A DNA stretch of 64,000 nucleotides, from NCBI RefSeq assembly GCF_003970675.1, contig NZ_CP034562.1, positions 434,001 through 498,000 on the forward strand, written 5' to 3'. Within the stretch, counting starts at the first letter, position 1, and the number at the start of each line of letters is the position of its first letter. Positions 1 through 64,000 of the stretch are shown here, one piece after another. The translations under genes were made by a program, and so were the position numbers. The notes under the pieces are model-generated. The model had not been told where the DNA came from. It did not search any database and saw only the letters and a list, made by a program, of their open reading frames with translations. Source of the stretch: Flammeovirga pectinis. Its GTDB lineage: Bacteria; Bacteroidota; Bacteroidia; Cytophagales; Flammeovirgaceae.

Positions 1-2528
1 TTATCTGCAAGGTTACGAGCATCTTCTTTTTGGTGTGCATGTACAAGATCAGGGTATTCATCTCTAAATGCCATGATTGTAGATGGTTCAATACCAATAA
101 GAGGAGTTTCTTCGCTGATATAATCTTTTAGCATATCTACATTAGTACATGCTAAATCTTTTGCTTCTTTTACAAAACCTTTAGAAAGGAATGTTCTTCC
201 ACTTTCTACGTGAGGCTTCCAGAGTACTTCATAGCCTAAAGCTTCTAATAACTCAATAGTTTTTAAGCCAAGTGGCGTATCATTGAAGTTGGTAAACTCA
301 TCACAGAAAATATATACAGTCCCTTTATTTGCAGCTTTAGGTGTTCTTTTCTTTAACCAACTTTTAAAAGTATGCTTATGAATTTTAGGAACATCTCTTT
401 CTTGTGCAAATCCTGTAATTGATTTAAAAATACTACCAGTAATTGGGTTACTAATAGCAAAATTAAATAATGAAGGTGTTGCTGCTGCAATTTGTGTTAA
501 ACGAGGGAAATAAGCAATCATTTTAGCTCTCATAGGAGCCCCGTTTGCTTCGTAATATTGTTGAAGGAATTCTGCTTTTAGCTTTGCGATATCAACATTA
601 GATGGACACTCAGATTTACAGCCTTTACAAGAAAGACAAAGGTCCATTACTTCATAAATTTCTTTATGATTAAAATTATTGATCTTGTAAGGAGCACGTA
701 AATACTCTCTTAAGATATTTGCTCTTGCACGAGTAGTATTTTTCTCGTTACGTGTAGCCATATAACTCGGACACATTGTACCTCCAGTTACTTCTGTTTT
801 TCTACACGCACCTGCACCATTACAAAATTCAGTAGCCCTTAATACACCATGAGCATCGCTAAAGTCAAAAGTTGTTTTAATATCTGGAGTTTCTATACCA
901 GGCATAAAACGTAAACTTTCGTTCATTGGCGGTGTGTCAACAATCTTATTTGGGTTGAATATATTTTTCTTATCCCAAGAACGTTTCACTTGTTCTACAA
1001 GTTTAAAGTTCTTTGCTCCAATCATAGATTCAATAAACTCTCCACGTAAACGTCCGTCTCCGTGTTCTCCACTTAAAGAACCGTTAAATTTCTTTACGAG
1101 TTTAGCAATGTCCTCTGCAATTGTTTTGAACATTTTATTACCCTCCTCTGTCTTTAAATCAAGAATTGGACGTAAGTGAAGTTCGCCAGAACCCGCATGT
1201 GCATAATGTACACATGTAAGTTCTCTTTGTTTTAGAATTTCGTTGAACTCCGCAATGTACTCCGGTAAATCTTCAACATCTACAGCTGTATCTTCTATAA
1301 CAGGAGCAGCTTTAGGATCTCCAGGAACATTAGAAAGTAAACCAAGACCAGCTTTACGTAAGTCCCAAACACGTTTTACATCTCCACCCTCTACTAATTT
1401 GTAGAAGTTGCCCATGCCTTTTGCTTTGTAAGCTTCTTCAAGCTCTTTGGCAACTTTTCGCATTTCTTCTTCAGAATCACGAGCAATTTCTGTTACAAGT
1501 ACAGCAGCAGGATCTCCATCTAAGAAAAATCTATTTTGGCGGTGTTCGATACTATTCTTTGTACAATCAAGGATGTATTTATCCATTAATTCTACAGCAG
1601 TAGGGTCAAACTTTAAGGATACTAAATTGGCTTTTAATGCAGCATCAATAGAATCGAATTGTGCACATAAAACACCTTTATATTTTGGTGGAGTAGGGTT
1701 ACACTGCAATTTAATTTCAGTCATAAAGATCAATGTACCTTCAGACCCAGCAATTAACTCACAGAAATTAAATGGTTTACCATTAGGATTAAATGGCTGC
1801 ATTAAAGCAAGTAAATCAATTGCATACCCTGTGTTTCTTCTTGGAATAGAAGGTTTAGGGAATTCTTTTGCAATTTCTTTTCTTACTTCTTCTGGTAAAA
1901 GCATTTCTTTTACCTCTTTATATAGTTGACCTTCTAATGTGTTGAGCTTTGTTTTTGCTTCAAACTCATCTGGAGTAACATCTTTAAAAGTTACTTCAGA
2001 CCCATCACTTAAAAAGCCTTTTATTTCTAATAAATGATCTCTAGTAGATCCATATTGCACAGAGTTAGAACCACAAGAGTTATTTCCAACCATACCACCA
2101 ACCATTGCTCTGTTAGCAGTAGAGGTTTCTGGTCCAAAAAATAAACCTGCACTAGCAATGTGTTTATTAAGTTCGTCGCGGACAACACCAGGTTGAACAC
2201 GTACCCAACTTTCTTCTTTATTAACTTCTAATATTTGTGTAAATGTGCGAGATACATCAACTACAATACCATTACCAACAACCTGCCCTGCTAAAGAAGT
2301 ACCTGCAGTTCTTGGTATAAGGGATGTGTTGTGCTTATCAGCAAATTCAATAAGTATCTTTAAATCGCCATCATTTTTAGGAAAAGCGACAGCAAGGGGA
2401 AGCTCTTTATACGCAGACGCATCTGTAGAATAAAGAGTACGCATTACATCGTCATAATGTAAAGTTCCTTGAAGTTGGCTATCTAATCTCTGTAGATATC
2501 TTTTGTCAATGTTTAATTTAGCCGTCAT
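1..2528 (-). CDS. FAD-linked oxidase with C-terminal 4Fe-4S domains (GlcD-GlcF / YdiJ-like), 3' end outside window
   Basis: Partial gene: about 842 residues read from the start codon at 2526-2528 to the window edge without a stop. The N-terminal ~450 residues are a FAD-binding PCMH-type oxidase (motifs IPRTAGTSLAGQVVG, VGGMVGNNSCGSNS, ELIAGSEGTLIF). A ferredoxin-like part follows, with cysteine groups CNGAGAC and CLSCKGCKSECP, and then the start of a CCG-type region. This order and size match the fused GlcD-GlcF proteins such as YdiJ, which oxidise D-2-hydroxy acids (D-2-hydroxyglutarate, D-lactate, glycolate) and pass electrons to the respiratory chain at the membrane. The exact substrate cannot be read from sequence. 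The gene stands alone upstream; a divergent exported protein starts 278 bp away. Confidence 0.9.
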   Translation of the reverse strand, partial: MTAKLNIDKRYLQRLDSQLQGTLHYDDVMRTLYSTDASAYKELPLAVAFPKNDGDLKILIEFADKHNTSLIPRTAGTSLAGQVVGNGIVVDVSRTFTQILEVNKEESWVRVQPGVVRDELNKHIASAGLFFGPETSTANRAMVGGMVGNNSCGSNSVQYGSTRDHLLEIKGFLSDGSEVTFKDVTPDEFEAKTKLNTLEGQLYKEVKEMLLPEEVRKEIAKEFPKPSIPRRNTGYAIDLLALMQPFNPNGKPFNFCELIAGSEGTLIFMTEIKLQCNPTPPKYKGVLCAQFDSIDAALKANLVSLKFDPTAVELMDKYILDCTKNSIEHRQNRFFLDGDPAAVLVTEIARDSEEEMRKVAKELEEAYKAKGMGNFYKLVEGGDVKRVWDLRKAGLGLLSNVPGDPKAAPVIEDTAVDVEDLPEYIAEFNEILKQRELTCVHYAHAGSGELHLRPILDLKTEEGNKMFKTIAEDIAKLVKKFNGSLSGEHGDGRLRGEFIESMIGAKNFKLVEQVKRSWDKKNIFNPNKIVDTPPMNESLRFMPGIETPDIKTTFDFSDAHGVLRATEFCNGAGACRKTEVTGGTMCPSYMATRNEKNTTRARANILREYLRAPYKINNFNHKEIYEVMDLCLSCKGCKSECPSNVDIAKLKAEFLQQYYEANGAPMRAKMIAYFPRLTQIAAATPSLFNFAISNPITGSIFKSITGFAQERDVPKIHKHTFKSWLKKRTPKAANKGTVYIFCDEFTNFNDTPLGLKTIELLEALGYEVLWKPHVESGRTFLSKGFVKEAKDLACTNVDMLKDYISEETPLIGIEPSTIMAFRDEYPDLVHAHQKEDARNLAD

Positions 2529-2806
2529 AATTTCCAATTAAAAACGTGATAAGTTAATGTTAGTAGTGTTTATGATGTAGATTTGATTAGCCCATGTGAA
2601 TTACAAATATACTATTAATGTATGAATAAGACAGTTGTAAGAAAGTATATTTTATTTTAGGAAAAGAAATAGTACAATTAATATATTTGGCATCATTTTT
2701 TCATTTTTTATACTTACATTAAAATTATGCATCAACTATTACGTTGTATTTATAGTTATAGTAAGTGTATGACGCTTTATTACATGCCTTTTTGATTATT
2801 TTATTT

Positions 2807-3358
2807 ATGCAATCATTTTTTAAAATAGTGCTGAAAATCAGCGTATTAATTACCCTGTGGGTTTTTTCTACGAGTGTTTCTTATGCACAATATTATGATG
2901 ATGAAGAACTACTTGAAGATCCGTTAGTTAAGCCACGCATTTGGTCTCAATTAAAGCAAAATCCTACTGATGAGTATTTATGGAGTAGGTATTTTGGAAA
3001 AGATCTTTTTGATATCACACCAGACGAATACCAACTTTATGAAATTCTTAAGAATGATTTAATGAATCAGGATCAAGGATATCAGCAAGAGTTAGAACAA
3101 GCAAAAATTGAAAGAAAAATAGCTCAGCAAGCATATACCAAAAATGATTATGCTGCTTGGTCTGAAAATATTAGTTTAAATTTTGGACAAATTGAGGTTT
3201 ATTTTACTGAGAAGTTTGATGCAATGGGAAGTGAATATGTTCCTTATCATGAACTATATCCTGAAGAAGAATATAATTTAACCAAATGGGTTGACGAACA
3301 TGAAGCCCGTTTAGAAGAATTAGAAGAAATTAATATGATTAACAACGGAGATTATTAA
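2807..3358 (+). CDS. Hypothetical exported acidic protein
   Basis: About 183 residues beginning with a clear signal peptide (MQSFFKIVLKISVLITLWV, cleavage probably after SYAQ). The ATG at 2807 is preferred over an in-frame GTG at 2765 because it places the signal peptide at the N terminus. The mature part is acidic and helix-prone, rich in Glu, Tyr and Gln (for example EELLEDPLVKPRIW and a C-terminal EARLEELEEINM), with no transmembrane segment. I do not recognise a family. It is monocistronic, between the FAD oxidase (divergent) and oxyR (convergent). Probably periplasmic or loosely outer-membrane associated; function unknown. Confidence 0.7.
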   Translation: MQSFFKIVLKISVLITLWVFSTSVSYAQYYDDEELLEDPLVKPRIWSQLKQNPTDEYLWSRYFGKDLFDITPDEYQLYEILKNDLMNQDQGYQQELEQAKIERKIAQQAYTKNDYAAWSENISLNFGQIEVYFTEKFDAMGSEYVPYHELYPEEEYNLTKWVDEHEARLEELEEINMINNGDY

Positions 3359-3391
3359 AATAGTTGAAAGCATTTATTTACTTCCAACTAT
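3358..3391. terminator. Possible bidirectional hairpin between exported protein and oxyR
   Basis: Inverted repeat AATAGTTGAAAG / CTTCCAACTATT (one mismatch, 10-nt loop) immediately after the stop at 3358 and before the convergent oxyR end. There is no strong T-tract on the plus strand and a short TTAATAA on the minus strand, so termination is likely but not certain. Confidence 0.45.
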
Positions 3392-3453
3392 TCTAACTTA
3401 ACAACCAATTCTTACTTTAGCAGACAAAATTTAAATAGAAGAAGGGTACTTAA

Positions 3454-4398
3454 TTACCTCCATTCTACTACATTACCTCTATCTCTAGTAAGTAATTCTT
3501 TTGGTACACATTCTTGGATAGTTTTTGATAAAGCATCTATCAAACTCGCTTTAGCAAAGTTTCTTGCATGTACAATACTTACCTCCCTCATTGGTCTTTC
3601 TTCTGTAAATGTTCTAATATGTTCTTGAGCATCTTCAGAAAGTTCATCAACAGCTAGTTCTGGAAGTAAGGTAAAACCACCTTCTTTGTCTACTAATCTG
3701 ATTAAAGTTTCTAGAGAACCACTTTCATAAGAAATTGGTAAATTAGAATTCATTTTATTTTGACTTTGGTAAGAACAGAGGTTAATCATTTGATCTCTAA
3801 AACAATGCCCTGCACTTAAAAGCCAAATATCTGGAGAGGTTAAATCTGATAAGCTAACTTCAAGTTGTTTCTCAAATTTGTATTCTGGGTTGGTGTATAC
3901 CAAAATCTCTTCGTAAAATAAAGGACGTTCTGTTATGCCTTTTTCATTAATTGGAGTAACAAGTAACCCTACATCAATAAGGTCTTTATGTAAATGCGTT
4001 ATAATTTCTTCTGTCTGTAACTCCTTTACAATTAACTGTAAATTTGGGTACTTCTTAGATATACTACCTGCAAAAAGTGGAAGTAAATAAGGTGCTAGTG
4101 TTGGTATTATACCCACTTTCAGCTCACCACTAATTTCACCTTTATGTTGTAATATTATATCATTTACTTTTTTAGCTTCTGATAAAATTACTTTCCCTTG
4201 GTCAATAATTTTCTTTCCAATTTCTGTCGGAATAATAGGCTGTTTACCTCTATCAAAAATTACCACATCAAGAATATCTTCTAACTTTTTAATTTGCATA
4301 CTTAATGTAGGCTGAGTAACGTTACATTTTTCAGCAGCAATAGAAAAATTTTGATATTGATCTACTGCAACGATATATTCAAGTTGTGTTATTGTCAT
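3454..4398 (-). CDS. oxyR: OxyR, LysR-type hydrogen peroxide sensor/activator
   Basis: Length of 314 residues, with an N-terminal LysR winged HTH (residues ~1-60, NFSIAAEKCNVTQPTLSMQI) and a periplasmic-binding-like effector domain. The redox motif SAGHCFRDQMINLC places cysteines at residues 199 and 208, the same spacing and numbering as the peroxide-sensing pair of E. coli OxyR, so disulphide-based H2O2 sensing is strongly implied. It should activate catalase/peroxiredoxin-type genes, none of which are in the window. A -7-like element (minus-strand TATTTTTG) lies at 4421-4428, and a perfect 14-bp palindrome at 4437-4450 sits near its -33 position, suggesting autoregulation. Transcribed divergently from the pterin pair. 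Confidence 0.95.
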   Translation of the reverse strand: MTITQLEYIVAVDQYQNFSIAAEKCNVTQPTLSMQIKKLEDILDVVIFDRGKQPIIPTEIGKKIIDQGKVILSEAKKVNDIILQHKGEISGELKVGIIPTLAPYLLPLFAGSISKKYPNLQLIVKELQTEEIITHLHKDLIDVGLLVTPINEKGITERPLFYEEILVYTNPEYKFEKQLEVSLSDLTSPDIWLLSAGHCFRDQMINLCSYQSQNKMNSNLPISYESGSLETLIRLVDKEGGFTLLPELAVDELSEDAQEHIRTFTEERPMREVSIVHARNFAKASLIDALSKTIQECVPKELLTRDRGNVVEWR

Positions 4399-4420
4399 AA
4401 TTTTTTATTCAATTGATAAT

Positions 4421-4428
4421 CAAAAATA
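4421..4428 (-). promoter_or_regulatory. Candidate -7 element for oxyR
   Basis: Read on the minus strand this is TATTTTTG, matching the Bacteroidota -7 consensus TAnnTTTG, 23 bp upstream of the oxyR start. No clean TTTG is present at -33, so the call rests on the -7 match and position. Confidence 0.4.
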
Positions 4429-4436
4429 CCAACTAA

Positions 4437-4450
4437 TTAATTCGAATTAA
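4437..4450. promoter_or_regulatory. Perfect palindrome TTAATTCGAATTAA in the oxyR/PTPS intergenic region
   Basis: Fourteen-base perfect palindrome 39 bp upstream of the oxyR start, overlapping the expected -33 zone. LysR regulators commonly bind such dyads next to their own gene. The assignment as an operator is inference, and the AT-rich background makes chance palindromes less surprising. Confidence 0.35.
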
Positions 4451-4604
4451 AAACAATTTATATTATTTGAAGTTTATTGATTGAAGAAAAGTTAAAGAAT
4501 GTATTATCTTGAATGATAATTTTATTAATTGCTGTTTAAACATCGTTTGTTCATAATGTTCGTAAAGTATTTTAGAATGTTTATAGATAATAATAATACT
4601 CTCG

Positions 4605-4612
4605 TAACTTTG
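4605..4612 (+). promoter_or_regulatory. -7 element TAACTTTG for the pterin operon
   Basis: Exact match to the Bacteroidota -7 consensus TAnnTTTG, 65 bp before the ATG at 4678. It overlaps the in-frame GTG at 4612, which argues that translation starts at 4678 and not at the GTG. Confidence 0.5.
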
Positions 4613-4677
4613 TGAAAATTCTTTTGGTACGAGGTTTTCAGTGTAACACCCTTATCTACGGCGCTTACCAATATTTA

Positions 4678-5088
4678 ATGAAAGTAACAGTATCAAGAAA
4701 AGCACATTTTAATGCGGCTCATCGTCTACATAACTCAAAATTGTCTCCAGAAGAGAATACAAAGATATTTGGAAAGTGTAATAACCCGTATTATCATGGA
4801 CACAATTATGATCTCTATGTAAAAGTTACAGGAGAGATCGATCCAATCACTGGATATGTAATTGACATGAAGATCCTTAAGGATATAATGAAAGTACATG
4901 TTCTTGATCGTTTGGATCATAAAAATTTAAATGAAGAGGTTGATGAGTTCAAAGGCCTAAACCCAACTGCAGAAAATATCTGTGTGGTAATATGGCAGAT
5001 CTTACGAGATCAATTGGAAAGTAAGTTTGACCTAAAAGTTATTTTATATGAAACAGAGCGAAACTTCGTGGAATACCCTTCAATCTAA
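4678..5088 (+). CDS. 6-pyruvoyl-/6-carboxy-tetrahydropterin synthase family protein (PTPS-II motif)
   Basis: About 136 residues. Zinc-binding histidines are visible in HFNAAHRL and HGHNY, and the catalytic cysteine lies in GKCNNPYYHGHNY. The Cys-to-HGH spacing (CxxxxxHGH) is that of 6-pyruvoyltetrahydropterin synthases of tetrahydrobiopterin synthesis (PTPS-II). QueD of queuosine synthesis normally shows CxxxHGH. Both act on dihydroneopterin triphosphate, the product of FolE, which is encoded immediately downstream with a 41-bp overlap. Start chosen at the ATG at 4678; an in-frame GTG at 4612 lies in the predicted promoter. Database names would probably be QueD; the motif favours a biopterin-type role, which is an inference. 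Confidence 0.85.
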   Translation: MKVTVSRKAHFNAAHRLHNSKLSPEENTKIFGKCNNPYYHGHNYDLYVKVTGEIDPITGYVIDMKILKDIMKVHVLDRLDHKNLNEEVDEFKGLNPTAENICVVIWQILRDQLESKFDLKVILYETERNFVEYPSI

Positions 5089-5782
5089 GGTTGTCCATCA
5101 ATCTAATGGAGTGAAGGTTCATATTGAAGAAGACATAGATGAAATAGGAGACAATCATGTAGGTACATCCTACGATACTCCCATGAGAGAAGGAGCTTTT
5201 GACCTTTCAGATGATGAAAAAGTTGAAAAGATTTCTGATCATTTTAAACATATAATGGATATTTTAGGGTTAGATCTTAATGATGATAGCCTTAAAGGAA
5301 CTCCAAAACGTGTTGCAAAAATGTATGTGAAGGAAATTTTTAGTGGTTTAAACCCTGAGAATAGACCTGATATCAAACTTTTTGACAATAAATACAAGTA
5401 TGATGAAATGCTCATTGAGAAGAATATACATTTTTACTCAAACTGCGAGCATCATTTTGTACCAATCATAGGTATGGCTCATGTAGCTTATATTTCTAAT
5501 GGTCAGGTAATAGGTCTTTCTAAGATCAATAGAATTGTTCAGCATTATGCTAAGCGTCCGCAAGTTCAAGAACGTTTAACAGTACAAATTGCTGAAGATT
5601 TAAAGAAAACACTAGGTACAGAAGATGTTGCTGTACTCATTGATGCAAAACACTTGTGTGTATCTATGCGAGGAATTGAAGATACCTATAGTGCAACAGT
5701 AACTTCTCACTTTAGTGGTAAATTTAAAGAAGAAGCTACCAGAAAAGAATTCTTAAGTTTGGTGCCAAAATCATCAGATTAA
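5048..5782 (+). CDS. folE: GTP cyclohydrolase I
   Basis: Up to 244 residues. It converts GTP to 7,8-dihydroneopterin triphosphate, the first step of folate, biopterin and queuosine pathways. Family motifs are clear: GTPKRVAKMYVKEIFSGL, the zinc/catalytic SNCEHHFVPIIG, GLSKINRIVQHYAKRPQVQERLT and CVSMRGIEDTYSATVTSHFSG. The ATG at 5048 overlaps the PTPS gene by 41 bp, giving a ~50-residue N-terminal extension before the conserved DDEKVEKISDHF; an internal GTG at 5111 is an alternative start. The overlap suggests translational coupling with PTPS. A hairpin terminator follows at 5804-5838. Confidence 0.95.
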   Translation: MKQSETSWNTLQSKVVHQSNGVKVHIEEDIDEIGDNHVGTSYDTPMREGAFDLSDDEKVEKISDHFKHIMDILGLDLNDDSLKGTPKRVAKMYVKEIFSGLNPENRPDIKLFDNKYKYDEMLIEKNIHFYSNCEHHFVPIIGMAHVAYISNGQVIGLSKINRIVQHYAKRPQVQERLTVQIAEDLKKTLGTEDVAVLIDAKHLCVSMRGIEDTYSATVTSHFSGKFKEEATRKEFLSLVPKSSD

Positions 5783-5803
5783 TATAAAATATATCAGTAG
5801 TTT

Positions 5804-5838
5804 AAGGAGGTTGTTTCAGTTTTGAGACAACCTCTTTT
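5804..5838 (+). terminator. Rho-independent terminator after folE
   Basis: Hairpin GAGGTTGTTTCA / TTGAGACAACCTC (one G-T pair) followed by TTTTCTTTTTC, 22 bp after the folE stop. Confidence 0.8.
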
Positions 5839-5954
5839 CTTTTTCAGCAAATCCTGTTAATTTGTATAGTGCTTCAACTTAATTTCGAAGCATATTTTTA
5901 GCGTACTATTTTGTTCTTGACTTCAACAGCTCTTTATACAAGAATCTATTAAAA

Positions 5955-6503
5955 ATGATGAAACAATTTCTATTACTTATTTCCCTTTTTCTTTTCACAC
6001 ATTTTGCAACAGCTCAAGTGCATTTTGGTATAGGTGGGGGTGGTTCTGCTGGCGTTGGTGATATCTCTCCATTTTCGAGTGCTGGATATAGTGCTTATGT
6101 TGAATTGAGTTATGATTTTAACGAAAACATGGTTGCTGTTTTAAGTGGTCAGGTAAATGGATTTATTGCACTTCCATTAGATGTTTCTTTGGCTCAGGCT
6201 TGGTATCAAATTCCTGTTATGGCTATAGGACGTTATTATATCTTACCAAAAGATGGTGAATCGATGTTTAAACCTTTTGTTCAAGGAGGTCTTGGAGGTG
6301 TAAAATCATATTATTTAAAAGCAGACCCACTTAATCCAAGTGGTGACCCTCAACTTATTGACGATTTCTGGAGTTTTGGTTACAAAGTTGGTGTTGGTGT
6401 TGGTTTGTCAATTTTTAATGTACAATTAAATTACCTTAATTCAGGTAAATACCACGAATATACTCTTGGTTCAATGGACATAACTGTTGGACTTTTATTT
6501 TAA
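5955..6503 (+). CDS. Outer-membrane beta-barrel-like protein, tandem copy 1
   Basis: Length of 182 residues with a signal peptide (MMKQFLLLISLFLFTHFATA, cleavage before QVHFGIGGG). The mature protein is glycine-rich with alternating hydrophobic/aromatic strands (YSAYVELSYDFNENMVAVLSG, YKVGVGVGLSIFNVQLNYL) and ends in a strand finishing with Phe (MDITVGLLF), the usual C-terminal signature of barrel proteins. About eight strands are expected, an OmpW/OmpX-like size. It is closely similar to the next gene, which begins 11 bp after its stop. Likely a small outer-membrane barrel; ligand unknown. Confidence 0.75.
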   Translation: MMKQFLLLISLFLFTHFATAQVHFGIGGGGSAGVGDISPFSSAGYSAYVELSYDFNENMVAVLSGQVNGFIALPLDVSLAQAWYQIPVMAIGRYYILPKDGESMFKPFVQGGLGGVKSYYLKADPLNPSGDPQLIDDFWSFGYKVGVGVGLSIFNVQLNYLNSGKYHEYTLGSMDITVGLLF

Positions 6504-6514
6504 CCCTTAATATC

Positions 6515-7063
6515 ATGAAAAACCTTTTATTGTCATCCCTCTTCATACTCTCGTTTTCATTCATTTCTAATGCTCAAGTTCGTTTTGGTTTAGGAGGTGG
6601 TTTATCTTCTGGAACAGGTGACTTAAGTGAATACTCGGATGTTGGCTTTAATCTATATGCAGAAATTGGAGCTGGAATTACAGATCACTCTGAGATTACT
6701 GTTCTTGGACAAATGGATTTAATGGCAAGTGGTACAGATGCATTAGCTGAAGCTTGGATCTTAATGCCTGTAATGCTTCAGTATCGTTATTATATCTTGA
6801 CAGGTACTTTAAAACCATACGTTGGTGTTGGTTTAGGTGGAGTTAGGGTATATAATAGTACAATAATTGATTCTGTATCCTCTGATCCTTTAGTTGATGA
6901 ATGGAATTTTGGATATAAGATTGCTGCTGGTTTAAAATTCTCAATTTTAAATCTTCAATTAAGTTATTTAGGTGCAGGACAGGTAGGTTTTGAACAACTG
7001 GGAATTCCAGTAAGTGATAAATCTATGGGATCTTTTGATATGTCTGTCGGGCTGCTGTTTTAA
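6515..7063 (+). CDS. Outer-membrane beta-barrel-like protein, tandem copy 2
   Basis: Length of 182 residues, the same as the upstream neighbour and clearly a paralogue: shared QVRFGLGGG start after the signal peptide, PVMLQYRYYIL, KPYVGVGLGGV, DEWNFGYK and the terminal SMGSFDMSVGLLF. It is co-transcribed with copy 1 (11-bp gap) and terminated by the strong hairpin at 7085-7131. The central loop regions differ most, as expected for surface-exposed loops diverging after duplication. Function unknown beyond a probable outer-membrane location. Confidence 0.75.
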   Translation: MKNLLLSSLFILSFSFISNAQVRFGLGGGLSSGTGDLSEYSDVGFNLYAEIGAGITDHSEITVLGQMDLMASGTDALAEAWILMPVMLQYRYYILTGTLKPYVGVGLGGVRVYNSTIIDSVSSDPLVDEWNFGYKIAAGLKFSILNLQLSYLGAGQVGFEQLGIPVSDKSMGSFDMSVGLLF

Positions 7064-7084
7064 AATAAAGTATTTTTAGAATAG

Positions 7085-7131
7085 AAACCAAAAAGGCTGA
7101 TTTCCGGTAAAGAAATCAGCCTTTTTGGTTT
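7085..7131. terminator. Strong bidirectional terminator
   Basis: Perfect 20-bp stem (left arm AAACCAAAAAGGCTGATTTC) around a 7-base loop, with A-rich and T-rich flanks, lying between the barrel pair and the convergent T9SS cargo gene; it serves both strands. Confidence 0.9.
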
Positions 7132-7144
7132 GTTGAAGTTGATT

Positions 7145-8320
7145 TTAATGTTTAATGATCAACTCTTTATTATATGCAGGTTTACCGTTTATTTTAACGA
7201 GTAAAATATAAATACCTTCGTTTAAATGGCTAACATTAAATTCAGCTTTACCATTATTATATTCTTCTTTATTTTCTAGAGGAATCATTACACCTGTTTC
7301 TGCTTGCACTAATTCATAAGTAGCTTTATCTCCTTTTATAAGATTTAATATCACATTAAATTGACTATCTGCAGGATCTGGATAAACACTAATTACATGA
7401 GATGAAACTTCATTTTCTAGGTGAACTTCTTTTATCCAAGATTCTGATTTACCATCTAAATCATATTCAGTTAATCTATAATAAACGGAAGAAGAAGAAT
7501 TATGATCCATATCTGTAATTTCATATGTTAATTCTACATCTGAATTACCTGCAGCTTCTATATCTTTTTCTACAACAGTATAGTTTTTACCATCAATAGA
7601 TTTTTCAACAGTGAAACTTTTAGTATTTATTTCTTGTGCAGTAATCCATGTAGCAACAATAGCATTTTCATCAACTATTACATTAAACGATGATAACTCG
7701 ATCGGTAAATTTGTCGCAGCTAATGAATTTGGGAAATGTTGAAATATAAGGTCTTTAACGTGTTGAGGAACCTGGTCAATATTATTTTTGGTCATGGCTG
7801 TAGTGTGCCCACCATAACCGCCACCTCCACCAAAGAACTCTTGAGCCATACCGTTCATCTGAAGGTTTGGACCAACAAAATTGTGAGTTCCTGGATGGCC
7901 CTCAATTTTATTAATTCCATGAGCATTACCATGTCTTCCTGCATCTGTTCCTTGTGCATTTACTCTCTCTCCTAAAATAGAAAGACTAGCATGTGATCCA
8001 GCATGGTAATCTATTGCATTTTTAATAATTACATTTTTCTCTATTATAATATCTCCATTATTTTGAATTTGAGTATATATAGGGTTGAAGCTTGGTCTCC
8101 CATGTCTAGGTATCATAGTTACGTGGCCATTTAGATGAACAGTTCCTTTAACTATTAAAATACCACCAGCGTCAACTGTAATATAATCTCTTTCATTAAC
8201 TGTGAGATCTCCATTTATAATTTTTGTTTCTCCATGTCTAACATGTAGACTAGTAGCGAATAGATTACTACTTAATAGAAATCCGAAAAATAATAATATA
8301 TATAGTTTTGTAGTATTCAT
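7145..8320 (-). CDS. Secreted T9SS cargo protein with Gly/His-rich middle
   Basis: Length of 391 residues. A signal peptide (MNTTKLYILLFFGFLLSSNLFA) precedes a short beta-solenoid-like section with repeated turns (INGDLTVNERDYITVDAGG, LIVKGTVHLNGHV) and a Gly/His-rich stretch (residues ~130-175, containing FFGGGGGYGGH). The fibronectin-like module typical of Bacteroidota surface proteins follows (ELSSFNVIVDENAIVATW, FTVEKSIDGKNY). The last ~80 residues form a type A T9SS sorting domain (VYPDPADSQFNV ... NEGIYILLVKINGK ... KELIIK). It should be exported by the T9SS and anchored or released at the surface. It is organised like the next gene upstream (8432-9733), so the two are probably related cargo. 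Function unknown. Confidence 0.8.
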   Translation of the reverse strand: MNTTKLYILLFFGFLLSSNLFATSLHVRHGETKIINGDLTVNERDYITVDAGGILIVKGTVHLNGHVTMIPRHGRPSFNPIYTQIQNNGDIIIEKNVIIKNAIDYHAGSHASLSILGERVNAQGTDAGRHGNAHGINKIEGHPGTHNFVGPNLQMNGMAQEFFGGGGGYGGHTTAMTKNNIDQVPQHVKDLIFQHFPNSLAATNLPIELSSFNVIVDENAIVATWITAQEINTKSFTVEKSIDGKNYTVVEKDIEAAGNSDVELTYEITDMDHNSSSSVYYRLTEYDLDGKSESWIKEVHLENEVSSHVISVYPDPADSQFNVILNLIKGDKATYELVQAETGVMIPLENKEEYNNGKAEFNVSHLNEGIYILLVKINGKPAYNKELIIKH

Positions 8321-8431
8321 TAAAATAAGTTTAGTAGTTAAAATCGTGTTGTGAAATTATATTAAAAATTACATCTATTTATTAAAACGTATCGTAAAGT
8401 GATCCGTTGAAGTTGTTTAAAGTTATTAAAA

Positions 8432-9733
8432 TTAATCCTCCTCTAAAATAATAGCTTGACTGTTCTTTATATTCCCTCTACTATTAGTGGCATGTATAAT
8501 CACATTACCTGAATAGACCAATAGATCTTTCATTTTTACTTTAAGAATATACGTACCGGCAGGGTAGTGATGAATATCAAATAACGCTTGGTTCTCTTCG
8601 AATTCAGGCATGATATCCCAAACAGACTCATTTTCTGTATGATGTAATTTTATATCAAAATCTTTAAACGATTCACCTTCTAAATCAAGAGCAAGTTTAT
8701 AATTTGTAGGGTTGGGATTGATTTTTACTAAACCATATTCTTCTTTATCATTTTCGTTGGCTTTTAAATGACGACACCAAATATATTCTTCTCCAGACTG
8801 CTGAATTGTTCTTAGTCTGTAAAAAGTATCTTTTGTATCTGTAAATGCAACATCTTTATGATCGTAAGGAACTGCTTCATGAGAATTGCCACTTGCTTGT
8901 ACTTTACCAATTTCTTCAAAGGCAATACCATCATGTGATTTCTCTATTACAAAGTGACTTAAATCTCGCTCAATAGAAGTTTCCCAATAAGCAAAAGCAT
9001 GTCCATTTTCAATTTCAATATCAAAGAAATCTACAATTGTTGGTAGCTTTAAATGATAGGCAGTTACAAGATTACAAAACAATTTATTGCCAGAACATCC
9101 GGATGTAGTAATCTTTCTAATATCACCGAGTATATTATCCTGATATCTATTTTTTACTATAGTTTCACTTTGTACATGAATTTCAGCTTCATCACCAATC
9201 TGTAATTGTCCATTTTTATCTAAAAAATGAATAGTTAGATAAGTTGTAGAGATATGTCCATTTATAGTGGCAGCATAATCTTCTATTTTTATCGTTAGCT
9301 CATGGGCATCTATCGCTCCAATTTGATCGACTGTAAACTCTGCATCTGTACTCTGAATAATAGCTTCTTGTACAGTTAATTGCCCTTCTACAACTAAACT
9401 ACTTTTAGGTCCGACAGTAAGTGTGTTGGTAATAAAAAGATTCCCTCGGTTGGTTATAACTAATTCACCTCCATGAGAAACATCAATTGCACCTACTATT
9501 TGCTTGTCTTTTTTTAGATTAAAGTCAATAATAAACGATTTACCTTTTACAAGAATCAGTGTTTTTTCGTTAGGAACTACTTTAGGTGACCAATTATTGG
9601 GGTTCTCCCATTGGTCGATAGAAGTAAAGCGTTCCATTTGAGGTTTAATATTGACAAAACTTTCTCCATCAACAGCAAAAGTGATTAATGGGAATAATCC
9701 AAAAAGAAACGATAGAAGGGTGAATTTGTACAT
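8432..9733 (-). CDS. Secreted T9SS cargo protein with beta-solenoid N-terminal part
   Basis: About 433 residues. Start taken at the ATG at 9733 (MYKFTLLSFLFGLFPLITFA signal peptide); another in-frame ATG lies 9 bp upstream. Residues ~60-200 form right-handed solenoid-like repeats (GELVITNRGNLFITNTLTV, SSLVVEGQLTVQEAII, ATINGHISTTYLTIHF). The conserved module FDIEIENGHAFAYWET...FVIEKSHDGIAFEEIG comes next, and then a T9SS-type C-terminal domain (KINPNPTNYKLALDLEG ... PAGTYILKVKMKD). The last ~20 residues extend past the usual sorting-domain end. It shares architecture with the protein encoded at 7145-8320. Probably a surface adhesin-like protein; no enzyme motif seen. Confidence 0.75.
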   Translation of the reverse strand: MYKFTLLSFLFGLFPLITFAVDGESFVNIKPQMERFTSIDQWENPNNWSPKVVPNEKTLILVKGKSFIIDFNLKKDKQIVGAIDVSHGGELVITNRGNLFITNTLTVGPKSSLVVEGQLTVQEAIIQSTDAEFTVDQIGAIDAHELTIKIEDYAATINGHISTTYLTIHFLDKNGQLQIGDEAEIHVQSETIVKNRYQDNILGDIRKITTSGCSGNKLFCNLVTAYHLKLPTIVDFFDIEIENGHAFAYWETSIERDLSHFVIEKSHDGIAFEEIGKVQASGNSHEAVPYDHKDVAFTDTKDTFYRLRTIQQSGEEYIWCRHLKANENDKEEYGLVKINPNPTNYKLALDLEGESFKDFDIKLHHTENESVWDIMPEFEENQALFDIHHYPAGTYILKVKMKDLLVYSGNVIIHATNSRGNIKNSQAIILEED

Positions 9734-9804
9734 AGTTATCATTTACGTATTAAAAGAGAGAGCAAGTAAAATTTACATTGAAAATACATAAAACATAGGA
9801 ATTA

Positions 9805-10515
9805 TCATAAAATACCCTCATCAGCAAAACTAAAATACTGCTCATTCCCAAAGATTAAATGATCTAACAGCGGCATTTCTAGAAATTTTCCTGCTTCTTT
9901 AATCTTTTTTGTAAGTGATATATCTGCTTGGCTAGGTTTTACCTGTCCTGAAGGATGATTATGAGATAAAATAATTGAACAAGCTCCTTTTTCTAATGCT
10001 CTCTGAAAGATAATTTTGGGGTCAGCAACTGTTCCAGCTCTACCGCCCATACTAACTTTTTCTGTTCCAATTATATTATTTGATCTACTTAATAAGATTA
10101 CCCAAAGCTCCTCATGGTTTAAATCAAGTAGATGGGGCGAGAGTAGATTGTAAATATCTTTAGAACATCCAATTTTAGGTTTGATAGGCTTTTCTGTCTC
10201 TTTACGTCTTCTTCCTAGTTCTAAAGCAGCAGTTATTCCTACAGCTTTCGCATCGCCAATACCTTTAATTTGTTTGAGTTGTTTAATAGATAGTTTTGCA
10301 AGATTATCTAAATTATTATCCACCTCATTTAATAGGAGTTGCCCAACTTGAATGGCCGATAACTTTGGAGTACCAGAGCCTAGTAAAATAGCAATTAGCT
10401 CTGCATTACTCAGAGATTGACGCCCCTTAGTTAAGAGCTTTTCTCTTGGGCGGTCTTCTTCTGCAAGGTTTTTAATACTTAAACCTGCTGTTTGATTGTC
10501 GTAAATAGTTTCCAT
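9805..10515 (-). CDS. radC: RadC family JAB/MPN-domain protein
   Basis: Length of 236 residues, normal for the family. The N-terminal helix-hairpin-helix-like region (RPREKLLTKGRQSLSNAELIAILLGSGT, LKQIKGIGDAKAVGI) leads into a C-terminal JAB/MPN metallo-domain with the zinc motif HNHPSG...SQAD (SHNHPSGQVKPSQADISLTKKI). RadC was historically linked to DNA repair, but its role is unsettled. Here it is a chromosomal copy between unrelated genes, with no integrative element visible around it. An A-rich stretch and the conserved terminator of the next gene lie upstream. Confidence 0.9.
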   Translation of the reverse strand: METIYDNQTAGLSIKNLAEEDRPREKLLTKGRQSLSNAELIAILLGSGTPKLSAIQVGQLLLNEVDNNLDNLAKLSIKQLKQIKGIGDAKAVGITAALELGRRRKETEKPIKPKIGCSKDIYNLLSPHLLDLNHEELWVILLSRSNNIIGTEKVSMGGRAGTVADPKIIFQRALEKGACSIILSHNHPSGQVKPSQADISLTKKIKEAGKFLEMPLLDHLIFGNEQYFSFADEGIL

Positions 10516-10584
10516 CGTTAAGCTATTGAGTTAGATTTTGTAAAGTAAATATAGGGAGAGAATCAAAAAAATAAAATAAAAAAA

Positions 10585-10610
10585 GAGGTTACCACTTCTG
10601 TGATAACCTC
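10585..10610 (-). terminator. Terminator of small secreted protein, copy A
   Basis: Hairpin GAGGTTACCAC / GTGATAACCTC (one mismatch) with a T-tract on the minus strand. The ~28 bases between it and the coding region (AAGTATGAAATGAAATGAAT and following) are shared with copy B at 22737-22766. Confidence 0.85.
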
Positions 10611-10652
10611 TCCAAGTATGAAATGAAATGAATTATTACTTATTGTAATTTC

Positions 10653-11267
10653 TTATAATACTGAGAATGAATCTGAGTAAGTAACACCATCAAGTTCCAT
10701 TTCGGCAACATAAGTACCAGTAGGAAGAGTTGATAGATCGAAACGTTTGATGTTTTTAGCACCAGCAACGAATTTACCATTGTAGAATACATCTCCGTTA
10801 TCAGATTTTAAACGAACTTTTACAAATCCTTGTACATCTTTACCGATGATTAAGTTTAAGTTTTCGCCTGAAACTGACATTTTAAATTTTTGATCTGAAG
10901 AAGCTAATTGGAAGTTTTTCATTACCGCAGTTTTAGACGGAGTAACAAAAAATTCTCTAACCATCATTTTATCTTCGAATTGTAACTTAAAGCTATATTG
11001 ACCTTCTGGTAAACTCTTAAAATTAATGTCTTCACTAACTTTACCTGAAGCAATAATAGTTTTAGTCATATAAACTTTACCTTCTTTATTTTCTATAGAG
11101 AAATTAACTTCTTCTCCTTCTAAATTTGCTAACGTTAATGTTGCTGATGTTCCATTTTCAGAACTCTTAAAGAAGTATGAAATACCGTTAAATGGTAAGT
11201 ATAATTCTGCTGCAAACGTATTAAATGATAATAATAAGGCGGTTAATAATACTGTTAAATTTTTCAT
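10653..11267 (-). CDS. Small secreted two-domain beta-sandwich protein, copy A
   Basis: Length of 204 residues with a signal peptide (MKNLTVLLTALLLSFNTFA). The mature protein reads as two repeated units, each a beta-sandwich half resembling the T9SS sorting-domain fold: residues ~50-115 end FKSLPEGQYSFKLQFEDK..REFFVT, and ~135-204 end FDLSTLPTGTYVAEMELDG..DSFSVL. It is roughly 70% identical by eye to the protein at 22798-23415. The two flank the GH16/regulator locus and share promoter, upstream box array and 3' hairpin. No named family recognised. A role in surface polysaccharide handling is only suggested by location. Confidence 0.75.
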   Translation of the reverse strand: MKNLTVLLTALLLSFNTFAAELYLPFNGISYFFKSSENGTSATLTLANLEGEEVNFSIENKEGKVYMTKTIIASGKVSEDINFKSLPEGQYSFKLQFEDKMMVREFFVTPSKTAVMKNFQLASSDQKFKMSVSGENLNLIIGKDVQGFVKVRLKSDNGDVFYNGKFVAGAKNIKRFDLSTLPTGTYVAEMELDGVTYSDSFSVL

Positions 11268-11310
11268 TGTAATATTTATATTTTGTTTTTTATTTCTCTT
11301 TTGAACATTA

Positions 11311-11342
11311 CAAAGGTGTGGTATTTTTTTATTTTGTCAAAA
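11311..11342 (-). promoter_or_regulatory. Promoter of small secreted protein, copy A
   Basis: On the minus strand: TTTTG, 19 bases, then CACCTTTG. This matches the Bacteroidota arrangement of a -33 TTTG and a -7 nnnnTTTG with 19-bp spacing. The predicted start of transcription is about 40 bp before the ATG. The same element with the same spacing occurs for copy B at 23465-23496. Confidence 0.75.
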
Positions 11343-11362
11343 TGATTTCAAGTAAAATAATA

Positions 11363-11514
11363 TAAGTGTAATATGTGTTTTTAATAAATATTATTCCGTA
11401 CTGAATACACTTAATTATATTTTATTCTATAAGTGTATTTTGATCCTTCTATTATAAATTAAGTTAATTGGAATAACGATGGTTATATTTTATAAGTGTC
11501 GGTACTAACACTTA
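11363..11514. promoter_or_regulatory. TAAGTGT/ACACTTA box array upstream of copy A
   Basis: Boxes: TAAGTGTA 11363-11370; TACACTTA 11406-11413; TAAGTGTA 11430-11437; and the dyad TAAGTGT-N8-ACACTTA 11493-11514. TTGATCCT at 11440-11447 is also shared with copy B. Gaps from the -33 outward are 20, 35, 16, 55 and 8 bp, identical to copy B (23517-23668). Likely binding sites of a dimeric regulator acting upstream of the promoter. The rest of the 11268-11742 gap holds only the GH16 terminator. Confidence 0.7.
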
Positions 11515-11618
11515 AAGTAGTTAATTTTGTTAATGAAGATGAATTCATTTTCTGTTAATATTGAGTTAAAGTATTTGAGCTAAAAATCTATAGAATAATG
11601 AGTTAGCGTTAAAATAAA

Positions 11619-11664
11619 AGAATGGTATTTAAGCCTAATTACTAGGTCTAAATACCATTCTTCT
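11619..11664 (-). terminator. Terminator of the GH16 gene
   Basis: Stem AAGAATGGTATTTA / TAAATACCATTCTT with a short inner stem in the loop; on the minus strand it is followed by TTTTATTTT. It lies ~80 bp past the GH16 stop codon. Confidence 0.8.
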
Positions 11665-11742
11665 ATATTAATAAAAGTAATAAAGAGGTTGAAATTATTG
11701 TAAAGCCGACTTTACTTTGCTAAATCAACTTTAAATAAGCTT

Positions 11743-14700
11743 TTACTTTATTAGAATAGAAACTGACTCAGAAAAATCATCTCCTATAATTATTAATTGA
11801 TACATACCTGTATTTAATGCTTTAGATAATTCAAAACGCTCATTAAGTTCACCCAAAGCATTTGTTTGAGTTTCTTTAGCGTACACCTCAGTACCAGAAA
11901 TATTAATTACTCGGATATATATATTTTGATTCGAAGTTAGCTCCTTCATTTTCATATCAAAAGTACCCTTTGATGGGTTAGGATAAAGTACTACTTCGCT
12001 TTCTAAACTATTTTGCTCCAAATTAATGCGAGCATTATTACCACATTCTCCAATAGTTAATTCAACCTTATCATTATTGGTGTCTTTTTGACCAACACCA
12101 TTATGCTGGTAGGTGAAATAGAATGCAACATTTTCCCCAAGATTTGACGGAAGTGTAAAAGTGAAATTTTCACCTTCTTTCTCCATGTAAAAACCTCCTG
12201 TAATGTTTCCGTCAACAAAAGTGGTAATGATAACCCATTCTGAGCTGCCTAAGATAGAAGTAGGAATAAATGTGACTGTTGGGTTATCTTGTTTCTCAAC
12301 CTCAACAGAGAAATCTCCATTATTACTATAGAATGTACAAGCAGTTGTATTTACAGCGTTTACATTTACTAGAATAGAAGTACTTTCTTCTGTTTTGCCA
12401 TCATATACAGTAAGCGAAACAGCATACTCTCCATTTTGGTAGTAATTATGAAGAGGGTTTTCAAGAGTACTTGTTGTGCCATCACCAAAGTTCCATTGGT
12501 ATGCTAATAAATCTCCATCACTATCATTAGAAAGAGAGGCGTCAAATTGATAACTCGAACCACTTTGGGTAAAGTTAATGACAGGAGTTGGGGCATTGTT
12601 TTTTCCACTTTCGCAAGTAGGGAAAATTTCAAATTCGAATAAAGAAATTCCATAAGGATGCTGTTTACTTGTTGCATACATTGCAATATATCTACCACTA
12701 CCAGATAGATTAATTAAAGAGTCAGTTCTAGCTTTATCTTCCAAACCACTCTGATCGCTAATTATTGTCCAAGTAGATGGATCGGGATCAGTGTCTTCAT
12801 CAGACATTAGAATATAATAGGCGTCTGCATTGGCTCTTTCCCAAACTAGTTTAACTGCTTCAATATCATAGTCTCTTTTTAAATCAATTTTTATCCATTG
12901 AGGAATACTGAAATTTGTAGACGACCTAGTTGTAGAATCACCATCAATTGCAAAGTCAGCATTTAGATATCCTTCAGTACTCGATTGAGTAACATCTTTC
13001 CCTATTGCAATATTAGAAGGAACGCAATTGTTTTCTTCTACATTAATAACAATTGCAGAAGATGTAGCACTTGTAATAGCATCTACTACTTTAGCTGTTA
13101 CTACATGACTACCCAAGGCAGGGTTTTCCCATAAGAATGTAAAAGGAGCAACAGTTGATGTACCAATTAAGGTTTGACCATCATAAAATTCTACCTTTTC
13201 TACCATGCCATTTTCTGATGATGCATCTACTTGCAAAACGATAGTTTCACCTTCAGAGAAAAGTTGATTGTTTTCTATTGATGTAAATGCGATAGACGGT
13301 AAAGCAAAGTAAATTCCTTTTTCTACAATAGAGATTTCTTTTTTAGTAGATATTCCAACGCCATTGGCATCAACTACTTTGGCTGAAATAGAATAGTCTC
13401 CATACCCAATGTTTTCTAAAATAAATGTATAAGGAGCTTCTGCTACTTCTCCTATTTTTTCATCGTTTAAATAATATTCTACTTTCTCTATTATTGAGTT
13501 TGGAGAATATGCATTTGATGAAATTTGTAGATTATCACCTTTTAAATATGCGATAGTATTTTCTGGTTGAGAAATAATGATATCTACAATAGGAGAGGTG
13601 ATTGTAGCAGACTCCCAATACATATTATCGAATGCAAAACTATAAATGGAATCTTTTAAAGGATCTAAAGACGAAATTAGAAATGGAGCATTTATTTGTG
13701 ATAGATCTTCAACATTAAATGCGCTAACTGGGATAATTACCTCTTCCCAATCTCCGGTTCTTTCTAATCCGTAAACATTTTCGTTGGGTTGAATTGGTAC
13801 CCAATATTCTGCAGATGTACTTGTAAAACCAACTCTTATGCCTACGTCTGTAGGTAATTTCATGTTGAATTTAATGTAGCCGTCTTTATAGTTTGATAAA
13901 TCCCATGTTTCTCTAGAATGAACTCCACCTCCATACCACGTAGAACCAACTTGGTTAGTCCATGAAATAGTATTACTACCTTCGAACGGGGTAATTGATG
14001 TTGGTGCTAAATTGTTCCATAAATAAATATCAGCATCTAAGCCCGGAGTAACTTTATTGTTCACTGCTGTTTCGTCAGTAAATACTCCAAAACGACCTTT
14101 AGCTGCAATATTTGAAGATGCTCCAGTTACGATTTCACCTTCACCATTCCATTTCGAAACTTGAATGTAATCCACATACATTTTAGCAGGTAAGGTAGCC
14201 CAAAGTTGGTCTTCTGCATGCGCATCTGTAAATACACCTCCAACAGCCATATTTAATAAGAAATAAAATGGTTTTTGGAATGTAGATGTTTCTTCTGAAA
14301 AATAATGTGGTTGCTCGAACATAAAATGCTCAACAGAGTCGTCTACAATAGATAATTTAATTGAACTAGACGACCAGTACATTCTATAGGTAACAAAACG
14401 ATCTTGTAATGTACTATCTGCAACATACGGGTTTGCGTAATTTGGATCCCATGCTGCACTTGCTGCTCCTGTTGGATTTTGTGGTGATAATGCTTGGTCT
14501 GAGTACCAAATAATATTTGATGCTACATAATTGTTAGCATCTGCATACGGAAAATTTTGTCTTGCTCTATCGTCAAAATTTTGTCCCATTTCCATCATAT
14601 CAATTTCACCAATACTAGGCCAAGTTCCAGCACCTGTTCCTAATAACCAAGCAGCAGGCCATAAGCCACCTTCAATATTAGGTGTTCTCATTCTGATTTC

Positions 14701-17700
14701 TACAACACCATATTTTACTGCAATTTTATCTTTAGAAAGCATTCTAGAAGAAGTATATGATTTACCTCCAAAGTCTTCTTTCTTGGCTTCAATAACTAAA
14801 GCAGAATTACCAACCTCATTTGGCACTTGTTCGATAGAGGCATTTTCTTCTCGATAATATTCTAATTCACCATTACCCCAGCCCCAATTGCCATTTCCTA
14901 TTTCAAATCCCCAAACAGAAGGGTCGATAGTATTAAAATCTTCTCTCCAAATTACTTCACCAATACCTTCTCCAACTACAGAAACTTGAATAGTAGATGT
15001 ACTACTAAGGTCAGTATTATCAATTGCTTTGGCAGATATTACGTGATCTCCTTCTTTAATATTATTCCATTGAATTACATAAGGAGCTTCTGTTGCAATA
15101 CCAATTAATTTAGGACCGTAGTAGAATTCTACTCTCTGGATTGTCCCATCAATATCTTCTGCGTTGGCAGCAATTGATAATGTTGATGGATTTTCTAATT
15201 CAATACCATTTGTAGGACTTGTTATTTGTACTGTTGGTGCTTCTGAAGGAAACGAGCTTGGATCCCAAACAATATCATCAACAGCCATTTCGAAAGTAGT
15301 TGCTGTACCACCTTCACCAGAAAGAATGAGGAATGGAGACGTTACTTTTTCTAGATTTATTCCATTGAAATTGCTAATAGGAATTATTGCTTCTCCCCAT
15401 TCTCCATTTCTTGTTAACCCATAAGTATCTTCATTTGCTTTAAAATCTATCCAATATTGAGTATCTGTAGTTTCAACTCCAATCTTAAAACCAACATCTG
15501 CAGGAATCTTGATTTTGAATTTTAAGCTACCTTTTCGTTTATCAGAAAGATTAATAAAATCTCTACAAGTAATACCAGCACCAAACCACCAATTAGGTTG
15601 GTTGGTTTCCCAAGCAATTACATTTGTACCTTGATAAGGTGGAGTAGTACCTCCTTTTAAAGTGTTTTCCCAAACAAAAACATCTGTATCTACACCTATT
15701 TCTAATTTACTATCAATAGAAGTATTGTCTGTAAACACCCCAAATAATCCTTCTTTTTTGTTAGATACCGTATTGCGAATTACTTCTCCGACACCATTCC
15801 ATTTTGAAACTTTTACGTAATCGATCCACATTTCTGAAGGCATATCTGCAGTAACTCCTTCTTTATTTAAGATATCAGGGAATAAACCACCAACAGCGAG
15901 ATTCATTAAGAAGTAAAATGGTTTATGAAAGGCTTCTAGCCCATCTCCACTTTCAATATTAAAAGGAGCAGGGAGTAAATCATATTCTTGACCATTATCT
16001 ATTATTGTATATCTTATTTCTTTTGGCGACCAATACATTCTATAGGTTACAAATCTATTTGCCATAGATGTTTCAGAAACATAGGGGGTAGCCGAACCTT
16101 TAAACCACGTTCCGTTAGCTGCACAAGTTGGGTTATCATCACTACACGCAGCAGCAGATTTCCAAATAATATTTGCAGCAGTATAGTTATTTACATCAGG
16201 AGTGATTGTGCTATCCTCTAGATGTTTTAACCTGTAGGCAGGGTTATGCCCCATTTCCATAATATCTAATTCACCAATACTTGGCCAACCTTGTGATCCA
16301 GTTCCTAGCATCCAGAATGCAGGCCATAAGCCACCTTCTAAATTGGGAACTTGTATTCTTGCTTCAACAACACCATATTTAATTGCTAATTTATCTTGTG
16401 TTTTAAGACGAGAAGAAGAAAAACCAAACCCTCTGATATTATCGTTTTGGGCTGTAATTACGATTGCTTTATTACTCTCTTCATTAGGTACCTCTTTAAT
16501 TGTAGAGTTCTTTTCTGTATAGTACTCTAATTCGCCATTACCCCAACCCCAGTTGCCGTTTCCTGTTTCGAATTGCCAAGTAGTTTTGTCTATTGTATCA
16601 AAATTATCTTCCCAAATAACTTCTCCAATCCCTTCATTAGAATCAGTTACTACAAAAGTAATAGGAGCAGAGATTGATGAGACTCCACTGTTATCTTCTG
16701 CTTTTGCAATAACTATATGTTCACCTGTTGGAGTATCGTTCCAAGAAATAGTAAATGGAGATGAGTTAGCTACACCAATTATTGAATCATTTACAAAATA
16801 AGTAACTGATACAACCTCTCCATCTAAATCATATGCGGAGCTTGATAATGATAAGCTAGATATATCTGAAAGTATTTGATTATTGGAAGGAGTGAGTATA
16901 CTTACTTTAGGAGCAAGTGATTTTACAGGAGTATCATCCCAATAAATATTATCGAATGCAAAGTCATAATTTCCTTTAGAACCATCTTCTGCAGCAATAG
17001 CAAAAAGATATTCTACTTGAGTAAGGTCTAACCAACCAAAATCATCAATTGGAATTACTATTTCTGCCCATTCTCCATTTCTAGTTAAGCCATAGTTATT
17101 TTGATTTGCAGGGAATGTAATCCAACTTTCGTTTGTTTTGGCGATGATCCCAACTTTAAAACCTAAACCTTCTGGTATTTTTGCATAGAATTTTAAAGAG
17201 CCATTTTGATAATCTGACATATCTTGCGGTTCTAAAGCAGCAATTCCACCACCAAACCAAGCATTTGTTGTACTTTCCCATGCTAGAGCATTTGCACCTT
17301 CAAATGGTTCTGAAGTACCTTCCTTTAAAGAGTTTTCCCAAACATAAACATTAGCATCTACGCCAACAGTAAGTCCGTTATTGATTTCATCGTCGTTTGT
17401 AAAAACAGCAAATTTACCAGTTTTACCTCCCATTCTGCCTTTAAACACTTCTCCTCTGCCATTCCATTTAGACACTTTAATATAATCAATCCACATTTCT
17501 GCAGGAGCGTCGAAATTTACATCGTTCATTGTAGCTGCATCTGTAAAATTACCTCCCACAGCCATGTTCATTAAAAAGAAGAAAGGTTTTTGGAATGCTT
17601 CTGTATCTGTACCACTTTCTAATCCGAAAGGGCTTTCGAATAAATCGTATTCTATATTATCGTCTACAATTGTAATTCTTAAAGACGATGGACTCCAATA

Positions 17701-19500
17701 CATCTTGTACTTCACAAATTTATTGGCGAGTGTAGTAGAAGAAACATAAGGTTTGCTATAGTCTACATCATAAGCAGTACTACCAGCACAAGTAGGGTTT
17801 CCTTCGCTACAAGCCGCTTCTGAGTAAAGTATAATATTCGAACCTACATAGCTATTAATTGCAGCATCAGCATGTCCTTGACGTTCTCTTTCTTCTAATT
17901 TATGTCCCATTTCCATAATGTCAATTTCACCTCTTAAAGGCCAAGATTGAGCATCTGTTCCCATCATCCAGAATGCAGGCCAAAGTGCATTACCAAGATC
18001 TGGAACTTTCATTCTTACTTCTACAACACCATATTTTACAGCAACACCATTCTCACTTACCAATCGAGAAGAGGTGTAATTAAAACCGCCTGCTTGCTCT
18101 TCTTTAGCAGTAATCACGATAGCAGTATTACCTGGTTCTTCAGGAATTTCTTTAATACTTGTATTGTTTTCTGTGTAGAACTCTAATTCCCCATTTCCCC
18201 AACCCCAAGTACCGTTTCCAGTTTCAAATTTCCATGTATTTCTATCTATAGATGTAAAGTTATCTTCCCAAATAACTTCACCTTCTCCGGATAAATCACT
18301 TACATTAAAAATAGTAGGAGCTGTTGTTTGAGTAACACCTTTATTGTCGGTAGCCTTTACTGTAATTGTATAATCTCCTGCAATAAGGTTATTCCATTCA
18401 ACAGTATAAGGAGCTGAAAGATCTTGCCCTAAAAGAGAATCACCCATAAAGAATTCTACTTTAGTAATATTCCCTAAACTAGAAGTAGCAGTAGCTTCTA
18501 AAGTAACTGAACTTGCATTTTCTATTGTATTAGAGATAGGAGAAGTAAGTGAAACTTGAGGTTTTGGAATTTCTCCTGTAAATATTTCTCCTTGGTCATT
18601 CCATTTAGATACACTGATATAATCTACCCACATTTTTGCAGGAGTAGTAATATCTATGGTAGATGTAGAGAGAGCATCTGTAAAAGTACCTCCTACAGCC
18701 ATGTTCATTAAAAAGAAAAATGGTTTCTGAAAGACTTCTGTATCTGTACCTTCTTGCAATCCAAAAGGACCTGCAAAAAGATCGTATTCTGTGCCATTAT
18801 CTTCTATAGTAATTCTAATTTCTTCAGCACTCCAATACATTCTATAAATTACAAAACGATCTGCCATTGAGGTAGTGGCAACGTATGGATTTGCATAGTT
18901 AACATCGTAAGCAGCACTACCAGCACAAGTTGGGTTTCCTTCACTACATGCATCTTTAGAATACAAAATAATATTTGATCCGACAAAGCTATTGATATCA
19001 GCACTTTCTTCGCCATGTCTTTCTCTATCTTCTAGCTTATGGCCCATTTCCATGATGTCAATTTCACCACGTAACGGCCATTGTTCTTGGTCTGTTCCCA
19101 TCATCCAGAATGCAGGCCAAAGACCGTTTCCTAGGTCGGGTACTTTCATTCTAACCTCAATTAGTCCATAACGAACAGCTAGTCCATTTATACTTTTTAA
19201 TCGAGAGGAAGTGTATTCAAAATCACCTTCGTTTTCTTTTTTTGCTTCTATTACTAGAGCATTATTGTTTGTTTCATTTGGAATTTCTTGAATACTCGTA
19301 TTCTCTTGTTTATAGAATTCGAGCTCTCCATTTCCCCATCCCCAATTGCCATTTCCGGTTTCAAATTGCCAAATGTTGGGATTGATTTCATTGAAGTCTT
19401 CCCTCCAAAGTACCTCCCCTTTTTGTGCAAAGGTAGAATTACCAATAAGCAGAAGTAGTAGTACAGAGAGTAAATTTTTAGTAATATTCATTTCAAACAT
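11743..19500 (-). CDS. Giant secreted protein with four GH16 (laminarinase-like) domains and a T9SS sorting domain
   Basis: Length of 2585 residues. Signal peptide ~1-25. GH16 catalytic domains lie at ~26-305, 405-685, 956-1240 and 1512-1792, each with an intact ExDxxE site: E146/E151, E525/E530, E1077/E1082 and E1632/E1637. Each begins with the shared block ETGNGNWGWGNGELE (the fourth varies slightly). Ig-like (Big_17-type) linkers are at ~313-400, 862-952, 1420-1508, 1970-2058 and 2066-2155. Three copies of a ~165-residue glycan-binding-like module follow GH16-2, -3 and -4 (~692-857, 1248-1414, 1800-1964). Then come an F5/8C (CBM32-like) domain ~2159-2295, PKD ~2303-2380, a possible CBM56-like beta-1,3-glucan-binding domain ~2387-2487 and a type A sorting domain 2503-2585. 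GH16 members of this type cleave beta-1,3/1,4-glucans such as laminarin; the exact substrate is inferred. An ATG at 19491 is an equally good start. Confidence 0.93.
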   Translation of the reverse strand: MFEMNITKNLLSVLLLLLIGNSTFAQKGEVLWREDFNEINPNIWQFETGNGNWGWGNGELEFYKQENTSIQEIPNETNNNALVIEAKKENEGDFEYTSSRLKSINGLAVRYGLIEVRMKVPDLGNGLWPAFWMMGTDQEQWPLRGEIDIMEMGHKLEDRERHGEESADINSFVGSNIILYSKDACSEGNPTCAGSAAYDVNYANPYVATTSMADRFVIYRMYWSAEEIRITIEDNGTEYDLFAGPFGLQEGTDTEVFQKPFFFLMNMAVGGTFTDALSTSTIDITTPAKMWVDYISVSKWNDQGEIFTGEIPKPQVSLTSPISNTIENASSVTLEATATSSLGNITKVEFFMGDSLLGQDLSAPYTVEWNNLIAGDYTITVKATDNKGVTQTTAPTIFNVSDLSGEGEVIWEDNFTSIDRNTWKFETGNGTWGWGNGELEFYTENNTSIKEIPEEPGNTAIVITAKEEQAGGFNYTSSRLVSENGVAVKYGVVEVRMKVPDLGNALWPAFWMMGTDAQSWPLRGEIDIMEMGHKLEERERQGHADAAINSYVGSNIILYSEAACSEGNPTCAGSTAYDVDYSKPYVSSTTLANKFVKYKMYWSPSSLRITIVDDNIEYDLFESPFGLESGTDTEAFQKPFFFLMNMAVGGNFTDAATMNDVNFDAPAEMWIDYIKVSKWNGRGEVFKGRMGGKTGKFAVFTNDDEINNGLTVGVDANVYVWENSLKEGTSEPFEGANALAWESTTNAWFGGGIAALEPQDMSDYQNGSLKFYAKIPEGLGFKVGIIAKTNESWITFPANQNNYGLTRNGEWAEIVIPIDDFGWLDLTQVEYLFAIAAEDGSKGNYDFAFDNIYWDDTPVKSLAPKVSILTPSNNQILSDISSLSLSSSAYDLDGEVVSVTYFVNDSIIGVANSSPFTISWNDTPTGEHIVIAKAEDNSGVSSISAPITFVVTDSNEGIGEVIWEDNFDTIDKTTWQFETGNGNWGWGNGELEYYTEKNSTIKEVPNEESNKAIVITAQNDNIRGFGFSSSRLKTQDKLAIKYGVVEARIQVPNLEGGLWPAFWMLGTGSQGWPSIGELDIMEMGHNPAYRLKHLEDSTITPDVNNYTAANIIWKSAAACSDDNPTCAANGTWFKGSATPYVSETSMANRFVTYRMYWSPKEIRYTIIDNGQEYDLLPAPFNIESGDGLEAFHKPFYFLMNLAVGGLFPDILNKEGVTADMPSEMWIDYVKVSKWNGVGEVIRNTVSNKKEGLFGVFTDNTSIDSKLEIGVDTDVFVWENTLKGGTTPPYQGTNVIAWETNQPNWWFGAGITCRDFINLSDKRKGSLKFKIKIPADVGFKIGVETTDTQYWIDFKANEDTYGLTRNGEWGEAIIPISNFNGINLEKVTSPFLILSGEGGTATTFEMAVDDIVWDPSSFPSEAPTVQITSPTNGIELENPSTLSIAANAEDIDGTIQRVEFYYGPKLIGIATEAPYVIQWNNIKEGDHVISAKAIDNTDLSSTSTIQVSVVGEGIGEVIWREDFNTIDPSVWGFEIGNGNWGWGNGELEYYREENASIEQVPNEVGNSALVIEAKKEDFGGKSYTSSRMLSKDKIAVKYGVVEIRMRTPNIEGGLWPAAWLLGTGAGTWPSIGEIDMMEMGQNFDDRARQNFPYADANNYVASNIIWYSDQALSPQNPTGAASAAWDPNYANPYVADSTLQDRFVTYRMYWSSSSIKLSIVDDSVEHFMFEQPHYFSEETSTFQKPFYFLLNMAVGGVFTDAHAEDQLWATLPAKMYVDYIQVSKWNGEGEIVTGASSNIAAKGRFGVFTDETAVNNKVTPGLDADIYLWNNLAPTSITPFEGSNTISWTNQVGSTWYGGGVHSRETWDLSNYKDGYIKFNMKLPTDVGIRVGFTSTSAEYWVPIQPNENVYGLERTGDWEEVIIPVSAFNVEDLSQINAPFLISSLDPLKDSIYSFAFDNMYWESATITSPIVDIIISQPENTIAYLKGDNLQISSNAYSPNSIIEKVEYYLNDEKIGEVAEAPYTFILENIGYGDYSISAKVVDANGVGISTKKEISIVEKGIYFALPSIAFTSIENNQLFSEGETIVLQVDASSENGMVEKVEFYDGQTLIGTSTVAPFTFLWENPALGSHVVTAKVVDAITSATSSAIVINVEENNCVPSNIAIGKDVTQSSTEGYLNADFAIDGDSTTRSSTNFSIPQWIKIDLKRDYDIEAVKLVWERANADAYYILMSDEDTDPDPSTWTIISDQSGLEDKARTDSLINLSGSGRYIAMYATSKQHPYGISLFEFEIFPTCESGKNNAPTPVINFTQSGSSYQFDASLSNDSDGDLLAYQWNFGDGTTSTLENPLHNYYQNGEYAVSLTVYDGKTEESTSILVNVNAVNTTACTFYSNNGDFSVEVEKQDNPTVTFIPTSILGSSEWVIITTFVDGNITGGFYMEKEGENFTFTLPSNLGENVAFYFTYQHNGVGQKDTNNDKVELTIGECGNNARINLEQNSLESEVVLYPNPSKGTFDMKMKELTSNQNIYIRVINISGTEVYAKETQTNALGELNERFELSKALNTGMYQLIIIGDDFSESVSILIK
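14125..19425 (-). repeat. Four diverged coding repeats of the GH16 module
   Basis: The GH16 units map to 18586-19425, 17446-18288, 15781-16635 and 14125-14967. Units 1 and 2 are the most alike (shared GEIDIMEMGHKLE, CSEGNPTCAGS, FQKPFFFLMNMAVGG). Unit 3 shares the Cys pair; unit 4 has lost it (LSPQNPTGAAS). This is consistent with stepwise tandem duplication of catalytic-plus-linker blocks and later divergence. Confidence 0.8.
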
Positions 19501-19646
19501 AGCGTAGTTAGTTAAAAAATTATTTAGATCGCTACAATTGTAATTAATACACTAAAGAAGGGAAAAAAATAGTACTCGACAATCACTTATAGTTACTCTA
19601 CAAATACTTATCAACTATTTTAAATAATTGAAAGTCAGCTTGTTAT

Positions 19647-22613
19647 TTAAAACCTAAGTATAAGGTCATTTAGGTTTACTTGCTTTTCTAACTTCATTTT
19701 TTTTCTAATTCTATACCTACTTTGTTCTAGGCTTCCTAAGGTGATATTTAATATTTGGGCTATTTCTTTGTTCGTCTTATTCAATCTTACTAACGAACAA
19801 ATCCTTAAATCTGTAGAAGTTAGTTGAGGGTATTTCTTGGCAAAGTCAGTTAAAAAAGTATCTGTTTCTAGTTCTAATACATTATCGAAAATGGTATCAT
19901 TGTTCATGGAATTAAGGTTGTTTTTTAGTTCATTCAATTCTGATGATTGGAACTCTGTATTGTTACTCTGCGTAGTGATATCTACAATATTCTGATACAT
20001 ATGATTAAGATGTTCTTTTAATGCAGAATACTTAGTAGACATCTCATTAATTTTCTGATTGTACTCCGAGATATTTGTGTTTAATTGTTCATTTTTGAAT
20101 TGAATCAATTGGTTTTCTTCGTGTAAATCTTGAACTGCTTTTCTTTTTTCTTCAACAATTGACCTTAGCTCTTTCCTTTTAAAAATTAAGAAAAGTAAGT
20201 AGCTAAAAACAATTAACCCTATTGCAGCAAGAAGCACTTTAAATAGTAACGTATCAAAGAAACTACCTTTAACAATTATGGTAATTTCTTTTACGGCATC
20301 ACTCCAACTTCCTTTATTTGGACTGCTTTTTATTTTTAATGTATAGGTACCGATTGGAAGTTTACTAAAAGTTGCACTTCTACTTTTTCCGTCTGTTTCT
20401 ATCCATTTATTATTGTACCCTTCTAATTTATAAGCGTATTGAATGGTAAGAGGGAAATCGTAATTTATTGCCGCAAATTTCACAGTTAAAATACTTTGGT
20501 TATCAGGCAGTGAAATAGTATCAACAGTAGATAAAAGCGAAGGAATACTACTAAGTGTATCCATTGCATTCTCGTAAGCAATAGATTTATTATCTATTCG
20601 AACATCTGTTAAATATATTTTGGAGGGTTTAAAGTTTTTACTAATAAGGTTAGGGTTAAAAGAATTGATACCGTTATTACCAGCAAAAATAAATTCGCCA
20701 TTATCTATAGCTGCAGAAAGGTGAAGATTAACGCTGTAATTCTTTAATCCATAATCTTGAGAAAAGTTAGCTACTAAATCAGTTTCTGTATTTAAAACAG
20801 AGAACCCACAGGAAGTACCCACCCAAACTCTAGCTCTTTTATCAATTTGTAATGCTTGAATATCTAAACAAGAAAGTCCTTCTTCATATCCATAATGCTT
20901 TAGAATATTTTTATTCCTATCTATTTTATACAAACCATCCCCATTTGTACCTACCCAAGTATTACCAAAATGATCTTCTTTCATATCTGTTGCTACATTA
21001 ATAGGTAAACGGTTAACCTCAAAAGTAGATGTATTTATAGATACAAGTTGATCTGAAGTACCTATCCATAGTAGGTTCCTTTTATCGAAATCGAAATAAT
21101 TAATTGTACCGTGCAATTCTAAATACTTTCCATTAAATAAACTATTCCCAGAGAGCACCTCTTTTGAGTAGCCAACTGCTGATGTAGGTATACAGGCAAT
21201 TTTTTCTTTAGAATAACTAAGCCAAATATTTCCCTTTTCATCTTCTGTAATTGTAGTGATTACCCCTTTTGGTAACGCTTTATTATTCTCGGAAGCATGT
21301 CTATATTCTACTAGATTTTTATTAGTTAAAGAGTAATTAAGTAAAGTAGAATCGGTACTAACCCATAAAGTGTTTTTCGAATCTAAATAAACGGCAGAAA
21401 TAACACTAAGTGATTTACCAATGGGATATTTCGAGAATTTTTTATCTTTTTTATTGAAGAGATATAGGCCTTTAGAATAAGTACCTAAAATAAAATTATC
21501 ATTATTTACTTTAGTCATTGATGATACTCTTATTTCATTGTCATAAGCACCAATTTTCTGATATCTGAATGTGTTTTTTAGTGAATTTAATTTAAAAAGA
21601 CCATATCCAAAAGAGCCAAACCATAAGCTATTATCATTCGCACTAAAACTTGTCCAGATATAGTCATAGTTATTTTCATCCACATCATTCATCTCAACCT
21701 GCGAAAAATGGAGTGTATTTAAATCTAGAATATTAATACCATTGCCATAAGTACTTATCCAAAGTTTATCATTTTCTCTCTGTACTATTGCCTTAATAAT
21801 ATTTCCGCTTATGGTATTCGTTTTATCAATTTGATGATTAAACTGTTTTAACTCATTTCTTTTCTGATTGTACCTGTAGAGTCCATTTCCCCAAGTTCCA
21901 ATCCATATATCATTATTACTATCTTCAAAAATACAATTGATAGTACTCTTACTTAATCTTTTAAATATTTCTTCGTATTTAATAATGCTTTTCTGAGATC
22001 TAACATCTAAAACATTTAGACCTTCATTTTCAGTACCTATCCAAAGTTGGTGTTTACTATCAAGAAACATTGTATTGATAAAACGTCCCGAAACTTTATT
22101 TTTATATGGATTGATGGTGTTGAATGCTGTAAATTTTTGAGAGTGTTCATCATATTTTACTAAGCCACCATTATAAGTGCCGATCCATAAAATAGAATCA
22201 TCCTGAATAATTGACCTTATATTATCACTGCTAAGTCCGTTATCATCTTTAAAGAATTTAGTTACTTTACCAGTTTCAACTTCATATTTGTTTAGACCAT
22301 GTTCTGTTCCAAACCACATATTGTTGTCTGCATCCTCAAAAATACATTGAACTGTAGTGTGTGATAAGATATTAGCTTTTTCTTTTCCGACGGTATTAAA
22401 ATTATGGAATTCATGTCCGTCATAAATCTGTACACCACCATATGTTCCTACCCACAAGAGATTTCTACTATCTTGAAAAATTGATAAGACATGATTGTGT
22501 ATTAAACCTTCTTTTGTTTGATAGGAATCAAATTTAAAATTAGACTGTGCATTTAATAATATTGGAAACAGATAAGATAAAACGGATATAAAAAATAGAG
22601 TAGTTAATTTCAT
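19647..22613 (-). CDS. Membrane-spanning propeller sensor with C-terminal LuxR-like HTH (SusR-like regulator)
   Basis: Length of 988 residues. Signal/anchor ~1-22. About fourteen two-component-regulator propeller repeats (W(I/V)GT motifs, e.g. LLWVGTYGG, MWFGTEHGL, IWIGTWGNG) fill ~30-660, forming two seven-bladed propellers. A Y_Y_Y domain (~715-780) precedes one transmembrane segment (~787-811), a coiled coil (~812-905) and a LuxR/GerE-like HTH at the C terminus (~925-985, NKTNKEIAQILNITLGSLEQSRYRI). There is no histidine kinase or receiver domain, so it resembles SusR-type direct signalling across the inner membrane. It lies 146 bp upstream of the GH16 gene on the same strand and is the obvious candidate to sense the glucan products and switch the locus on. 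Confidence 0.88.
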   Translation of the reverse strand: MKLTTLFFISVLSYLFPILLNAQSNFKFDSYQTKEGLIHNHVLSIFQDSRNLLWVGTYGGVQIYDGHEFHNFNTVGKEKANILSHTTVQCIFEDADNNMWFGTEHGLNKYEVETGKVTKFFKDDNGLSSDNIRSIIQDDSILWIGTYNGGLVKYDEHSQKFTAFNTINPYKNKVSGRFINTMFLDSKHQLWIGTENEGLNVLDVRSQKSIIKYEEIFKRLSKSTINCIFEDSNNDIWIGTWGNGLYRYNQKRNELKQFNHQIDKTNTISGNIIKAIVQRENDKLWISTYGNGINILDLNTLHFSQVEMNDVDENNYDYIWTSFSANDNSLWFGSFGYGLFKLNSLKNTFRYQKIGAYDNEIRVSSMTKVNNDNFILGTYSKGLYLFNKKDKKFSKYPIGKSLSVISAVYLDSKNTLWVSTDSTLLNYSLTNKNLVEYRHASENNKALPKGVITTITEDEKGNIWLSYSKEKIACIPTSAVGYSKEVLSGNSLFNGKYLELHGTINYFDFDKRNLLWIGTSDQLVSINTSTFEVNRLPINVATDMKEDHFGNTWVGTNGDGLYKIDRNKNILKHYGYEEGLSCLDIQALQIDKRARVWVGTSCGFSVLNTETDLVANFSQDYGLKNYSVNLHLSAAIDNGEFIFAGNNGINSFNPNLISKNFKPSKIYLTDVRIDNKSIAYENAMDTLSSIPSLLSTVDTISLPDNQSILTVKFAAINYDFPLTIQYAYKLEGYNNKWIETDGKSRSATFSKLPIGTYTLKIKSSPNKGSWSDAVKEITIIVKGSFFDTLLFKVLLAAIGLIVFSYLLFLIFKRKELRSIVEEKRKAVQDLHEENQLIQFKNEQLNTNISEYNQKINEMSTKYSALKEHLNHMYQNIVDITTQSNNTEFQSSELNELKNNLNSMNNDTIFDNVLELETDTFLTDFAKKYPQLTSTDLRICSLVRLNKTNKEIAQILNITLGSLEQSRYRIRKKMKLEKQVNLNDLILRF

Positions 22614-22701
22614 AGCAAAAAATGTTAGTATCAGTAGTTTGTATACAAAGTACTAAAACTATATGAATGATGTATCAAAATATAAAAAATGAACAAAAAA
22701 A

Positions 22702-22728
22702 GAGGCTAGCACCTGTAGTGCTAGCCTC
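22702..22728 (-). terminator. Terminator of small secreted protein, copy B
   Basis: Perfect 11-bp stem GAGGCTAGCAC / GTGCTAGCCTC with a 5-base loop, followed on the minus strand by TTTTTTT. The adjacent 3' untranslated bases match those of copy A. Confidence 0.9.
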
Positions 22729-22797
22729 TCCAATAAAGTATGAAATGAAATGAATTATTACTTATATCTTAATATGTCTACTAGAGACATTAATTTC

Positions 22798-23415
22798 TTA
22801 TAAAATTGAAAAAGAATCTTTGTACGTTACGCCATCAATTTCCACTTCAGCATTGTAATTACCTGATGGTAGCGTAGATAAATCAAAACGTTTAACATTT
22901 TTAGCTCCAGCAATAAACTTAGAGTTATAAATCTGACCATTTTGGTCATCTGATAAACTAACTTTGATGAATCCTTTTACATCTTTTCCTATAATTAAAA
23001 CCAAGTTTTCTTCTTCTACAGAAATCTTGAATTTTTGGTTTGAAGAAGTTAATTGATAGTTCATCATAACTGCAGTTTTCTGCGGAGTTACAAAGAATTT
23101 TCTCATCATAACCTTATCTTCAAAAGTCATTTTAAAAGTATATTGACCTTCCGGTAAACTTTTAAAATTTATATCTTCTTTTACTTTACCAGTAGTAACA
23201 ATTGTTTTTGCCATGAACATTGTTCCTTCGGCATTTTCTACTGTAAAGTTAATTTCTTCGCCTTCTAAATTGTCGAACATTAATGTTGCTGAAGTGCCAT
23301 CTTCAGATGCTTTAAAGAAATAAGAAATACCATTAAATGGTAAGTAAATTTCTGAAGCTATTGTTAATGAACTAAATGTTAGTAATGCAATGATTAATAG
23401 ATTTAATTTTTTCAT
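22798..23415 (-). CDS. Small secreted two-domain beta-sandwich protein, copy B
   Basis: About 205 residues from the ATG at 23415 (MKKLNLLIIALLTFSSLTIA signal peptide). An in-frame ATG at 23448 would add 11 residues that copy A lacks and would fall almost at the predicted transcription start, so it is not preferred. The two-unit layout is as in copy A (FKSLPEGQYTFKMTFEDK and FDLSTLPSGNYNAEVEIDG). Shared blocks include YLPFNGISYFFK and TSATL near the N terminus. It stands upstream of the regulator gene in the same orientation. Function unknown; the strongly conserved regulatory regions imply co-expression of both copies. Confidence 0.75.
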   Translation of the reverse strand: MKKLNLLIIALLTFSSLTIASEIYLPFNGISYFFKASEDGTSATLMFDNLEGEEINFTVENAEGTMFMAKTIVTTGKVKEDINFKSLPEGQYTFKMTFEDKVMMRKFFVTPQKTAVMMNYQLTSSNQKFKISVEEENLVLIIGKDVKGFIKVSLSDDQNGQIYNSKFIAGAKNVKRFDLSTLPSGNYNAEVEIDGVTYKDSFSIL

Positions 23416-23464
23416 GATTGTGAGAGTTAATAAAATATTGTTTTTCATTTTCTTTAGTACACTA

Positions 23465-23496
23465 CAAAGGTGGGGTATTATTTTATTCTGTCAAAA
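23465..23496 (-). promoter_or_regulatory. Promoter of small secreted protein, copy B
   Basis: Minus-strand TTTTG-N19-CACCTTTG, the same -33/-7 arrangement as copy A with identical spacing and only scattered base changes in the spacer. Confidence 0.75.
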
Positions 23497-23516
23497 TAAA
23501 AATACATAAAATTTTG

Positions 23517-23668
23517 TAAGTGTATCTTAACACTTAATGCTTTATTATTCTGTACTGAATACACTTATTGAATTTTTATTTATTAAGTGTAAGTTGATCC
23601 TATTTGTTAATTCCGAAAAGTGAGCAATATCATCTTTTCTGTTAGTTAAGTGTTACTACTTACACTTA
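23517..23668. promoter_or_regulatory. TAAGTGT/ACACTTA box array upstream of copy B
   Basis: Boxes: dyad TAAGTGT-N6-ACACTTA 23517-23536 (only the first half survives in copy A); TACACTTA 23560-23567; TAAGTGTA 23584-23591; TTGATCCT 23594-23601; dyad TAAGTGT-N8-ACACTTA 23647-23668. Gaps between boxes equal those of copy A although several stretches between them have diverged. Together with the promoter this accounts for most of the 23416-23780 gap; the remainder is A/T-rich DNA before ctlX. Confidence 0.7.
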
Positions 23669-23780
23669 TTCCACTTTTTTTTAATAAAAATTGAAAAAAA
23701 TATCAAAAATAATTTTTTTTAACCTTAATTAGAACTAAACAAGTTTATTATCCACACATTACAATCATAAAATCAAGTTC

Positions 23781-24713
23781 ATGAACAACTCATCAAAGCA
23801 TATTTTAATGGTCCGCCCGGCTTCTTTTGGGTATAATAAAGAGACTGCTTTGGATAATGAATTTCAAGATTCGTTAATACAAGGTGCTAATAACGAAGAT
23901 GTTAATAAAGCATTAGAAGAGTTTGATAAGTATGTGTCTGTATTAAGAGAACATAAAATTGATGTAACTGTTGTTGATGATACTCCGGTACCATCTAAGC
24001 CTGATAGTCAGTTTCCAAATAATTGGTTTACTACACATTCAGATGGTACTATATATATATACCCATTAAGACCAGTAAACAGAAGAACTGAAAAAAGACA
24101 AGATATAATCGAGTTATTAGAAATGTGTTTTCATGTATCTTCTGTTACAGATTTATCTCCTCTTGAACAAGAGGGTAAATTCTTAGAAGGTACGGGGAGT
24201 ATTATTTTTGATAGAGTGAATAAAATAGCGTACGCTTGCCTATCTAGAAGAACAAATGCCGAATTATTTAAAGAACATGTGGAGGAGTTAGGTTATACAC
24301 CAATTTTATTTGATGCTGTAGATGAAAATCAAAAGCCGATATACCATACCAATGTAATGTTGGCGATAGCAACTGATTTTGTAGTGATCTGTGGAAATAC
24401 AATTATTGATCAGAAACAAAAAGAAATAATATGGTCTTCTTTTAAAGATAGCGGTAAAAAGATTATTGATGTCTCTTTTGATCAACTTAGAAATTTTACA
24501 TGTAACATTTTAGAAGTTACAGGCTTGGATAATCAAAAATACATTACAATGTCTACTAAAGCATTTAATGCATTTACTGAAGAGCAGAAACAAATTATGG
24601 AAGAATCTACAAAGGTTATTCATTCACCTATCGATACAATAGAAAGTGTTTGTGGTGGAGGAACAAGATGTATGATGGCTGAAATTTATTTAGATGAACA
24701 ACTATTTCAATAA
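23781..24713 (+). CDS. ctlX: Citrulline hydrolase / arginine deiminase-related protein CtlX
   Basis: Length of 310 residues, amidinotransferase (pentein) fold. Conserved features are MVRPASFGYN at the N terminus, DSQFPNNWFTTHSDG, the acidic motif EGKFLEGTGS, the catalytic-type histidine in YHTNVM and the nucleophile cysteine in CGGGTRCMMAE near the C terminus. CtlX enzymes hydrolyse the ureido group of citrulline in citrulline use; arginine-type substrates cannot be ruled out from sequence. The gene's last 12 bp overlap the convergent membrane-protein gene. No arginine-metabolism genes are nearby. Confidence 0.85.
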   Translation: MNNSSKHILMVRPASFGYNKETALDNEFQDSLIQGANNEDVNKALEEFDKYVSVLREHKIDVTVVDDTPVPSKPDSQFPNNWFTTHSDGTIYIYPLRPVNRRTEKRQDIIELLEMCFHVSSVTDLSPLEQEGKFLEGTGSIIFDRVNKIAYACLSRRTNAELFKEHVEELGYTPILFDAVDENQKPIYHTNVMLAIATDFVVICGNTIIDQKQKEIIWSSFKDSGKKIIDVSFDQLRNFTCNILEVTGLDNQKYITMSTKAFNAFTEEQKQIMEESTKVIHSPIDTIESVCGGGTRCMMAEIYLDEQLFQ

Positions 24714-25982
24714 ACCTTTATCTCTTAAAAATACTTCTATTTGTGTAAATGCTAAATAAAAGAGAAATACTGTTGCTCCAATCTTATACCGATTTAAAGA
24801 ACCAAGATTAGGACTACTTAATGAAATTAGTGCTATTAACGTAAAACAATAGAGTATGACAATAAGCAACATCCATAGAAAGTAGGGTTGTTTTTGTTGA
24901 GGGTTCGATTTTACGAAAAGAAATAGACTGATGGAAGAGCAAATAATTAATAGGTAATTTTCAATACAAACAATAGCTGTGAAAATATTTTTTATTGATG
25001 TAATTGAAGGGTAAGTAAAAGAGGTGAAAATAGCTTTTGGTACTGACTTTAGAATGCTTATCCATGTAGGTTTAAGCTGTGGGAAGAGAATAGCATTGCC
25101 TGTATCACTGTTTTGATATAGTTTTTGATAATTTAAATAGAGCGTTGCGGGTAATCTATTTAAATCTAAATGGTAATGGAAATATGGAAGTAAATAAAAG
25201 AGTATCCCCATTGAACCTAAAAGGATAAAGATGTAGCGTACTTTATAAGTATAATTCTTCTTGTTGAGTATAAAAGCTGTATACACCAAAGGTAAGAAAG
25301 TGATTAAACCTGCAAAATAGTAGAATTTTATTTTTAATAGAATAAGGAGGGAAATCAAAAAGATAAATAGTGTTTCTATATTAATTTTATGTAATCTGAT
25401 TACCTCAAACCCACACCCGATAATCCAGCCTATACATCCTAAAGCCAGACTTTCCTTAATTATACCTGCACTCCAAAAACTGAATGAGGGAATTAGAAGA
25501 AAAGAAAATAATAGACTGTACTTCGATCTTGGGTATATGATGTATAACTCAGAAATCAATTTCCATATACCAGTAAAAGCAAAAAAGCTAAGGTAAAGGC
25601 TACTTATCCAATAGTTACCTCCTGTAATTAATGCTAAAAAGCTAAGAAATATACCAAAATAAGTACTAGAAGCATTACTCTGAGTAAGTTGGCTTATTAT
25701 TTCTTCAGGGTAACGATAAGCACTGGAAGTAATAAAATTAAAATAGGCTGAGAAATCATTTCTTGCAATTTCGCTTAAAATTATTCCATCATTGTAAAGA
25801 GAAAAAGTATCTCCTCCATTATAATGAAATGTATATAAAAGTCCCACTCCAATACCGAGCGATAATTTTAATAGTAAAGCAAAAGGATAAAAGTAAAAAA
25901 AGTTGGGTATAGCGGTCTTGCTTACATTTTGATAATGTAAATAGATTAGGAGTCCTAAAAGACAACAACTAAAAAGTCCCAT
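24702..25982 (-). CDS. Polytopic membrane protein, GT-C-like or unknown
   Basis: Length of 426 residues with about ten hydrophobic helices (e.g. FFYFYPFALLLKLSLGIGVG, YIFILLGSMGILFYLLPYF). A non-cytoplasmic loop early in the chain carries YNGGDTFSLYNDG, an acidic motif in a position reminiscent of GT-C glycosyltransferases. FWSAGIIKESLALG, after TM4-5, is a second conserved-looking motif. The layout resembles polymerase/transferase-like envelope glycan proteins, but no family is certain. It starts just after the metF terminator and converges with ctlX with a 12-bp overlap. Function not assigned. Confidence 0.65.
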   Translation of the reverse strand: MGLFSCCLLGLLIYLHYQNVSKTAIPNFFYFYPFALLLKLSLGIGVGLLYTFHYNGGDTFSLYNDGIILSEIARNDFSAYFNFITSSAYRYPEEIISQLTQSNASSTYFGIFLSFLALITGGNYWISSLYLSFFAFTGIWKLISELYIIYPRSKYSLLFSFLLIPSFSFWSAGIIKESLALGCIGWIIGCGFEVIRLHKINIETLFIFLISLLILLKIKFYYFAGLITFLPLVYTAFILNKKNYTYKVRYIFILLGSMGILFYLLPYFHYHLDLNRLPATLYLNYQKLYQNSDTGNAILFPQLKPTWISILKSVPKAIFTSFTYPSITSIKNIFTAIVCIENYLLIICSSISLFLFVKSNPQQKQPYFLWMLLIVILYCFTLIALISLSSPNLGSLNRYKIGATVFLFYLAFTQIEVFLRDKGLLK

Positions 25983-25992
25983 AGTGATTATA

Positions 25993-26031
25993 AAAAAACT
26001 GCAACAACTAACACTATGTTAATTGTTGCAG
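25993..26031 (-). terminator. Terminator of metF
   Basis: Long hairpin CTGCAACAATTAACA / TGTTAGTTGTTGCAG (minus strand, one wobble, 3-base loop) followed by TTTTTTTAT, ending just before the next gene's start codon. Confidence 0.85.
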
Positions 26032-26055
26032 CAATATATAGATAAAAAGCTTGAT

Positions 26056-27015
26056 CTAGAAGATCGCTTCAGCAATATCTTTTACAGAAGTAGACCTACC
26101 CATAGAGTAGAAGTGCATACCTGGAACGCCATATTTAATCAACTCTTTAGATTGTTGAATACCCCATTCGATACCTAATTCTCTAACTTCTTTATTATTT
26201 TTACACTTTTGAGCTTCAGTAAATAACTCTTGTGGGAAATCCAACTTAAAGATACTTGGTAAAAGCGTTAGTTGCTTTTTAGTAGTTAGAGGCTTAATAC
26301 CAGGAATAATAGGAACAGTAATTCCGGCAGTTCTACATCTTTCTACAAAATCAAAATATTTCTGATTATCGAAAAACATCTGTGTCACAATATAATCTGC
26401 TCCTAAATCAACTTTCTTTTTTAAGAAGTCAATATCAGAATCTAGATTAGAAGCATCCATATGTTTCTCTGGGTAAGCAGCAACCCCAATACTAAAGCCA
26501 CCTTTAAAACCTGTTTCATCAGCATACTTAAATTCACCTTCGTTCATTTTAGTTACTTGTTCTACAAGCTCCGAAGCATAAGCATATCCTTCAGGATGCG
26601 GTGTAAATGAAGCTTCACCTTTTGCAGCGTCACCTCTTAAAGCAAGAATATTTTCTATACCTAAAAAGTTTAACTCAATAAGTATATTTTCAGTTTCTTC
26701 TTTAGAAAACCCACCACAAATAATATGAGGAACTGTATCTACATTGTATTTATGCATAATTGCAGCACAAACAGCAACAGTACCTGGACGATGGCGTTGA
26801 ATTGATTTTTCAAACAATCCATTTTGAAGTTCTTTGTATACATATTCCTCTCGGTGATATGTAACGTCCACAAATGCAGGTTTGAACTCCATTAATGGAT
26901 CAATAGCATCAAACAATGATTGAATACTTTTACCTCTTACAGGTGGAAGAAGTTCGAAAGAGAATAATGTTTTTTTCTCTTCAGCTGCTAGATTTAGACG
27001 ATCAATAACTTTCAA
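26056..27015 (-). CDS. metF: Methylenetetrahydrofolate reductase
   Basis: Length of 319 residues, a TIM-barrel flavoprotein that reduces 5,10-methylene-THF to 5-methyl-THF for methionine synthesis. Family features: FSFELLPPVRGKS, FVDVTYHREE, ENILALRGD, GVAAYPEKH (the typical FSIGVAAYPE) and DYIVTQMFFDN. FAD-binding and catalytic positions (Glu in FSFE, Asp in LRGD) are present. It is monocistronic with its own terminator. It supplies one-carbon units and is linked functionally, not by operon, to folE elsewhere in the window. Confidence 0.95.
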   Translation of the reverse strand: MKVIDRLNLAAEEKKTLFSFELLPPVRGKSIQSLFDAIDPLMEFKPAFVDVTYHREEYVYKELQNGLFEKSIQRHRPGTVAVCAAIMHKYNVDTVPHIICGGFSKEETENILIELNFLGIENILALRGDAAKGEASFTPHPEGYAYASELVEQVTKMNEGEFKYADETGFKGGFSIGVAAYPEKHMDASNLDSDIDFLKKKVDLGADYIVTQMFFDNQKYFDFVERCRTAGITVPIIPGIKPLTTKKQLTLLPSIFKLDFPQELFTEAQKCKNNKEVRELGIEWGIQQSKELIKYGVPGMHFYSMGRSTSVKDIAEAIF

Positions 27016-27171
27016 AGGCTTGAATTTTTAAGTTTGTTTGAAACGATTACACAAGGCAAAGTTATTTTTATAGAAGACGTTTAGCAAATAGAAAGTGATA
27101 AATTTTCTTTTAATCACTTATTTTTTTGATGAATCCATAATAATAATGTGCTTTTACTGAAAAAAGTGCGA

Positions 27172-27206
27172 AAAAAAAGAGCTGAAACTTAATTTCAACT
27201 CTTTTT
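27172..27206 (-). terminator. Terminator of the Kdo operon
   Basis: Stem AAAAAAGAG-TGAAA type hairpin (one internal mismatch) with 5-base loop and T-tract on the minus strand, directly after the KdsC-like gene. Confidence 0.75.
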
Positions 27207-27220
27207 TAGATCATGATCAA

Positions 27221-27925
27221 TTATGATAAAGGATCACTTGGAATAAATTCATTGCCTTCGTTCTTAAAATACTTTGTAGGTATTTCATTACGTTTTTTGA
27301 TGTAAGTAGCATACTCACCTTCAAAATCAACGCGCTTATCAATCGTTTCATCAAAACGATCGAGTAAACAAAGAACAACCTCAGATACTTCTCTTACAGC
27401 ATTATTAGAACCAGAATTACCCGTTATGTAGTCAGTATGTCCATTCATTCTACAATATTCTGTAAATAAAGGGCTACCTGAACGTCCTACCATAAAACGA
27501 GCACCAACTTCTTTTGCTAAGGAGATATCTAAAATATCATCGAAAGTAAAAAGTATTTCTTTAGCTTTTACACCAGACATTTCGTCTACAAGAGGCAATA
27601 CTTTTACTTTATCTTTTACAAGATAAACAACAGCATCAAAATGTTCCCTTTTGGCCCATTTAAAAGCAGCTTCATTAAATTCTCCAGTTACAACTGCTGT
27701 AAATGGAATTTCTCCGTTTTCTAAGAAATAACCAAATCGAAGCATGTTTACACCCATAGAGTCAACTTCGCTAAATGGACTTGGCATAGCACCGCCTTTT
27801 ACACCACCATTAAAAACGCCATCCCAGTCAAAAATTAGACCTTTAACATTTTGTAATTGCTGTAAAAGAGAAGAGGAGGGTGTTACAAACACGCCTCCTC
27901 CTTCTTTGAATAATTCTTCTCTCAT
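27221..27925 (-). CDS. KdsC-like HAD phosphatase (Kdo-8-phosphate phosphatase candidate)
   Basis: Length of 234 residues versus ~170-190 for usual KdsC, with ~30 extra N-terminal and ~40 extra C-terminal residues. HAD motifs: I DWDGVF (D33, D35), II AVVTGE, III KDKVKVL, IV FDDILD. The order and the C-terminal NNAVREVSEVVL mirror KdsC (GAVREV). Usual KdsC consensus pieces ITGR and GDDxND are changed here to VTGE and FDDILD. It lies 10 bp after the transaldolase-CBS gene and is the last gene of the kdsB-kdsA operon. Context makes dephosphorylation of Kdo-8-P the best guess, with substrate details possibly altered. Confidence 0.75.
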   Translation of the reverse strand: MREELFKEGGGVFVTPSSSLLQQLQNVKGLIFDWDGVFNGGVKGGAMPSPFSEVDSMGVNMLRFGYFLENGEIPFTAVVTGEFNEAAFKWAKREHFDAVVYLVKDKVKVLPLVDEMSGVKAKEILFTFDDILDISLAKEVGARFMVGRSGSPLFTEYCRMNGHTDYITGNSGSNNAVREVSEVVLCLLDRFDETIDKRVDFEGEYATYIKKRNEIPTKYFKNEGNEFIPSDPLS

Positions 27926-27935
27926 TAGAGTGAAA

Positions 27936-28952
27936 TTAGAATTTCATCATATCTTGAACGTCCAACATACCGATTACTTTACCGTTTTGAGTAACAACCA
28001 GTTCGTCAACTTTCTTTTCTTTGATTAAATTCGAAGCAACAAATAATAATTCATTAGCGTCGATTGAAATAGGAGCAGTTAATCCTAAATCACCTACTTT
28101 AGTGTTCACAACGTCTCCACCTTTTTCAGATACTAAACGACGTAAATCACCATCAGTAAAGATACCAATAGCAACACCGTTAGCGTCTACTACAGTAGTA
28201 GCACCAGTTGCATTAGTAGTCATGTTAACAAGACATTCAGCAACAGTAGCATCAGCAGTAACAGTAGGGTTGTTAGTAGAGATAGCCTCACCAACTTTAA
28301 CTGTCATTAAACGAGTATCATTAACGAATTGATCTGTACCAATTTTTGTAAAGTGGTTTTCAGTCAATTGAGTCATGATTTTCCAAGGTACAGTAATTGT
28401 GTGAACACCAATACTTACAGCATCACGAACGTGTTGCATTGTACGTACAGATGAGAACATAATTTTAGTATTGTAACCGTAGTATTCTACAGCTTCAACA
28501 CATTGCTCTACTAAACCTAAAGCATCGTGACCTTGATCTTGTAAACGACCAACAAGAGGACAAACATAAGTTGCTCCAGCTTGCATAGCCATATATGCTT
28601 GTTGTAAAGTATATACCAAGTGAATGTTCACTTTGAAACCTTCTTTTACAAGCATGCTACAAGCTTTAAGACCTACCATAGAAACAGGGATCTTATAAAC
28701 TGTAGTTTCACGGCTTAAGCCTAAAGCTTCTTGACGTTTTGCTTCTGCAACGATTTCCTCTGCAGTGTCTCCTAATGCTTCAATTTGAAGAACAGGTACA
28801 ATTTTAGACAACTCAACAATTGTTCCGTCGATATCAGTGATACCATGACGAGCCATGAATGTTGGAGTAGTTGTTAAACCAGTCATGAACGGTGCTTGTT
28901 CAAAACCATTTTTGATCTCATTGATCTCTGCAGAGTCTAAATATAATTCCAT
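27936..28952 (-). CDS. Transaldolase (TalC/FSA-type) fused to a CBS-domain pair, in the Kdo operon
   Basis: Length of 338 residues. Residues 1-~215 are a small-type transaldolase / fructose-6-phosphate-aldolase barrel: MELYLDSAEI, TGLTTTPTF, the Schiff-base lysine in VYKIPVS (K87), AGATYVCPLVGR, IMFSSVRT and HTITVPWKIM. Residues ~217-338 form two CBS motifs, including GIFTDGDLRRL and a terminal VIGMLDVQDMMKF. These closely match the CBS tail of KdsD arabinose-5-phosphate isomerase (GIFTDGDLRR is a hallmark), but the isomerase SIS domain is absent. FSA-type enzymes can join glycolaldehyde and glyceraldehyde-3-phosphate into arabinose-5-phosphate, the substrate that leads to Kdo. Sitting between kdsA (55 bp) and the KdsC-like gene (10 bp), it may replace KdsD. 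The fusion is seen; the function is inferred. Confidence 0.85.
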   Translation of the reverse strand: MELYLDSAEINEIKNGFEQAPFMTGLTTTPTFMARHGITDIDGTIVELSKIVPVLQIEALGDTAEEIVAEAKRQEALGLSRETTVYKIPVSMVGLKACSMLVKEGFKVNIHLVYTLQQAYMAMQAGATYVCPLVGRLQDQGHDALGLVEQCVEAVEYYGYNTKIMFSSVRTMQHVRDAVSIGVHTITVPWKIMTQLTENHFTKIGTDQFVNDTRLMTVKVGEAISTNNPTVTADATVAECLVNMTTNATGATTVVDANGVAIGIFTDGDLRRLVSEKGGDVVNTKVGDLGLTAPISIDANELLFVASNLIKEKKVDELVVTQNGKVIGMLDVQDMMKF

Positions 28953-29007
28953 ACTATTGTTAAGTATATATTTTCTATTATTTGGTACAAATTAAGGGTG
29001 AAGGAAA

Positions 29008-29844
29008 TTACTTGTTACGGTAACTAACTTCGATATTGTGTAATTCGATTAGCGGTTTCATGAACTCTTCTAATTGATTTACATCTAATTGACTTGCCGC
29101 ATCGCAAAGTGCTTCTGACGGACAAGGGTGTGTTTCGATAAATAAACCATCGATACCTGCAGCCACACCAGCACGAGCTAATGTTGGTAAGTATTGACGA
29201 GCTCCACCTGTAGGATCCGCAGAAGGAATTCCATATTTACGGATTGAGTGCGTTACGTCAAATACAATTGGGTATCCAGTTTGTCTCATTTCGTAGAAAG
29301 AACGAGGATCAACAATTAAATCATTGTAACCAAAAGAATAACCTCTTTCTGTTAAAATGATATTTTTGTTACCAGTTGATTCAACTTTTTGAGCTGGTTT
29401 AATCATGTTCTCAGGAGCTAAGAACTGACCGTGTTTTATGTTTACAACTTTACCTGTTTCAGCAGAACCAACAACAAGGTCAGTTTGCATACATAAGTAA
29501 GCTGGAATTTGAAGAATATCTAATACTTCAGCAGCAGGTTTGATCTGGTCTGGGTAATGGATGTCAGAAACTAAAGAGAATCCGAATTCATCTTTTACCT
29601 TTTGCATGATACGTAAACCTTCCTCGATACCAGGACCTCTATAAAAGTCTACTGAAGATCTGTTATCTTTTTGAAAAGAAGCTTTATAAATCATCGGAAT
29701 ATTTAACCTTTCCGTAACTTCTTTCAATTTTTCTGCTGTTTTCATCATGATGCTCTCGTCCTCGATTACACAAGGTCCAGAGATCAGGAACAATTCGTCA
29801 GCGCCACAATTAATGTCACCAACTTTTACAATGTTTTTACTCAT
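29008..29844 (-). CDS. kdsA: 3-deoxy-8-phosphooctulonate (Kdo-8-P) synthase
   Basis: About 278 residues from the ATG at 29844 (MSKNIVKVGDINCG); an upstream in-frame ATG at 29880 adds 12 unconserved residues. It condenses arabinose-5-phosphate with phosphoenolpyruvate. DAHP/Kdo8P synthase motifs: LISGPCVIEDE, YKASFQKDNRSS, GPGIEEGL, DIHYPDQ, IPAYLCMQTDL, NIKHGQFLAPENM, FDVTHSIRKYG and GLFIETHPCPSEAL. Asn in KHGQF.. with Cys-free metal position suggests the metal question (metal-dependent or not) cannot be settled by eye. Second gene of the kdsB-kdsA-transaldolase-KdsC-like operon. Confidence 0.95.
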   Translation of the reverse strand: MSKNIVKVGDINCGADELFLISGPCVIEDESIMMKTAEKLKEVTERLNIPMIYKASFQKDNRSSVDFYRGPGIEEGLRIMQKVKDEFGFSLVSDIHYPDQIKPAAEVLDILQIPAYLCMQTDLVVGSAETGKVVNIKHGQFLAPENMIKPAQKVESTGNKNIILTERGYSFGYNDLIVDPRSFYEMRQTGYPIVFDVTHSIRKYGIPSADPTGGARQYLPTLARAGVAAGIDGLFIETHPCPSEALCDAASQLDVNQLEEFMKPLIELHNIEVSYRNK

Positions 29845-29963
29845 CTGTATTTTATTGCTTTTGTATTGGGGGGATGTCAAAAAGAGACAGTTTCTCCAAC
29901 GATGCGCAATTTAGTTTATTTTTGCTAGAACGACCAATGATTAACGTTAGCTATTTGTAAATA

Positions 29964-30719
29964 TTAGACTAACTCTTGCATAATATTTCTTACACGCTCT
30001 AAATCTTCTTTAGTATCTACAGGAATACTGTCGTGTTCTGTAATACCAACCTTAATTTTATAACCATGTTCGATCCATCGTAGTTGCTCTAACGATTCTA
30101 ATTTCTCTAAAGTTGTTGGCTCAAGAGTTGAGAAAAGTGAAAGTGCCTTTTTTGTATAGGCATATAATCCAAGGTGTTTATAAAATGTAGTGTGTTTCAT
30201 CCAATCTTTACGATCAATTCCTCGAACAGTTGGAATCACAGCTCTACTAAAATATAAAGCATCTTTATTATGATCTAGAGTGACAAATACTTCACTATCA
30301 TTTTCTAAATCTTGTGCATGAATTACTGGTGTTACCAAAGTGGCAAATTCAGTAGTATCATCAAAACTATTGATTAACTCCGTTAGTGTAACTGGTTCAA
30401 GTAGAGGTTCGTCTCCTTGAATGTTTACAACGGTATCAAAGTTTTTATTTGTCTCTTTATTTACAAGCTCTAAGGCTTCTAAACAGCGTGTAGTACCATT
30501 TGTATGAGTAGGGGATGTCATCACAACATTACCACCAAAAGCTTCGACTACTTCTATAATTCGAATGTCATCTGTTGCAATATACACATCATCTATTGCT
30601 TGAATGGCACGTTCATAAACGTGTTGAATCATTGGCTTGCCACATATATCAGCCAATGGTTTTCCTTCCAATCTAGACGATCCATAGCGAGCAGGAATAA
30701 TTCCTAAAAACTTCCGCAT
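29964..30719 (-). CDS. kdsB: CMP-Kdo synthetase (3-deoxy-manno-octulosonate cytidylyltransferase)
   Basis: Length of 251 residues. It activates Kdo with CTP for transfer to lipid A. The N-terminal nucleotide-binding signature IIPARYGSSRLEGKPL, followed by GKPMIQHVYERA, VVMTSPTHTNGT, VVNIQGDEPLL and LYFSRAVIP, is standard for KdsB. First gene of the Kdo operon; the next gene, kdsA, follows after ~120 bp. The transferase that uses the product, waaA, is at 50991-52235. Confidence 0.96.
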   Translation of the reverse strand: MRKFLGIIPARYGSSRLEGKPLADICGKPMIQHVYERAIQAIDDVYIATDDIRIIEVVEAFGGNVVMTSPTHTNGTTRCLEALELVNKETNKNFDTVVNIQGDEPLLEPVTLTELINSFDDTTEFATLVTPVIHAQDLENDSEVFVTLDHNKDALYFSRAVIPTVRGIDRKDWMKHTTFYKHLGLYAYTKKALSLFSTLEPTTLEKLESLEQLRWIEHGYKIKVGITEHDSIPVDTKEDLERVRNIMQELV

Positions 30720-30843
30720 ATTCTTTTTTTCGTTCTTATTCGATTAGTTCATGCAAATGTAATGCATTGTTTTAGTAACTATTACATATAAGAGGAAGAA
30801 ATAAATCCCTTAAGGTAAACTTATTGACAATCCTTTGTATGTA

Positions 30844-33800
30844 TTAACGAACAATTACTTTCCAAACCATAGATCCAGAGGTAGAAGAACCACTTAATAA
30901 GTAGGTATTCGGTTTTAGATCAGATGGTAAATAAATGGTGTAAACATTCCCATTTATTATGTAGGATAAGTTATTCTCAATAGTCTGTCCGTTTATTTGA
31001 AGAATTTCAAAATTCATTTTCCCAATCTGTTGGCTTAGAGCAAGGTTAATTTTGCCTTCAGTAACTGGATTAGGATAAAGAATACTATTCTCCAAAGTAT
31101 AGACCATTGAGTTTGAACTATTGACAAGAGAAACTTCAATTTCTTTTGAAATAATATATGTACATCCTGCATTATTTGTAGCAAATAAGCGTAAAGAATG
31201 GGTTCCTTGATGATCAAATGTGATGGAGATATTTTCATCATCCTGTTCACCGTATTGTTCATTATTTAGAAGCCAAATCCAGGATGCAGCTTTATTGGTC
31301 TGATTAAAAGTTGCATTAATGCTCCCGTCTACATAAGAAGTAGTATCAGATAAAACGTAATCATTAATAACAGAATCAATTTTAATCTCTAAATGAACAA
31401 AATTATTTTCACTAGCTACCTCTGCACACTTTATATAAAATGCTGTGTCTCTTTGAATATTAGGAATTGATAGAAATGGCCCAGTATATAACAATTCGGT
31501 TAATAATTCATCTCTATAGAAATTATAATTTGAACAACCTACGGGTGAAATTAATACTGTCGTATTTTTACAAACTAACTGAGGTGATTCAATATTTAAA
31601 TCTGGAATTACTTTTCCTGTTAATTGAACAAGGTCTCCATTGTAAACGTATCTTCCTTGAGATTGAACATAATAATATGATATACTATCAATCAATACTT
31701 CAAAAGACCTTCCTGTTTCTTTTAATACTTTCTGTCCGCTCTCTTCTTTATATAAAGCAAGTATGTCATAATTATTTGTTGCAATAGTAACATTTTCTCC
31801 TTCATTCGCTATTTGATAATCAATAACAGGAGAAGGACTTTTAAGCCAATACTCACAATATTGTTCTACACTATCCAGTTGTTGAAGAAGTTGAGGTAAT
31901 GTATCAGCAGCAACGATTAAGAAGCCAACTCTTGCGGTTTCATTAATTTTTAAATCATTAATAGTATAAGCAATTACGGATGAAACATTTGCTAATTGAG
32001 TACTAGAGCCAATTGTAGTTGTCCCGATCAGAGAAGATACAGCTTGAATTTTTTCATCATCAGAAAACCCATCAGTTATATCGATATTACTGTTTGCTGA
32101 GTTTAAATTATCAATTGCTTGAAAATTAACATTGCCAGCATTTAAGAGTTTCACTGCTGCACATTTTGACTTATCAGTTTTTTCTATAATTGCCACTTGA
32201 TTTGCAGCATCGTAGGTAATCATAGCAGAATCAATCTGATTTTGAAGCGTATCTCCAGAAGCATAATTCATTACCCAGTCAACAAACAATCCACTATGAA
32301 GATTATTAATTGTCTGATTTGAAGTATTCGTAATTTCTAATTCTGTAAACACAGCTCTATCTACAGTGCTACGAGAAGCCCCATAAAGCTTCTGGGTTAT
32401 ATTTACACCAACAGGATTTACAGAATTTTCATCTATCAGAGTACCTTCAAAAGTTGTAACAGGATAATTAGCATCTTTAGAATTATCAGAGTCTTTAAGA
32501 AGTGGTGATGTGCCTACAAAATCTGTTTTTCTGGTATTTGCATTGATATCTATATATGTCGCATCTGACAGTTCGTTATCTGTTGCAATGATAAATCCTG
32601 ATTGTCTTGTTAAAGCATAATATCCATGCCTGTTGTAATAATCAAAACCATGGTTAACACCCCATGTACCATTTGGTCTAAAATGCCCTTTGACATAATT
32701 AAAGCGTACATATTGCTCTAAAGTGATATTTAGCTCTGTATTTTGCCAATCTCGATATTCATAAGAACCGGTATTAATATCTTCTAAAGTAACTTTAAAA
32801 TGTATATTTCTAATGGAATTTGCTTGTGCTGAGATTTTAAAAAGAAAAGGGGTATTTGTGTTGTTTTTTATTTGTCCTTCAGACATTTGCCCTAATGCAT
32901 GTGATGTTTCATTAGGAATAGGTGTTAAATCAGTATCATAGCTAGAAATTGATGCAATTAAATTTGGTGAGTTTCCATTGAGTATGTTTTTGAAATCAAA
33001 CCATACAGCTAAAGTATCTCCAGGCGAAACAGATATATCAGAAGTCCCATATTTACTCCATCTAGGGTTTTGTACTCGTACAACATGAACGTTATCTTTT
33101 TCAGTGACTGCTTTATAAGCATCAACCACACCAAAACCATAGCGGTCTCTATAATTTTCATTCCCAACTATGGAATAAAAAGTAGTATCAGAAGTATATC
33201 TTATTAGTTCAGCAACCTGAGGAGCTGATAATTCTGGGTATTTAGATTTAACTAAACTAGCAATACCTGCGACAGTAGGACTCGCAAAAGAAGTACCATT
33301 AGCACCAGTGTATTTATTTTTTTCAATAGTTGAATAGGACCCATCGGCACCTGCTACATCTATAAGATAACTTCTAGTTCTACCTGTTGTTACTTTTGAC
33401 TTATTAACCCCAGATACAGACAATACATTATCGTAAGATGCAGGATAGTAATTTGTGTTTACATCATTATGACTGTTATTTCCTGCGGCAGCAATAAAAA
33501 GGACATTATTTTGTTCTGTATAATGATCAATAATTTCTTGATAAGCAACGGATTTACTATTTGGACTACCCCAAGACATATTAATGATGTCTACACCACG
33601 CTCCGCTAAATAGATTATACCAGGTAACCCTAAACTTCTTACAATAGGAATAAATTTTGAATTAAATCCCATACCCGCAATACCAACATTATTATCTGTT
33701 ACAGCAGCTGCAGCTCCTGCAACAGGTGTACCATGTGATGATCCCGTTAATGTAGTGTCTCTACTTCTAAAGTTATAACCATAAACATCATCAATAAAGC

Positions 33801-34419
33801 CGTTGTTATCATCATCCACATTCGGGAAGCCATTTAGCTCTGCATCATTTGTTTTTATGTTATTAAACAGATCTTCATGCCAAATTTCAAAACCAGAATC
33901 AGAAATACCTATTACAATATCACTACTTCCTTTTTCTACTTCCCAAGCAGCTTTCATATTATGAATATCAATAGCAAATTGACTACCTATTAAAGGGTCA
34001 TTAGGAGTATATTCTACCAAGTCGTCAGCATAATCTGGTGCAATTTCAACATATTCGACTAATGGATGTTCTTCAATTTTATGAATTAAAACACAGGCTT
34101 GTTGACTATTTTTTAAATCAATTTGTAGTATATCTGGAGCCTCTGCTCTAAATAAAGAAATATAATTTAAGGTATTATCTTTTTCAGGAATTAGGTGTTG
34201 ATAAGATTTTGGAGCAACCATTTTAGCAGGGAAATCTCTATCAGCTAAAAAAGTTTTTGACCACGGTTGTAAGGTTTCGTAATTTTTGCTTTTTAGTTTA
34301 ACATAAATTACTTTGTTAGTGCATCTGTCTTCATTTTGTGCCAACAAATTTTTTGGAGGGCATAAAAAGAAACATAAAACACAAAAGAAGCATAATATAT
34401 TTAGGCCTTTATTATTCAT
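30844..34419 (-). CDS. Secreted subtilisin-like (S8) protease with T9SS sorting domain
   Basis: Length of 1191 residues. Signal peptide ~1-28 (ends KNLLAQ). The S8 domain spans ~145-440 with triad D174 (GISDSG), H229 (SSHGTPVAG) and S377 (NGTSFASPTVAG) and oxyanion N314 (AAGNNS). A long beta-rich region (~445-1000) follows, then PKD/Ig-like segments (e.g. SWIWLLNNEQYG...) and a type A T9SS C-terminal domain (~1110-1191, LYPNPVTEGKINLALSQ...MVWKVIVR). An Asp-rich calcium-type loop, NVDDDNNGFIDDVYG, precedes the His motif, as in many Bacteroidota subtilases. Secreted endopeptidase, probably nutritional or surface processing. Monocistronic. Confidence 0.92.
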   Translation of the reverse strand: MNNKGLNILCFFCVLCFFLCPPKNLLAQNEDRCTNKVIYVKLKSKNYETLQPWSKTFLADRDFPAKMVAPKSYQHLIPEKDNTLNYISLFRAEAPDILQIDLKNSQQACVLIHKIEEHPLVEYVEIAPDYADDLVEYTPNDPLIGSQFAIDIHNMKAAWEVEKGSSDIVIGISDSGFEIWHEDLFNNIKTNDAELNGFPNVDDDNNGFIDDVYGYNFRSRDTTLTGSSHGTPVAGAAAAVTDNNVGIAGMGFNSKFIPIVRSLGLPGIIYLAERGVDIINMSWGSPNSKSVAYQEIIDHYTEQNNVLFIAAAGNNSHNDVNTNYYPASYDNVLSVSGVNKSKVTTGRTRSYLIDVAGADGSYSTIEKNKYTGANGTSFASPTVAGIASLVKSKYPELSAPQVAELIRYTSDTTFYSIVGNENYRDRYGFGVVDAYKAVTEKDNVHVVRVQNPRWSKYGTSDISVSPGDTLAVWFDFKNILNGNSPNLIASISSYDTDLTPIPNETSHALGQMSEGQIKNNTNTPFLFKISAQANSIRNIHFKVTLEDINTGSYEYRDWQNTELNITLEQYVRFNYVKGHFRPNGTWGVNHGFDYYNRHGYYALTRQSGFIIATDNELSDATYIDINANTRKTDFVGTSPLLKDSDNSKDANYPVTTFEGTLIDENSVNPVGVNITQKLYGASRSTVDRAVFTELEITNTSNQTINNLHSGLFVDWVMNYASGDTLQNQIDSAMITYDAANQVAIIEKTDKSKCAAVKLLNAGNVNFQAIDNLNSANSNIDITDGFSDDEKIQAVSSLIGTTTIGSSTQLANVSSVIAYTINDLKINETARVGFLIVAADTLPQLLQQLDSVEQYCEYWLKSPSPVIDYQIANEGENVTIATNNYDILALYKEESGQKVLKETGRSFEVLIDSISYYYVQSQGRYVYNGDLVQLTGKVIPDLNIESPQLVCKNTTVLISPVGCSNYNFYRDELLTELLYTGPFLSIPNIQRDTAFYIKCAEVASENNFVHLEIKIDSVINDYVLSDTTSYVDGSINATFNQTNKAASWIWLLNNEQYGEQDDENISITFDHQGTHSLRLFATNNAGCTYIISKEIEVSLVNSSNSMVYTLENSILYPNPVTEGKINLALSQQIGKMNFEILQINGQTIENNLSYIINGNVYTIYLPSDLKPNTYLLSGSSTSGSMVWKVIVR

Positions 34420-34580
34420 AAATCACTAATGAAGAAGTTTAAATAGGGTGCTGGCTTTTGCAATATGATAAACTATGTCAATTTATTAAAATTATATTCG
34501 ATGAATAGCTACATAATATAGCTCTTTCTTTATTTTTAATGAAATATATCTAATTCAATTACACTCACTTTAATTTACGT

Positions 34581-36341
34581 ATGAAACCATCACGAGCTTT
34601 TGATTTTCTGTATGTTCAGAAAGAAAACTTTCCTAAAAATGATTGTCTTACTTATAAAGTAAACGGAGAATGGAAAAAATTCTCTACCGATGATGTTATT
34701 GAAATTGTAAATAACTTAAGTGTTGGTTTATTGATTTCAGGTGTTAAGAAAGATGATAAAGTTGCTATAATTTCATCTAATAGACCAGAATGGAATTTTA
34801 TAGATTTAGCTTGTCAGCAAATTGGTGTAATAGTAGTTCCAATTTATCCTACTATAACTGTTTCTGATTATAGTTACATTTTCGATCATTCTGATGCTAA
34901 ATATATTTTTGTTGGAGATAATGACTTATTCAATAAATCAACAGAAGCAGCCCAAAGCGTTGACAAGGTAGAAAAGATTTTTACTTTTGATAAAATTGAT
35001 GGTGCTCCTCACTGGTTAGAAATAGAGAATTTAGGAAAAGGAAAAGAAAGAGGAGAAGTAGAAGAGTCTATGGTAAACGTAAAGCCTGAAGATTTACTGA
35101 CAATTATCTATACTTCTGGCACTACAGGAAGACCAAAAGGGGTGATGCTTTCTCATCAGAATGTAGTCTCTAATGCAATTGCAGTTTCATCTATATGTCC
35201 TATTGAAAAAGGTAAATCAAAAGCATTAAGCTTTTTACCTTTATGTCATATTTTTGAAAGAACAGGATTTTATTATTTTCTGCAATATGGAGTTTCCGTT
35301 TATTACGCCGAAAGTATGGAAACAATTGGAGTAAATCTGCAAGAAGTCAAACCAGATGTGTTTAATACAGTCCCCCGTTTATTAGAGAAAATATATGATA
35401 AGATAATTGCTAAAGGATTAGATGCAGGCGGTGCTAAAAAAGGTGTTTTCTTTTGGGCTTTAAATCTAGGTTTAAGATATGAACCAAGAAAGGAGCAAGG
35501 TTTTATTTATAACTCTCAACTTGATTTAGCAAATAAATTAGTTTTTTCTAAGTGGAGAGATGCATTAGGAGGTAACGTAAAGGCTATTAACATAGGTGCT
35601 GCAGCTCTACAACCACGTTTAGCAAGGGTGTTTTGGTCTGCAGGGATTAAATTATGTGAAGGCTATGGTTTAACAGAAACCTCTCCAGTTATTGCTGTAA
35701 ATAGAGCCAATAATGAAAATATGATGGTTGGAACTGTTGGCCCTTTATTGGATGGTGTTGAAGTTAAGATTGCTGAAGATGGAGAGATTTTAGCAAAAGG
35801 ACCAAATGTAATGATGGGGTACTATAAAGCTCCAGAAAAAACAGCAGAAGTAATAAAAGAAGGGTGGTTCCATACTGGTGATATAGGCGAATTTGTAGAA
35901 GGTAAATTCTTGAAAATTACAGACCGTAAAAAGGAGATGTTTAAAACTTCTGGAGGTAAATATGTAGCACCTCAATTGGTCGAAAATAAAATCAAAGAAT
36001 CTTATTTTATAGAGCAAGCTGCAGTTATAGGTAATAATAGAAAATTTCCATCGGCATTAATAGTTCCAAATTTTGATGGATTAAAAGAATGGTGTAATCT
36101 TCATAACATTGAATATACTTCTGATTCAGAAATCATTAAAAACACAAAAGTGATTGAGAAAATGGATCAAGAAATACAGAAAGCAAATAAGCAATTTGCT
36201 CAGTGGGAAAAGGTGAAAAAGTTTGCTTTAATAGATCATGTTTGGTCAATTGATTCAGGAGAAGTGACACCTACATTAAAATTAAAAAGAAAGGTAATTA
36301 ATGAGAGATACGATAATGTAATCGAAGGGTTATATTCATAA
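34581..36341 (+). CDS. Long-chain fatty acid-CoA ligase (AMP-forming)
   Basis: Length of 586 residues, ANL superfamily. Motifs: the AMP-binding P-loop TIIYTSGTTGRPKGVMLSH, LSFLPLCHIFERTG, GYGLTETSPVIAVN, GWFHTGDIGEF and the catalytic lysine region LKITDRKKEMFKTSGGKYVAP. The layout matches bacterial FadD15-like long-chain acyl-CoA synthetases that activate free fatty acids for beta-oxidation or phospholipid synthesis at the cytoplasmic membrane. Single gene, divergent from the subtilase, with a strong terminator at 36365-36397. Confidence 0.93.
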   Translation: MKPSRAFDFLYVQKENFPKNDCLTYKVNGEWKKFSTDDVIEIVNNLSVGLLISGVKKDDKVAIISSNRPEWNFIDLACQQIGVIVVPIYPTITVSDYSYIFDHSDAKYIFVGDNDLFNKSTEAAQSVDKVEKIFTFDKIDGAPHWLEIENLGKGKERGEVEESMVNVKPEDLLTIIYTSGTTGRPKGVMLSHQNVVSNAIAVSSICPIEKGKSKALSFLPLCHIFERTGFYYFLQYGVSVYYAESMETIGVNLQEVKPDVFNTVPRLLEKIYDKIIAKGLDAGGAKKGVFFWALNLGLRYEPRKEQGFIYNSQLDLANKLVFSKWRDALGGNVKAINIGAAALQPRLARVFWSAGIKLCEGYGLTETSPVIAVNRANNENMMVGTVGPLLDGVEVKIAEDGEILAKGPNVMMGYYKAPEKTAEVIKEGWFHTGDIGEFVEGKFLKITDRKKEMFKTSGGKYVAPQLVENKIKESYFIEQAAVIGNNRKFPSALIVPNFDGLKEWCNLHNIEYTSDSEIIKNTKVIEKMDQEIQKANKQFAQWEKVKKFALIDHVWSIDSGEVTPTLKLKRKVINERYDNVIEGLYS

Positions 36342-36364
36342 CTTCTCTTTCCTTAAGATATGAT

Positions 36365-36397
36365 AAAGGCTTCGTGATTTTACATTACGAAGCCTTT
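36365..36397. terminator. Bidirectional terminator
   Basis: Perfect 11-bp stem AAAGGCTTCGT / ACGAAGCCTTT with 11-base loop and T-rich 3' flank, between the acyl-CoA ligase and the convergent nuclease gene. Confidence 0.9.
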
Positions 36398-36401
36398 GTT
36401 T

Positions 36402-37070
36402 TTATTTTCTAAGAAGAAGAGCTTTTTTTAATAATTGCTCATCTTCAGCAAGTTTTTTAAGCATAATGTCAGCTTTAAGCTTACCATTTGATAAGTAAGG
36501 ATCATCCTTTTCCCATTCAAGTCTAAACAACCTTCCCTTAGATGTTTTACTAATACCAATTACCCTAGTAAGTGGGGCTTGGATAGGAATGTTATAGAAA
36601 GCAATCTGCCTGTCAAAATCTCTTGATAAAACTTGTTTCTCAAAGGCTTCTTTCATGCTTCTTGCTGTCGTTTTTAAATCAACAACAACTTCACCTTCTA
36701 TAAATAAGTCAGGTTTTGCTTTACAGTCTAAACCTGTTATTGGATCTTTCCAAAATACGCATTTTTCAATTTGTACATTGGGGTGTGCTAACATTTCTTT
36801 TAGTAAAGGGTAATTTCTAGCCGTAGCAGCAATTCGTCCAATTCTATTTGCTTGTGCAACAGGAACTTTTTTACTCATCTCTACCCAATCATGAGGTTCA
36901 AGAATGGCAGAATGTAGCATTGTACCTTCTCTCAGTGCTTTTTTTGGAGTGTGCGGTTGCTGACCGAGCAACAGGAGCTGAGCGTTTTTTATATCTGTAT
37001 TGGCAAGAGCAGGATGATTTCTATATTCTTTTTCATCCATGTCAATAACCTCGTAGGAAATGTTTGACAT
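36402..37070 (-). CDS. RecE-like PD-(D/E)XK nuclease (DUF3799 type), orphan
   Basis: Length of 222 residues. The sequence follows the C-terminal nuclease domain of phage RecE/exonuclease VIII: EGTMLHSAILEP (H53), an acidic position in IEKCVFWKDPITGLDCKAKPD (E102, D121) and VVVDLKTT (D131, K133), then a helix with Q155 and Y159 (RQIAFYN). These are the expected PD-(D/E)XK metal-binding and catalytic positions, so an active Mg-dependent exonuclease is plausible. RecE usually comes with the annealing protein RecT in prophages. No RecT and no phage genes are present here, so this is either a domesticated remnant or a stand-alone host nuclease. Confidence 0.8.
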   Translation of the reverse strand: MSNISYEVIDMDEKEYRNHPALANTDIKNAQLLLLGQQPHTPKKALREGTMLHSAILEPHDWVEMSKKVPVAQANRIGRIAATARNYPLLKEMLAHPNVQIEKCVFWKDPITGLDCKAKPDLFIEGEVVVDLKTTARSMKEAFEKQVLSRDFDRQIAFYNIPIQAPLTRVIGISKTSKGRLFRLEWEKDDPYLSNGKLKADIMLKKLAEDEQLLKKALLLRK

Positions 37071-37297
37071 TCAGAACTTAATTTAAATGAGGTACAAAGA
37101 TGCATTTATGAGCATGAACTAACAAAGTTTGTTGTTTTTAAAATGACACTGTTAGGATAGTTTTAGTGTATTGAATTAATAAAGTGATAGAAGTTATGTT
37201 TTCAATCCGTAGTAAATTGATTAAATTTACTTTATATCCAATTCAGACCATTTATTAAGAAAATGAATTCTGAGTTAAAAGATTCATAAAAAAGACT

Positions 37298-38362
37298 ATG
37301 GCATTAATTAGTAAAAAGAAAGTTCCGTACCCTGTAACAGAACCTTTAGAATATTTTTTAGATCAGTACGATAGAATGTCTCCTATTTCTATTAAATACG
37401 AAGATCTTTGTAGATACAATACAGCAATACCATTATACGATTCTAATGGGGAAGATACTTTATGGGTGACTGTGTTTTATGCACAGGATGATATGGAACA
37501 AATCTATTCAACATTAAAGACATTATATGCTACATTAAGAGCTGATGGTAATGTAAATGTAATGGAGCACCTTTTTATTGATCGTGTTGATATGTGTACT
37601 TATGGGAATACAAAACCATTTCGTATTAGAATTGTAAATAGAATTAATGATAACTTCGATTATTTTTATGTAAAAGTTGCCGATGCTTCTCGTATTTATG
37701 GGTTAGAATTAGAAGATATTTTATCCCCAAATAAGGTAAGCTATCTTGTTACAGAACAAACATTAATTGAAGAACATATACCTGGTATTCCTGGAGATTC
37801 TTTTATTAATCATTATTTAGAAGATGGCCATCAGAATAAGACACGTTTAACGAAAGAGTTTGTAAAGTTTAATGAAAGATGTTTTGTTCAACTGCTTGGT
37901 GATATGCACTCTTCTAACTGGGTTGTATTAATGGTGCCAGATTTTGATGAAATTAACTATAGAATTAGACCTATTGATTTTGATCAACAGAGTTATGAAG
38001 GGAGGAGGAACATTTATATGCCTCAGTTCTACCGTCAGAATAATGCGATTTTAAAATTAATGATGGGTAAAATTTCATGGGAATCAGTTCGTCAGTATCA
38101 AGCAGAAGAACGCTTTATGATTGCTAGTAGAGTGATGGGTTTCCGACATAGAGCAAAAGATATTTTAAAAACTATGCGGAAGGATATTATCGCACCTAGA
38201 GAGAATGTTATCACACTTCGTAGCGATCTTTCAGAGCATTATAAAAGTTCACGGTTTTTGAAATGTGAGAATATGGGTGAAATCGTCACAGAATCTATTG
38301 AACATGTACTAAGAAGACAAGAGAAATATAAAAATATGTTTGAGGCAAATAGTCCTTATTAA
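37298..38362 (+). CDS. Unknown protein with protein-kinase-like fold motifs
   Basis: Length of 354 residues, no signal peptide. I do not recognise a named family. Two blocks resemble the catalytic centre of kinase-like (APH/eukaryotic-kinase-fold) enzymes: LLGDMHSSNW (D202, H204, N207), like the GDxHxxN catalytic loop, and RPIDFDQQSYEG (D227, D229), like the metal-binding DFG/IDFD loop 25 residues on. Upstream, FYVKVADAS (K126) and LELEDIL could be the ATP-anchoring lysine strand and C-helix. If so it would phosphorylate a small molecule or protein. Monocistronic, with a clear terminator after it. The kinase reading is inference. Confidence 0.6.
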   Translation: MALISKKKVPYPVTEPLEYFLDQYDRMSPISIKYEDLCRYNTAIPLYDSNGEDTLWVTVFYAQDDMEQIYSTLKTLYATLRADGNVNVMEHLFIDRVDMCTYGNTKPFRIRIVNRINDNFDYFYVKVADASRIYGLELEDILSPNKVSYLVTEQTLIEEHIPGIPGDSFINHYLEDGHQNKTRLTKEFVKFNERCFVQLLGDMHSSNWVVLMVPDFDEINYRIRPIDFDQQSYEGRRNIYMPQFYRQNNAILKLMMGKISWESVRQYQAEERFMIASRVMGFRHRAKDILKTMRKDIIAPRENVITLRSDLSEHYKSSRFLKCENMGEIVTESIEHVLRRQEKYKNMFEANSPY

Positions 38363-38405
38363 AAAAAACACCTCAGTGATTTCAATTTAACTGAGGTGTT
38401 TTTTT
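38361..38405. terminator. Bidirectional terminator
   Basis: Stem AACACCTCAGT / ACTGAGGTGTT flanked by A8 and T7, between the kinase-like gene and convergent gldH. Confidence 0.9.
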
Positions 38406-38928
38406 ATTCTACATGTTCTAATCGATAACCAACTCCAATTACGCCTTCTAAAGTATCAGGCCTCATATAGTGTTTGATATCAATTTTATATGTTCCTTTT
38501 GATGGGAATGAAGTTTTTTTTCTGAGAAGTAAAGGGTGAACAAATACGGCACCCGTACTACTAAAACCAGTTGAATTTTCTATATGTCCAAAAGGCTCTC
38601 CTGTTTTTACTTCAAAAAGTTGAAAATCAGACATTTTATCATTTATCAATGTATCTGGCTGAAGAGAATCAACTTTAGTAAGACTGTATTTAATATATAT
38701 GTTTTGGAATGGATACTCTGTGGTATTTCTAATCAAAGCATAGATATTATAAGGTTTAGCATCCTCCACTTCAAAAGTAAATGAAGATACAGAATCAGCC
38801 GGCCAAACACCCTCCTCATAATCTACATATTCTTCATTTATAATAGAAGAATTACATGCAAAACTTAAAAAAGCAACTCCTAATAAAAGGAGTGCTTTGT
38901 ATGACTTCAAAGACAAAAAATTATTCAT
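38404..38928 (-). CDS. gldH: Gliding motility lipoprotein GldH
   Basis: About 174 residues from the ATG at 38928 (MNNFLSLKSYKALLLLGVAF); a longer reading starting at 39105 lies inside the upstream gene and is not supported. The lipoprotein signal ends FACNSS, with the lipidated Cys at residue 25. The mature domain (YVDYEEGVWPADSVSSF, YPFQNIYIKY, GTYKIDIKHYMRPDTLEGV, GVGYRLE) is the GldH family pattern. GldH is required for gliding in Bacteroidota and lies by custom beside a PSP1-domain gene, as here. Its start overlaps the ricT stop by 8 bp, implying translational coupling. Confidence 0.88.
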   Translation of the reverse strand: MNNFLSLKSYKALLLLGVAFLSFACNSSIINEEYVDYEEGVWPADSVSSFTFEVEDAKPYNIYALIRNTTEYPFQNIYIKYSLTKVDSLQPDTLINDKMSDFQLFEVKTGEPFGHIENSTGFSSTGAVFVHPLLLRKKTSFPSKGTYKIDIKHYMRPDTLEGVIGVGYRLEHVE

Positions 38929-40348
38929 TATTAGAATTATCAGGTCTTTTTCTTTTGTTTCTATTCCCTTTAAAAGGAGGCCTTGATGGTTTTTTACCTC
39001 CGTCTTCTTTTTTCTGATTTTGTCTATTCTGAGGCGGGTTGTTTCCTTTGTTATTTGGAACGTTTTGCTTCTGATTAGTATCATTTGAAGATGGATTACC
39101 TTCACCCTGTTGATTAGGGTTACGTCCTTGTTTATTAGGAGTTACTCTCTTTTTAAAGTTCGAAGGTCCATTGTTAGGCTTTTTTCTTGAAGGTTTTTTC
39201 TGTTGATCTAATTTTTTATTATCAGGTCCTTTCTTGAATTTATCATCAGGTTTTCTACGTCCTTTTTGCTTTTTCTGAGGAAGAGGTTGTTTATCTAAAA
39301 TACTACTAAGTTTTTGTTCTTGCAGCATTGCAGATTTATCCACTAGATCTTCTTCTAAAGTTTCAGGATATTTTCCTTTAGCATTCATTTGTGTAACCTC
39401 ATTCACACGTTCTGTTGAGATTACATGCCATGTTGTTTCACCTTGGAAACTAAACCACATGCGCTTGCGGAAAATATCTACTTTTTGTAGTTGAGCATCA
39501 CCTTTTTTTGTCTTTAAGTTTCTATCCAACATTGGAATATCCACTAAAGCATCTATATACGTTTCTAACTCATAGTTAAGACAACATTTTAGTCGTCCAC
39601 ATTGGCCAGATAACTTACTAGGATTTAAAGATAAATTCTGATAACGCGCAGCAGAAGTCGACACGCTTTTAAATTCTGTAAGCCATGTAGAACAGCAAAG
39701 TTCTCTACCACAAGAACCAATACCTCCTAATCTACTTGCTTCTTGACGTAAGCTAATTTGACGCATTTCAACTCTAATCTTAAACTCACTTGCTAAGACT
39801 TTAATTAATTGACGAAAATCGACTCTGTCATCTGCAGAATAATAAAATGTAGCTTTAGAGTTATCTGCTTGGAAATCTACATCAGAAAGTTTCATCTGTA
39901 GACCTATTTCCTGAATAATTTCACGAGTACGGTATAGGGTTGGTATTTCCCTGTTTTTTACCATCGCTAATTTCTCTAAATCTTTAGGTGTTGCATGACG
40001 AAGAATTTGTAAAAGATCATCTTCTTCATCAATACCCTTTTTTATCATTTGTAAGCGTACAAGGTCTCCTTGTAAACTAACATGACCAATGTGATGTCCA
40101 TTTCCAGTATCTACTACTAATGGATCACCTGTATAAAGTTCGAAATGTTGGTCATTTTTAAAATAACCTTTTCTTCCACCTTTAAATTTTATTTCTACTA
40201 TATTAAAACGTTGCGATGAGGGTAAATCCATATCACCGAGCCAATCAAACGAATTTAATTTGCTACAGCCGCCAGAACCACAGTCTCCATTACTGCCACA
40301 TCCTGTAGGTACTCCACACGCAACCGTTGAACACGATTGACATCCCAT
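38921..40348 (-). CDS. ricT: PSP1-domain protein RicT/YaaT-like, with long basic tail
   Basis: About 475 residues from the ATG at 40348 (MGCQSCSTVACGV). The N-terminal Cys cluster holds eight cysteines (CQSC, AC, GC, DC, GGC). The PSP1 core carries the second cysteine set (GIGSCGRELCCSTWL, SGQCGRLKCCLNYEL), typical of RicT, a partner in RNase Y/Fe-S Ric complexes in Firmicutes. The final ~120 residues are low-complexity, rich in Lys, Asn, Gln and Pro (KKQKGRRKPDDKFKKG, RPPFKGNRNKRKRPDN), probably disordered and nucleic-acid binding. It is operonic between coaD (72 bp) and gldH (8-bp overlap). Role in this phylum not known. Confidence 0.85.
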   Translation of the reverse strand: MGCQSCSTVACGVPTGCGSNGDCGSGGCSKLNSFDWLGDMDLPSSQRFNIVEIKFKGGRKGYFKNDQHFELYTGDPLVVDTGNGHHIGHVSLQGDLVRLQMIKKGIDEEDDLLQILRHATPKDLEKLAMVKNREIPTLYRTREIIQEIGLQMKLSDVDFQADNSKATFYYSADDRVDFRQLIKVLASEFKIRVEMRQISLRQEASRLGGIGSCGRELCCSTWLTEFKSVSTSAARYQNLSLNPSKLSGQCGRLKCCLNYELETYIDALVDIPMLDRNLKTKKGDAQLQKVDIFRKRMWFSFQGETTWHVISTERVNEVTQMNAKGKYPETLEEDLVDKSAMLQEQKLSSILDKQPLPQKKQKGRRKPDDKFKKGPDNKKLDQQKKPSRKKPNNGPSNFKKRVTPNKQGRNPNQQGEGNPSSNDTNQKQNVPNNKGNNPPQNRQNQKKEDGGKKPSRPPFKGNRNKRKRPDNSNNE

Positions 40349-40420
40349 AAATATATATTTAAAACTATCTAATGATAGGGTGAGGCAAACTAGCCTCAAT
40401 GCAATTTAGCATTTAAAAAG

Positions 40421-40882
40421 TTAAATCCCTTCTTTGAGGTGAAAAGGGACAAATTCACCTACATCATGCCCAAATTTATGCAATTCTCTAATAATAGAAG
40501 AACTTAAATGAGAGTATTCTGGAGATGTATAAATAAAAACAGTATCAATGCCGTTTACATATCTGTTAGCTTGGGCAATACTATTTTCATATTCAAAATC
40601 TGTTGTGTTTCTTAATCCTCTTAACAAAACACACGCACCAAGGTCTTTTGCTACTTTTGCAGTTAAACCTTGGTATAAAATTACTTTTACTTGAGGGTTA
40701 TTTTCAAAATGAAGTTCAATTAAATCCTTCATTTTTTCGGCTGGAAAAAATCGCTTTTTCTTAGAATTATGTCCTATACCAATAATGACCTCATCAAATA
40801 GTTGAGTACCACGAATTGCTATATCTTCATGACCTTTAGTGAAAGGGTCGAAAGTTCCAGGGAAAAAGGCTATTCTTTTCAT
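40421..40882 (-). CDS. coaD: Phosphopantetheine adenylyltransferase
   Basis: Length of 153 residues, of normal size. Nucleotidyltransferase motifs: FFPGTFDPFTKGHEDI (TxGH), LLRGLRNTTDFEYE and SPEYSHLSSSIIREL. It transfers AMP to 4'-phosphopantetheine in coenzyme A synthesis. Its first 4 bp overlap the DUF3822 gene stop, a common Bacteroidota pairing, so the two are translationally coupled. Confidence 0.96.
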   Translation of the reverse strand: MKRIAFFPGTFDPFTKGHEDIAIRGTQLFDEVIIGIGHNSKKKRFFPAEKMKDLIELHFENNPQVKVILYQGLTAKVAKDLGACVLLRGLRNTTDFEYENSIAQANRYVNGIDTVFIYTSPEYSHLSSSIIRELHKFGHDVGEFVPFHLKEGI

Positions 40883-41757
40883 CGATTTAATTTCATATTG
40901 CCAATTATATCAACAGCAGCATGTTCATGAGGTTCTTGATCAAACTGGTATGCATATAGCATATCTTTAGGTTTCTTTCCAGTGTTTACTTTACCAATAA
41001 ATTTTCGTAGAGTAGCAATTGCTGTATTATCAGTTTTTACTTCTCCCCAAATTGTTAAAGTAGTGTCTTGAGGTGTTCCTTTTAACTCGTCAATTACAAA
41101 AAGCACATAGTACAATAAATCTTGTTCTGTTTTGTACTTAAAAGAATTTGCAAAAGTAACTTGCTTTTCCTCATTACACTTTGTAAGATAGAGCATATCA
41201 CTATCTAAGTAGCAATGCAAAGAGTGGCTATCAAATTCAAAAGCTTCAGGAATAAAGCTTTCCATGCTATGAGAAAATGATAGATTAGAATTACTATACA
41301 TCTCAAAGAACCAATTTTCTAATTCCTGAGGTAAAGTAAAAAGGATAGAAGCATTTAAACTTGTAGTATTTTTAAAGATTTTATCTTCTTTACTACTGAA
41401 TTTAGATGTTAATGATAAGATAGTTTCATCATTGTCTTCACCTTCAATTTCTGAAGGAATAAAAGCAAATGATGGAAGAGCAGAAATGATATTAACGTTC
41501 TTCCAAAAAGCAGCATTCAGAAATGAATGTTTTTGCACAATGTTGTGCAAGTTTACGATAAGTGCAGTGGTGTTCATTGCAGTTTCGTAACCATACGATT
41601 CAAGAGCTAAGCACTCGTTGTTTTCAGGGTCATATACTCCTATAGCAAGACAGCTTTGATGTACCCTCAAATGCAAGCTGTAATCAGCAAGTCGAGAAAC
41701 ATCAAAGCTGTTTGAATGTACGGAGTATCTGACTGATTCAAATAGCAGATCTTCCAA
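40879..41757 (-). CDS. DUF3822 family protein
   Basis: Length of 292 residues, cytoplasmic (no signal peptide). The order and flavour (DVSRLADYSLHLRVHQSCLAIGV, ALIVNLHNIVQKHSFL, CYLDSDMLYLTKCNEEKQVTFANSF, DLLYYVLFVIDEL) match the DUF3822 proteins found just upstream of coaD in Bacteroidota, which resemble actin/ASKHA-like folds. Function is unknown; the constant partnership with coaD hints at a link to CoA or acyl carrier metabolism. It overlaps coaD by 4 bp and follows the next gene by 2 bp. Confidence 0.8.
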   Translation of the reverse strand: MEDLLFESVRYSVHSNSFDVSRLADYSLHLRVHQSCLAIGVYDPENNECLALESYGYETAMNTTALIVNLHNIVQKHSFLNAAFWKNVNIISALPSFAFIPSEIEGEDNDETILSLTSKFSSKEDKIFKNTTSLNASILFTLPQELENWFFEMYSNSNLSFSHSMESFIPEAFEFDSHSLHCYLDSDMLYLTKCNEEKQVTFANSFKYKTEQDLLYYVLFVIDELKGTPQDTTLTIWGEVKTDNTAIATLRKFIGKVNTGKKPKDMLYAYQFDQEPHEHAAVDIIGNMKLNR

Positions 41758-41759
41758 TA

Positions 41760-42362
41760 TTATTCCCAGTTACCTGCAGTAGTTGCTTCAAATAATGAAC
41801 CAAACTTAAGAAGTCTTCTAGTAGGAGATGCGTTAGATTCTTTACGTTGTGGATCACGTGGGAATCTGTCTACTACTTCAATAAAAGCAATATTAGCATT
41901 GCCTTTCTTCTTTTTATCTACAGAAAGTTCAAATTCTTTTCCGTTTTTACCAGAGATGTACTTTAACTTCTTAGCGTCAAAATTTTGACCAGGGAAGATT
42001 CTCTCTCTTACTTGAGTTGCTCCAATTGTATCATACTCAATACGAACTGAATCAGTACGAGTGTAGTACAATGGATCATTTTTAGTACGAGGAGTGATAA
42101 TCTCTTTCTTTTGTACGTTATAAATTGTGTCATCATCGATGAACATCGCCAACGTATCCCAAGAAGCAGTGTATTTCTTGTATCTTGATAGGTAAGCTGT
42201 TTCTGCTTCACGTATCATCTTTAATTGTTTAGTAACGACTGCTTCAGATTTTTTAATTTCTTTACTTTCTCTGATTGTGTCAAATACACTATGATATAAT
42301 GCCCATGCCAATATCAGTACTACCGGTACCATTAAAATGGTTAGTATCTTTGTCTTTGTCAT
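41760..42362 (-). CDS. Conserved hypothetical membrane-anchored protein
   Basis: Length of 200 residues. One N-terminal transmembrane helix (ILTILMVPVVLILAWALYHS) and a helical stretch (SKEIKKSEAVVTKQLKMIREAETAYLSRY shape: a pilin-like amphipathic helix) precede a beta-rich soluble domain. The helix-then-globule layout is reminiscent of type IV pilin/pseudopilin-like subunits, but there is no prepilin cleavage motif. It heads the DUF3822-coaD-ricT-gldH operon (2-bp gap), where Bacteroidota often carry an uncharacterised gene of this kind. Function unknown. Confidence 0.65.
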   Translation of the reverse strand: MTKTKILTILMVPVVLILAWALYHSVFDTIRESKEIKKSEAVVTKQLKMIREAETAYLSRYKKYTASWDTLAMFIDDDTIYNVQKKEIITPRTKNDPLYYTRTDSVRIEYDTIGATQVRERIFPGQNFDAKKLKYISGKNGKEFELSVDKKKKGNANIAFIEVVDRFPRDPQRKESNASPTRRLLKFGSLFEATTAGNWE

Positions 42363-42573
42363 TTTTCTTCTGTGAGTTTGTTGTAATGTTGCTGCGAACT
42401 AAATACTATTTCAGTCAAAGGATCTAATGAACAAATCATAAACTCTAATACATTATTAACGAGACCCATTTTTGACCAAGGCAAATTTAATTAGATTTTG
42501 GAAAAAAAATAATTCCATTAACCTAAAACATGTTACTGAATCAAGAATAAGTGTATTTTTTCGTCATAATCCT

Positions 42574-43209
42574 CTAAATAATTCTTAATTCGTACTTTTT
42601 GGCTAAATCTCTTTTCTTTTCTTTAACAACTTTTATGTTTATTTCTATTCTTTCAAGAGGTTCTCCGTCGTCATAAATGTCAGATTCTGCAATTTTTTGG
42701 ATGACATCCATACCTTCAACCACATAACCGAACACTGTATAGTTACCATCTAAATGGTGTGCACCTTCTTTTGCTTCGACGATATAAAATTGAGAACCAC
42801 TAGAAGATTTACTAGGATTTATCTCATCATTTTGTCTTGCAGCTCCTACCATTCCATAGTCATGGTCTAAGCCTTCAACAATTTCGCTATTGATTGTATA
42901 TCCAGGATTGCCAATTCCAATTCTAGTACTATCATTACCTGTTCTGGTATTTGGGTCACCTCCTTGAATCATGAAGCCTTTTAAAACTCTATGAAAAGTA
43001 GTTCCATTGTAAAAATCATCCTTTGCTAACCTTAGGAAGTTTTTTTTATGTTCTGGGGTTTCATCAAATAATAAAATGACGATTTCGCCAAAAGAGGTTT
43101 CTATATGAACAACTTCATCTTTTCCTTTAAGTTTTTTCTTCTTCTGAGCGAATGAAGAGTTTATTGTTAGAAAACAGAAGATAATTGTAAGGAATAATGG
43201 GATGGAACG
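42574..43209 (-). CDS. Peptidyl-prolyl cis-trans isomerase, cyclophilin type, exported
   Basis: About 211 residues from the ATG at 43209, which gives a clean signal peptide (MRSIPLFLTIIFCFLTINSSFAQ); an upstream ATG at 43236 is possible. Cyclophilin motifs: NFLRLAKDDFYNGTTFHRVL, GFMIQGGDPNTRTGNDS, IVEGLDHDYGMVGAAR, SSGSQFYIVEAKEGAHHLDGNYTVFG. It should catalyse proline isomerisation during protein folding in the periplasm. Starts only 39 bp from the divergent VanZ gene. Confidence 0.9.
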   Translation of the reverse strand, partial: RSIPLFLTIIFCFLTINSSFAQKKKKLKGKDEVVHIETSFGEIVILLFDETPEHKKNFLRLAKDDFYNGTTFHRVLKGFMIQGGDPNTRTGNDSTRIGIGNPGYTINSEIVEGLDHDYGMVGAARQNDEINPSKSSSGSQFYIVEAKEGAHHLDGNYTVFGYVVEGMDVIQKIAESDIYDDGEPLERIEINIKVVKEKKRDLAKKYELRII

Positions 43210-43248
43210 CATATTTTTGCTGCTTGAAAAAATCATTTTTATAATATC

Positions 43249-43677
43249 ATGACGAAAATAGACAACAAGAATGAAATACTAAAGGATATTGTATGGTTAG
43301 TGCCTACTATTCTATGGTTTTTTGTAACTATAAAGCTATTACTAACTAAAAACCCTGTAGAAGGAGATAGTTTTTTACTAAATCTACCTTTTGGTGATAA
43401 AGTTGGACATTTCGGAATCTTTGGAATATTTACCGCTTGTTTAATGTTTTCTATGTGTGGTGTAAGCTTTATGAAACAGAATAAGCAGCTAATAGTAGTA
43501 ACTGTTTTAACTATAGTGTTTAGTTGGGGAATAATGACTGAAATTCTACAAGCAAATTTATTGGATAGTAGGGAAGGTGATTTCTGGGATTTTATTGCAG
43601 ATGCAATTGGAGGAGTTTTAGGAGTAATTTGTTATGGTATTTTGAGTAAGTTTATACCAATTCCAATTTACAAATAA
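43249..43677 (+). CDS. VanZ-like membrane protein
   Basis: Length of 142 residues with four hydrophobic helices. The pattern NLPFGDKVGHFGIFGIFTA, TEILQANLLDSREGDFWDFIADAIGG and a C-terminal helix is characteristic of VanZ-like proteins (GDKxxHfxxfxxL ... R.. sw.Dv.aN..G). The role in non-resistant bacteria is unclear; it is probably a small integral envelope protein. Divergent from the cyclophilin gene and followed by a hairpin terminator. Confidence 0.8.
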   Translation: MTKIDNKNEILKDIVWLVPTILWFFVTIKLLLTKNPVEGDSFLLNLPFGDKVGHFGIFGIFTACLMFSMCGVSFMKQNKQLIVVTVLTIVFSWGIMTEILQANLLDSREGDFWDFIADAIGGVLGVICYGILSKFIPIPIYK

Positions 43678-43743
43678 GCAGCTATTTTTAGTTGTTGAAA
43701 GTATTTACTTAGCTAAATGTTAATTTCTAAATAAGTTTTTGAT

Positions 43744-43782
43744 AAAAAAGCCATCGCTCAAATTAATGAACGATGGCTTTTA
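43744..43782. terminator. Bidirectional terminator
   Basis: Stem AAAAGCCATCG / CGATGGCTTTT with ~13-base loop between VanZ and the convergent ribonucleotide reductase. Confidence 0.85.
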
Positions 43783-43829
43783 TATTTTAGACACTTAGGT
43801 GTTTATTTACCTAGGTATTCATAATTCAA

Positions 43830-45836
43830 TTATAACTGGCAATGATCGCCATCACAGAATTTTTCTGCTTCCACATCTTGCCCTTGCCCTAAATCGTTAA
43901 AGTTAAGAGGTTTAATATGAGCAGCTAACTCATTATATTTTTCTACTGAAACTTCTTCATATGGCATCTGAGGGTAAACAGTATTTCCTAATTCTAATTT
44001 AGGTAAGAAACTGATTGATTTCAGGTGATATTGGAAGTAATTTAAGATAGGTTCAATTTGAGTAGCTTCATCTTTCTTAAAAGTAACTGTAACAGAAACT
44101 TGATTGTCTGCCCAATAACGCTGTAAGAAAGCAGCTAAATGTACTTGTTCCCAAATACTTACTTGATTAACTGTTCTTACATTAGTGATTTCTACCGGAA
44201 TAGAAACTACCATAGTGTCAGATTCTGCAACAGATGGTTCTACGTGGTAATTTGCTGCTATACATTTTTCAATCAGTGGAGATTTCTTCGACAAGCGAAT
44301 ACGTCTGATGTAATGATTGCTTTCTGGATAGTGCATACCTGGAGTAACACCTGGTAATAAAGAAACAGTACCACTTGGTTTTACAGAAGTAGTTTTTACA
44401 GAAGGAGTAACACATAACCATTCAGCATAAATTGTATCCCAATTCTGAATAGTTTCGTAACCTTCATTACACCACTCTTTAAATGTATCTAAACCATTAG
44501 TTTCTACAAATTGAGCAATACCAGACATAGAAGTTCCAATTCTTCTATTTCTTAATAATACACGGTTGGTTTCTGGCCAGTGTGTATTTGTAAGTGTTAC
44601 TGTTTTTGCGTACAAGTAAGCAAACTTTAATGTTCTTAAGTAATCTTCTTTATTTGTTGCTCTAGTAGGGAATGTTTCTACTAAACAGCAAAGCTCGTAA
44701 GATTCTAATGTTTGTTCAGCACAAGGGTTGGTACCCATTGCTCTGCTATCTTTGTGGTTCGGTGCGTCTCCCATACGACCAAACTTTTTCATATTGTCTA
44801 ACCAAATGTAGCCAGGTTCACCATTTACAGCAGATTGTGCAGCAACATTTTTGTAATCCATACCTACTTTAGAGAATACAGAATTATTAGAAGACCAGCC
44901 ATATTCAGATCTATGTGCTGAAGATCCTTCCATTTGTTGAGTGTCAGGGTTCCAACGGTAATCTTTTAATTTTAAGTATTCTTCGTCATCAGCTTCACCA
45001 AAAACGATTTCTGCAGAACGTCTCACATTACCAGCAACTACGCAACAGCCAATCATATTCATTATGTCGACAATATCTGTTACAGTAATAGTAGCATCTT
45101 CAGGTCTACCTTCAAACATTGATCTTATTTGATCGTGTAGTTTTAAAAGAGGAGCAGAACCAGATGCAATTCCACCAAACCCTTTGATAGGTAAACCGGC
45201 TTCTCTTATTTTAGAATAATCAAATTCAACGTTTACTCTACCTTTGTGGAAATAAGAATCCAATAGCATTCCAGTGCTATTTACCCATCCTTCTCTACTA
45301 TCAGGAATTACATACCTAACTTTATCTTCGTTATTTGGCTGATAAATAGGAACAGTACCAGCTCCTTTAGTATCGAAACCAACACCCACACCTAACATAG
45401 ACATGTCCATTAAAAACTCAAATGGTTTTGTTGGATCATTTGCCATAGTTTCTGTACTAACAAAAGAACAGTTATTAAGTGCTGCAAATAAATTTCTCTT
45501 AGTTGTTAACTCAGAACCCATTGCCCAAAGACCACGTCCTGGAGGCAAGAATTTCATTGTGAACATACGGTCGAACATTTCTTGAGCAGATACTTGAGCT
45601 TTACCATCGTCCCATCCTAATTGGTATTTTAAGATGTGATTTTTCTGGATAGTATAAGTACCTTCAACTACACGTCTAACAGTTTCCCACCAAACTTCAT
45701 TAGTTCCATCGTCTTTAAGTCTAGAATAGGTACGCATATATACCAATTCGCCAAGACCATTAAACCCAAATGGTGGTTTTGTGTTTTTGTATTTTTCAAG
45801 GAATTTGTCGTCCAGAGAAAATTTATAAGTCATCAT
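43830..45836 (-). CDS. nrdJ: Adenosylcobalamin-dependent (class II) ribonucleoside-triphosphate reductase
   Basis: Length of 668 residues. Resembles the monomeric Lactobacillus-type RTPR: PPGRGLWAMGSE, the first active-site cysteine in ALNNCSF, the thiyl/acid motif NPCAEQTLESYELC and PSGTVSLLPGVTPGMHYP. The C-terminal redox pair FCDGDHCQL is spaced as in RTPR (CxxxxC). It reduces NTPs using coenzyme B12 and needs no oxygen, so it supports DNA synthesis at low oxygen. It requires AdoCbl, which connects loosely with the adenosyltransferase-like protein at 61321-61851. No B12 riboswitch was recognised upstream. Confidence 0.93.
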   Translation of the reverse strand: MMTYKFSLDDKFLEKYKNTKPPFGFNGLGELVYMRTYSRLKDDGTNEVWWETVRRVVEGTYTIQKNHILKYQLGWDDGKAQVSAQEMFDRMFTMKFLPPGRGLWAMGSELTTKRNLFAALNNCSFVSTETMANDPTKPFEFLMDMSMLGVGVGFDTKGAGTVPIYQPNNEDKVRYVIPDSREGWVNSTGMLLDSYFHKGRVNVEFDYSKIREAGLPIKGFGGIASGSAPLLKLHDQIRSMFEGRPEDATITVTDIVDIMNMIGCCVVAGNVRRSAEIVFGEADDEEYLKLKDYRWNPDTQQMEGSSAHRSEYGWSSNNSVFSKVGMDYKNVAAQSAVNGEPGYIWLDNMKKFGRMGDAPNHKDSRAMGTNPCAEQTLESYELCCLVETFPTRATNKEDYLRTLKFAYLYAKTVTLTNTHWPETNRVLLRNRRIGTSMSGIAQFVETNGLDTFKEWCNEGYETIQNWDTIYAEWLCVTPSVKTTSVKPSGTVSLLPGVTPGMHYPESNHYIRRIRLSKKSPLIEKCIAANYHVEPSVAESDTMVVSIPVEITNVRTVNQVSIWEQVHLAAFLQRYWADNQVSVTVTFKKDEATQIEPILNYFQYHLKSISFLPKLELGNTVYPQMPYEEVSVEKYNELAAHIKPLNFNDLGQGQDVEAEKFCDGDHCQL

Positions 45837-46337
45837 TTTATCAGAAATGTTATATTGTATTAATTTAATTATTAATACATTTTAAGTTGTAAACAGCCAG
45901 TAACTTCTACTTGTAATTATAATGTAAAAACAAGTAATTAAATTACATTTTTTTAGTGTGTAACTTATTGTTATTTAAGGAATTAAACAATATAGGTTAA
46001 CTTTAGTGTTAATTTATAATTTTGGTTGTTAATTAATAAATTGATTGCTAAACACTAATCGATTGTTATTTTTAATTTATACAAAGAAAGCGATGGAATT
46101 TATCAAAATCAATATTGCATTTCTAGTATTTATTTACATGATAAAAAGTAATGGCGTAATTTATTAAGACTTAGTTTTGTATTTATTGTGAAAAGACAAA
46201 ATCATTAACTAAATTCTATACACATTAACCCTTAAAACCTTCTTTTGTTGATATGATTGATTGTTATGTCAGCTATTAAAAGTGAGTACTTAAAGTTATT
46301 ATTAAAATAGGTTCAATTTAATTTTCACCAATTATTA
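45837..46337. other. Non-coding gap between nrdJ and the SpoIIE sensor gene
   Basis: About 500 bp of very AT-rich DNA between divergent genes. It contains several near matches to TAnnTTTG (e.g. 46017-46024 and 46172-46179) but none with a convincing -33 partner. I see no ORF, tRNA, riboswitch or hairpin worth naming. Confidence 0.6.
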
Positions 46338-49300
46338 ATGATGAATAAAACTATTTATCACATTAAAAATATTCTTTTTATTTTCTTTCTTCTACTTTCT
46401 GAATTTTCTTATGCACAATGGCATGAAGTTGTTTACAATGAGCTGTCCGGAATGCAAAATTCTTTAGTTAAATCAGTTGATAAAGATAGCTTAGGTTTTG
46501 TATGGTCTGCTACAGATAGAGGTTTGATACGTTTTGATGGATCTAACTTTCTTCAAGTTACAGAGGGACTGCCTAGTCTTTATGTAAAGAAAATTTTCAC
46601 AACATCTAAAGGTATTTTACTTGCTTCGACAGATTTAGGTGTTGTCAAAATTAATATGATTGATAATCAGCCTAAGGTAGAGACTGTATTGCAAGGAGAT
46701 ACTTATGCTTCTGATACGTTATTATGGTATCCAAAATCTATTTATGAGACTAAAGATCAAAAAATATGGATTTGTGATAATCACTCTATTGTTTGTCTTG
46801 ATACGGCTTTAAATCAAATAGCACGATATAAATTTTACGAAAAAGATTTACCAACTAATTTCCAAAGATCATTTTCATTATTAGAAGATCCAGTTCTTGG
46901 CCTTTACGCATTTTCTGAAGCGGGGTATTTGTATAAATTTTCAAAGAAAGAAAATGTATTTAACGAAATTCAGTTGATTACACAAAGTGATAGGATTAAC
47001 CATGCTTTTTTTTACCAAAAGAAGATGATTGTTTCTACTCAATCTGGCGTAACAGAAATAACATTAGATAAATCTGGTAAAGACATCTTATCACAGAGAA
47101 TAATTTTTGATGATATAGCTCCTTCTTATGTAGTTGTAAATACTGAAAATGAGTGGTTTGCAGGTACTTGGAATGATGGATTATATAGAATTAAAATTGA
47201 TAAAAAAGGAAATTATCACCACTTTAAGGTGGGGAATGTAGAACAAAAGGTGATATCATCTGTTTTTAAAGATGAATCTTCAGGTATATGGTTGTCTACT
47301 GATAATGGTATGATTTATCTTAAGGAGCAATACTTTAAAGCAGCATTCGAAAAAGATGCTTACCAATATATACAAACTATTGTTCAAGATAATAATCAGG
47401 TATTATTTTCTGATGGAAGAACTCTTTTCTTTTGCTCAACATCTAATCATAAGATGATTGATAAATGGGAAATCTCATCAGAATATGGAATTGTTTTAAA
47501 AGTGGCTCATATAGAAAACGAATATTGGCTAACAACTAATATTGGCTTATTCTTAATATATGATGAAGATGGAAATTTTAAGCGGAAAATTGATTGTTCT
47601 AATTATGGAGGTGCAATTTATTCTATTGCTTATAATGAAATGGGAGACCTATGGTATGTGCAAGATCATGGGGGGTTATTTAAATTACAGAACCTTGAAA
47701 AAATAATTTCCTATGGAAGAGAAGAGGGGATTACTAGTAAGATTAATGTACTGAAATTTCAAGAAGGAAGATTATTTCTTGGAGGTAGTAAGGATGGTAA
47801 TTATTTTTTCAAATATAATGTAGCTTCTGATAATTTTGAAAACCTAAGTAAGCCAATTTCTATTGTTAGAAATGTCTCTTTAAGCGTAAACGATTTTGTT
47901 TTTATAGATGAGGGACCAATACTAGCTACAAATTTTGGTTTAGCATTTTTTGCTAAAGATTCTTTACGAGCGAAAACTATTGCACATTTAAATTTAGGAG
48001 ATGTAAAAGGTGTTATTAATGATTATAGGTCTTCTAATGTGATTTGGTTGACAAACTCTAATGGTTTAATCAGAGTTAAAGATTGGAAATCATTTTTAGT
48101 ATTTGATGAACTTTCTGGATTACCAAGTAAAACCATGAGTTATAGAACTATCCTTTTGGATAATTTTGGAGCAATTTGGACAGGAACAGCTTCTGGTGTC
48201 GGTTTATCGAATAAAAAAGTAGCAATAAAGAAAACGCCAACTCCAGTCTTTACTTATATAGGTAATTCGATTGGAAAATTTCGTTTTACAGCCATTCCAG
48301 AAATTTCGGCAGCATCTTACTTAGATATAAAATTTGCAAGTCTAACATTTCCAGGAAATCTAATTTCCTATCAGTTTAAATATAATGATGGTAAGTGGAA
48401 AGATATTGGCTGGAATAATAAGATTATTGTTTCAGGTTTGGAGAAAGGTGATTACACAATATTTATTAGAGCAAAACAAATAGGGGAGTACATGTGGAGC
48501 GAATCTGCCACTTTCTCTTTTATTGTTACAGACGCATGGTATAGAACTTGGTATGGTATACTTAGCATCTTTTCTATAATGCTAGGTATTGGTTTTGTGT
48601 CTTTTAAATTATATGACGAAAAAGTACAATATGATAAAGAGATATTGGAAGGAGTTGTGAAAGAAAGAACACAGCAAATTGAAGCTCAAAATAAAATATT
48701 ATCAGGCAGAGAATCTATTCTTAAAAAACAGGTAGATAGGTTTAAAAAGGTAAATGATAAGCTGAACTATCAAAAGCAAGAAATGAATAACCGATTGATT
48801 TATGCTAGAGATTTACAATCTGTTGTTTTACCGCCAGTAGAAAAAATTAATTCATTTTATACTAATTCATTCCTTTTATATAAACCAAAAGAGATTGTTT
48901 CTGGTGATTTTTATTGGGAAAAAACATTCAATAAAAACATCTCTTATATTGTTGTTGCAGATTGCATTGGTCATGGAATTCCGGGAGCAATTCAATCACT
49001 TATAGGTATTGACTTATTAGGTGAAATTATTGATAATAAAGATGTAAAGACAGATTATGTCTTAGAGGAACTTGATATTAGGTTAAAGGAAAAAGCAAAA
49101 GAAAACCCAGCATTAATTGGTATTGATATGCTAATTTTAAGAGTGTTTAAAAATGAGGATCAGTTTGAAATTAGCTATGCAGGTGCTAGAAGACCATTGT
49201 TTTATTTTATGGATAATGAACTGATTGAAATTAAAGGAACACGAAGAGGGATTGGTAATGAACCAGCCCATGTAAAAGTAAAAGGTTTTGAAGTTCACAA

Positions 49301-49532
49301 TTTCATTCTTCCAAAGGGTGTTAGCATTTATCTAACCACAAATGGTTATTATGATCAATTTAATAATCAAGAAAAACGAATGGGAATTTCAAAATTTAGG
49401 AAATTATTAATAGAAGCCGGAGGTTCTAATGATATGTTAGAACAACGTAAATGGCTAGAGAACTATTTAAATGTTTGGAGTTCGGAAGCAGATCAAATAG
49501 ATGATATTACAATTCTTGGTCTCCAGTTGTAA
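46338..49532 (+). CDS. Propeller-sensor membrane protein with SpoIIE/PP2C-type phosphatase domain
   Basis: Length of 1064 residues. Signal peptide ~1-26. Propeller-repeat sensor ~30-640 (GFVWSATDRGLIRFDG, GIWLSTDNGMIYL, AIWTGTASGVGLS), a Y_Y_Y-like segment ~650-735 and a transmembrane helix ~737-757. A coiled coil (~760-815) and a SpoIIE PP2C domain ~820-1064 follow. Metal-site positions visible: D857 (SGDFYWE), D875 (VVADCIGHG) and D1055/D1056 (QIDDITILG). The usual TDG aspartate is replaced by Asn (N1002 in LTTNGYYDQ). Such proteins probably control a partner-switching or sigma cascade in response to an extracytoplasmic signal. The replaced metal ligand may weaken activity. Same sensor class as the regulator at 19647-22613, but with a different output. 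Confidence 0.87.
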   Translation: MMNKTIYHIKNILFIFFLLLSEFSYAQWHEVVYNELSGMQNSLVKSVDKDSLGFVWSATDRGLIRFDGSNFLQVTEGLPSLYVKKIFTTSKGILLASTDLGVVKINMIDNQPKVETVLQGDTYASDTLLWYPKSIYETKDQKIWICDNHSIVCLDTALNQIARYKFYEKDLPTNFQRSFSLLEDPVLGLYAFSEAGYLYKFSKKENVFNEIQLITQSDRINHAFFYQKKMIVSTQSGVTEITLDKSGKDILSQRIIFDDIAPSYVVVNTENEWFAGTWNDGLYRIKIDKKGNYHHFKVGNVEQKVISSVFKDESSGIWLSTDNGMIYLKEQYFKAAFEKDAYQYIQTIVQDNNQVLFSDGRTLFFCSTSNHKMIDKWEISSEYGIVLKVAHIENEYWLTTNIGLFLIYDEDGNFKRKIDCSNYGGAIYSIAYNEMGDLWYVQDHGGLFKLQNLEKIISYGREEGITSKINVLKFQEGRLFLGGSKDGNYFFKYNVASDNFENLSKPISIVRNVSLSVNDFVFIDEGPILATNFGLAFFAKDSLRAKTIAHLNLGDVKGVINDYRSSNVIWLTNSNGLIRVKDWKSFLVFDELSGLPSKTMSYRTILLDNFGAIWTGTASGVGLSNKKVAIKKTPTPVFTYIGNSIGKFRFTAIPEISAASYLDIKFASLTFPGNLISYQFKYNDGKWKDIGWNNKIIVSGLEKGDYTIFIRAKQIGEYMWSESATFSFIVTDAWYRTWYGILSIFSIMLGIGFVSFKLYDEKVQYDKEILEGVVKERTQQIEAQNKILSGRESILKKQVDRFKKVNDKLNYQKQEMNNRLIYARDLQSVVLPPVEKINSFYTNSFLLYKPKEIVSGDFYWEKTFNKNISYIVVADCIGHGIPGAIQSLIGIDLLGEIIDNKDVKTDYVLEELDIRLKEKAKENPALIGIDMLILRVFKNEDQFEISYAGARRPLFYFMDNELIEIKGTRRGIGNEPAHVKVKGFEVHNFILPKGVSIYLTTNGYYDQFNNQEKRMGISKFRKLLIEAGGSNDMLEQRKWLENYLNVWSSEADQIDDITILGLQL

Positions 49533-49823
49533 TTAATAAGGTACTTTCTTATCTGTTGAAAATAAGTTTTTAAAGAATCCAAAGAATGAATTCTCTTCAT
49601 GTTTGTACCTTTTGAGTTCTCTTAAAAGAGCTCTTCCCTGAGATTTACTTGTAATAATCATATCAAATGAATCGGCAGGGAAATCTTTATATTTCCTTAT
49701 TTTGCCCGAGTGTTTGCCTCTTTTGTAAGAGACTTGAAGTTCAGCAGTCTGACGGTCATAGATTAAAAACTCTACAAGCGTAGATTCAGTAGTAATAATT
49801 TTTTCAACGAGTATTTCTCTCAT
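49533..49823 (-). CDS. Small KTSC-like domain protein
   Basis: Length of 96 residues. The core EFLIYDRQTAELQVSYKRGK...KYKDFPADSFDMII...SKSQGRALLREL resembles the KTSC fold (short beta-strands YD..L.V.F..G then the P..f.. helix with a conserved K/S-G-R end), followed by a basic C-terminal tail (FFGFFKNLFSTDKK). Function not known; such domains are often found with nucleic-acid enzymes. Its stop codon abuts the stop of the convergent phosphatase gene with no gap, and rsgA starts ~75 bp upstream. Confidence 0.55.
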   Translation of the reverse strand: MREILVEKIITTESTLVEFLIYDRQTAELQVSYKRGKHSGKIRKYKDFPADSFDMIITSKSQGRALLRELKRYKHEENSFFGFFKNLFSTDKKVPY

Positions 49824-49898
49824 AAGTCTTTGTCGTAAATCGAAAAATCAGTAACCAATAGGATAAGTTAGTACATGATAACAATCTAAAAATACGAT

Positions 49899-50891
49899 TT
49901 ATTTCCGATTGTCATCACCTTCTAGCATACTTAAGTAACTTAAATACCTAGAAATAGCTATTGTTCCCTCATCCACAAGTTCTCTGACTTTACATTGAGG
50001 TTCATGTGTATGCGTACAGTTATTGTACTTACACTCTTGTATCACATCTCTTATTTCTGGGAAAAAATGTCCAATTTCATTTTCATCAATTCCCATAATA
50101 CCCAGTTCTTTAATACCTGGAGTATCAATTAAATGACCGTTATGTTCTGTTAATTCGAACATTTCAGCAAAAGTAGTCGTATGTTTCCCTTTGTTAGCAA
50201 ACAAAGAGATTTCATCAGTTCTTTGTTGCACATTTGATGCCAACTTGTTTAATAAAGTTGATTTTCCAACACCAGAATGTCCTACTAATAAAGACTTTTT
50301 ACCATTGATGACTTCTTTAATTCCGTCAAGATTTTCATCTTCTAAAGCCGACAAACGAAGACATTTATATCCTAGAGGTTCATAAATAGCACGCAATTCA
50401 TCTAAATATGCTCTGTCTTCATCTTCCAATAAATCATCTTTGTTGAATACAATATAAGTGGGGATATTATATGATTCTGCAGCTACTAAAAATCTATCTA
50501 TAAATCCTAAAGAAGTTTTAGGTAATGCTAAAGTTGCAATTAATATTGCTTGGTCTATGTTTGATGCAATTATATGTCCGTGCCACTTTTTTCTAGTAGA
50601 TTGACGGAGGATAATATTTTTTCGATCACGAATATCGTGAATAATAACTGTGTTTTCTACTTCATCTTCTAAGGCATAGTCAACCAAATCGCCAACAGCA
50701 ATAGGGTTTGTAACTTTCATACCTTTTAATTTTAGTTTACCACGAAGTCTACCTTTAAATGTCTGATGAGTTTCTGTATCTTCAACTTCATACCACAAAC
50801 CAGTTGATTTAGTAATTAATCCAACTTTTAAATCAACAACAGTTTTGTTTGAAGTATTTTTTTTCTTCCCAGAGTTCTTTTTTTTCTTCAT
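49899..50891 (-). CDS. rsgA: Ribosome small-subunit GTPase RsgA
   Basis: Length of 330 residues, of normal size. A Lys-rich N terminus, an OB-fold and a circularly permuted GTPase: NKDD as G4 first, then GHSGVGKSTLLN (G1), THTTTF and DTPGIKELG (G3). The zinc-binding tail CKYNNCTHTHEPQCKV follows. It helps late 30S maturation and couples GTP hydrolysis to release from the subunit. Confidence 0.95.
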   Translation of the reverse strand: MKKKKNSGKKKNTSNKTVVDLKVGLITKSTGLWYEVEDTETHQTFKGRLRGKLKLKGMKVTNPIAVGDLVDYALEDEVENTVIIHDIRDRKNIILRQSTRKKWHGHIIASNIDQAILIATLALPKTSLGFIDRFLVAAESYNIPTYIVFNKDDLLEDEDRAYLDELRAIYEPLGYKCLRLSALEDENLDGIKEVINGKKSLLVGHSGVGKSTLLNKLASNVQQRTDEISLFANKGKHTTTFAEMFELTEHNGHLIDTPGIKELGIMGIDENEIGHFFPEIRDVIQECKYNNCTHTHEPQCKVRELVDEGTIAISRYLSYLSMLEGDDNRK

Positions 50892-50990
50892 CAGTATTCT
50901 AAAGATCAGTATTATTCTTTGTAACTAAAATACTAAAATCGGTTTAATATTTTATATAATAGGTAAAACTACTCGATTAATCTGTAATAA

Positions 50991-52235
50991 TTAAAGTAAC
51001 TCTTTACAATAGGATAAGATTTTATCTGTACTACCTAAGTTTTCTCTCACAAATTCTTTTGTAATGTTACCAGTTTTATTTCTAAAATTAGTATTGTCAA
51101 ATAGCTTTTTAATAATTGATAAACAGCTACTTGCGTCTTTTATAGAGAATGTTCCTTCTCTTTCTACTAATTGTACAGCTTCAATAAATTTACTGTATTC
51201 TTTACCAATAACAACAGGAATTCCGAAAGTTGCAGGTTCAAGAATATTATGAAGTCCTTCTCCAAAAGCACCACCAACGTAAGCAAAATCTGCGAATTGA
51301 TATAGAGATGACAACATGCCTACATTATCAATTATAAGTAAGTTTTTATCTGCGATATTCTGTTCAGTAGCTTCAGAAAAGCGAATACTATTTCTAGTAG
51401 AAAATGTAGAGGTAATAAAATCTATTTTTTTATCAGAAATTTCGTGTGGAGCAACTATAATTTTTAATTCAGGAAGGTTACTTGCAACAAGGCTTAGGGC
51501 TGAGATGTCTCTAGGCCAGCTGCTTCCAACAACAAGAACTGTTGCTTTTTCTGAAAATTTCTGAGCTATAGGAATTTGTTTTGGGGAAGCACAAATTTGA
51601 GCAACTCTATCAAAACGAGTATCACCAGCAATAATTTTATTATTAATGTTTATGGAGGATAAGAGATCAAAGGAGTTTTTATCTTGTGTAAAAAAATAAT
51701 CGAACTGTTTCAACATATTTTGCTGAAAACCTCCGTTACTTTTAAAGAATGCTTGATTTGCACGAAATATAGTAGAGAATGAGATTATTTTGGCACCGAT
51801 AGTTTTTAATGCTACAAGGTAGTTATGCCAAAACTCGTATTTAACAAAGAATGCAATTTGAGGGTTGATTGTCTTTACAAACAATTCTGCATTGCTTTTG
51901 GTATCTAGAGGGAGATAGTAAATATAATCTGCATGCTCATAATTATTTTGAACTGTATATCCACTTGGGGAGAAAAAGGTAAGTACAATTTTGTACGCCG
52001 GAAATTGTACTTTGAAGGCTTCAATTACTGGTCGACCCTGCTCAAATTCCCCTAAAGAAGCACAGTGAAACCATGCTATTTCCTGATTGTTGTTTTTAAA
52101 ATCAGTTTGAATTTTTGATAATAATTGGTGTCTTCCATCTACAAATAACTTTGCTTTTGGGTTTAGCAGAGAGGCAAATTTCATTGCACCACTAAACATG
52201 TATGTACCTATATTATATATCTTTTCTTGAATCAT
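50991..52235 (-). CDS. waaA: 3-deoxy-D-manno-octulosonic acid (Kdo) transferase
   Basis: Length of 414 residues, GT-B fold, family GT30 type. The N-terminal membrane-associated start (IYNIGTYMFSGAMKFA) leads to WFHCASLGEFEQGRPV with its catalytic-type Glu, FAYVGGAFGEGLHNILEPA, VVGSSWPRD and VVIGKEYSKFIEA. It transfers Kdo from CMP-Kdo (made by KdsB, gene at 29964-30719) to lipid A precursor at the inner membrane. Number of residues added cannot be told. Followed upstream on the same strand by an ECF sigma gene (90 bp). Confidence 0.92.
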   Translation of the reverse strand: MIQEKIYNIGTYMFSGAMKFASLLNPKAKLFVDGRHQLLSKIQTDFKNNNQEIAWFHCASLGEFEQGRPVIEAFKVQFPAYKIVLTFFSPSGYTVQNNYEHADYIYYLPLDTKSNAELFVKTINPQIAFFVKYEFWHNYLVALKTIGAKIISFSTIFRANQAFFKSNGGFQQNMLKQFDYFFTQDKNSFDLLSSININNKIIAGDTRFDRVAQICASPKQIPIAQKFSEKATVLVVGSSWPRDISALSLVASNLPELKIIVAPHEISDKKIDFITSTFSTRNSIRFSEATEQNIADKNLLIIDNVGMLSSLYQFADFAYVGGAFGEGLHNILEPATFGIPVVIGKEYSKFIEAVQLVEREGTFSIKDASSCLSIIKKLFDNTNFRNKTGNITKEFVRENLGSTDKILSYCKELL

Positions 52236-52324
52236 ATCGCAAATTTACATCAAAAAGAATGTAATGCGAACTATGTCAGAATTTGTTTGTGTATTTCAAT
52301 TAACCAATCTATAGATCATAGATA

Positions 52325-52831
52325 TTAGTTAGCGTACATTGATAATACTTCTTTCAACTCTTTTCTAGCAAGAAAAATTCTATTTTTTACAGTCCCTATT
52401 GGTATACTTAAACGATCAGAAATCTCATGGTATTTAAACCCTCTAAAATACATCATGAATGGTTCGCTGTAGGCATCATCTAATTCTGCGATTGCTTTTT
52501 GTATATCGTTCATCGCAAAATTTCCGTATGCACTATTCTCTTGTTTTATGCTTGTACTATTAATAAAGTGTAAGTTTTCTGAAGTGTCAATAAATGTTTT
52601 TTGGCGTGCACTTTTTTGATAATTAGTTAAAAATGTGTTTCTCATGATTGTAAAAACCCATGCTTTCATGTTAGTACCAACCATAAACTTTTCTTTGTTA
52701 GAGAATGCTTTCAACATTGTCTCCTGAATTAAATCCTTAGCATTTGCTGAGTCTTTTGTCAATTTGTATGCAAATGGCTCTAAAGCTGGGATCAAGTGTT
52801 GCAAATTGTAATTAAATTCTACCGCTGTCAT
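52325..52831 (-). CDS. ECF-type RNA polymerase sigma factor
   Basis: Length of 168 residues. Sigma region 2 (SANAKDLIQETMLKAFSNKEKF, MKAWVFTIMRNTFLTNYQK) and region 4 (AIAELDDAYSEPFMMYFRG, YHEISDRLSIPIGTVKNRIFLARKEL) are both clear. No neighbouring anti-sigma gene is present on either side, so its control is unknown, and which genes it serves is not shown in the window. Confidence 0.93.
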   Translation of the reverse strand: MTAVEFNYNLQHLIPALEPFAYKLTKDSANAKDLIQETMLKAFSNKEKFMVGTNMKAWVFTIMRNTFLTNYQKSARQKTFIDTSENLHFINSTSIKQENSAYGNFAMNDIQKAIAELDDAYSEPFMMYFRGFKYHEISDRLSIPIGTVKNRIFLARKELKEVLSMYAN

Positions 52832-53038
52832 AATAATAAGTATTTAATTTTTGTTTAATCTTTTTGTCTTTTGTTATAACAAATGTAGAGTACTAAAAGA
52901 TAAATGTCAATATTTTGTTTAATTATTTTTCAAATAAGTTAAACAAAATATATTTCAACGTATTGTTTGTGCACTATGATAGCATGCTATTTGCTTGTAA
53001 ATGAGGTATTTATGTTTTTGTTTAACGATCAGTGATTT

Positions 53039-53944
53039 ATGTTGAATTTTGTTTGTTTTTTTACACTCTGGGGCTTCTTTGCACATCAAAAAATCAATGA
53101 AGAGGCTATTTATTTACTACCGGATGATATTTTTGTTTTGTTTAAACATCATATGGGTAAGATTAAACAAGGCGGGATCCGCCCAGATCAGAGGAGAAGA
53201 CTTATGGAAAATGAGGATGTTCGCCATTACATTGATGTAGAAATGTATGGAGATCACCTTTTAGAAAAAACAATTAACTATGATGAAGCTTTACTTACTT
53301 ATTCGGAAGATTCACTTTTAGAACATGGCTTAGCTCCTTGGAATCTTGTAATGTATACTCATCTTTTAAGAAAAGCATTTGAAGAAAAAGATGCTTACAG
53401 AATAATTAAATATGCTGGAGAGATGGGGCATTATATTGCAGACCTTCATGTTCCTCTACATACAACACATAATTATAATGGCCAGCTCACTAACCAAATA
53501 GGTATTCATGCATTTTGGGAATCGACTTTACCAGAACACTTTGCAGGTTATTATAATTTTTTATTGGATGATGTTAACTATGTAGATAATATTTTAGATA
53601 CCGCTTGGGTAATTATGAATGAATCTCATGCTTTAGTTCCAATTGTATTGGCAGAAGAAAAACGTATTTCCAAATTACTACCAAATAAAGGAAAAACGGT
53701 TGTTACTAGACGTGGAGCTTCTTTACAATATCAACCAACAGAAGAATATGCTAAGCTTTATCATCAGGCAGTGGGGAGTATGGTAGAAAGTAGAATGGAA
53801 AAAGCAATTTATAGATTAGCCTGTTTATGGTTTTCGTGTTGGGTAGATGCAGGACAACCAGATTTATCTACTTTAAAGTACATTACTCCAAAACAAAAAA
53901 AGAAAGAATTAAAAAAAGATATAAAACATAGGGGTCATCTTTAG
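53039..53944 (+). CDS. Zinc-dependent phospholipase C / S1-P1 nuclease-like protein
   Basis: Length of 301 residues. The short hydrophobic start leads into WGFFAHQKINEEAI, where an N-terminal Trp plus His is the zinc ligand pattern of this fold, and GHYIADLHVPLHTTHNYNGQ...HAFWES supplies the H-x(3)-D/H metal ligands. Bacteroidota carry many such proteins of unproven substrate (phosphoesters of lipids or nucleic acids). The C terminus is Lys-rich (KKKELKKDIKHRG). Its last gene segment ends 60 bp before the NFACT gene, so co-transcription is likely. Confidence 0.8.
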   Translation: MLNFVCFFTLWGFFAHQKINEEAIYLLPDDIFVLFKHHMGKIKQGGIRPDQRRRLMENEDVRHYIDVEMYGDHLLEKTINYDEALLTYSEDSLLEHGLAPWNLVMYTHLLRKAFEEKDAYRIIKYAGEMGHYIADLHVPLHTTHNYNGQLTNQIGIHAFWESTLPEHFAGYYNFLLDDVNYVDNILDTAWVIMNESHALVPIVLAEEKRISKLLPNKGKTVVTRRGASLQYQPTEEYAKLYHQAVGSMVESRMEKAIYRLACLWFSCWVDAGQPDLSTLKYITPKQKKKELKKDIKHRGHL

Positions 53945-54004
53945 ATTTAAAGCGGATATGTAGTGTGGACAATGTATCTTCGTAAATCTGAAAAAAAATA
54001 TATT

Positions 54005-55564
54005 ATGTTCAACAACTATTACTTTTTAAGACAACTGAGTAGTTCTTTAAAAGAACATTTAGTAGGGATGACTTTGGGGGCTTGTTTTAGTCAATCCAAA
54101 GATGAATTGATGATCGGTTTCTATAAAGGTGGTCGAGAACAGTGGATACGTGCGTCTTTAATTCCAAATTTTAACTTACTTACTTTTCCTTTGGATTATC
54201 AAAGAAAGAAGGTGAACAGTATAGATCTTTTTAAGGAAGCTATTGACCAGGAGGTTGAAGATATAATTCAATATAATAATGAACGCGCATTTCTAATTAA
54301 GATGACCAACAATTGGGGTATCTTATTTAAAATGTATGGTAACCGTTCTAACATACTTTTAGTTCATGAAGGTGAGGTTATAACCCTTTTCCAAAAACGC
54401 CATATTGAAGATCAAAATATAGATGTTTCTCAATTAGACCGTTCACTGGACCAAACAAAAGAGGGCTTTTTTGAGAATGGATTACGAGGTACATTTCCTA
54501 CTTTAGGAAAGGAAGCATTGGCCTATTTAGTAAAAAATGGCTGGGAAGATGCAGATAAGGAGAAGCAATGGAAGATGCTTTCATCAATAATTTCAAAATT
54601 AGAAAACCCAAAGTATTATACTATCGAAGAGAATGAGCAAATACATTTTCTGCTTTTTGAAGAAGGAACAACACTTTTTGAAACAGATAATGCTATTGAG
54701 GCTGCTAATGAGTTTTTCTATAGGTTTTCAAAACGCTTTTTTGTAGAACAAGAAAGAGTCCCTTTATTAAGAGAAATTGATAAAAGGTTAAAGCAATCAA
54801 GAAGTTACCTTAAGAAAAATTATGCACGTTTTGAAGAACTCACAGAGAGTGCTCGTTTTGAGGAAATTGCCAATATTATAATGGCCAATTTGCATGCTAT
54901 ACCTGCAAGAACTAAGAAAATCACTTTGTTTGATTTTTATAAGGATGGGGATATAGTAATTAAATTAAATGAATTTCAAACGCCTCAAAAAAATGCGGAA
55001 ACTTACTATCGAAAGGCTAAAAATCAGAAATTAGAAGTAAAGAATCTCGAAGAAAACATCAATGAAAAGGAAGAAGAAATGAAACGTCTTCAAACACATC
55101 GTGATGCTTTAAATGACCTAGAAATGGTTAGAGAGATTAGAAAATATATTAAGACTAATGGGTTACAGAAATTACAAAAAAATGAACCTGTTTTCCCATT
55201 TAGAAAATTTGAATTTAAAGGGTTTGAAATTTGGGTAGGTAAAAATGCAGTGAATAATGATTTATTGACACAAAGATTTGCCCATAAAAGAGACCTTTGG
55301 TTGCATGCTAGAGATGTGGCGGGATCTCATGTAGTTGTTAAATGGAAATCTAAACAACCTACTTTTCCAATTAATGTTATTGAAAAAGCAGCATCTATTG
55401 CAGCCTATTATTCTCAAAGAAAAACAGATACATTATGTCCTGTGATTTATACTCCTAAAAAATACGTAAGAAAAAGAAAAGGAGACCCTGCTGGGTTAGT
55501 TGTTGTAGATAAGGAGAGTGTAGTTTTAATAGAACCAGCTCCATTTTCAGAGAATTTAACGTAG
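54005..55564 (+). CDS. rqcH: NFACT family protein (RqcH/Rqc2 homologue)
   Basis: About 519 residues from the ATG at 54005. It has an NFACT-N domain (LRQLSSSLKEHLVGMTLGACF, GNRSNILLV), a coiled coil (~335-395), and a C-terminal NFACT-R RNA-binding domain (DLWLHARDVAGSHVVVK, CPVIYTPKKYVRKRKG). RqcH rescues stalled 50S ribosomes by recruiting tRNA-Ala and adding alanine tails. In the N-domain the well-known D-R tRNA-contact pair is read here as E-R (NNERAFLI), so activity is not assured. First gene of the truB-uppP-ribF neighbourhood, as often in this phylum. Confidence 0.82.
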   Translation: MFNNYYFLRQLSSSLKEHLVGMTLGACFSQSKDELMIGFYKGGREQWIRASLIPNFNLLTFPLDYQRKKVNSIDLFKEAIDQEVEDIIQYNNERAFLIKMTNNWGILFKMYGNRSNILLVHEGEVITLFQKRHIEDQNIDVSQLDRSLDQTKEGFFENGLRGTFPTLGKEALAYLVKNGWEDADKEKQWKMLSSIISKLENPKYYTIEENEQIHFLLFEEGTTLFETDNAIEAANEFFYRFSKRFFVEQERVPLLREIDKRLKQSRSYLKKNYARFEELTESARFEEIANIIMANLHAIPARTKKITLFDFYKDGDIVIKLNEFQTPQKNAETYYRKAKNQKLEVKNLEENINEKEEEMKRLQTHRDALNDLEMVREIRKYIKTNGLQKLQKNEPVFPFRKFEFKGFEIWVGKNAVNNDLLTQRFAHKRDLWLHARDVAGSHVVVKWKSKQPTFPINVIEKAASIAAYYSQRKTDTLCPVIYTPKKYVRKRKGDPAGLVVVDKESVVLIEPAPFSENLT

Positions 55565-55658
55565 TTAACAGTCTATTTTCTCTTATACTTAGAAGTTTTT
55601 GCAATAAAGTATTCAGAGACTATTAAATTGCAGATCAAATAAATACAGATATAACAAA

Positions 55659-55898
55659 ATGAGCAATAAAAAAGAACATTTGGCCTTCGGTAAAAAGAAT
55701 TACATGTGGATGTTAATCGGCATTTTAATGATTGCTTTAGGCTTTTTTATCATGTCTTTAGAAAGTGCACCTATGGGCTTTGGCGCTTTAGGTTTAACAG
55801 TAGGACCAATTGTTACAATGGCAGGTTTTGGTGTTAATTTCTATGCCATCTTATTAAAACCTCAAGAGAGCAATTCTGAACAAAGCCCAAAAAGCTAA
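55659..55898 (+). CDS. DUF3098 family membrane protein
   Basis: Length of 79 residues with two transmembrane helices (NYMWMLIGILMIALGFFIMS and GFGALGLTVGPIVTMAGFG). The FGKKNYMWML start and the position before uppP are characteristic of DUF3098 in Bacteroidota, where it often follows ftsX; here the NFACT gene precedes it. Function unknown, presumably linked to cell envelope synthesis. Confidence 0.85.
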   Translation: MSNKKEHLAFGKKNYMWMLIGILMIALGFFIMSLESAPMGFGALGLTVGPIVTMAGFGVNFYAILLKPQESNSEQSPKS

Positions 55899-55931
55899 AA
55901 CAACTAAACCTAATAATTTTTATACTATCAA

Positions 55932-56723
55932 ATGAGTATTTTTGAGGCTATCGTTCTTGGTATTGTTCAAGGATTGACAGAATTTTTACCTGTTAGTAGT
56001 AGTGGTCACTTAGAATTAGCAAAAGCTATTTTAGGAGATACTAGTATGGCAGAAGAAAGTATGATGATGACTGTCGTACTTCATTTTGCAACAGCATTAT
56101 CAACAGTTGTTGTTTTTAGAAAAGACATTCTAGAAATCTTAAAAGGTTTATTTCAATTTAAATGGAATGAACAAACACAATTTTCACTAAAAATTGTTCT
56201 TTCAATGATACCAGCTGCATTAGTTGGTGTTTTCTTGAACGACCAAATAGAAAAATTCTTTGGCGGAGCAATACTTCTTGTAGGTTGCATGCTTTTATTA
56301 ACTGCAGTTCTTCTTATTCTTGCAGACAGAGCAAAGAATACAGAAAAAAATGTGGGTTATAAAGAGGCTATCATTATCGGTATTGCCCAAGCAATTGCTA
56401 TCCTTCCTGGTATTTCAAGATCAGGAGCAACAATTTCAACATCTGTTTTATTAGGAATTGACAGGTCTAAATCTGCTCGATTTTCTTTTTTAATGGTTGT
56501 ACCTTTGATTTTTGGTAAAATTGCAAAAGATATATTAGATGGTGCTTTTTCATCTTCTTTTGAAGTAGTACCAATGGCAGTTGGTTTTGTTACAGCTTTT
56601 GTAACTGGTATTATTGCATGTACATGGATGATTTCATTGGTGAAGAAAGCAAAACTAATGTGGTTCTCTGTTTGGTGTGCAGTTGTAGGCTCAATTGCAA
56701 TTATTTATACATTAATAAATTAA
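55932..56723 (+). CDS. uppP: Undecaprenyl-diphosphatase
   Basis: Length of 263 residues, polytopic. Signature motifs are EFLPVSSSGHLELAK near the N terminus and LPGISRSGATISTSVLLG, which carry the catalytic serines and arginine of BacA/UppP. It recycles undecaprenyl diphosphate to the monophosphate carrier for peptidoglycan and O-antigen assembly. Starts 33 bp after the DUF3098 gene, and truB follows. Confidence 0.95.
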   Translation: MSIFEAIVLGIVQGLTEFLPVSSSGHLELAKAILGDTSMAEESMMMTVVLHFATALSTVVVFRKDILEILKGLFQFKWNEQTQFSLKIVLSMIPAALVGVFLNDQIEKFFGGAILLVGCMLLLTAVLLILADRAKNTEKNVGYKEAIIIGIAQAIAILPGISRSGATISTSVLLGIDRSKSARFSFLMVVPLIFGKIAKDILDGAFSSSFEVVPMAVGFVTAFVTGIIACTWMISLVKKAKLMWFSVWCAVVGSIAIIYTLIN

Positions 56724-56759
56724 ATATTGTGCTTTAAATAGCATTTGATTTTTAAACGT

Positions 56760-57476
56760 ATGCAAGATTTTGATTTTGTAGCCGGCGAGACGGTGTTGGT
56801 AGATAAACCATTAGAATGGACTTCTTTTGGTGTAGTGAAAAAGTTACGTTGGGAAATGAAGGTGAAAAAAGTAGGGCATGCCGGTACTTTAGATCCTTTG
56901 GCTACAGGTTTATTGATTTTGTGTACTGGAAAAAGTACAAAGACAATAGATCAAATTCAGGGTAAGATTAAAGAATATGAGGGAGAAATGGTAATTGGTG
57001 CTACAACTGCTTCTTATGATTTAGAAACAGAAATAGAAAACCAAGTAGATATTTCTCATATCACAGAACAAAATATTCTAGATTTATTACCTCAGTTTAC
57101 GGGTAAGATAATGCAAGTTCCTCCAATGCACTCTGCTATAAAAGTGAATGGAGTTCGTGTATATAAACATGCTCGTAAAGGAAAAGAAGTAAAGATCGAT
57201 CCTAGAGAAGTTGAAATTAGTGAATTAGAAATTACAAAAATCGACTTCCCTAAAATTCAGTTTAGAATGGTTTGTACTAAAGGTACTTATGTAAGGAGTT
57301 TTGTTAAAGACTTTGGCGATGCTTTAGGTGTTGGTGCTTACATGAGTGGCTTACGTAGAACTAAGATTGGTGAATACGATGTTAAAGATGCCAAATCTGT
57401 TGAAGAATGGATTGAGGTGATTCGAGAATGGCGTAGTAACCAAGAAGAACAAACGGAAGAAGAGAATTCTAAATAG
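56760..57476 (+). CDS. truB: tRNA pseudouridine-55 synthase
   Basis: About 238 residues from the ATG at 56760 (MQDFDFVAGETVLVDKPLEW); an in-frame TTG at 56745 is disfavoured. Catalytic motif GHAGTLDPLATGLL with the nucleophile Asp, then PPMHSAIKVNGVRVYKHARKG and CTKGTYVRSFVKDFG. Forms the T-loop pseudouridine of tRNAs. Ends in an acidic tail, followed by a strong terminator. Confidence 0.95.
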   Translation: MQDFDFVAGETVLVDKPLEWTSFGVVKKLRWEMKVKKVGHAGTLDPLATGLLILCTGKSTKTIDQIQGKIKEYEGEMVIGATTASYDLETEIENQVDISHITEQNILDLLPQFTGKIMQVPPMHSAIKVNGVRVYKHARKGKEVKIDPREVEISELEITKIDFPKIQFRMVCTKGTYVRSFVKDFGDALGVGAYMSGLRRTKIGEYDVKDAKSVEEWIEVIREWRSNQEEQTEEENSK

Positions 57477-57487
57477 CATTATATAAA

Positions 57488-57517
57488 GGAGTTATGAAGC
57501 AATATCATAACTCTTTT
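57488..57517 (+). terminator. Terminator after truB
   Basis: Stem GGAGTTATGA / TCATAACTC with 7-base loop followed by TTTTTCTTT; ribF transcription therefore probably starts downstream. Confidence 0.85.
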
Positions 57518-57569
57518 TCTTTACTATATTTTTTTGAATAACTTTCGAGCAGAAACTTATTTTTAGTTG

Positions 57570-58511
57570 ATGAAAGTACATTACGGAATAGATAATTTTA
57601 CGCCTCTTAAAAGAGCAACAGTTACAAGTGGAACATTTGATGGAGTACATTATGGACACCAGCAAATTCTTGCACACCTAAGAAAAATAGCTAGAGAAGA
57701 TAATTCAGAAACAGTTTTGATTACCTTTTGGCCACATCCTAGGTTTGTCTTACAACCCGAAATTGCGAATAAATCACTTAAATTATTAACGAATTTAGAT
57801 GAGAAAATAGCTTTACTTGAACAGGAAGGTATTAATCATTTAATCGTTATCGAGTTTAATAAAGAGTTTTCTCACCTCACATCAATGGAATTTGTAAAGA
57901 ACATACTCATTGATAAAATCAATACAACCAAATTAGTGATTGGATACGACCATCGTTTTGGTAGAAATAGAGAAGGAGGGTTTGATTACTTAAAAGAACA
58001 TCAAGCAGAGTTTGGGTTCGAAGTAGAAGAAATAACCAAGCAAGAAATAGAAAATGCTGCAGTGAGTTCAACAGCAATAAGAGCAGCATTAATAGAAGAG
58101 GGTAATTTATTTACTGCCGAAAAATATCTCGGTTATCATTATTCTTTAGAAGGAATAGTAGTTAATGGTAATAAAATTGGTAGAAAAATAGGCTTTCCTA
58201 CTGCAAATATTCAATTAAAGGACAGCTTTAAATTACTTCCTCATCAGGGAGTTTATGCTGTACACCTTTATTTTGAAGGAGTGAAATATAAAGGAATGCT
58301 GAATATTGGTAACAGACCCACCGTTACAGAAGGTATAAAAAAAACAGTAGAAGTAAACATCTTTGATTTTAACAAAGATATTTATGGAGCAGAAGTTCGA
58401 CTTGAATTTGTGAAAAGAATACGATCAGAAATGAAATTTGATGGAGTTGAAATGCTTATAGAACAACTTCATCTTGATAGAGAAAGTGCCATTACAGCAC
58501 TTTCAATATAA
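57570..58511 (+). CDS. ribF: Bifunctional riboflavin kinase / FAD synthetase
   Basis: About 313 residues (start at 57570). The N-terminal FAD synthetase (SGTFDGVHYGHQQIL, GYDHRFGRNREGG, AVSSTAIRAALIEE) is joined to the riboflavin kinase domain (GRKIGFPTANIQL, GVYAVHL, MLNIGNRPTV). Makes FMN and FAD from riboflavin. It stands as a separate unit after the truB terminator, and converges with the hydrolase gene 6 bp away. Confidence 0.95.
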   Translation: MKVHYGIDNFTPLKRATVTSGTFDGVHYGHQQILAHLRKIAREDNSETVLITFWPHPRFVLQPEIANKSLKLLTNLDEKIALLEQEGINHLIVIEFNKEFSHLTSMEFVKNILIDKINTTKLVIGYDHRFGRNREGGFDYLKEHQAEFGFEVEEITKQEIENAAVSSTAIRAALIEEGNLFTAEKYLGYHYSLEGIVVNGNKIGRKIGFPTANIQLKDSFKLLPHQGVYAVHLYFEGVKYKGMLNIGNRPTVTEGIKKTVEVNIFDFNKDIYGAEVRLEFVKRIRSEMKFDGVEMLIEQLHLDRESAITALSI

Positions 58512-58517
58512 GTAGAA

Positions 58518-59888
58518 TTATTTTGTTTTGATTGTAACCCATGTTGTTACTTTTTCAAGTAAAACAGGAGATAAAGTTTGTTCAATCTCACCATATTCGT
58601 TTGGTAAACCCGTGTCACATTCTTGAAACAAATGATTTACACCTTTAATTTCTTCAATATCTATATCTGTATTTCCTGCCTTTTTTAACGCATTATTGAT
58701 AGCATCTAGGTTTTCTTTGGTAATAACTTGTACATCTTTAGTACCATTTAATGCTAAAACAGGGCAAGTTACAGTAGAAAAATAAGTGGCTGGGTCAAGT
58801 TTAATAAACTCTTTCATCCAATTAGAAGAGAATGTTCTAGCAAGATTATTTATTTGTTGATCGTTTAATTGATGATCAAATTGATGCTGAAAATAATCGG
58901 CCAATTTATCGAATAGTGGTTGCTCGTTATTTATCACAATAGAATAAGCACCGCTAAAAATCTTTTGATTTTTAGCAATCGCATGATCATGAATACCACC
59001 TTTTTTTTCGATTAATGCTTTTTGATGAAGCATCAATTCTTTTCCTCTTAAGCCAGGTGAGGCCATTAGTACTATAAAATCTATATTTTTATTTTTACTA
59101 GCTACTATTCCTGCTATTGTACCTCCTTCACTGTGTCCTAATAATCCAATTTTTGTGGGATCAACATCTTTTCGTGATAATAAGTACTGATATGCAGCTT
59201 CAACATCAGTAGAAAAATCTAAGGTAGATGCCGCTTTAAAATTACCACTAGACTCTCCAGTACCTCTATCATCAAAACGTAGTACTGCTATTCCTTTTTT
59301 AGTAAGTTCATCTGCCAATAATAAAAAGGATTTATGCCCTAGTATTTCTTGATTTCTATCTTGTGGTCCACTTCCTGAAATAAGAATTACTGTCGGATAT
59401 TTTTTTACATCTGTTGGTCTAGTAAAAGTACCCGCTAAAAGAATATTGGCTTTTTCATTTTTAAATTTCACCTCTTTAGATACATATGGGTAGGGAGGTA
59501 GTGGTTCTTGAGGTTTCTTTAAAGGAGTTTCTATTTCGAGATCTTTAAAAAGAGTCATAGGAAACGAAAATCCACCTTGTTCAAATTTACCTTCTATATG
59601 TTCATCATCTAAAACATGACCAGTATATTTGATGCCTAAATTTGGTAAATCTATCGTAATAAATGGTTCTTGGTATTTTACCTCATGTATTGGAATACTC
59701 TTTAGATGTTGTGCAGGGACATCCATTTTACCTTGGAAAATCTGACCATTATGGGTAATGTGAAATATAATATCAATTTTTCCTGTTTGAACAGTTAAAG
59801 TACCTGACCAAGGTCCAACTAAGTTTTGGCTATGGCTACTTATGGATAATAAGAAAAAGAGTGTTACTATAAAAAGTTTTTTAGTCAT
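58518..59888 (-). CDS. Exported alpha/beta hydrolase (serine aminopeptidase S33-like)
   Basis: Length of 456 residues with a signal peptide (MTKKLFIVTLFFLLSISSHS). The first ~110 mature residues form a beta-rich lipocalin-like domain (NLVGPWSGTLTVQTGKIDIIF). The alpha/beta hydrolase part then shows ISGSGPQDRNQ, the nucleophile GHSEGGTIAG, LNGTKDVQV (Asp) and GVNHLFQE (His). Similar proteins act as periplasmic esterases or peptidases; substrate unknown. It converges with ribF with a 6-bp gap. Confidence 0.85.
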   Translation of the reverse strand: MTKKLFIVTLFFLLSISSHSQNLVGPWSGTLTVQTGKIDIIFHITHNGQIFQGKMDVPAQHLKSIPIHEVKYQEPFITIDLPNLGIKYTGHVLDDEHIEGKFEQGGFSFPMTLFKDLEIETPLKKPQEPLPPYPYVSKEVKFKNEKANILLAGTFTRPTDVKKYPTVILISGSGPQDRNQEILGHKSFLLLADELTKKGIAVLRFDDRGTGESSGNFKAASTLDFSTDVEAAYQYLLSRKDVDPTKIGLLGHSEGGTIAGIVASKNKNIDFIVLMASPGLRGKELMLHQKALIEKKGGIHDHAIAKNQKIFSGAYSIVINNEQPLFDKLADYFQHQFDHQLNDQQINNLARTFSSNWMKEFIKLDPATYFSTVTCPVLALNGTKDVQVITKENLDAINNALKKAGNTDIDIEEIKGVNHLFQECDTGLPNEYGEIEQTLSPVLLEKVTTWVTIKTK

Positions 59889-60081
59889 ATTTAAAGTGTT
59901 TTTATTGACAATTTTTAGCTAGTACTGACTTTTTTGTGAAAAATCATTAACTTTGTTTTAAGTCAAACGAAATAGTAATGATCGAATAATTAATTACTTA
60001 TAAAGCAAATTTACAAACTGAGTCATTTAAATTCATTTATAAATAAATTTAAACTTTTTTAAACAAATATTAATGATTAGT

Positions 60082-60101
60082 TTTACGTTAACATACGTAA
60101 A
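60082..60101. promoter_or_regulatory. Perfect inverted repeat TTTACGT-N6-ACGTAAA
   Basis: Two perfect 7-bp arms around TAACAT, 30 bp before the small membrane ORF at 60131-60250. Size and spacing resemble an operator for a dimeric regulator; partner unknown. The rest of 59889-60130 shows a near-consensus TAACTTTG at 59948-59955 but nothing else. Confidence 0.35.
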
Positions 60102-60130
60102 CACAAACTTCCATCTCTGGGCAAAATTTC

Positions 60131-60250
60131 ATGATTCATTATATAAAAAGAATTGTATCCAGCAATAATACCTTTGGTTTAGGTATTTTAGTAGGCTTAT
60201 TATTAGGCTACTTCCTTGCATTTGCACTTGCAAGTTATTTTTTAGTTTAG
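60131..60250 (+). CDS. Very small membrane protein
   Basis: A 39-residue ORF from ATG at 60131 to TAG at 60248-60250, not tied to any known family. It is a short basic N terminus (HYIKRIVSSNN) followed by a 23-residue glycine-patterned helix (TFGLGILVGLLLGYFLAF and on), so a single-pass membrane micro-protein is the natural reading. Its stop overlaps the convergent dinB stop by 4 bp. A perfect inverted repeat at 60082-60101 lies 30 bp upstream. Support is the ORF, helix and upstream element; expression is unproven. Confidence 0.5.
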   Translation: MIHYIKRIVSSNNTFGLGILVGLLLGYFLAFALASYFLV

Positions 60251-61311
60251 AACAACTTTAGTTGTTCTGATTCATTTTCGGTTCCAGGCTCTCCTAAGTT
60301 ACTAATACTTATGCCGAGTAACCTAACATTAAATGTTTGAGGGTTTAGTTCTTCTAACAATGTTAAAGACTCTTCTGTTAAAAACGATTTGTTTTTTATG
60401 AGGGTAGCGTAGGTACGACTTTTTGTATGCATCTCAAAGTCATGTTGTTTAATCTTAACAGTAATAGTTTTACCGCTTTTATTCGATTTTAATATCCTAT
60501 CCCAAAGTATATCAGCTATTTTTAAAAGGTGCTCTCTCATCTTTTGTACATCAGCAATATCTTTAGAAAAAGTACGTTCGGCACCAATAGATTTCCTTTC
60601 TCTATGGGCTTTTACTTTACGGTTATCAATTCCTCTAACAATGTGAAAGTAGTATTTTCCTGTGCTTCCAAACGTATCATTAAGGTGTTCTATCGGCCAG
60701 TTTTTTAAATCTTTCCCTTTATAAATCCCAAGCTTTTTCATTTTATCTGCCGTAACATTGCCAATTCCGTAAAAACGTTCTATTGGTAATTGTTCTAAAA
60801 ATGCTTCAGCTTCTTCTGGTAAGATAATAGCCTGTCCATTTGGTTTATTAATATCGGAAGCTGTTTTTGCTAAGAATTTATTATAGGAAATTCCAGCACT
60901 CGCATTCAAATTTAGTTTGTCATTAATTTTTTCTCTGATTTCTAAAGCTATTTGCGTCGCAGATTGTATTCCTTTTTTATTTTCTGTTACATCAAGGTAT
61001 GCTTCATCTAAAGAAAGAGGTTCAACTAAATCTGTATATTCATAAAAAATTTTTTTGATTTGTACAGATACATCCTTGTACACATGAAACCTAGGGCGAG
61101 TAAAAATAATCTGTGGACATTTTCTATAGGCTAAAGCAGAAGGCATGGCAGATTTAACGCCAAACTTTCTAGCCTCATAACTTGCTGCAGCAACAACACC
61201 TCTTTCTCTACTACCACCTACAGCAACAGGTTTACCTCTTAAATGAGGGAAATCCCTTTGCTCAATTGATGCAAAGAAGGCGTCCATGTCTATATGAATA
61301 ATTTTTTTCAA
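60247..61311 (-). CDS. dinB: DNA polymerase IV
   Basis: Length of 354 residues, Y-family translesion polymerase. Catalytic motifs HIDMDAFFASIE and SLDEAYLDVT hold the metal-binding acids. The helix-hairpin-helix (FYGIGNVTADKMKKLGIY) and the little-finger domain follow. The C terminus ends in EQLKLF, a beta-clamp binding motif (QLxLF). It follows the PduO-like gene by 9 bp, so the two form an operon. Confidence 0.95.
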   Translation of the reverse strand: MKKIIHIDMDAFFASIEQRDFPHLRGKPVAVGGSRERGVVAAASYEARKFGVKSAMPSALAYRKCPQIIFTRPRFHVYKDVSVQIKKIFYEYTDLVEPLSLDEAYLDVTENKKGIQSATQIALEIREKINDKLNLNASAGISYNKFLAKTASDINKPNGQAIILPEEAEAFLEQLPIERFYGIGNVTADKMKKLGIYKGKDLKNWPIEHLNDTFGSTGKYYFHIVRGIDNRKVKAHRERKSIGAERTFSKDIADVQKMREHLLKIADILWDRILKSNKSGKTITVKIKQHDFEMHTKSRTYATLIKNKSFLTEESLTLLEELNPQTFNVRLLGISISNLGEPGTENESEQLKLF

Positions 61312-61320
61312 TACGATAGA

Positions 61321-61851
61321 TTAATCAAAAAAGCGGACATCATAGCTTTTAGATACGAACTCAATAGTAGGAATATCTTCCATTTTATTTGCGTAAACTG
61401 ACATTACAAAAAATATGTCTGCTAAAGTATTAAGAAGATCAGTAACTAGTTTATCTACTTTTACATCTTCAAACTTTTGAATTTTATATGCCCACCTAGT
61501 AGAATTCTTACTCTTTGAACGACATAGGTTTAGTATTCCTGCTAATTCACAACCAAGTGGTAGACTAAACATTTTTGTTTCCTCTCTAACTAATTCTTGA
61601 TATTTATCATGAATAGCAATAGCTTTTATAATATCGTTATCAGTAACCGCTAATTTCCCTCTAATAGATCCATTTACATGATATGCCATTTCACAAAGCC
61701 AAGTTAGTTCTTTAAGCATTTCAGGATATTTTGATGCTTTTGAATAAGCATAACCAATATGACTAGCTAATGAATCAGTTTCAATTTCAAAGTCACATTT
61801 AAAACTTGTTTCCTTTAAATAAGGGTAACACATACGTACTTTCTTACTCAT
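61321..61851 (-). CDS. PduO-type cob(I)alamin adenosyltransferase homologue, degenerate
   Basis: Length of 176 residues, all helical. I read it as a relative of PduO/MMAB corrinoid adenosyltransferases: TDSLASHIGYA (family VDELNSxIGLA), FSLPLGCELAGILNLCRSK (family LPGGsxxAAxLHLART) and DLLNTLADIFFVMSVYANKMED (family LNRLSDxLFVLARYAN). The N-terminal TKTGDxG phosphate-binding motif is missing, and the RxxxRRAER site is read as RSKSKNSTR (R111, K115, N116, T118, R119), so several catalytic residues are replaced. It is operonic with dinB. It may be a non-enzymatic corrinoid- or ATP-binding relative. Confidence 0.6.
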   Translation of the reverse strand: MSKKVRMCYPYLKETSFKCDFEIETDSLASHIGYAYSKASKYPEMLKELTWLCEMAYHVNGSIRGKLAVTDNDIIKAIAIHDKYQELVREETKMFSLPLGCELAGILNLCRSKSKNSTRWAYKIQKFEDVKVDKLVTDLLNTLADIFFVMSVYANKMEDIPTIEFVSKSYDVRFFD

Positions 61852-62091
61852 ATTGATTATTTAGAATAATGGGAAATATCTATTTTTATTAAATATACTT
61901 CTTATAGTATTAAGGTTAAAATTATTCTTTTTAGAGGAGATATAACCGTTTTATAATCAATGATTAAAGTGTTGTTATGCTTTGTTTTGATAAATTCTTG
62001 TAAAATAAACAACCCTTGAAACTCTTTAACTTTTTTTGCTGATATATCTAGAGTATTATCACTTTATTTGTTTTGTATTAAACAGATAATT

Positions 62092-62460
62092 ATGAAAGCA
62101 TTTTTACTATTTTTATTAACATCAGCATTGTTTTTTTCTTGTTCATCAAATGATATTGAACCAAAAGGAGGAAACTTTGATCAAGTTTTATTATCACCAG
62201 ATGGTAACACTTTGTACATATACCATTCGGACTTAACATTTGAGGGGTATATACCATCTACAAATGAATATATAAGAGGAATGTGGAGCTACTACCCAAC
62301 TGCTGAGGCAAAGGAAGGTGACATGTTTCTTAAAGCTAGTGGTACAAAGATAATTGCATGCGATGGACTTGTTATTTCAATAGTACCTCCATTTGTTCTG
62401 GATATAAATAGTCTGGAAGTTACAGATCAAAAGTTTGTTTCTTGTGGTAAAGCAGGATAA
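62092..62460 (+). CDS. Hypothetical lipoprotein
   Basis: About 122 residues from the ATG at 62092 (MKAFLLFLLTSALFFSCSSN): a lipoprotein signal with lipidated Cys 17. The start at 62068 would put eight extra residues before it and is less likely. The mature part has no recognised domain; it contains a beta-rich pattern with LSPDGNTLYIYHSDLTFEGYIP. Located between dinB/ATR-like and porZ; followed by a strong terminator. Function unknown. Confidence 0.65.
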   Translation: MKAFLLFLLTSALFFSCSSNDIEPKGGNFDQVLLSPDGNTLYIYHSDLTFEGYIPSTNEYIRGMWSYYPTAEAKEGDMFLKASGTKIIACDGLVISIVPPFVLDINSLEVTDQKFVSCGKAG

Positions 62461-62463
62461 AAG

Positions 62464-62498
62464 AAAATCCTCATTGATTAAATTCAATGAGGATTTTT
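62464..62498. terminator. Bidirectional terminator
   Basis: Perfect stem AAAATCCTCATTGA / TCAATGAGGATTTT with 5-base loop and T-tract, between the lipoprotein gene and porZ. Confidence 0.9.
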
Positions 62499-62524
62499 TT
62501 ATAGTTAATATTGATCAGAATAAA

Positions 62525-64000
62525 CTACCTAATTACTGCAAACTTACCTGCATATTTTTCATTGCCATCAAAATCGGTAGCAAATACAAAGTAAACGCCT
62601 GAGCTTGGTCTTTGATTATCGTTCAATCTTAGATTCCAAGATACTCCACCACCAAAAGCTTGACCATCCCAAACTAAATTACCTGCTGAGTCTGTAATTT
62701 TTACACTAGCATCTTTTACTAAACCTGTTATTGTAAGTACTCCTTGGTAATTGGGGCGAACAGGACTAGGAAATATCTTTACATCTTTAAATTGAGAAGT
62801 GGCATCAGTAGCATCAGATCTATAAGAAACGATTCCATTATCAGACGCAATAAATACTTCACCACTTACAGGTTGTACAGCTAAAGAAGTAATATTATCA
62901 GATAATAGCGATGAATTTTCTACTGTAAAGTAGTCATACAAAGTACCTCCATCTTTACTAAAAAGCCATAGTCCACGCCCTGTACCAATCCATTTTCTAT
63001 TACCTCCATCTGTAGTAATTGTTTGTACTTTTTCTCCTCTTAACAATGGAAAACCATCATATCTCGGTAACGAAACTTCAAAATTACCAGCTTCAACTGG
63101 AGATATGCCATAATATTCTGCAGCTCCATCATCTGTACCAATCCACATACTTCCTACTCTATCTAAGTCTATAGTGTAAACAGTTGCACTCGGTAAACCT
63201 CCATTTGTTTGGTCTGTATTTATATACCTAGAATTGTTTTCTTTAAAAACCATTAATCGGTTATTAGGAAGTACAAACCAAGTATCATTTTGTAATGAGT
63301 TTTGAGTTGCTATTGCTCCAGCAGATAATTTACTATCTCTAGCATGTTGCCATTCTCCATCGGAGTTTCTATAGTGAACCCATCCAGGAGAAGATGTCCA
63401 AAGGTTTCCGTATTGATCAAATGATAAACTCTTGATATGGGCATCAGAATTTCCATCAACTAGTAGCTCTTTTTTTATCAGCTCTATAGATTCATCATTA
63501 ATATTATAAACTAATAGGCCGTCTCCATCAGAAGCAAAATATATTTTATTTTCAATCTCATTATAGGCCATTCCATATAAGGGAGCTGTATTTTGAATCG
63601 ATATACTTCCAGTTCTTTCCAAAGATGTATAATTTTTCCATTGTCCATCTTTAAAAATTGAAAAAGAACCTACTTGTACATTATTACTTTCTGCAGGAGT
63701 AATAGCAATAAGTTCCCCTGCATTTATTATTTGATAAGCTGTAGGATACAAAGGTCCTGAAGGAGCATACCCTTCAATCTCTTGTCCATTTTCTGATACA
63801 CTAATTAAACCATTAATGTTGTCTGCTATCCAAGCTTTTCCCTCTTCATCATCAAGTATTTGTCTTGGATTTGGAGATTTAGGGTCCGACCAAGTACTTA
63901 CATTATCAGATGGATCAATAATTTTGAGTGATGTTGAGATGGGTAAAACAATATCATCACCCCAAAAATCTAATTTAAAGGCGGTTTCTGTACCAAAAGA
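62525..64000 (-). CDS. porZ: PorZ-like type IX secretion system protein, 5' end outside window
   Basis: About 490 residues seen (ORF open to the window edge; no start visible). Propeller-type repeats (GSMWIGTDDGAAEYYG, RKWIGTGRGLWLFS, GEVFIASDNGIVSY) are followed by a C-terminal sorting-domain-like part (IFPSPVRPNYQGVLTITGL, GVYFVFATDFDGNEKYAGKFAVI). This combination is that of PorZ, which sits on the cell surface and helps attach cargo that has come through the T9SS. Several T9SS cargo genes in this window fit with it. The terminal strand KFAVI is the usual PorZ ending. Confidence 0.82.
   Translation of the reverse strand, partial: SFGTETAFKLDFWGDDIVLPISTSLKIIDPSDNVSTWSDPKSPNPRQILDDEEGKAWIADNINGLISVSENGQEIEGYAPSGPLYPTAYQIINAGELIAITPAESNNVQVGSFSIFKDGQWKNYTSLERTGSISIQNTAPLYGMAYNEIENKIYFASDGDGLLVYNINDESIELIKKELLVDGNSDAHIKSLSFDQYGNLWTSSPGWVHYRNSDGEWQHARDSKLSAGAIATQNSLQNDTWFVLPNNRLMVFKENNSRYINTDQTNGGLPSATVYTIDLDRVGSMWIGTDDGAAEYYGISPVEAGNFEVSLPRYDGFPLLRGEKVQTITTDGGNRKWIGTGRGLWLFSKDGGTLYDYFTVENSSLLSDNITSLAVQPVSGEVFIASDNGIVSYRSDATDATSQFKDVKIFPSPVRPNYQGVLTITGLVKDASVKITDSAGNLVWDGQAFGGGVSWNLRLNDNQRPSSGVYFVFATDFDGNEKYAGKFAVIR

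Follow-up and report, generated by a model that had tools for sequence, protein, structure and literature searches.

A transaldolase-fold protein fused to a CBS pair as a probable substitute for KdsD in Kdo synthesis of Flammeovirga pectinis and other Bacteroidota

Gram-negative outer membranes contain Kdo as a conserved component, and the first step of its synthesis has been attributed to SIS-domain isomerases. These enzymes (KdsD/KpsF/GutQ, TIGR00393) convert ribulose 5-phosphate to arabinose 5-phosphate (A5P), the usual aldose phosphate substrate of the KDO8P synthase KdsA (TIGR01362). In a 64,000-nucleotide stretch of the Flammeovirga pectinis chromosome (the window), a minus-strand gene at 27936-28952 encodes a 338-aa protein with an ATG start and both Pfam and NCBIfam matches, which resembles two described families but scores below the model cut-offs of both. 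It shares with KdsD/KpsF/GutQ its apparent place in the pathway and a related CBS pair with the TDGDLRR motif, but it has no SIS domain and its catalytic part is unrelated in sequence. With the TalC/FSA family (PF00923; B. subtilis TAL 3r8r, T. maritima 1vpx, E. coli FsaA 1l6w) it shares the fold, the Schiff-base lysine, Asp6 and the aligned Arg and Ser, whereas six substitutions, an insertion, the CBS pair and sub-cut-off model scores set it apart. No description of a transaldolase-CBS protein, or of a KdsD substitute in this group, was found in searches of open papers; the earlier note on this DNA likewise knew of no description of the fusion. The diverged barrel is here named TAL*. We put the probability at roughly three in four that TAL* supplies KdsA with its aldose phosphate, normally A5P, thereby replacing SIS-type KdsD in Kdo synthesis.

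The barrel occupies residues 1-214 (28311-28952, minus strand), with residues 3-202 matched by Pfam TAL_FSA (E 4.6e-32). Its K87 (codon at 28692-28694, minus strand) aligned with the Schiff-base lysine K85 of E. coli FsaA. An AlphaFold2 model had a mean pLDDT of 90.8 and a pTM of 0.72, and its best Foldseek matches were B. subtilis and T. maritima TAL. Against the NCBIfam model fsa_talC_mipB (TIGR00875) the fusion scored 158 bits, below the cut-off of 245.95, and phage copies of TAL* likewise fell below this cut-off. The CBS pair comprises residues 217-338 (27936-28304 with the stop codon, minus strand); Pfam CBS matched in two stretches (E 6.4e-15) and GIFTDGDLRR lies at residues 263-272. The KpsF/KdsD models matched residues 216-337 only, TIGR00393 giving 65.2 bits against a cut-off of 203.7 bits, and Pfam and NCBIfam searches revealed no SIS isomerase domain in the fusion. 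The TalC/FSA-type barrel, its lysine K87 and the two CBS motifs reported in the earlier note were thus all recovered.

Full-length relatives of the fusion were present in 4 of 247 sampled genomes of the phylum, including its own (G000, G146, G091 and G190), and 80 loci (L078-L157) were kept from 489 relatives found in genome_contigs, indicating that the fusion is not a chance open reading frame. The closest loci were from Flammeovirga (86-88% identical). The patterns used to find the loci were MELYLDSA and QQAYMAM, and the altered active-site positions discussed below lie outside both. A search of the plasmid collection gave TalC/FSA-type partial matches only, none of which reached 80% query coverage.

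The fusion is the third of four minus-strand genes in the order kdsB, kdsA, fusion, KdsC-like gene, separated by 83, 55 and 10 bp. The kdsB gene (29964-30719), encoding CMP-Kdo synthetase, scored 223.3 bits with TIGR00466 (cut-off 155.2). The kdsA gene (29008-29880; its true start may be 29844) scored 341.2 bits with TIGR01362 (cut-off 314) and encodes a variant, KdsA*, that is likely to use the product of the fusion. Downstream, the gene at 27221-27925 encodes a KdsC-like HAD-type phosphatase with weak KdsC-type NCBIfam matches and no match in a Pfam search. Its aligned HAD residues D33, D35, K106, D129 and D130 are conserved, and 97% or more of 61 relatives retain the residues that match E. 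coli KdsC D32, D34, K102, D125 and D126. The open reading frame map and the NCBIfam matches therefore agree with the placement, given in the earlier note, between kdsA and a KdsC-like gene. A waaA/kdtA-type Kdo transferase gene (50991-52235, minus strand) lies in the same window, unlinked to the operon.

Much of this arrangement recurred in other genomes. A kdsA gene was found within 2.5 kb upstream of the fusion in 44 of the 65 loci with that much flank and was not seen there in the other 21; a KdsC-like gene followed within 2.5 kb downstream in 50/70 loci with that flank, and one or the other was present in 48 of the 59 loci with both flanks. All four fusion genomes of the phylum draw had kdsA over the cut-off, in G190 on a different contig from the fusion, and a waaA-type N-terminal domain was detected in 8/8 fusion genomes tested. 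Canonical KdsC scored above its cut-off in G146 and G190, and none did so in G000 and G091.

Other genes of the window were also inspected. The product of 11743-19500 is a secreted protein of 2585 aa that carries Ig and PKD domains plus a secretion tail; by eye, four repeated segments with GEIDIMEMG, GELDIMEMG or GEIDMMEMG looked laminarinase/agarase-like, and a Pfam search of the protein gave no GH16 match. Next to it, 19647-22613 encodes a two-component-type sensor with a propeller, a Y_Y_Y domain and a weak LuxR-type DNA-binding match at its end, in which Pfam detected no kinase domain. A lone 222-aa PDDEXK-like protein (DUF3799), of a kind frequent in phages, is encoded at 36402-37070.

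The genome of F. pectinis (6.68 Mb in 3 contigs, complete and rated 100%) contained no KdsD above the TIGR00393 cut-off. A SIS family search of the whole genome gave four matches, none of them KdsD: two in one 623-aa frame, which is GlmS-like as judged by size and layout, one in GmhA and one in MurQ, the last two passing their own cut-offs. The same search showed no hidden short KdsD. The earlier note had regarded a SIS-domain kdsD elsewhere in the genome as fatal to its proposal, and none was found.

The fusion might instead be an ordinary transaldolase or a regulator, with A5P coming for example from the isomerase domain of GlmS or from GmhA, since GlmS-like and GmhA proteins are both present in this genome. 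Against GlmS as the source, an E. coli API mutant is auxotrophic although E. coli has GlmS. GlmS is nevertheless a possible hidden source because eukaryotic GFAT can make A5P, human and yeast GFAT having rescued an E. coli API mutant according to the excerpt of PMC11301363. An ordinary transaldolase as the sole role of the fusion was rejected, as a separate TalC with normal residues is encoded in the same genome (G000:C1:1813729) and the site of the fusion differs. This alternative, which also leaves the KdsD exclusion, the phage pairing and the altered site described below unexplained, was considered very unlikely.

The distribution of KdsD fits its replacement by TAL*. In the phylum draw, KdsD over the cut-off was found in none of the four fusion genomes and in 21/21 other genomes tested beside them. 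Among the genomes of the kept loci, it was present in 3/50 of one batch (G269, G287 and G288) and 1/30 of a second (G315), and a further genome of this kind, G313, had a KdsD fragment under the cut-off. In total, full-length KdsD was present in 4 of 84 fusion genomes and missing from 80, whereas 54 of 57 genomes of the same class without the fusion, a set that includes its own order, possessed it (exceptions G041, G230 and G238). This near exclusion, which bears on the Cytophagales tally proposed in the earlier note, gave a Fisher p of 2.8e-30, a value that ignores kinship and the differing sources of the samples. Incompleteness of metagenome-assembled genomes was rejected as the cause, because it cannot give 80/84 and the four fusion genomes of the phylum draw were each rated 100% complete.

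Two families contained both states: in f2, G146 (fusion, no KdsD) contrasted with G049, G076, G111, G186 and G194, and in f6, G091 (fusion, no KdsD) with G007, G017, G033, G115, G126 and G150. This implies repeated replacement or loss, or else transfer of the operon from one lineage to another. Across the whole phylum draw, KdsD scored over the TIGR00393 cut-off in 176/247 genomes. Of the 243 genomes of the draw without the fusion, 67 also had no KdsD above the cut-off, 64 of these belonging to other classes, so other solutions exist, such as short KdsD; the Bacteroides control also scored below this cut-off. In the genomes with both fusion and full KdsD, inspection by eye placed KdsD beside tatC-like frames in G269 (L163) and G287 (L164) and beside a mannose-1-phosphate guanylyltransferase-like frame in G288 (L165); G315 corresponds to locus L220.

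The CBS pair of the fusion matched the KpsF/KdsD models and the solved KdsD CBS pairs 4o9k, 3fna and 3k2v. It joined KdsD CBS against two-CBS proteins in one tree (support 99/98) and grouped with KdsD CBS in a second (90/87), there together with one nucleotidyltransferase-type CBS bearing TDGDIRR. Since the latter carries the TDGD-RR motif, this motif is not peculiar to KdsD. In both trees the fusion formed a sister group of KdsD CBS, with long stems and long-branch warnings, and a recent domain swap, with the fusion CBS nested in Bacteroidota KdsD, was unsupported. A KdsD-like CBS tail, as the earlier note had it, therefore stands as far as likely kinship is concerned, but the tail is neither nested in Bacteroidota KdsD nor marked by a KdsD-specific motif. 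By analogy with the role assumed for the CBS pair of KdsD, it is probably a regulatory sensor.

The active sites of 84 fusions and three phage copies were aligned with those of 29 TalC/FSA proteins from the loci and E. coli FsaA. D6, K85, R134 and S166 (FSA numbers, the last two being R136 and S168 of the fusion) were kept in 87/87 TAL*, and all carried E at FSA Q59 (E58 in the fusion). The substitutions N28T, S30T, T109H, A/S129C, F/Y131L and A165S were likewise present in 87/87. A two-residue insertion, G78-L79, is a further difference from the family. In fusion numbering the signature reads T29, H111 (codon at 28620-28622, minus strand), C131 and L133. According to the excerpt of PMC13259622, Asp6 and Asn28 are the donor determinants of FSA and the catalytic water is held at Q59-T109-Y131. 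From the triad Q/E59-T109-Y/F131 and the donor residue N28, TAL* keeps E58 and has changed the other three.

These replacements weigh against the plain FSA chemistry proposed in the earlier note, in which a K87 enamine of glycolaldehyde adds to glyceraldehyde 3-phosphate to give A5P. FsaA does catalyse this reaction in vitro (excerpts of PMC6298115 and PMC9947464), and K87, D6, R136 and S168 are invariant in TAL*; however, N28, T109, A/S129 and F/Y131, which include the donor and water residues named in the PMC13259622 excerpt, are all replaced. The supply of glycolaldehyde raises further doubt, because an FSA-based A5P shunt was estimated to work only above 1 mM glycolaldehyde in the chloroplast design excerpted from PMC6298115, where the reduction of glycolate to glycolaldehyde is described as not known in nature. 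The same excerpt gives a Km of 0.2 mM and a kcat of 16 per s for the FSA condensation of glycolaldehyde, which counts against epimerase chemistry. On balance we regard a plain A5P aldolase as unlikely.

An isomerase acting on ribulose 5-phosphate, with E58 and H111 as enediol bases and K87 as electrophile, would perform the same reaction as KdsD, and the new conserved His sits at the former catalytic-water threonine. From a Schiff base at the C2 ketone, however, an aldose cannot be freed directly. K87 would then have to serve another function, which sits badly with its invariance. We know of no isomerase in the transaldolase family, and we rate this reading as improbable as plain aldol addition.

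Over these two we tentatively favour a Schiff-base C2 epimerisation of ribose 5-phosphate. The kept Schiff-base lysine and the changed donor site suggest another carbonyl partner. K87 would form a Schiff base with C1 of ribose 5-phosphate, C2 would be inverted either by the E58/H111 pair or by a retro-aldol/aldol step, and A5P would then be released. We know of no C2 epimerase of transaldolase fold, which counts against this chemistry. A mechanistic analogue is L-ribulose-5-phosphate 4-epimerase, which has an aldolase-derived fold and epimerises by retro-aldol/aldol; it differs in having a class II metal aldolase fold and in acting on another carbon. In the excerpt of PMC9947464, the TalB F178Y variant made both A5P and ribose 5-phosphate from glycolaldehyde and glyceraldehyde 3-phosphate. 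The transaldolase fold can thus set C2 either way, and such an enzyme running backwards and then forwards would be a ribose-5-phosphate epimerase.

TAL* also occurred without its CBS pair. Two scans of viral_contigs returned the same three records (L158/L182, L159/L183 and L160/L184), each with a 213-aa stand-alone TAL* (65-67% identical) and each classed as phage by IMG/VR plus a few PHROG matches. In a tree TAL* formed one clade on a long stem (support 100/100), with the phage copies within. All three records contained kdsA. In two of them kdsA begins at the final base of the stop codon of TAL*, a one-base overlap; the third, a 35.6-kb contig, has kdsB, kdsA and TAL* all on the same strand. 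The KdsA of the third record scored 352.8 bits; the two adjoining KdsA gave 232.8-239.6 bits with KDO8P synthase models, under the cut-off of 314, and a DAHP-synthase reading of them was rejected at 55-66 bits. Phages rarely carry kdsA: 14 of 50,697 INPHARED records matched, four at 35% identity or more. An INPHARED search with phage TAL* found 505 records, all below 60% identity, and one match that was inspected, S-B64, had the ordinary TalC motif.

KdsA was recovered with more than 180 aligned residues at 54 places in fusion genomes (the window, 50 of the 80 loci, L006, L007 and L073). In 54/54 the changes A61D, F117Y, R120M, K139H and Q205R (E. coli numbers) were present, whereas 12/12 other KdsA had A61, F117, R120 (K in two), K139 and Q205. 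The latter were from E. coli, six KdsD genomes, two other phages and the three TAL* phages; the canonical Bacteroidota set is limited to six genomes because only 3 of 20 19.5-kb pieces around KdsD held kdsA. Compared with described KDO8P synthases, KdsA* passes the TIGR01362 cut-off and keeps K60, N62, R63 and H202, but differs by F54Y in addition to the five changes above. We take R120 and the neighbouring altered positions to be active-site residues. The changes mark the clade and may reflect compensation, channelling or another substrate.

The last possibility would amount to a variant pathway, in which TAL* makes a different aldose phosphate and KdsA* condenses it with PEP to a Kdo analogue. 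The clade-specific KdsA changes speak for it, as does a phosphatase that is KdsC-like rather than KdsC. However, KdsA* and KdsB both score above the equivalog cut-offs for Kdo enzymes, the four residues K60, N62, R63 and H202 are kept, and phage TAL* is paired with KdsA of the unchanged type (A61, F117, K139, Q205 and R or K at 120). We hold such a pathway to be a poor candidate. A5P was retained as the most probable product of TAL* mainly because the TAL* phages carry unchanged-type KdsA.

Replacement of KdsD by TAL* is supported by the gene order, the absence of KdsD, the near exclusion, the phage pairing of TAL* with kdsA and the conserved new active site; it was the central proposal of the earlier note, and the missing KdsD of the F. 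pectinis genome, the near exclusion and the phage pairing all back it. Against it stand the presence of KdsD in 4/84 fusion genomes, the changes of KdsA*, which could mean another substrate, the 67 genomes of the draw with neither fusion nor KdsD over the cut-off, the 21/65 loci in which kdsA was not seen close upstream, and GlmS as a possible source of A5P. A wider reading is decidedly more doubtful, namely that TAL* is a new activity, a Schiff-base C2 epimerase from ribose 5-phosphate to A5P, which across a wide range of Bacteroidota has ousted KdsD alongside a re-modelled KdsA, and whose gene phages acquired as a stand-alone member of a Kdo gene set. Should A5P be the product of TAL*, an essential precursor would be made in a large group of bacteria by an enzyme unrelated to KdsD. 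The transaldolase fold would then have a further activity, recognisable by the conserved signature T29, H111, C131 and L133, and the Kdo genes of the phages would have a complete supply line. Pipelines for annotation, which name the fusion a transaldolase, would overlook the pathway, and inhibitors directed at KdsD would miss the organisms that carry the fusion.
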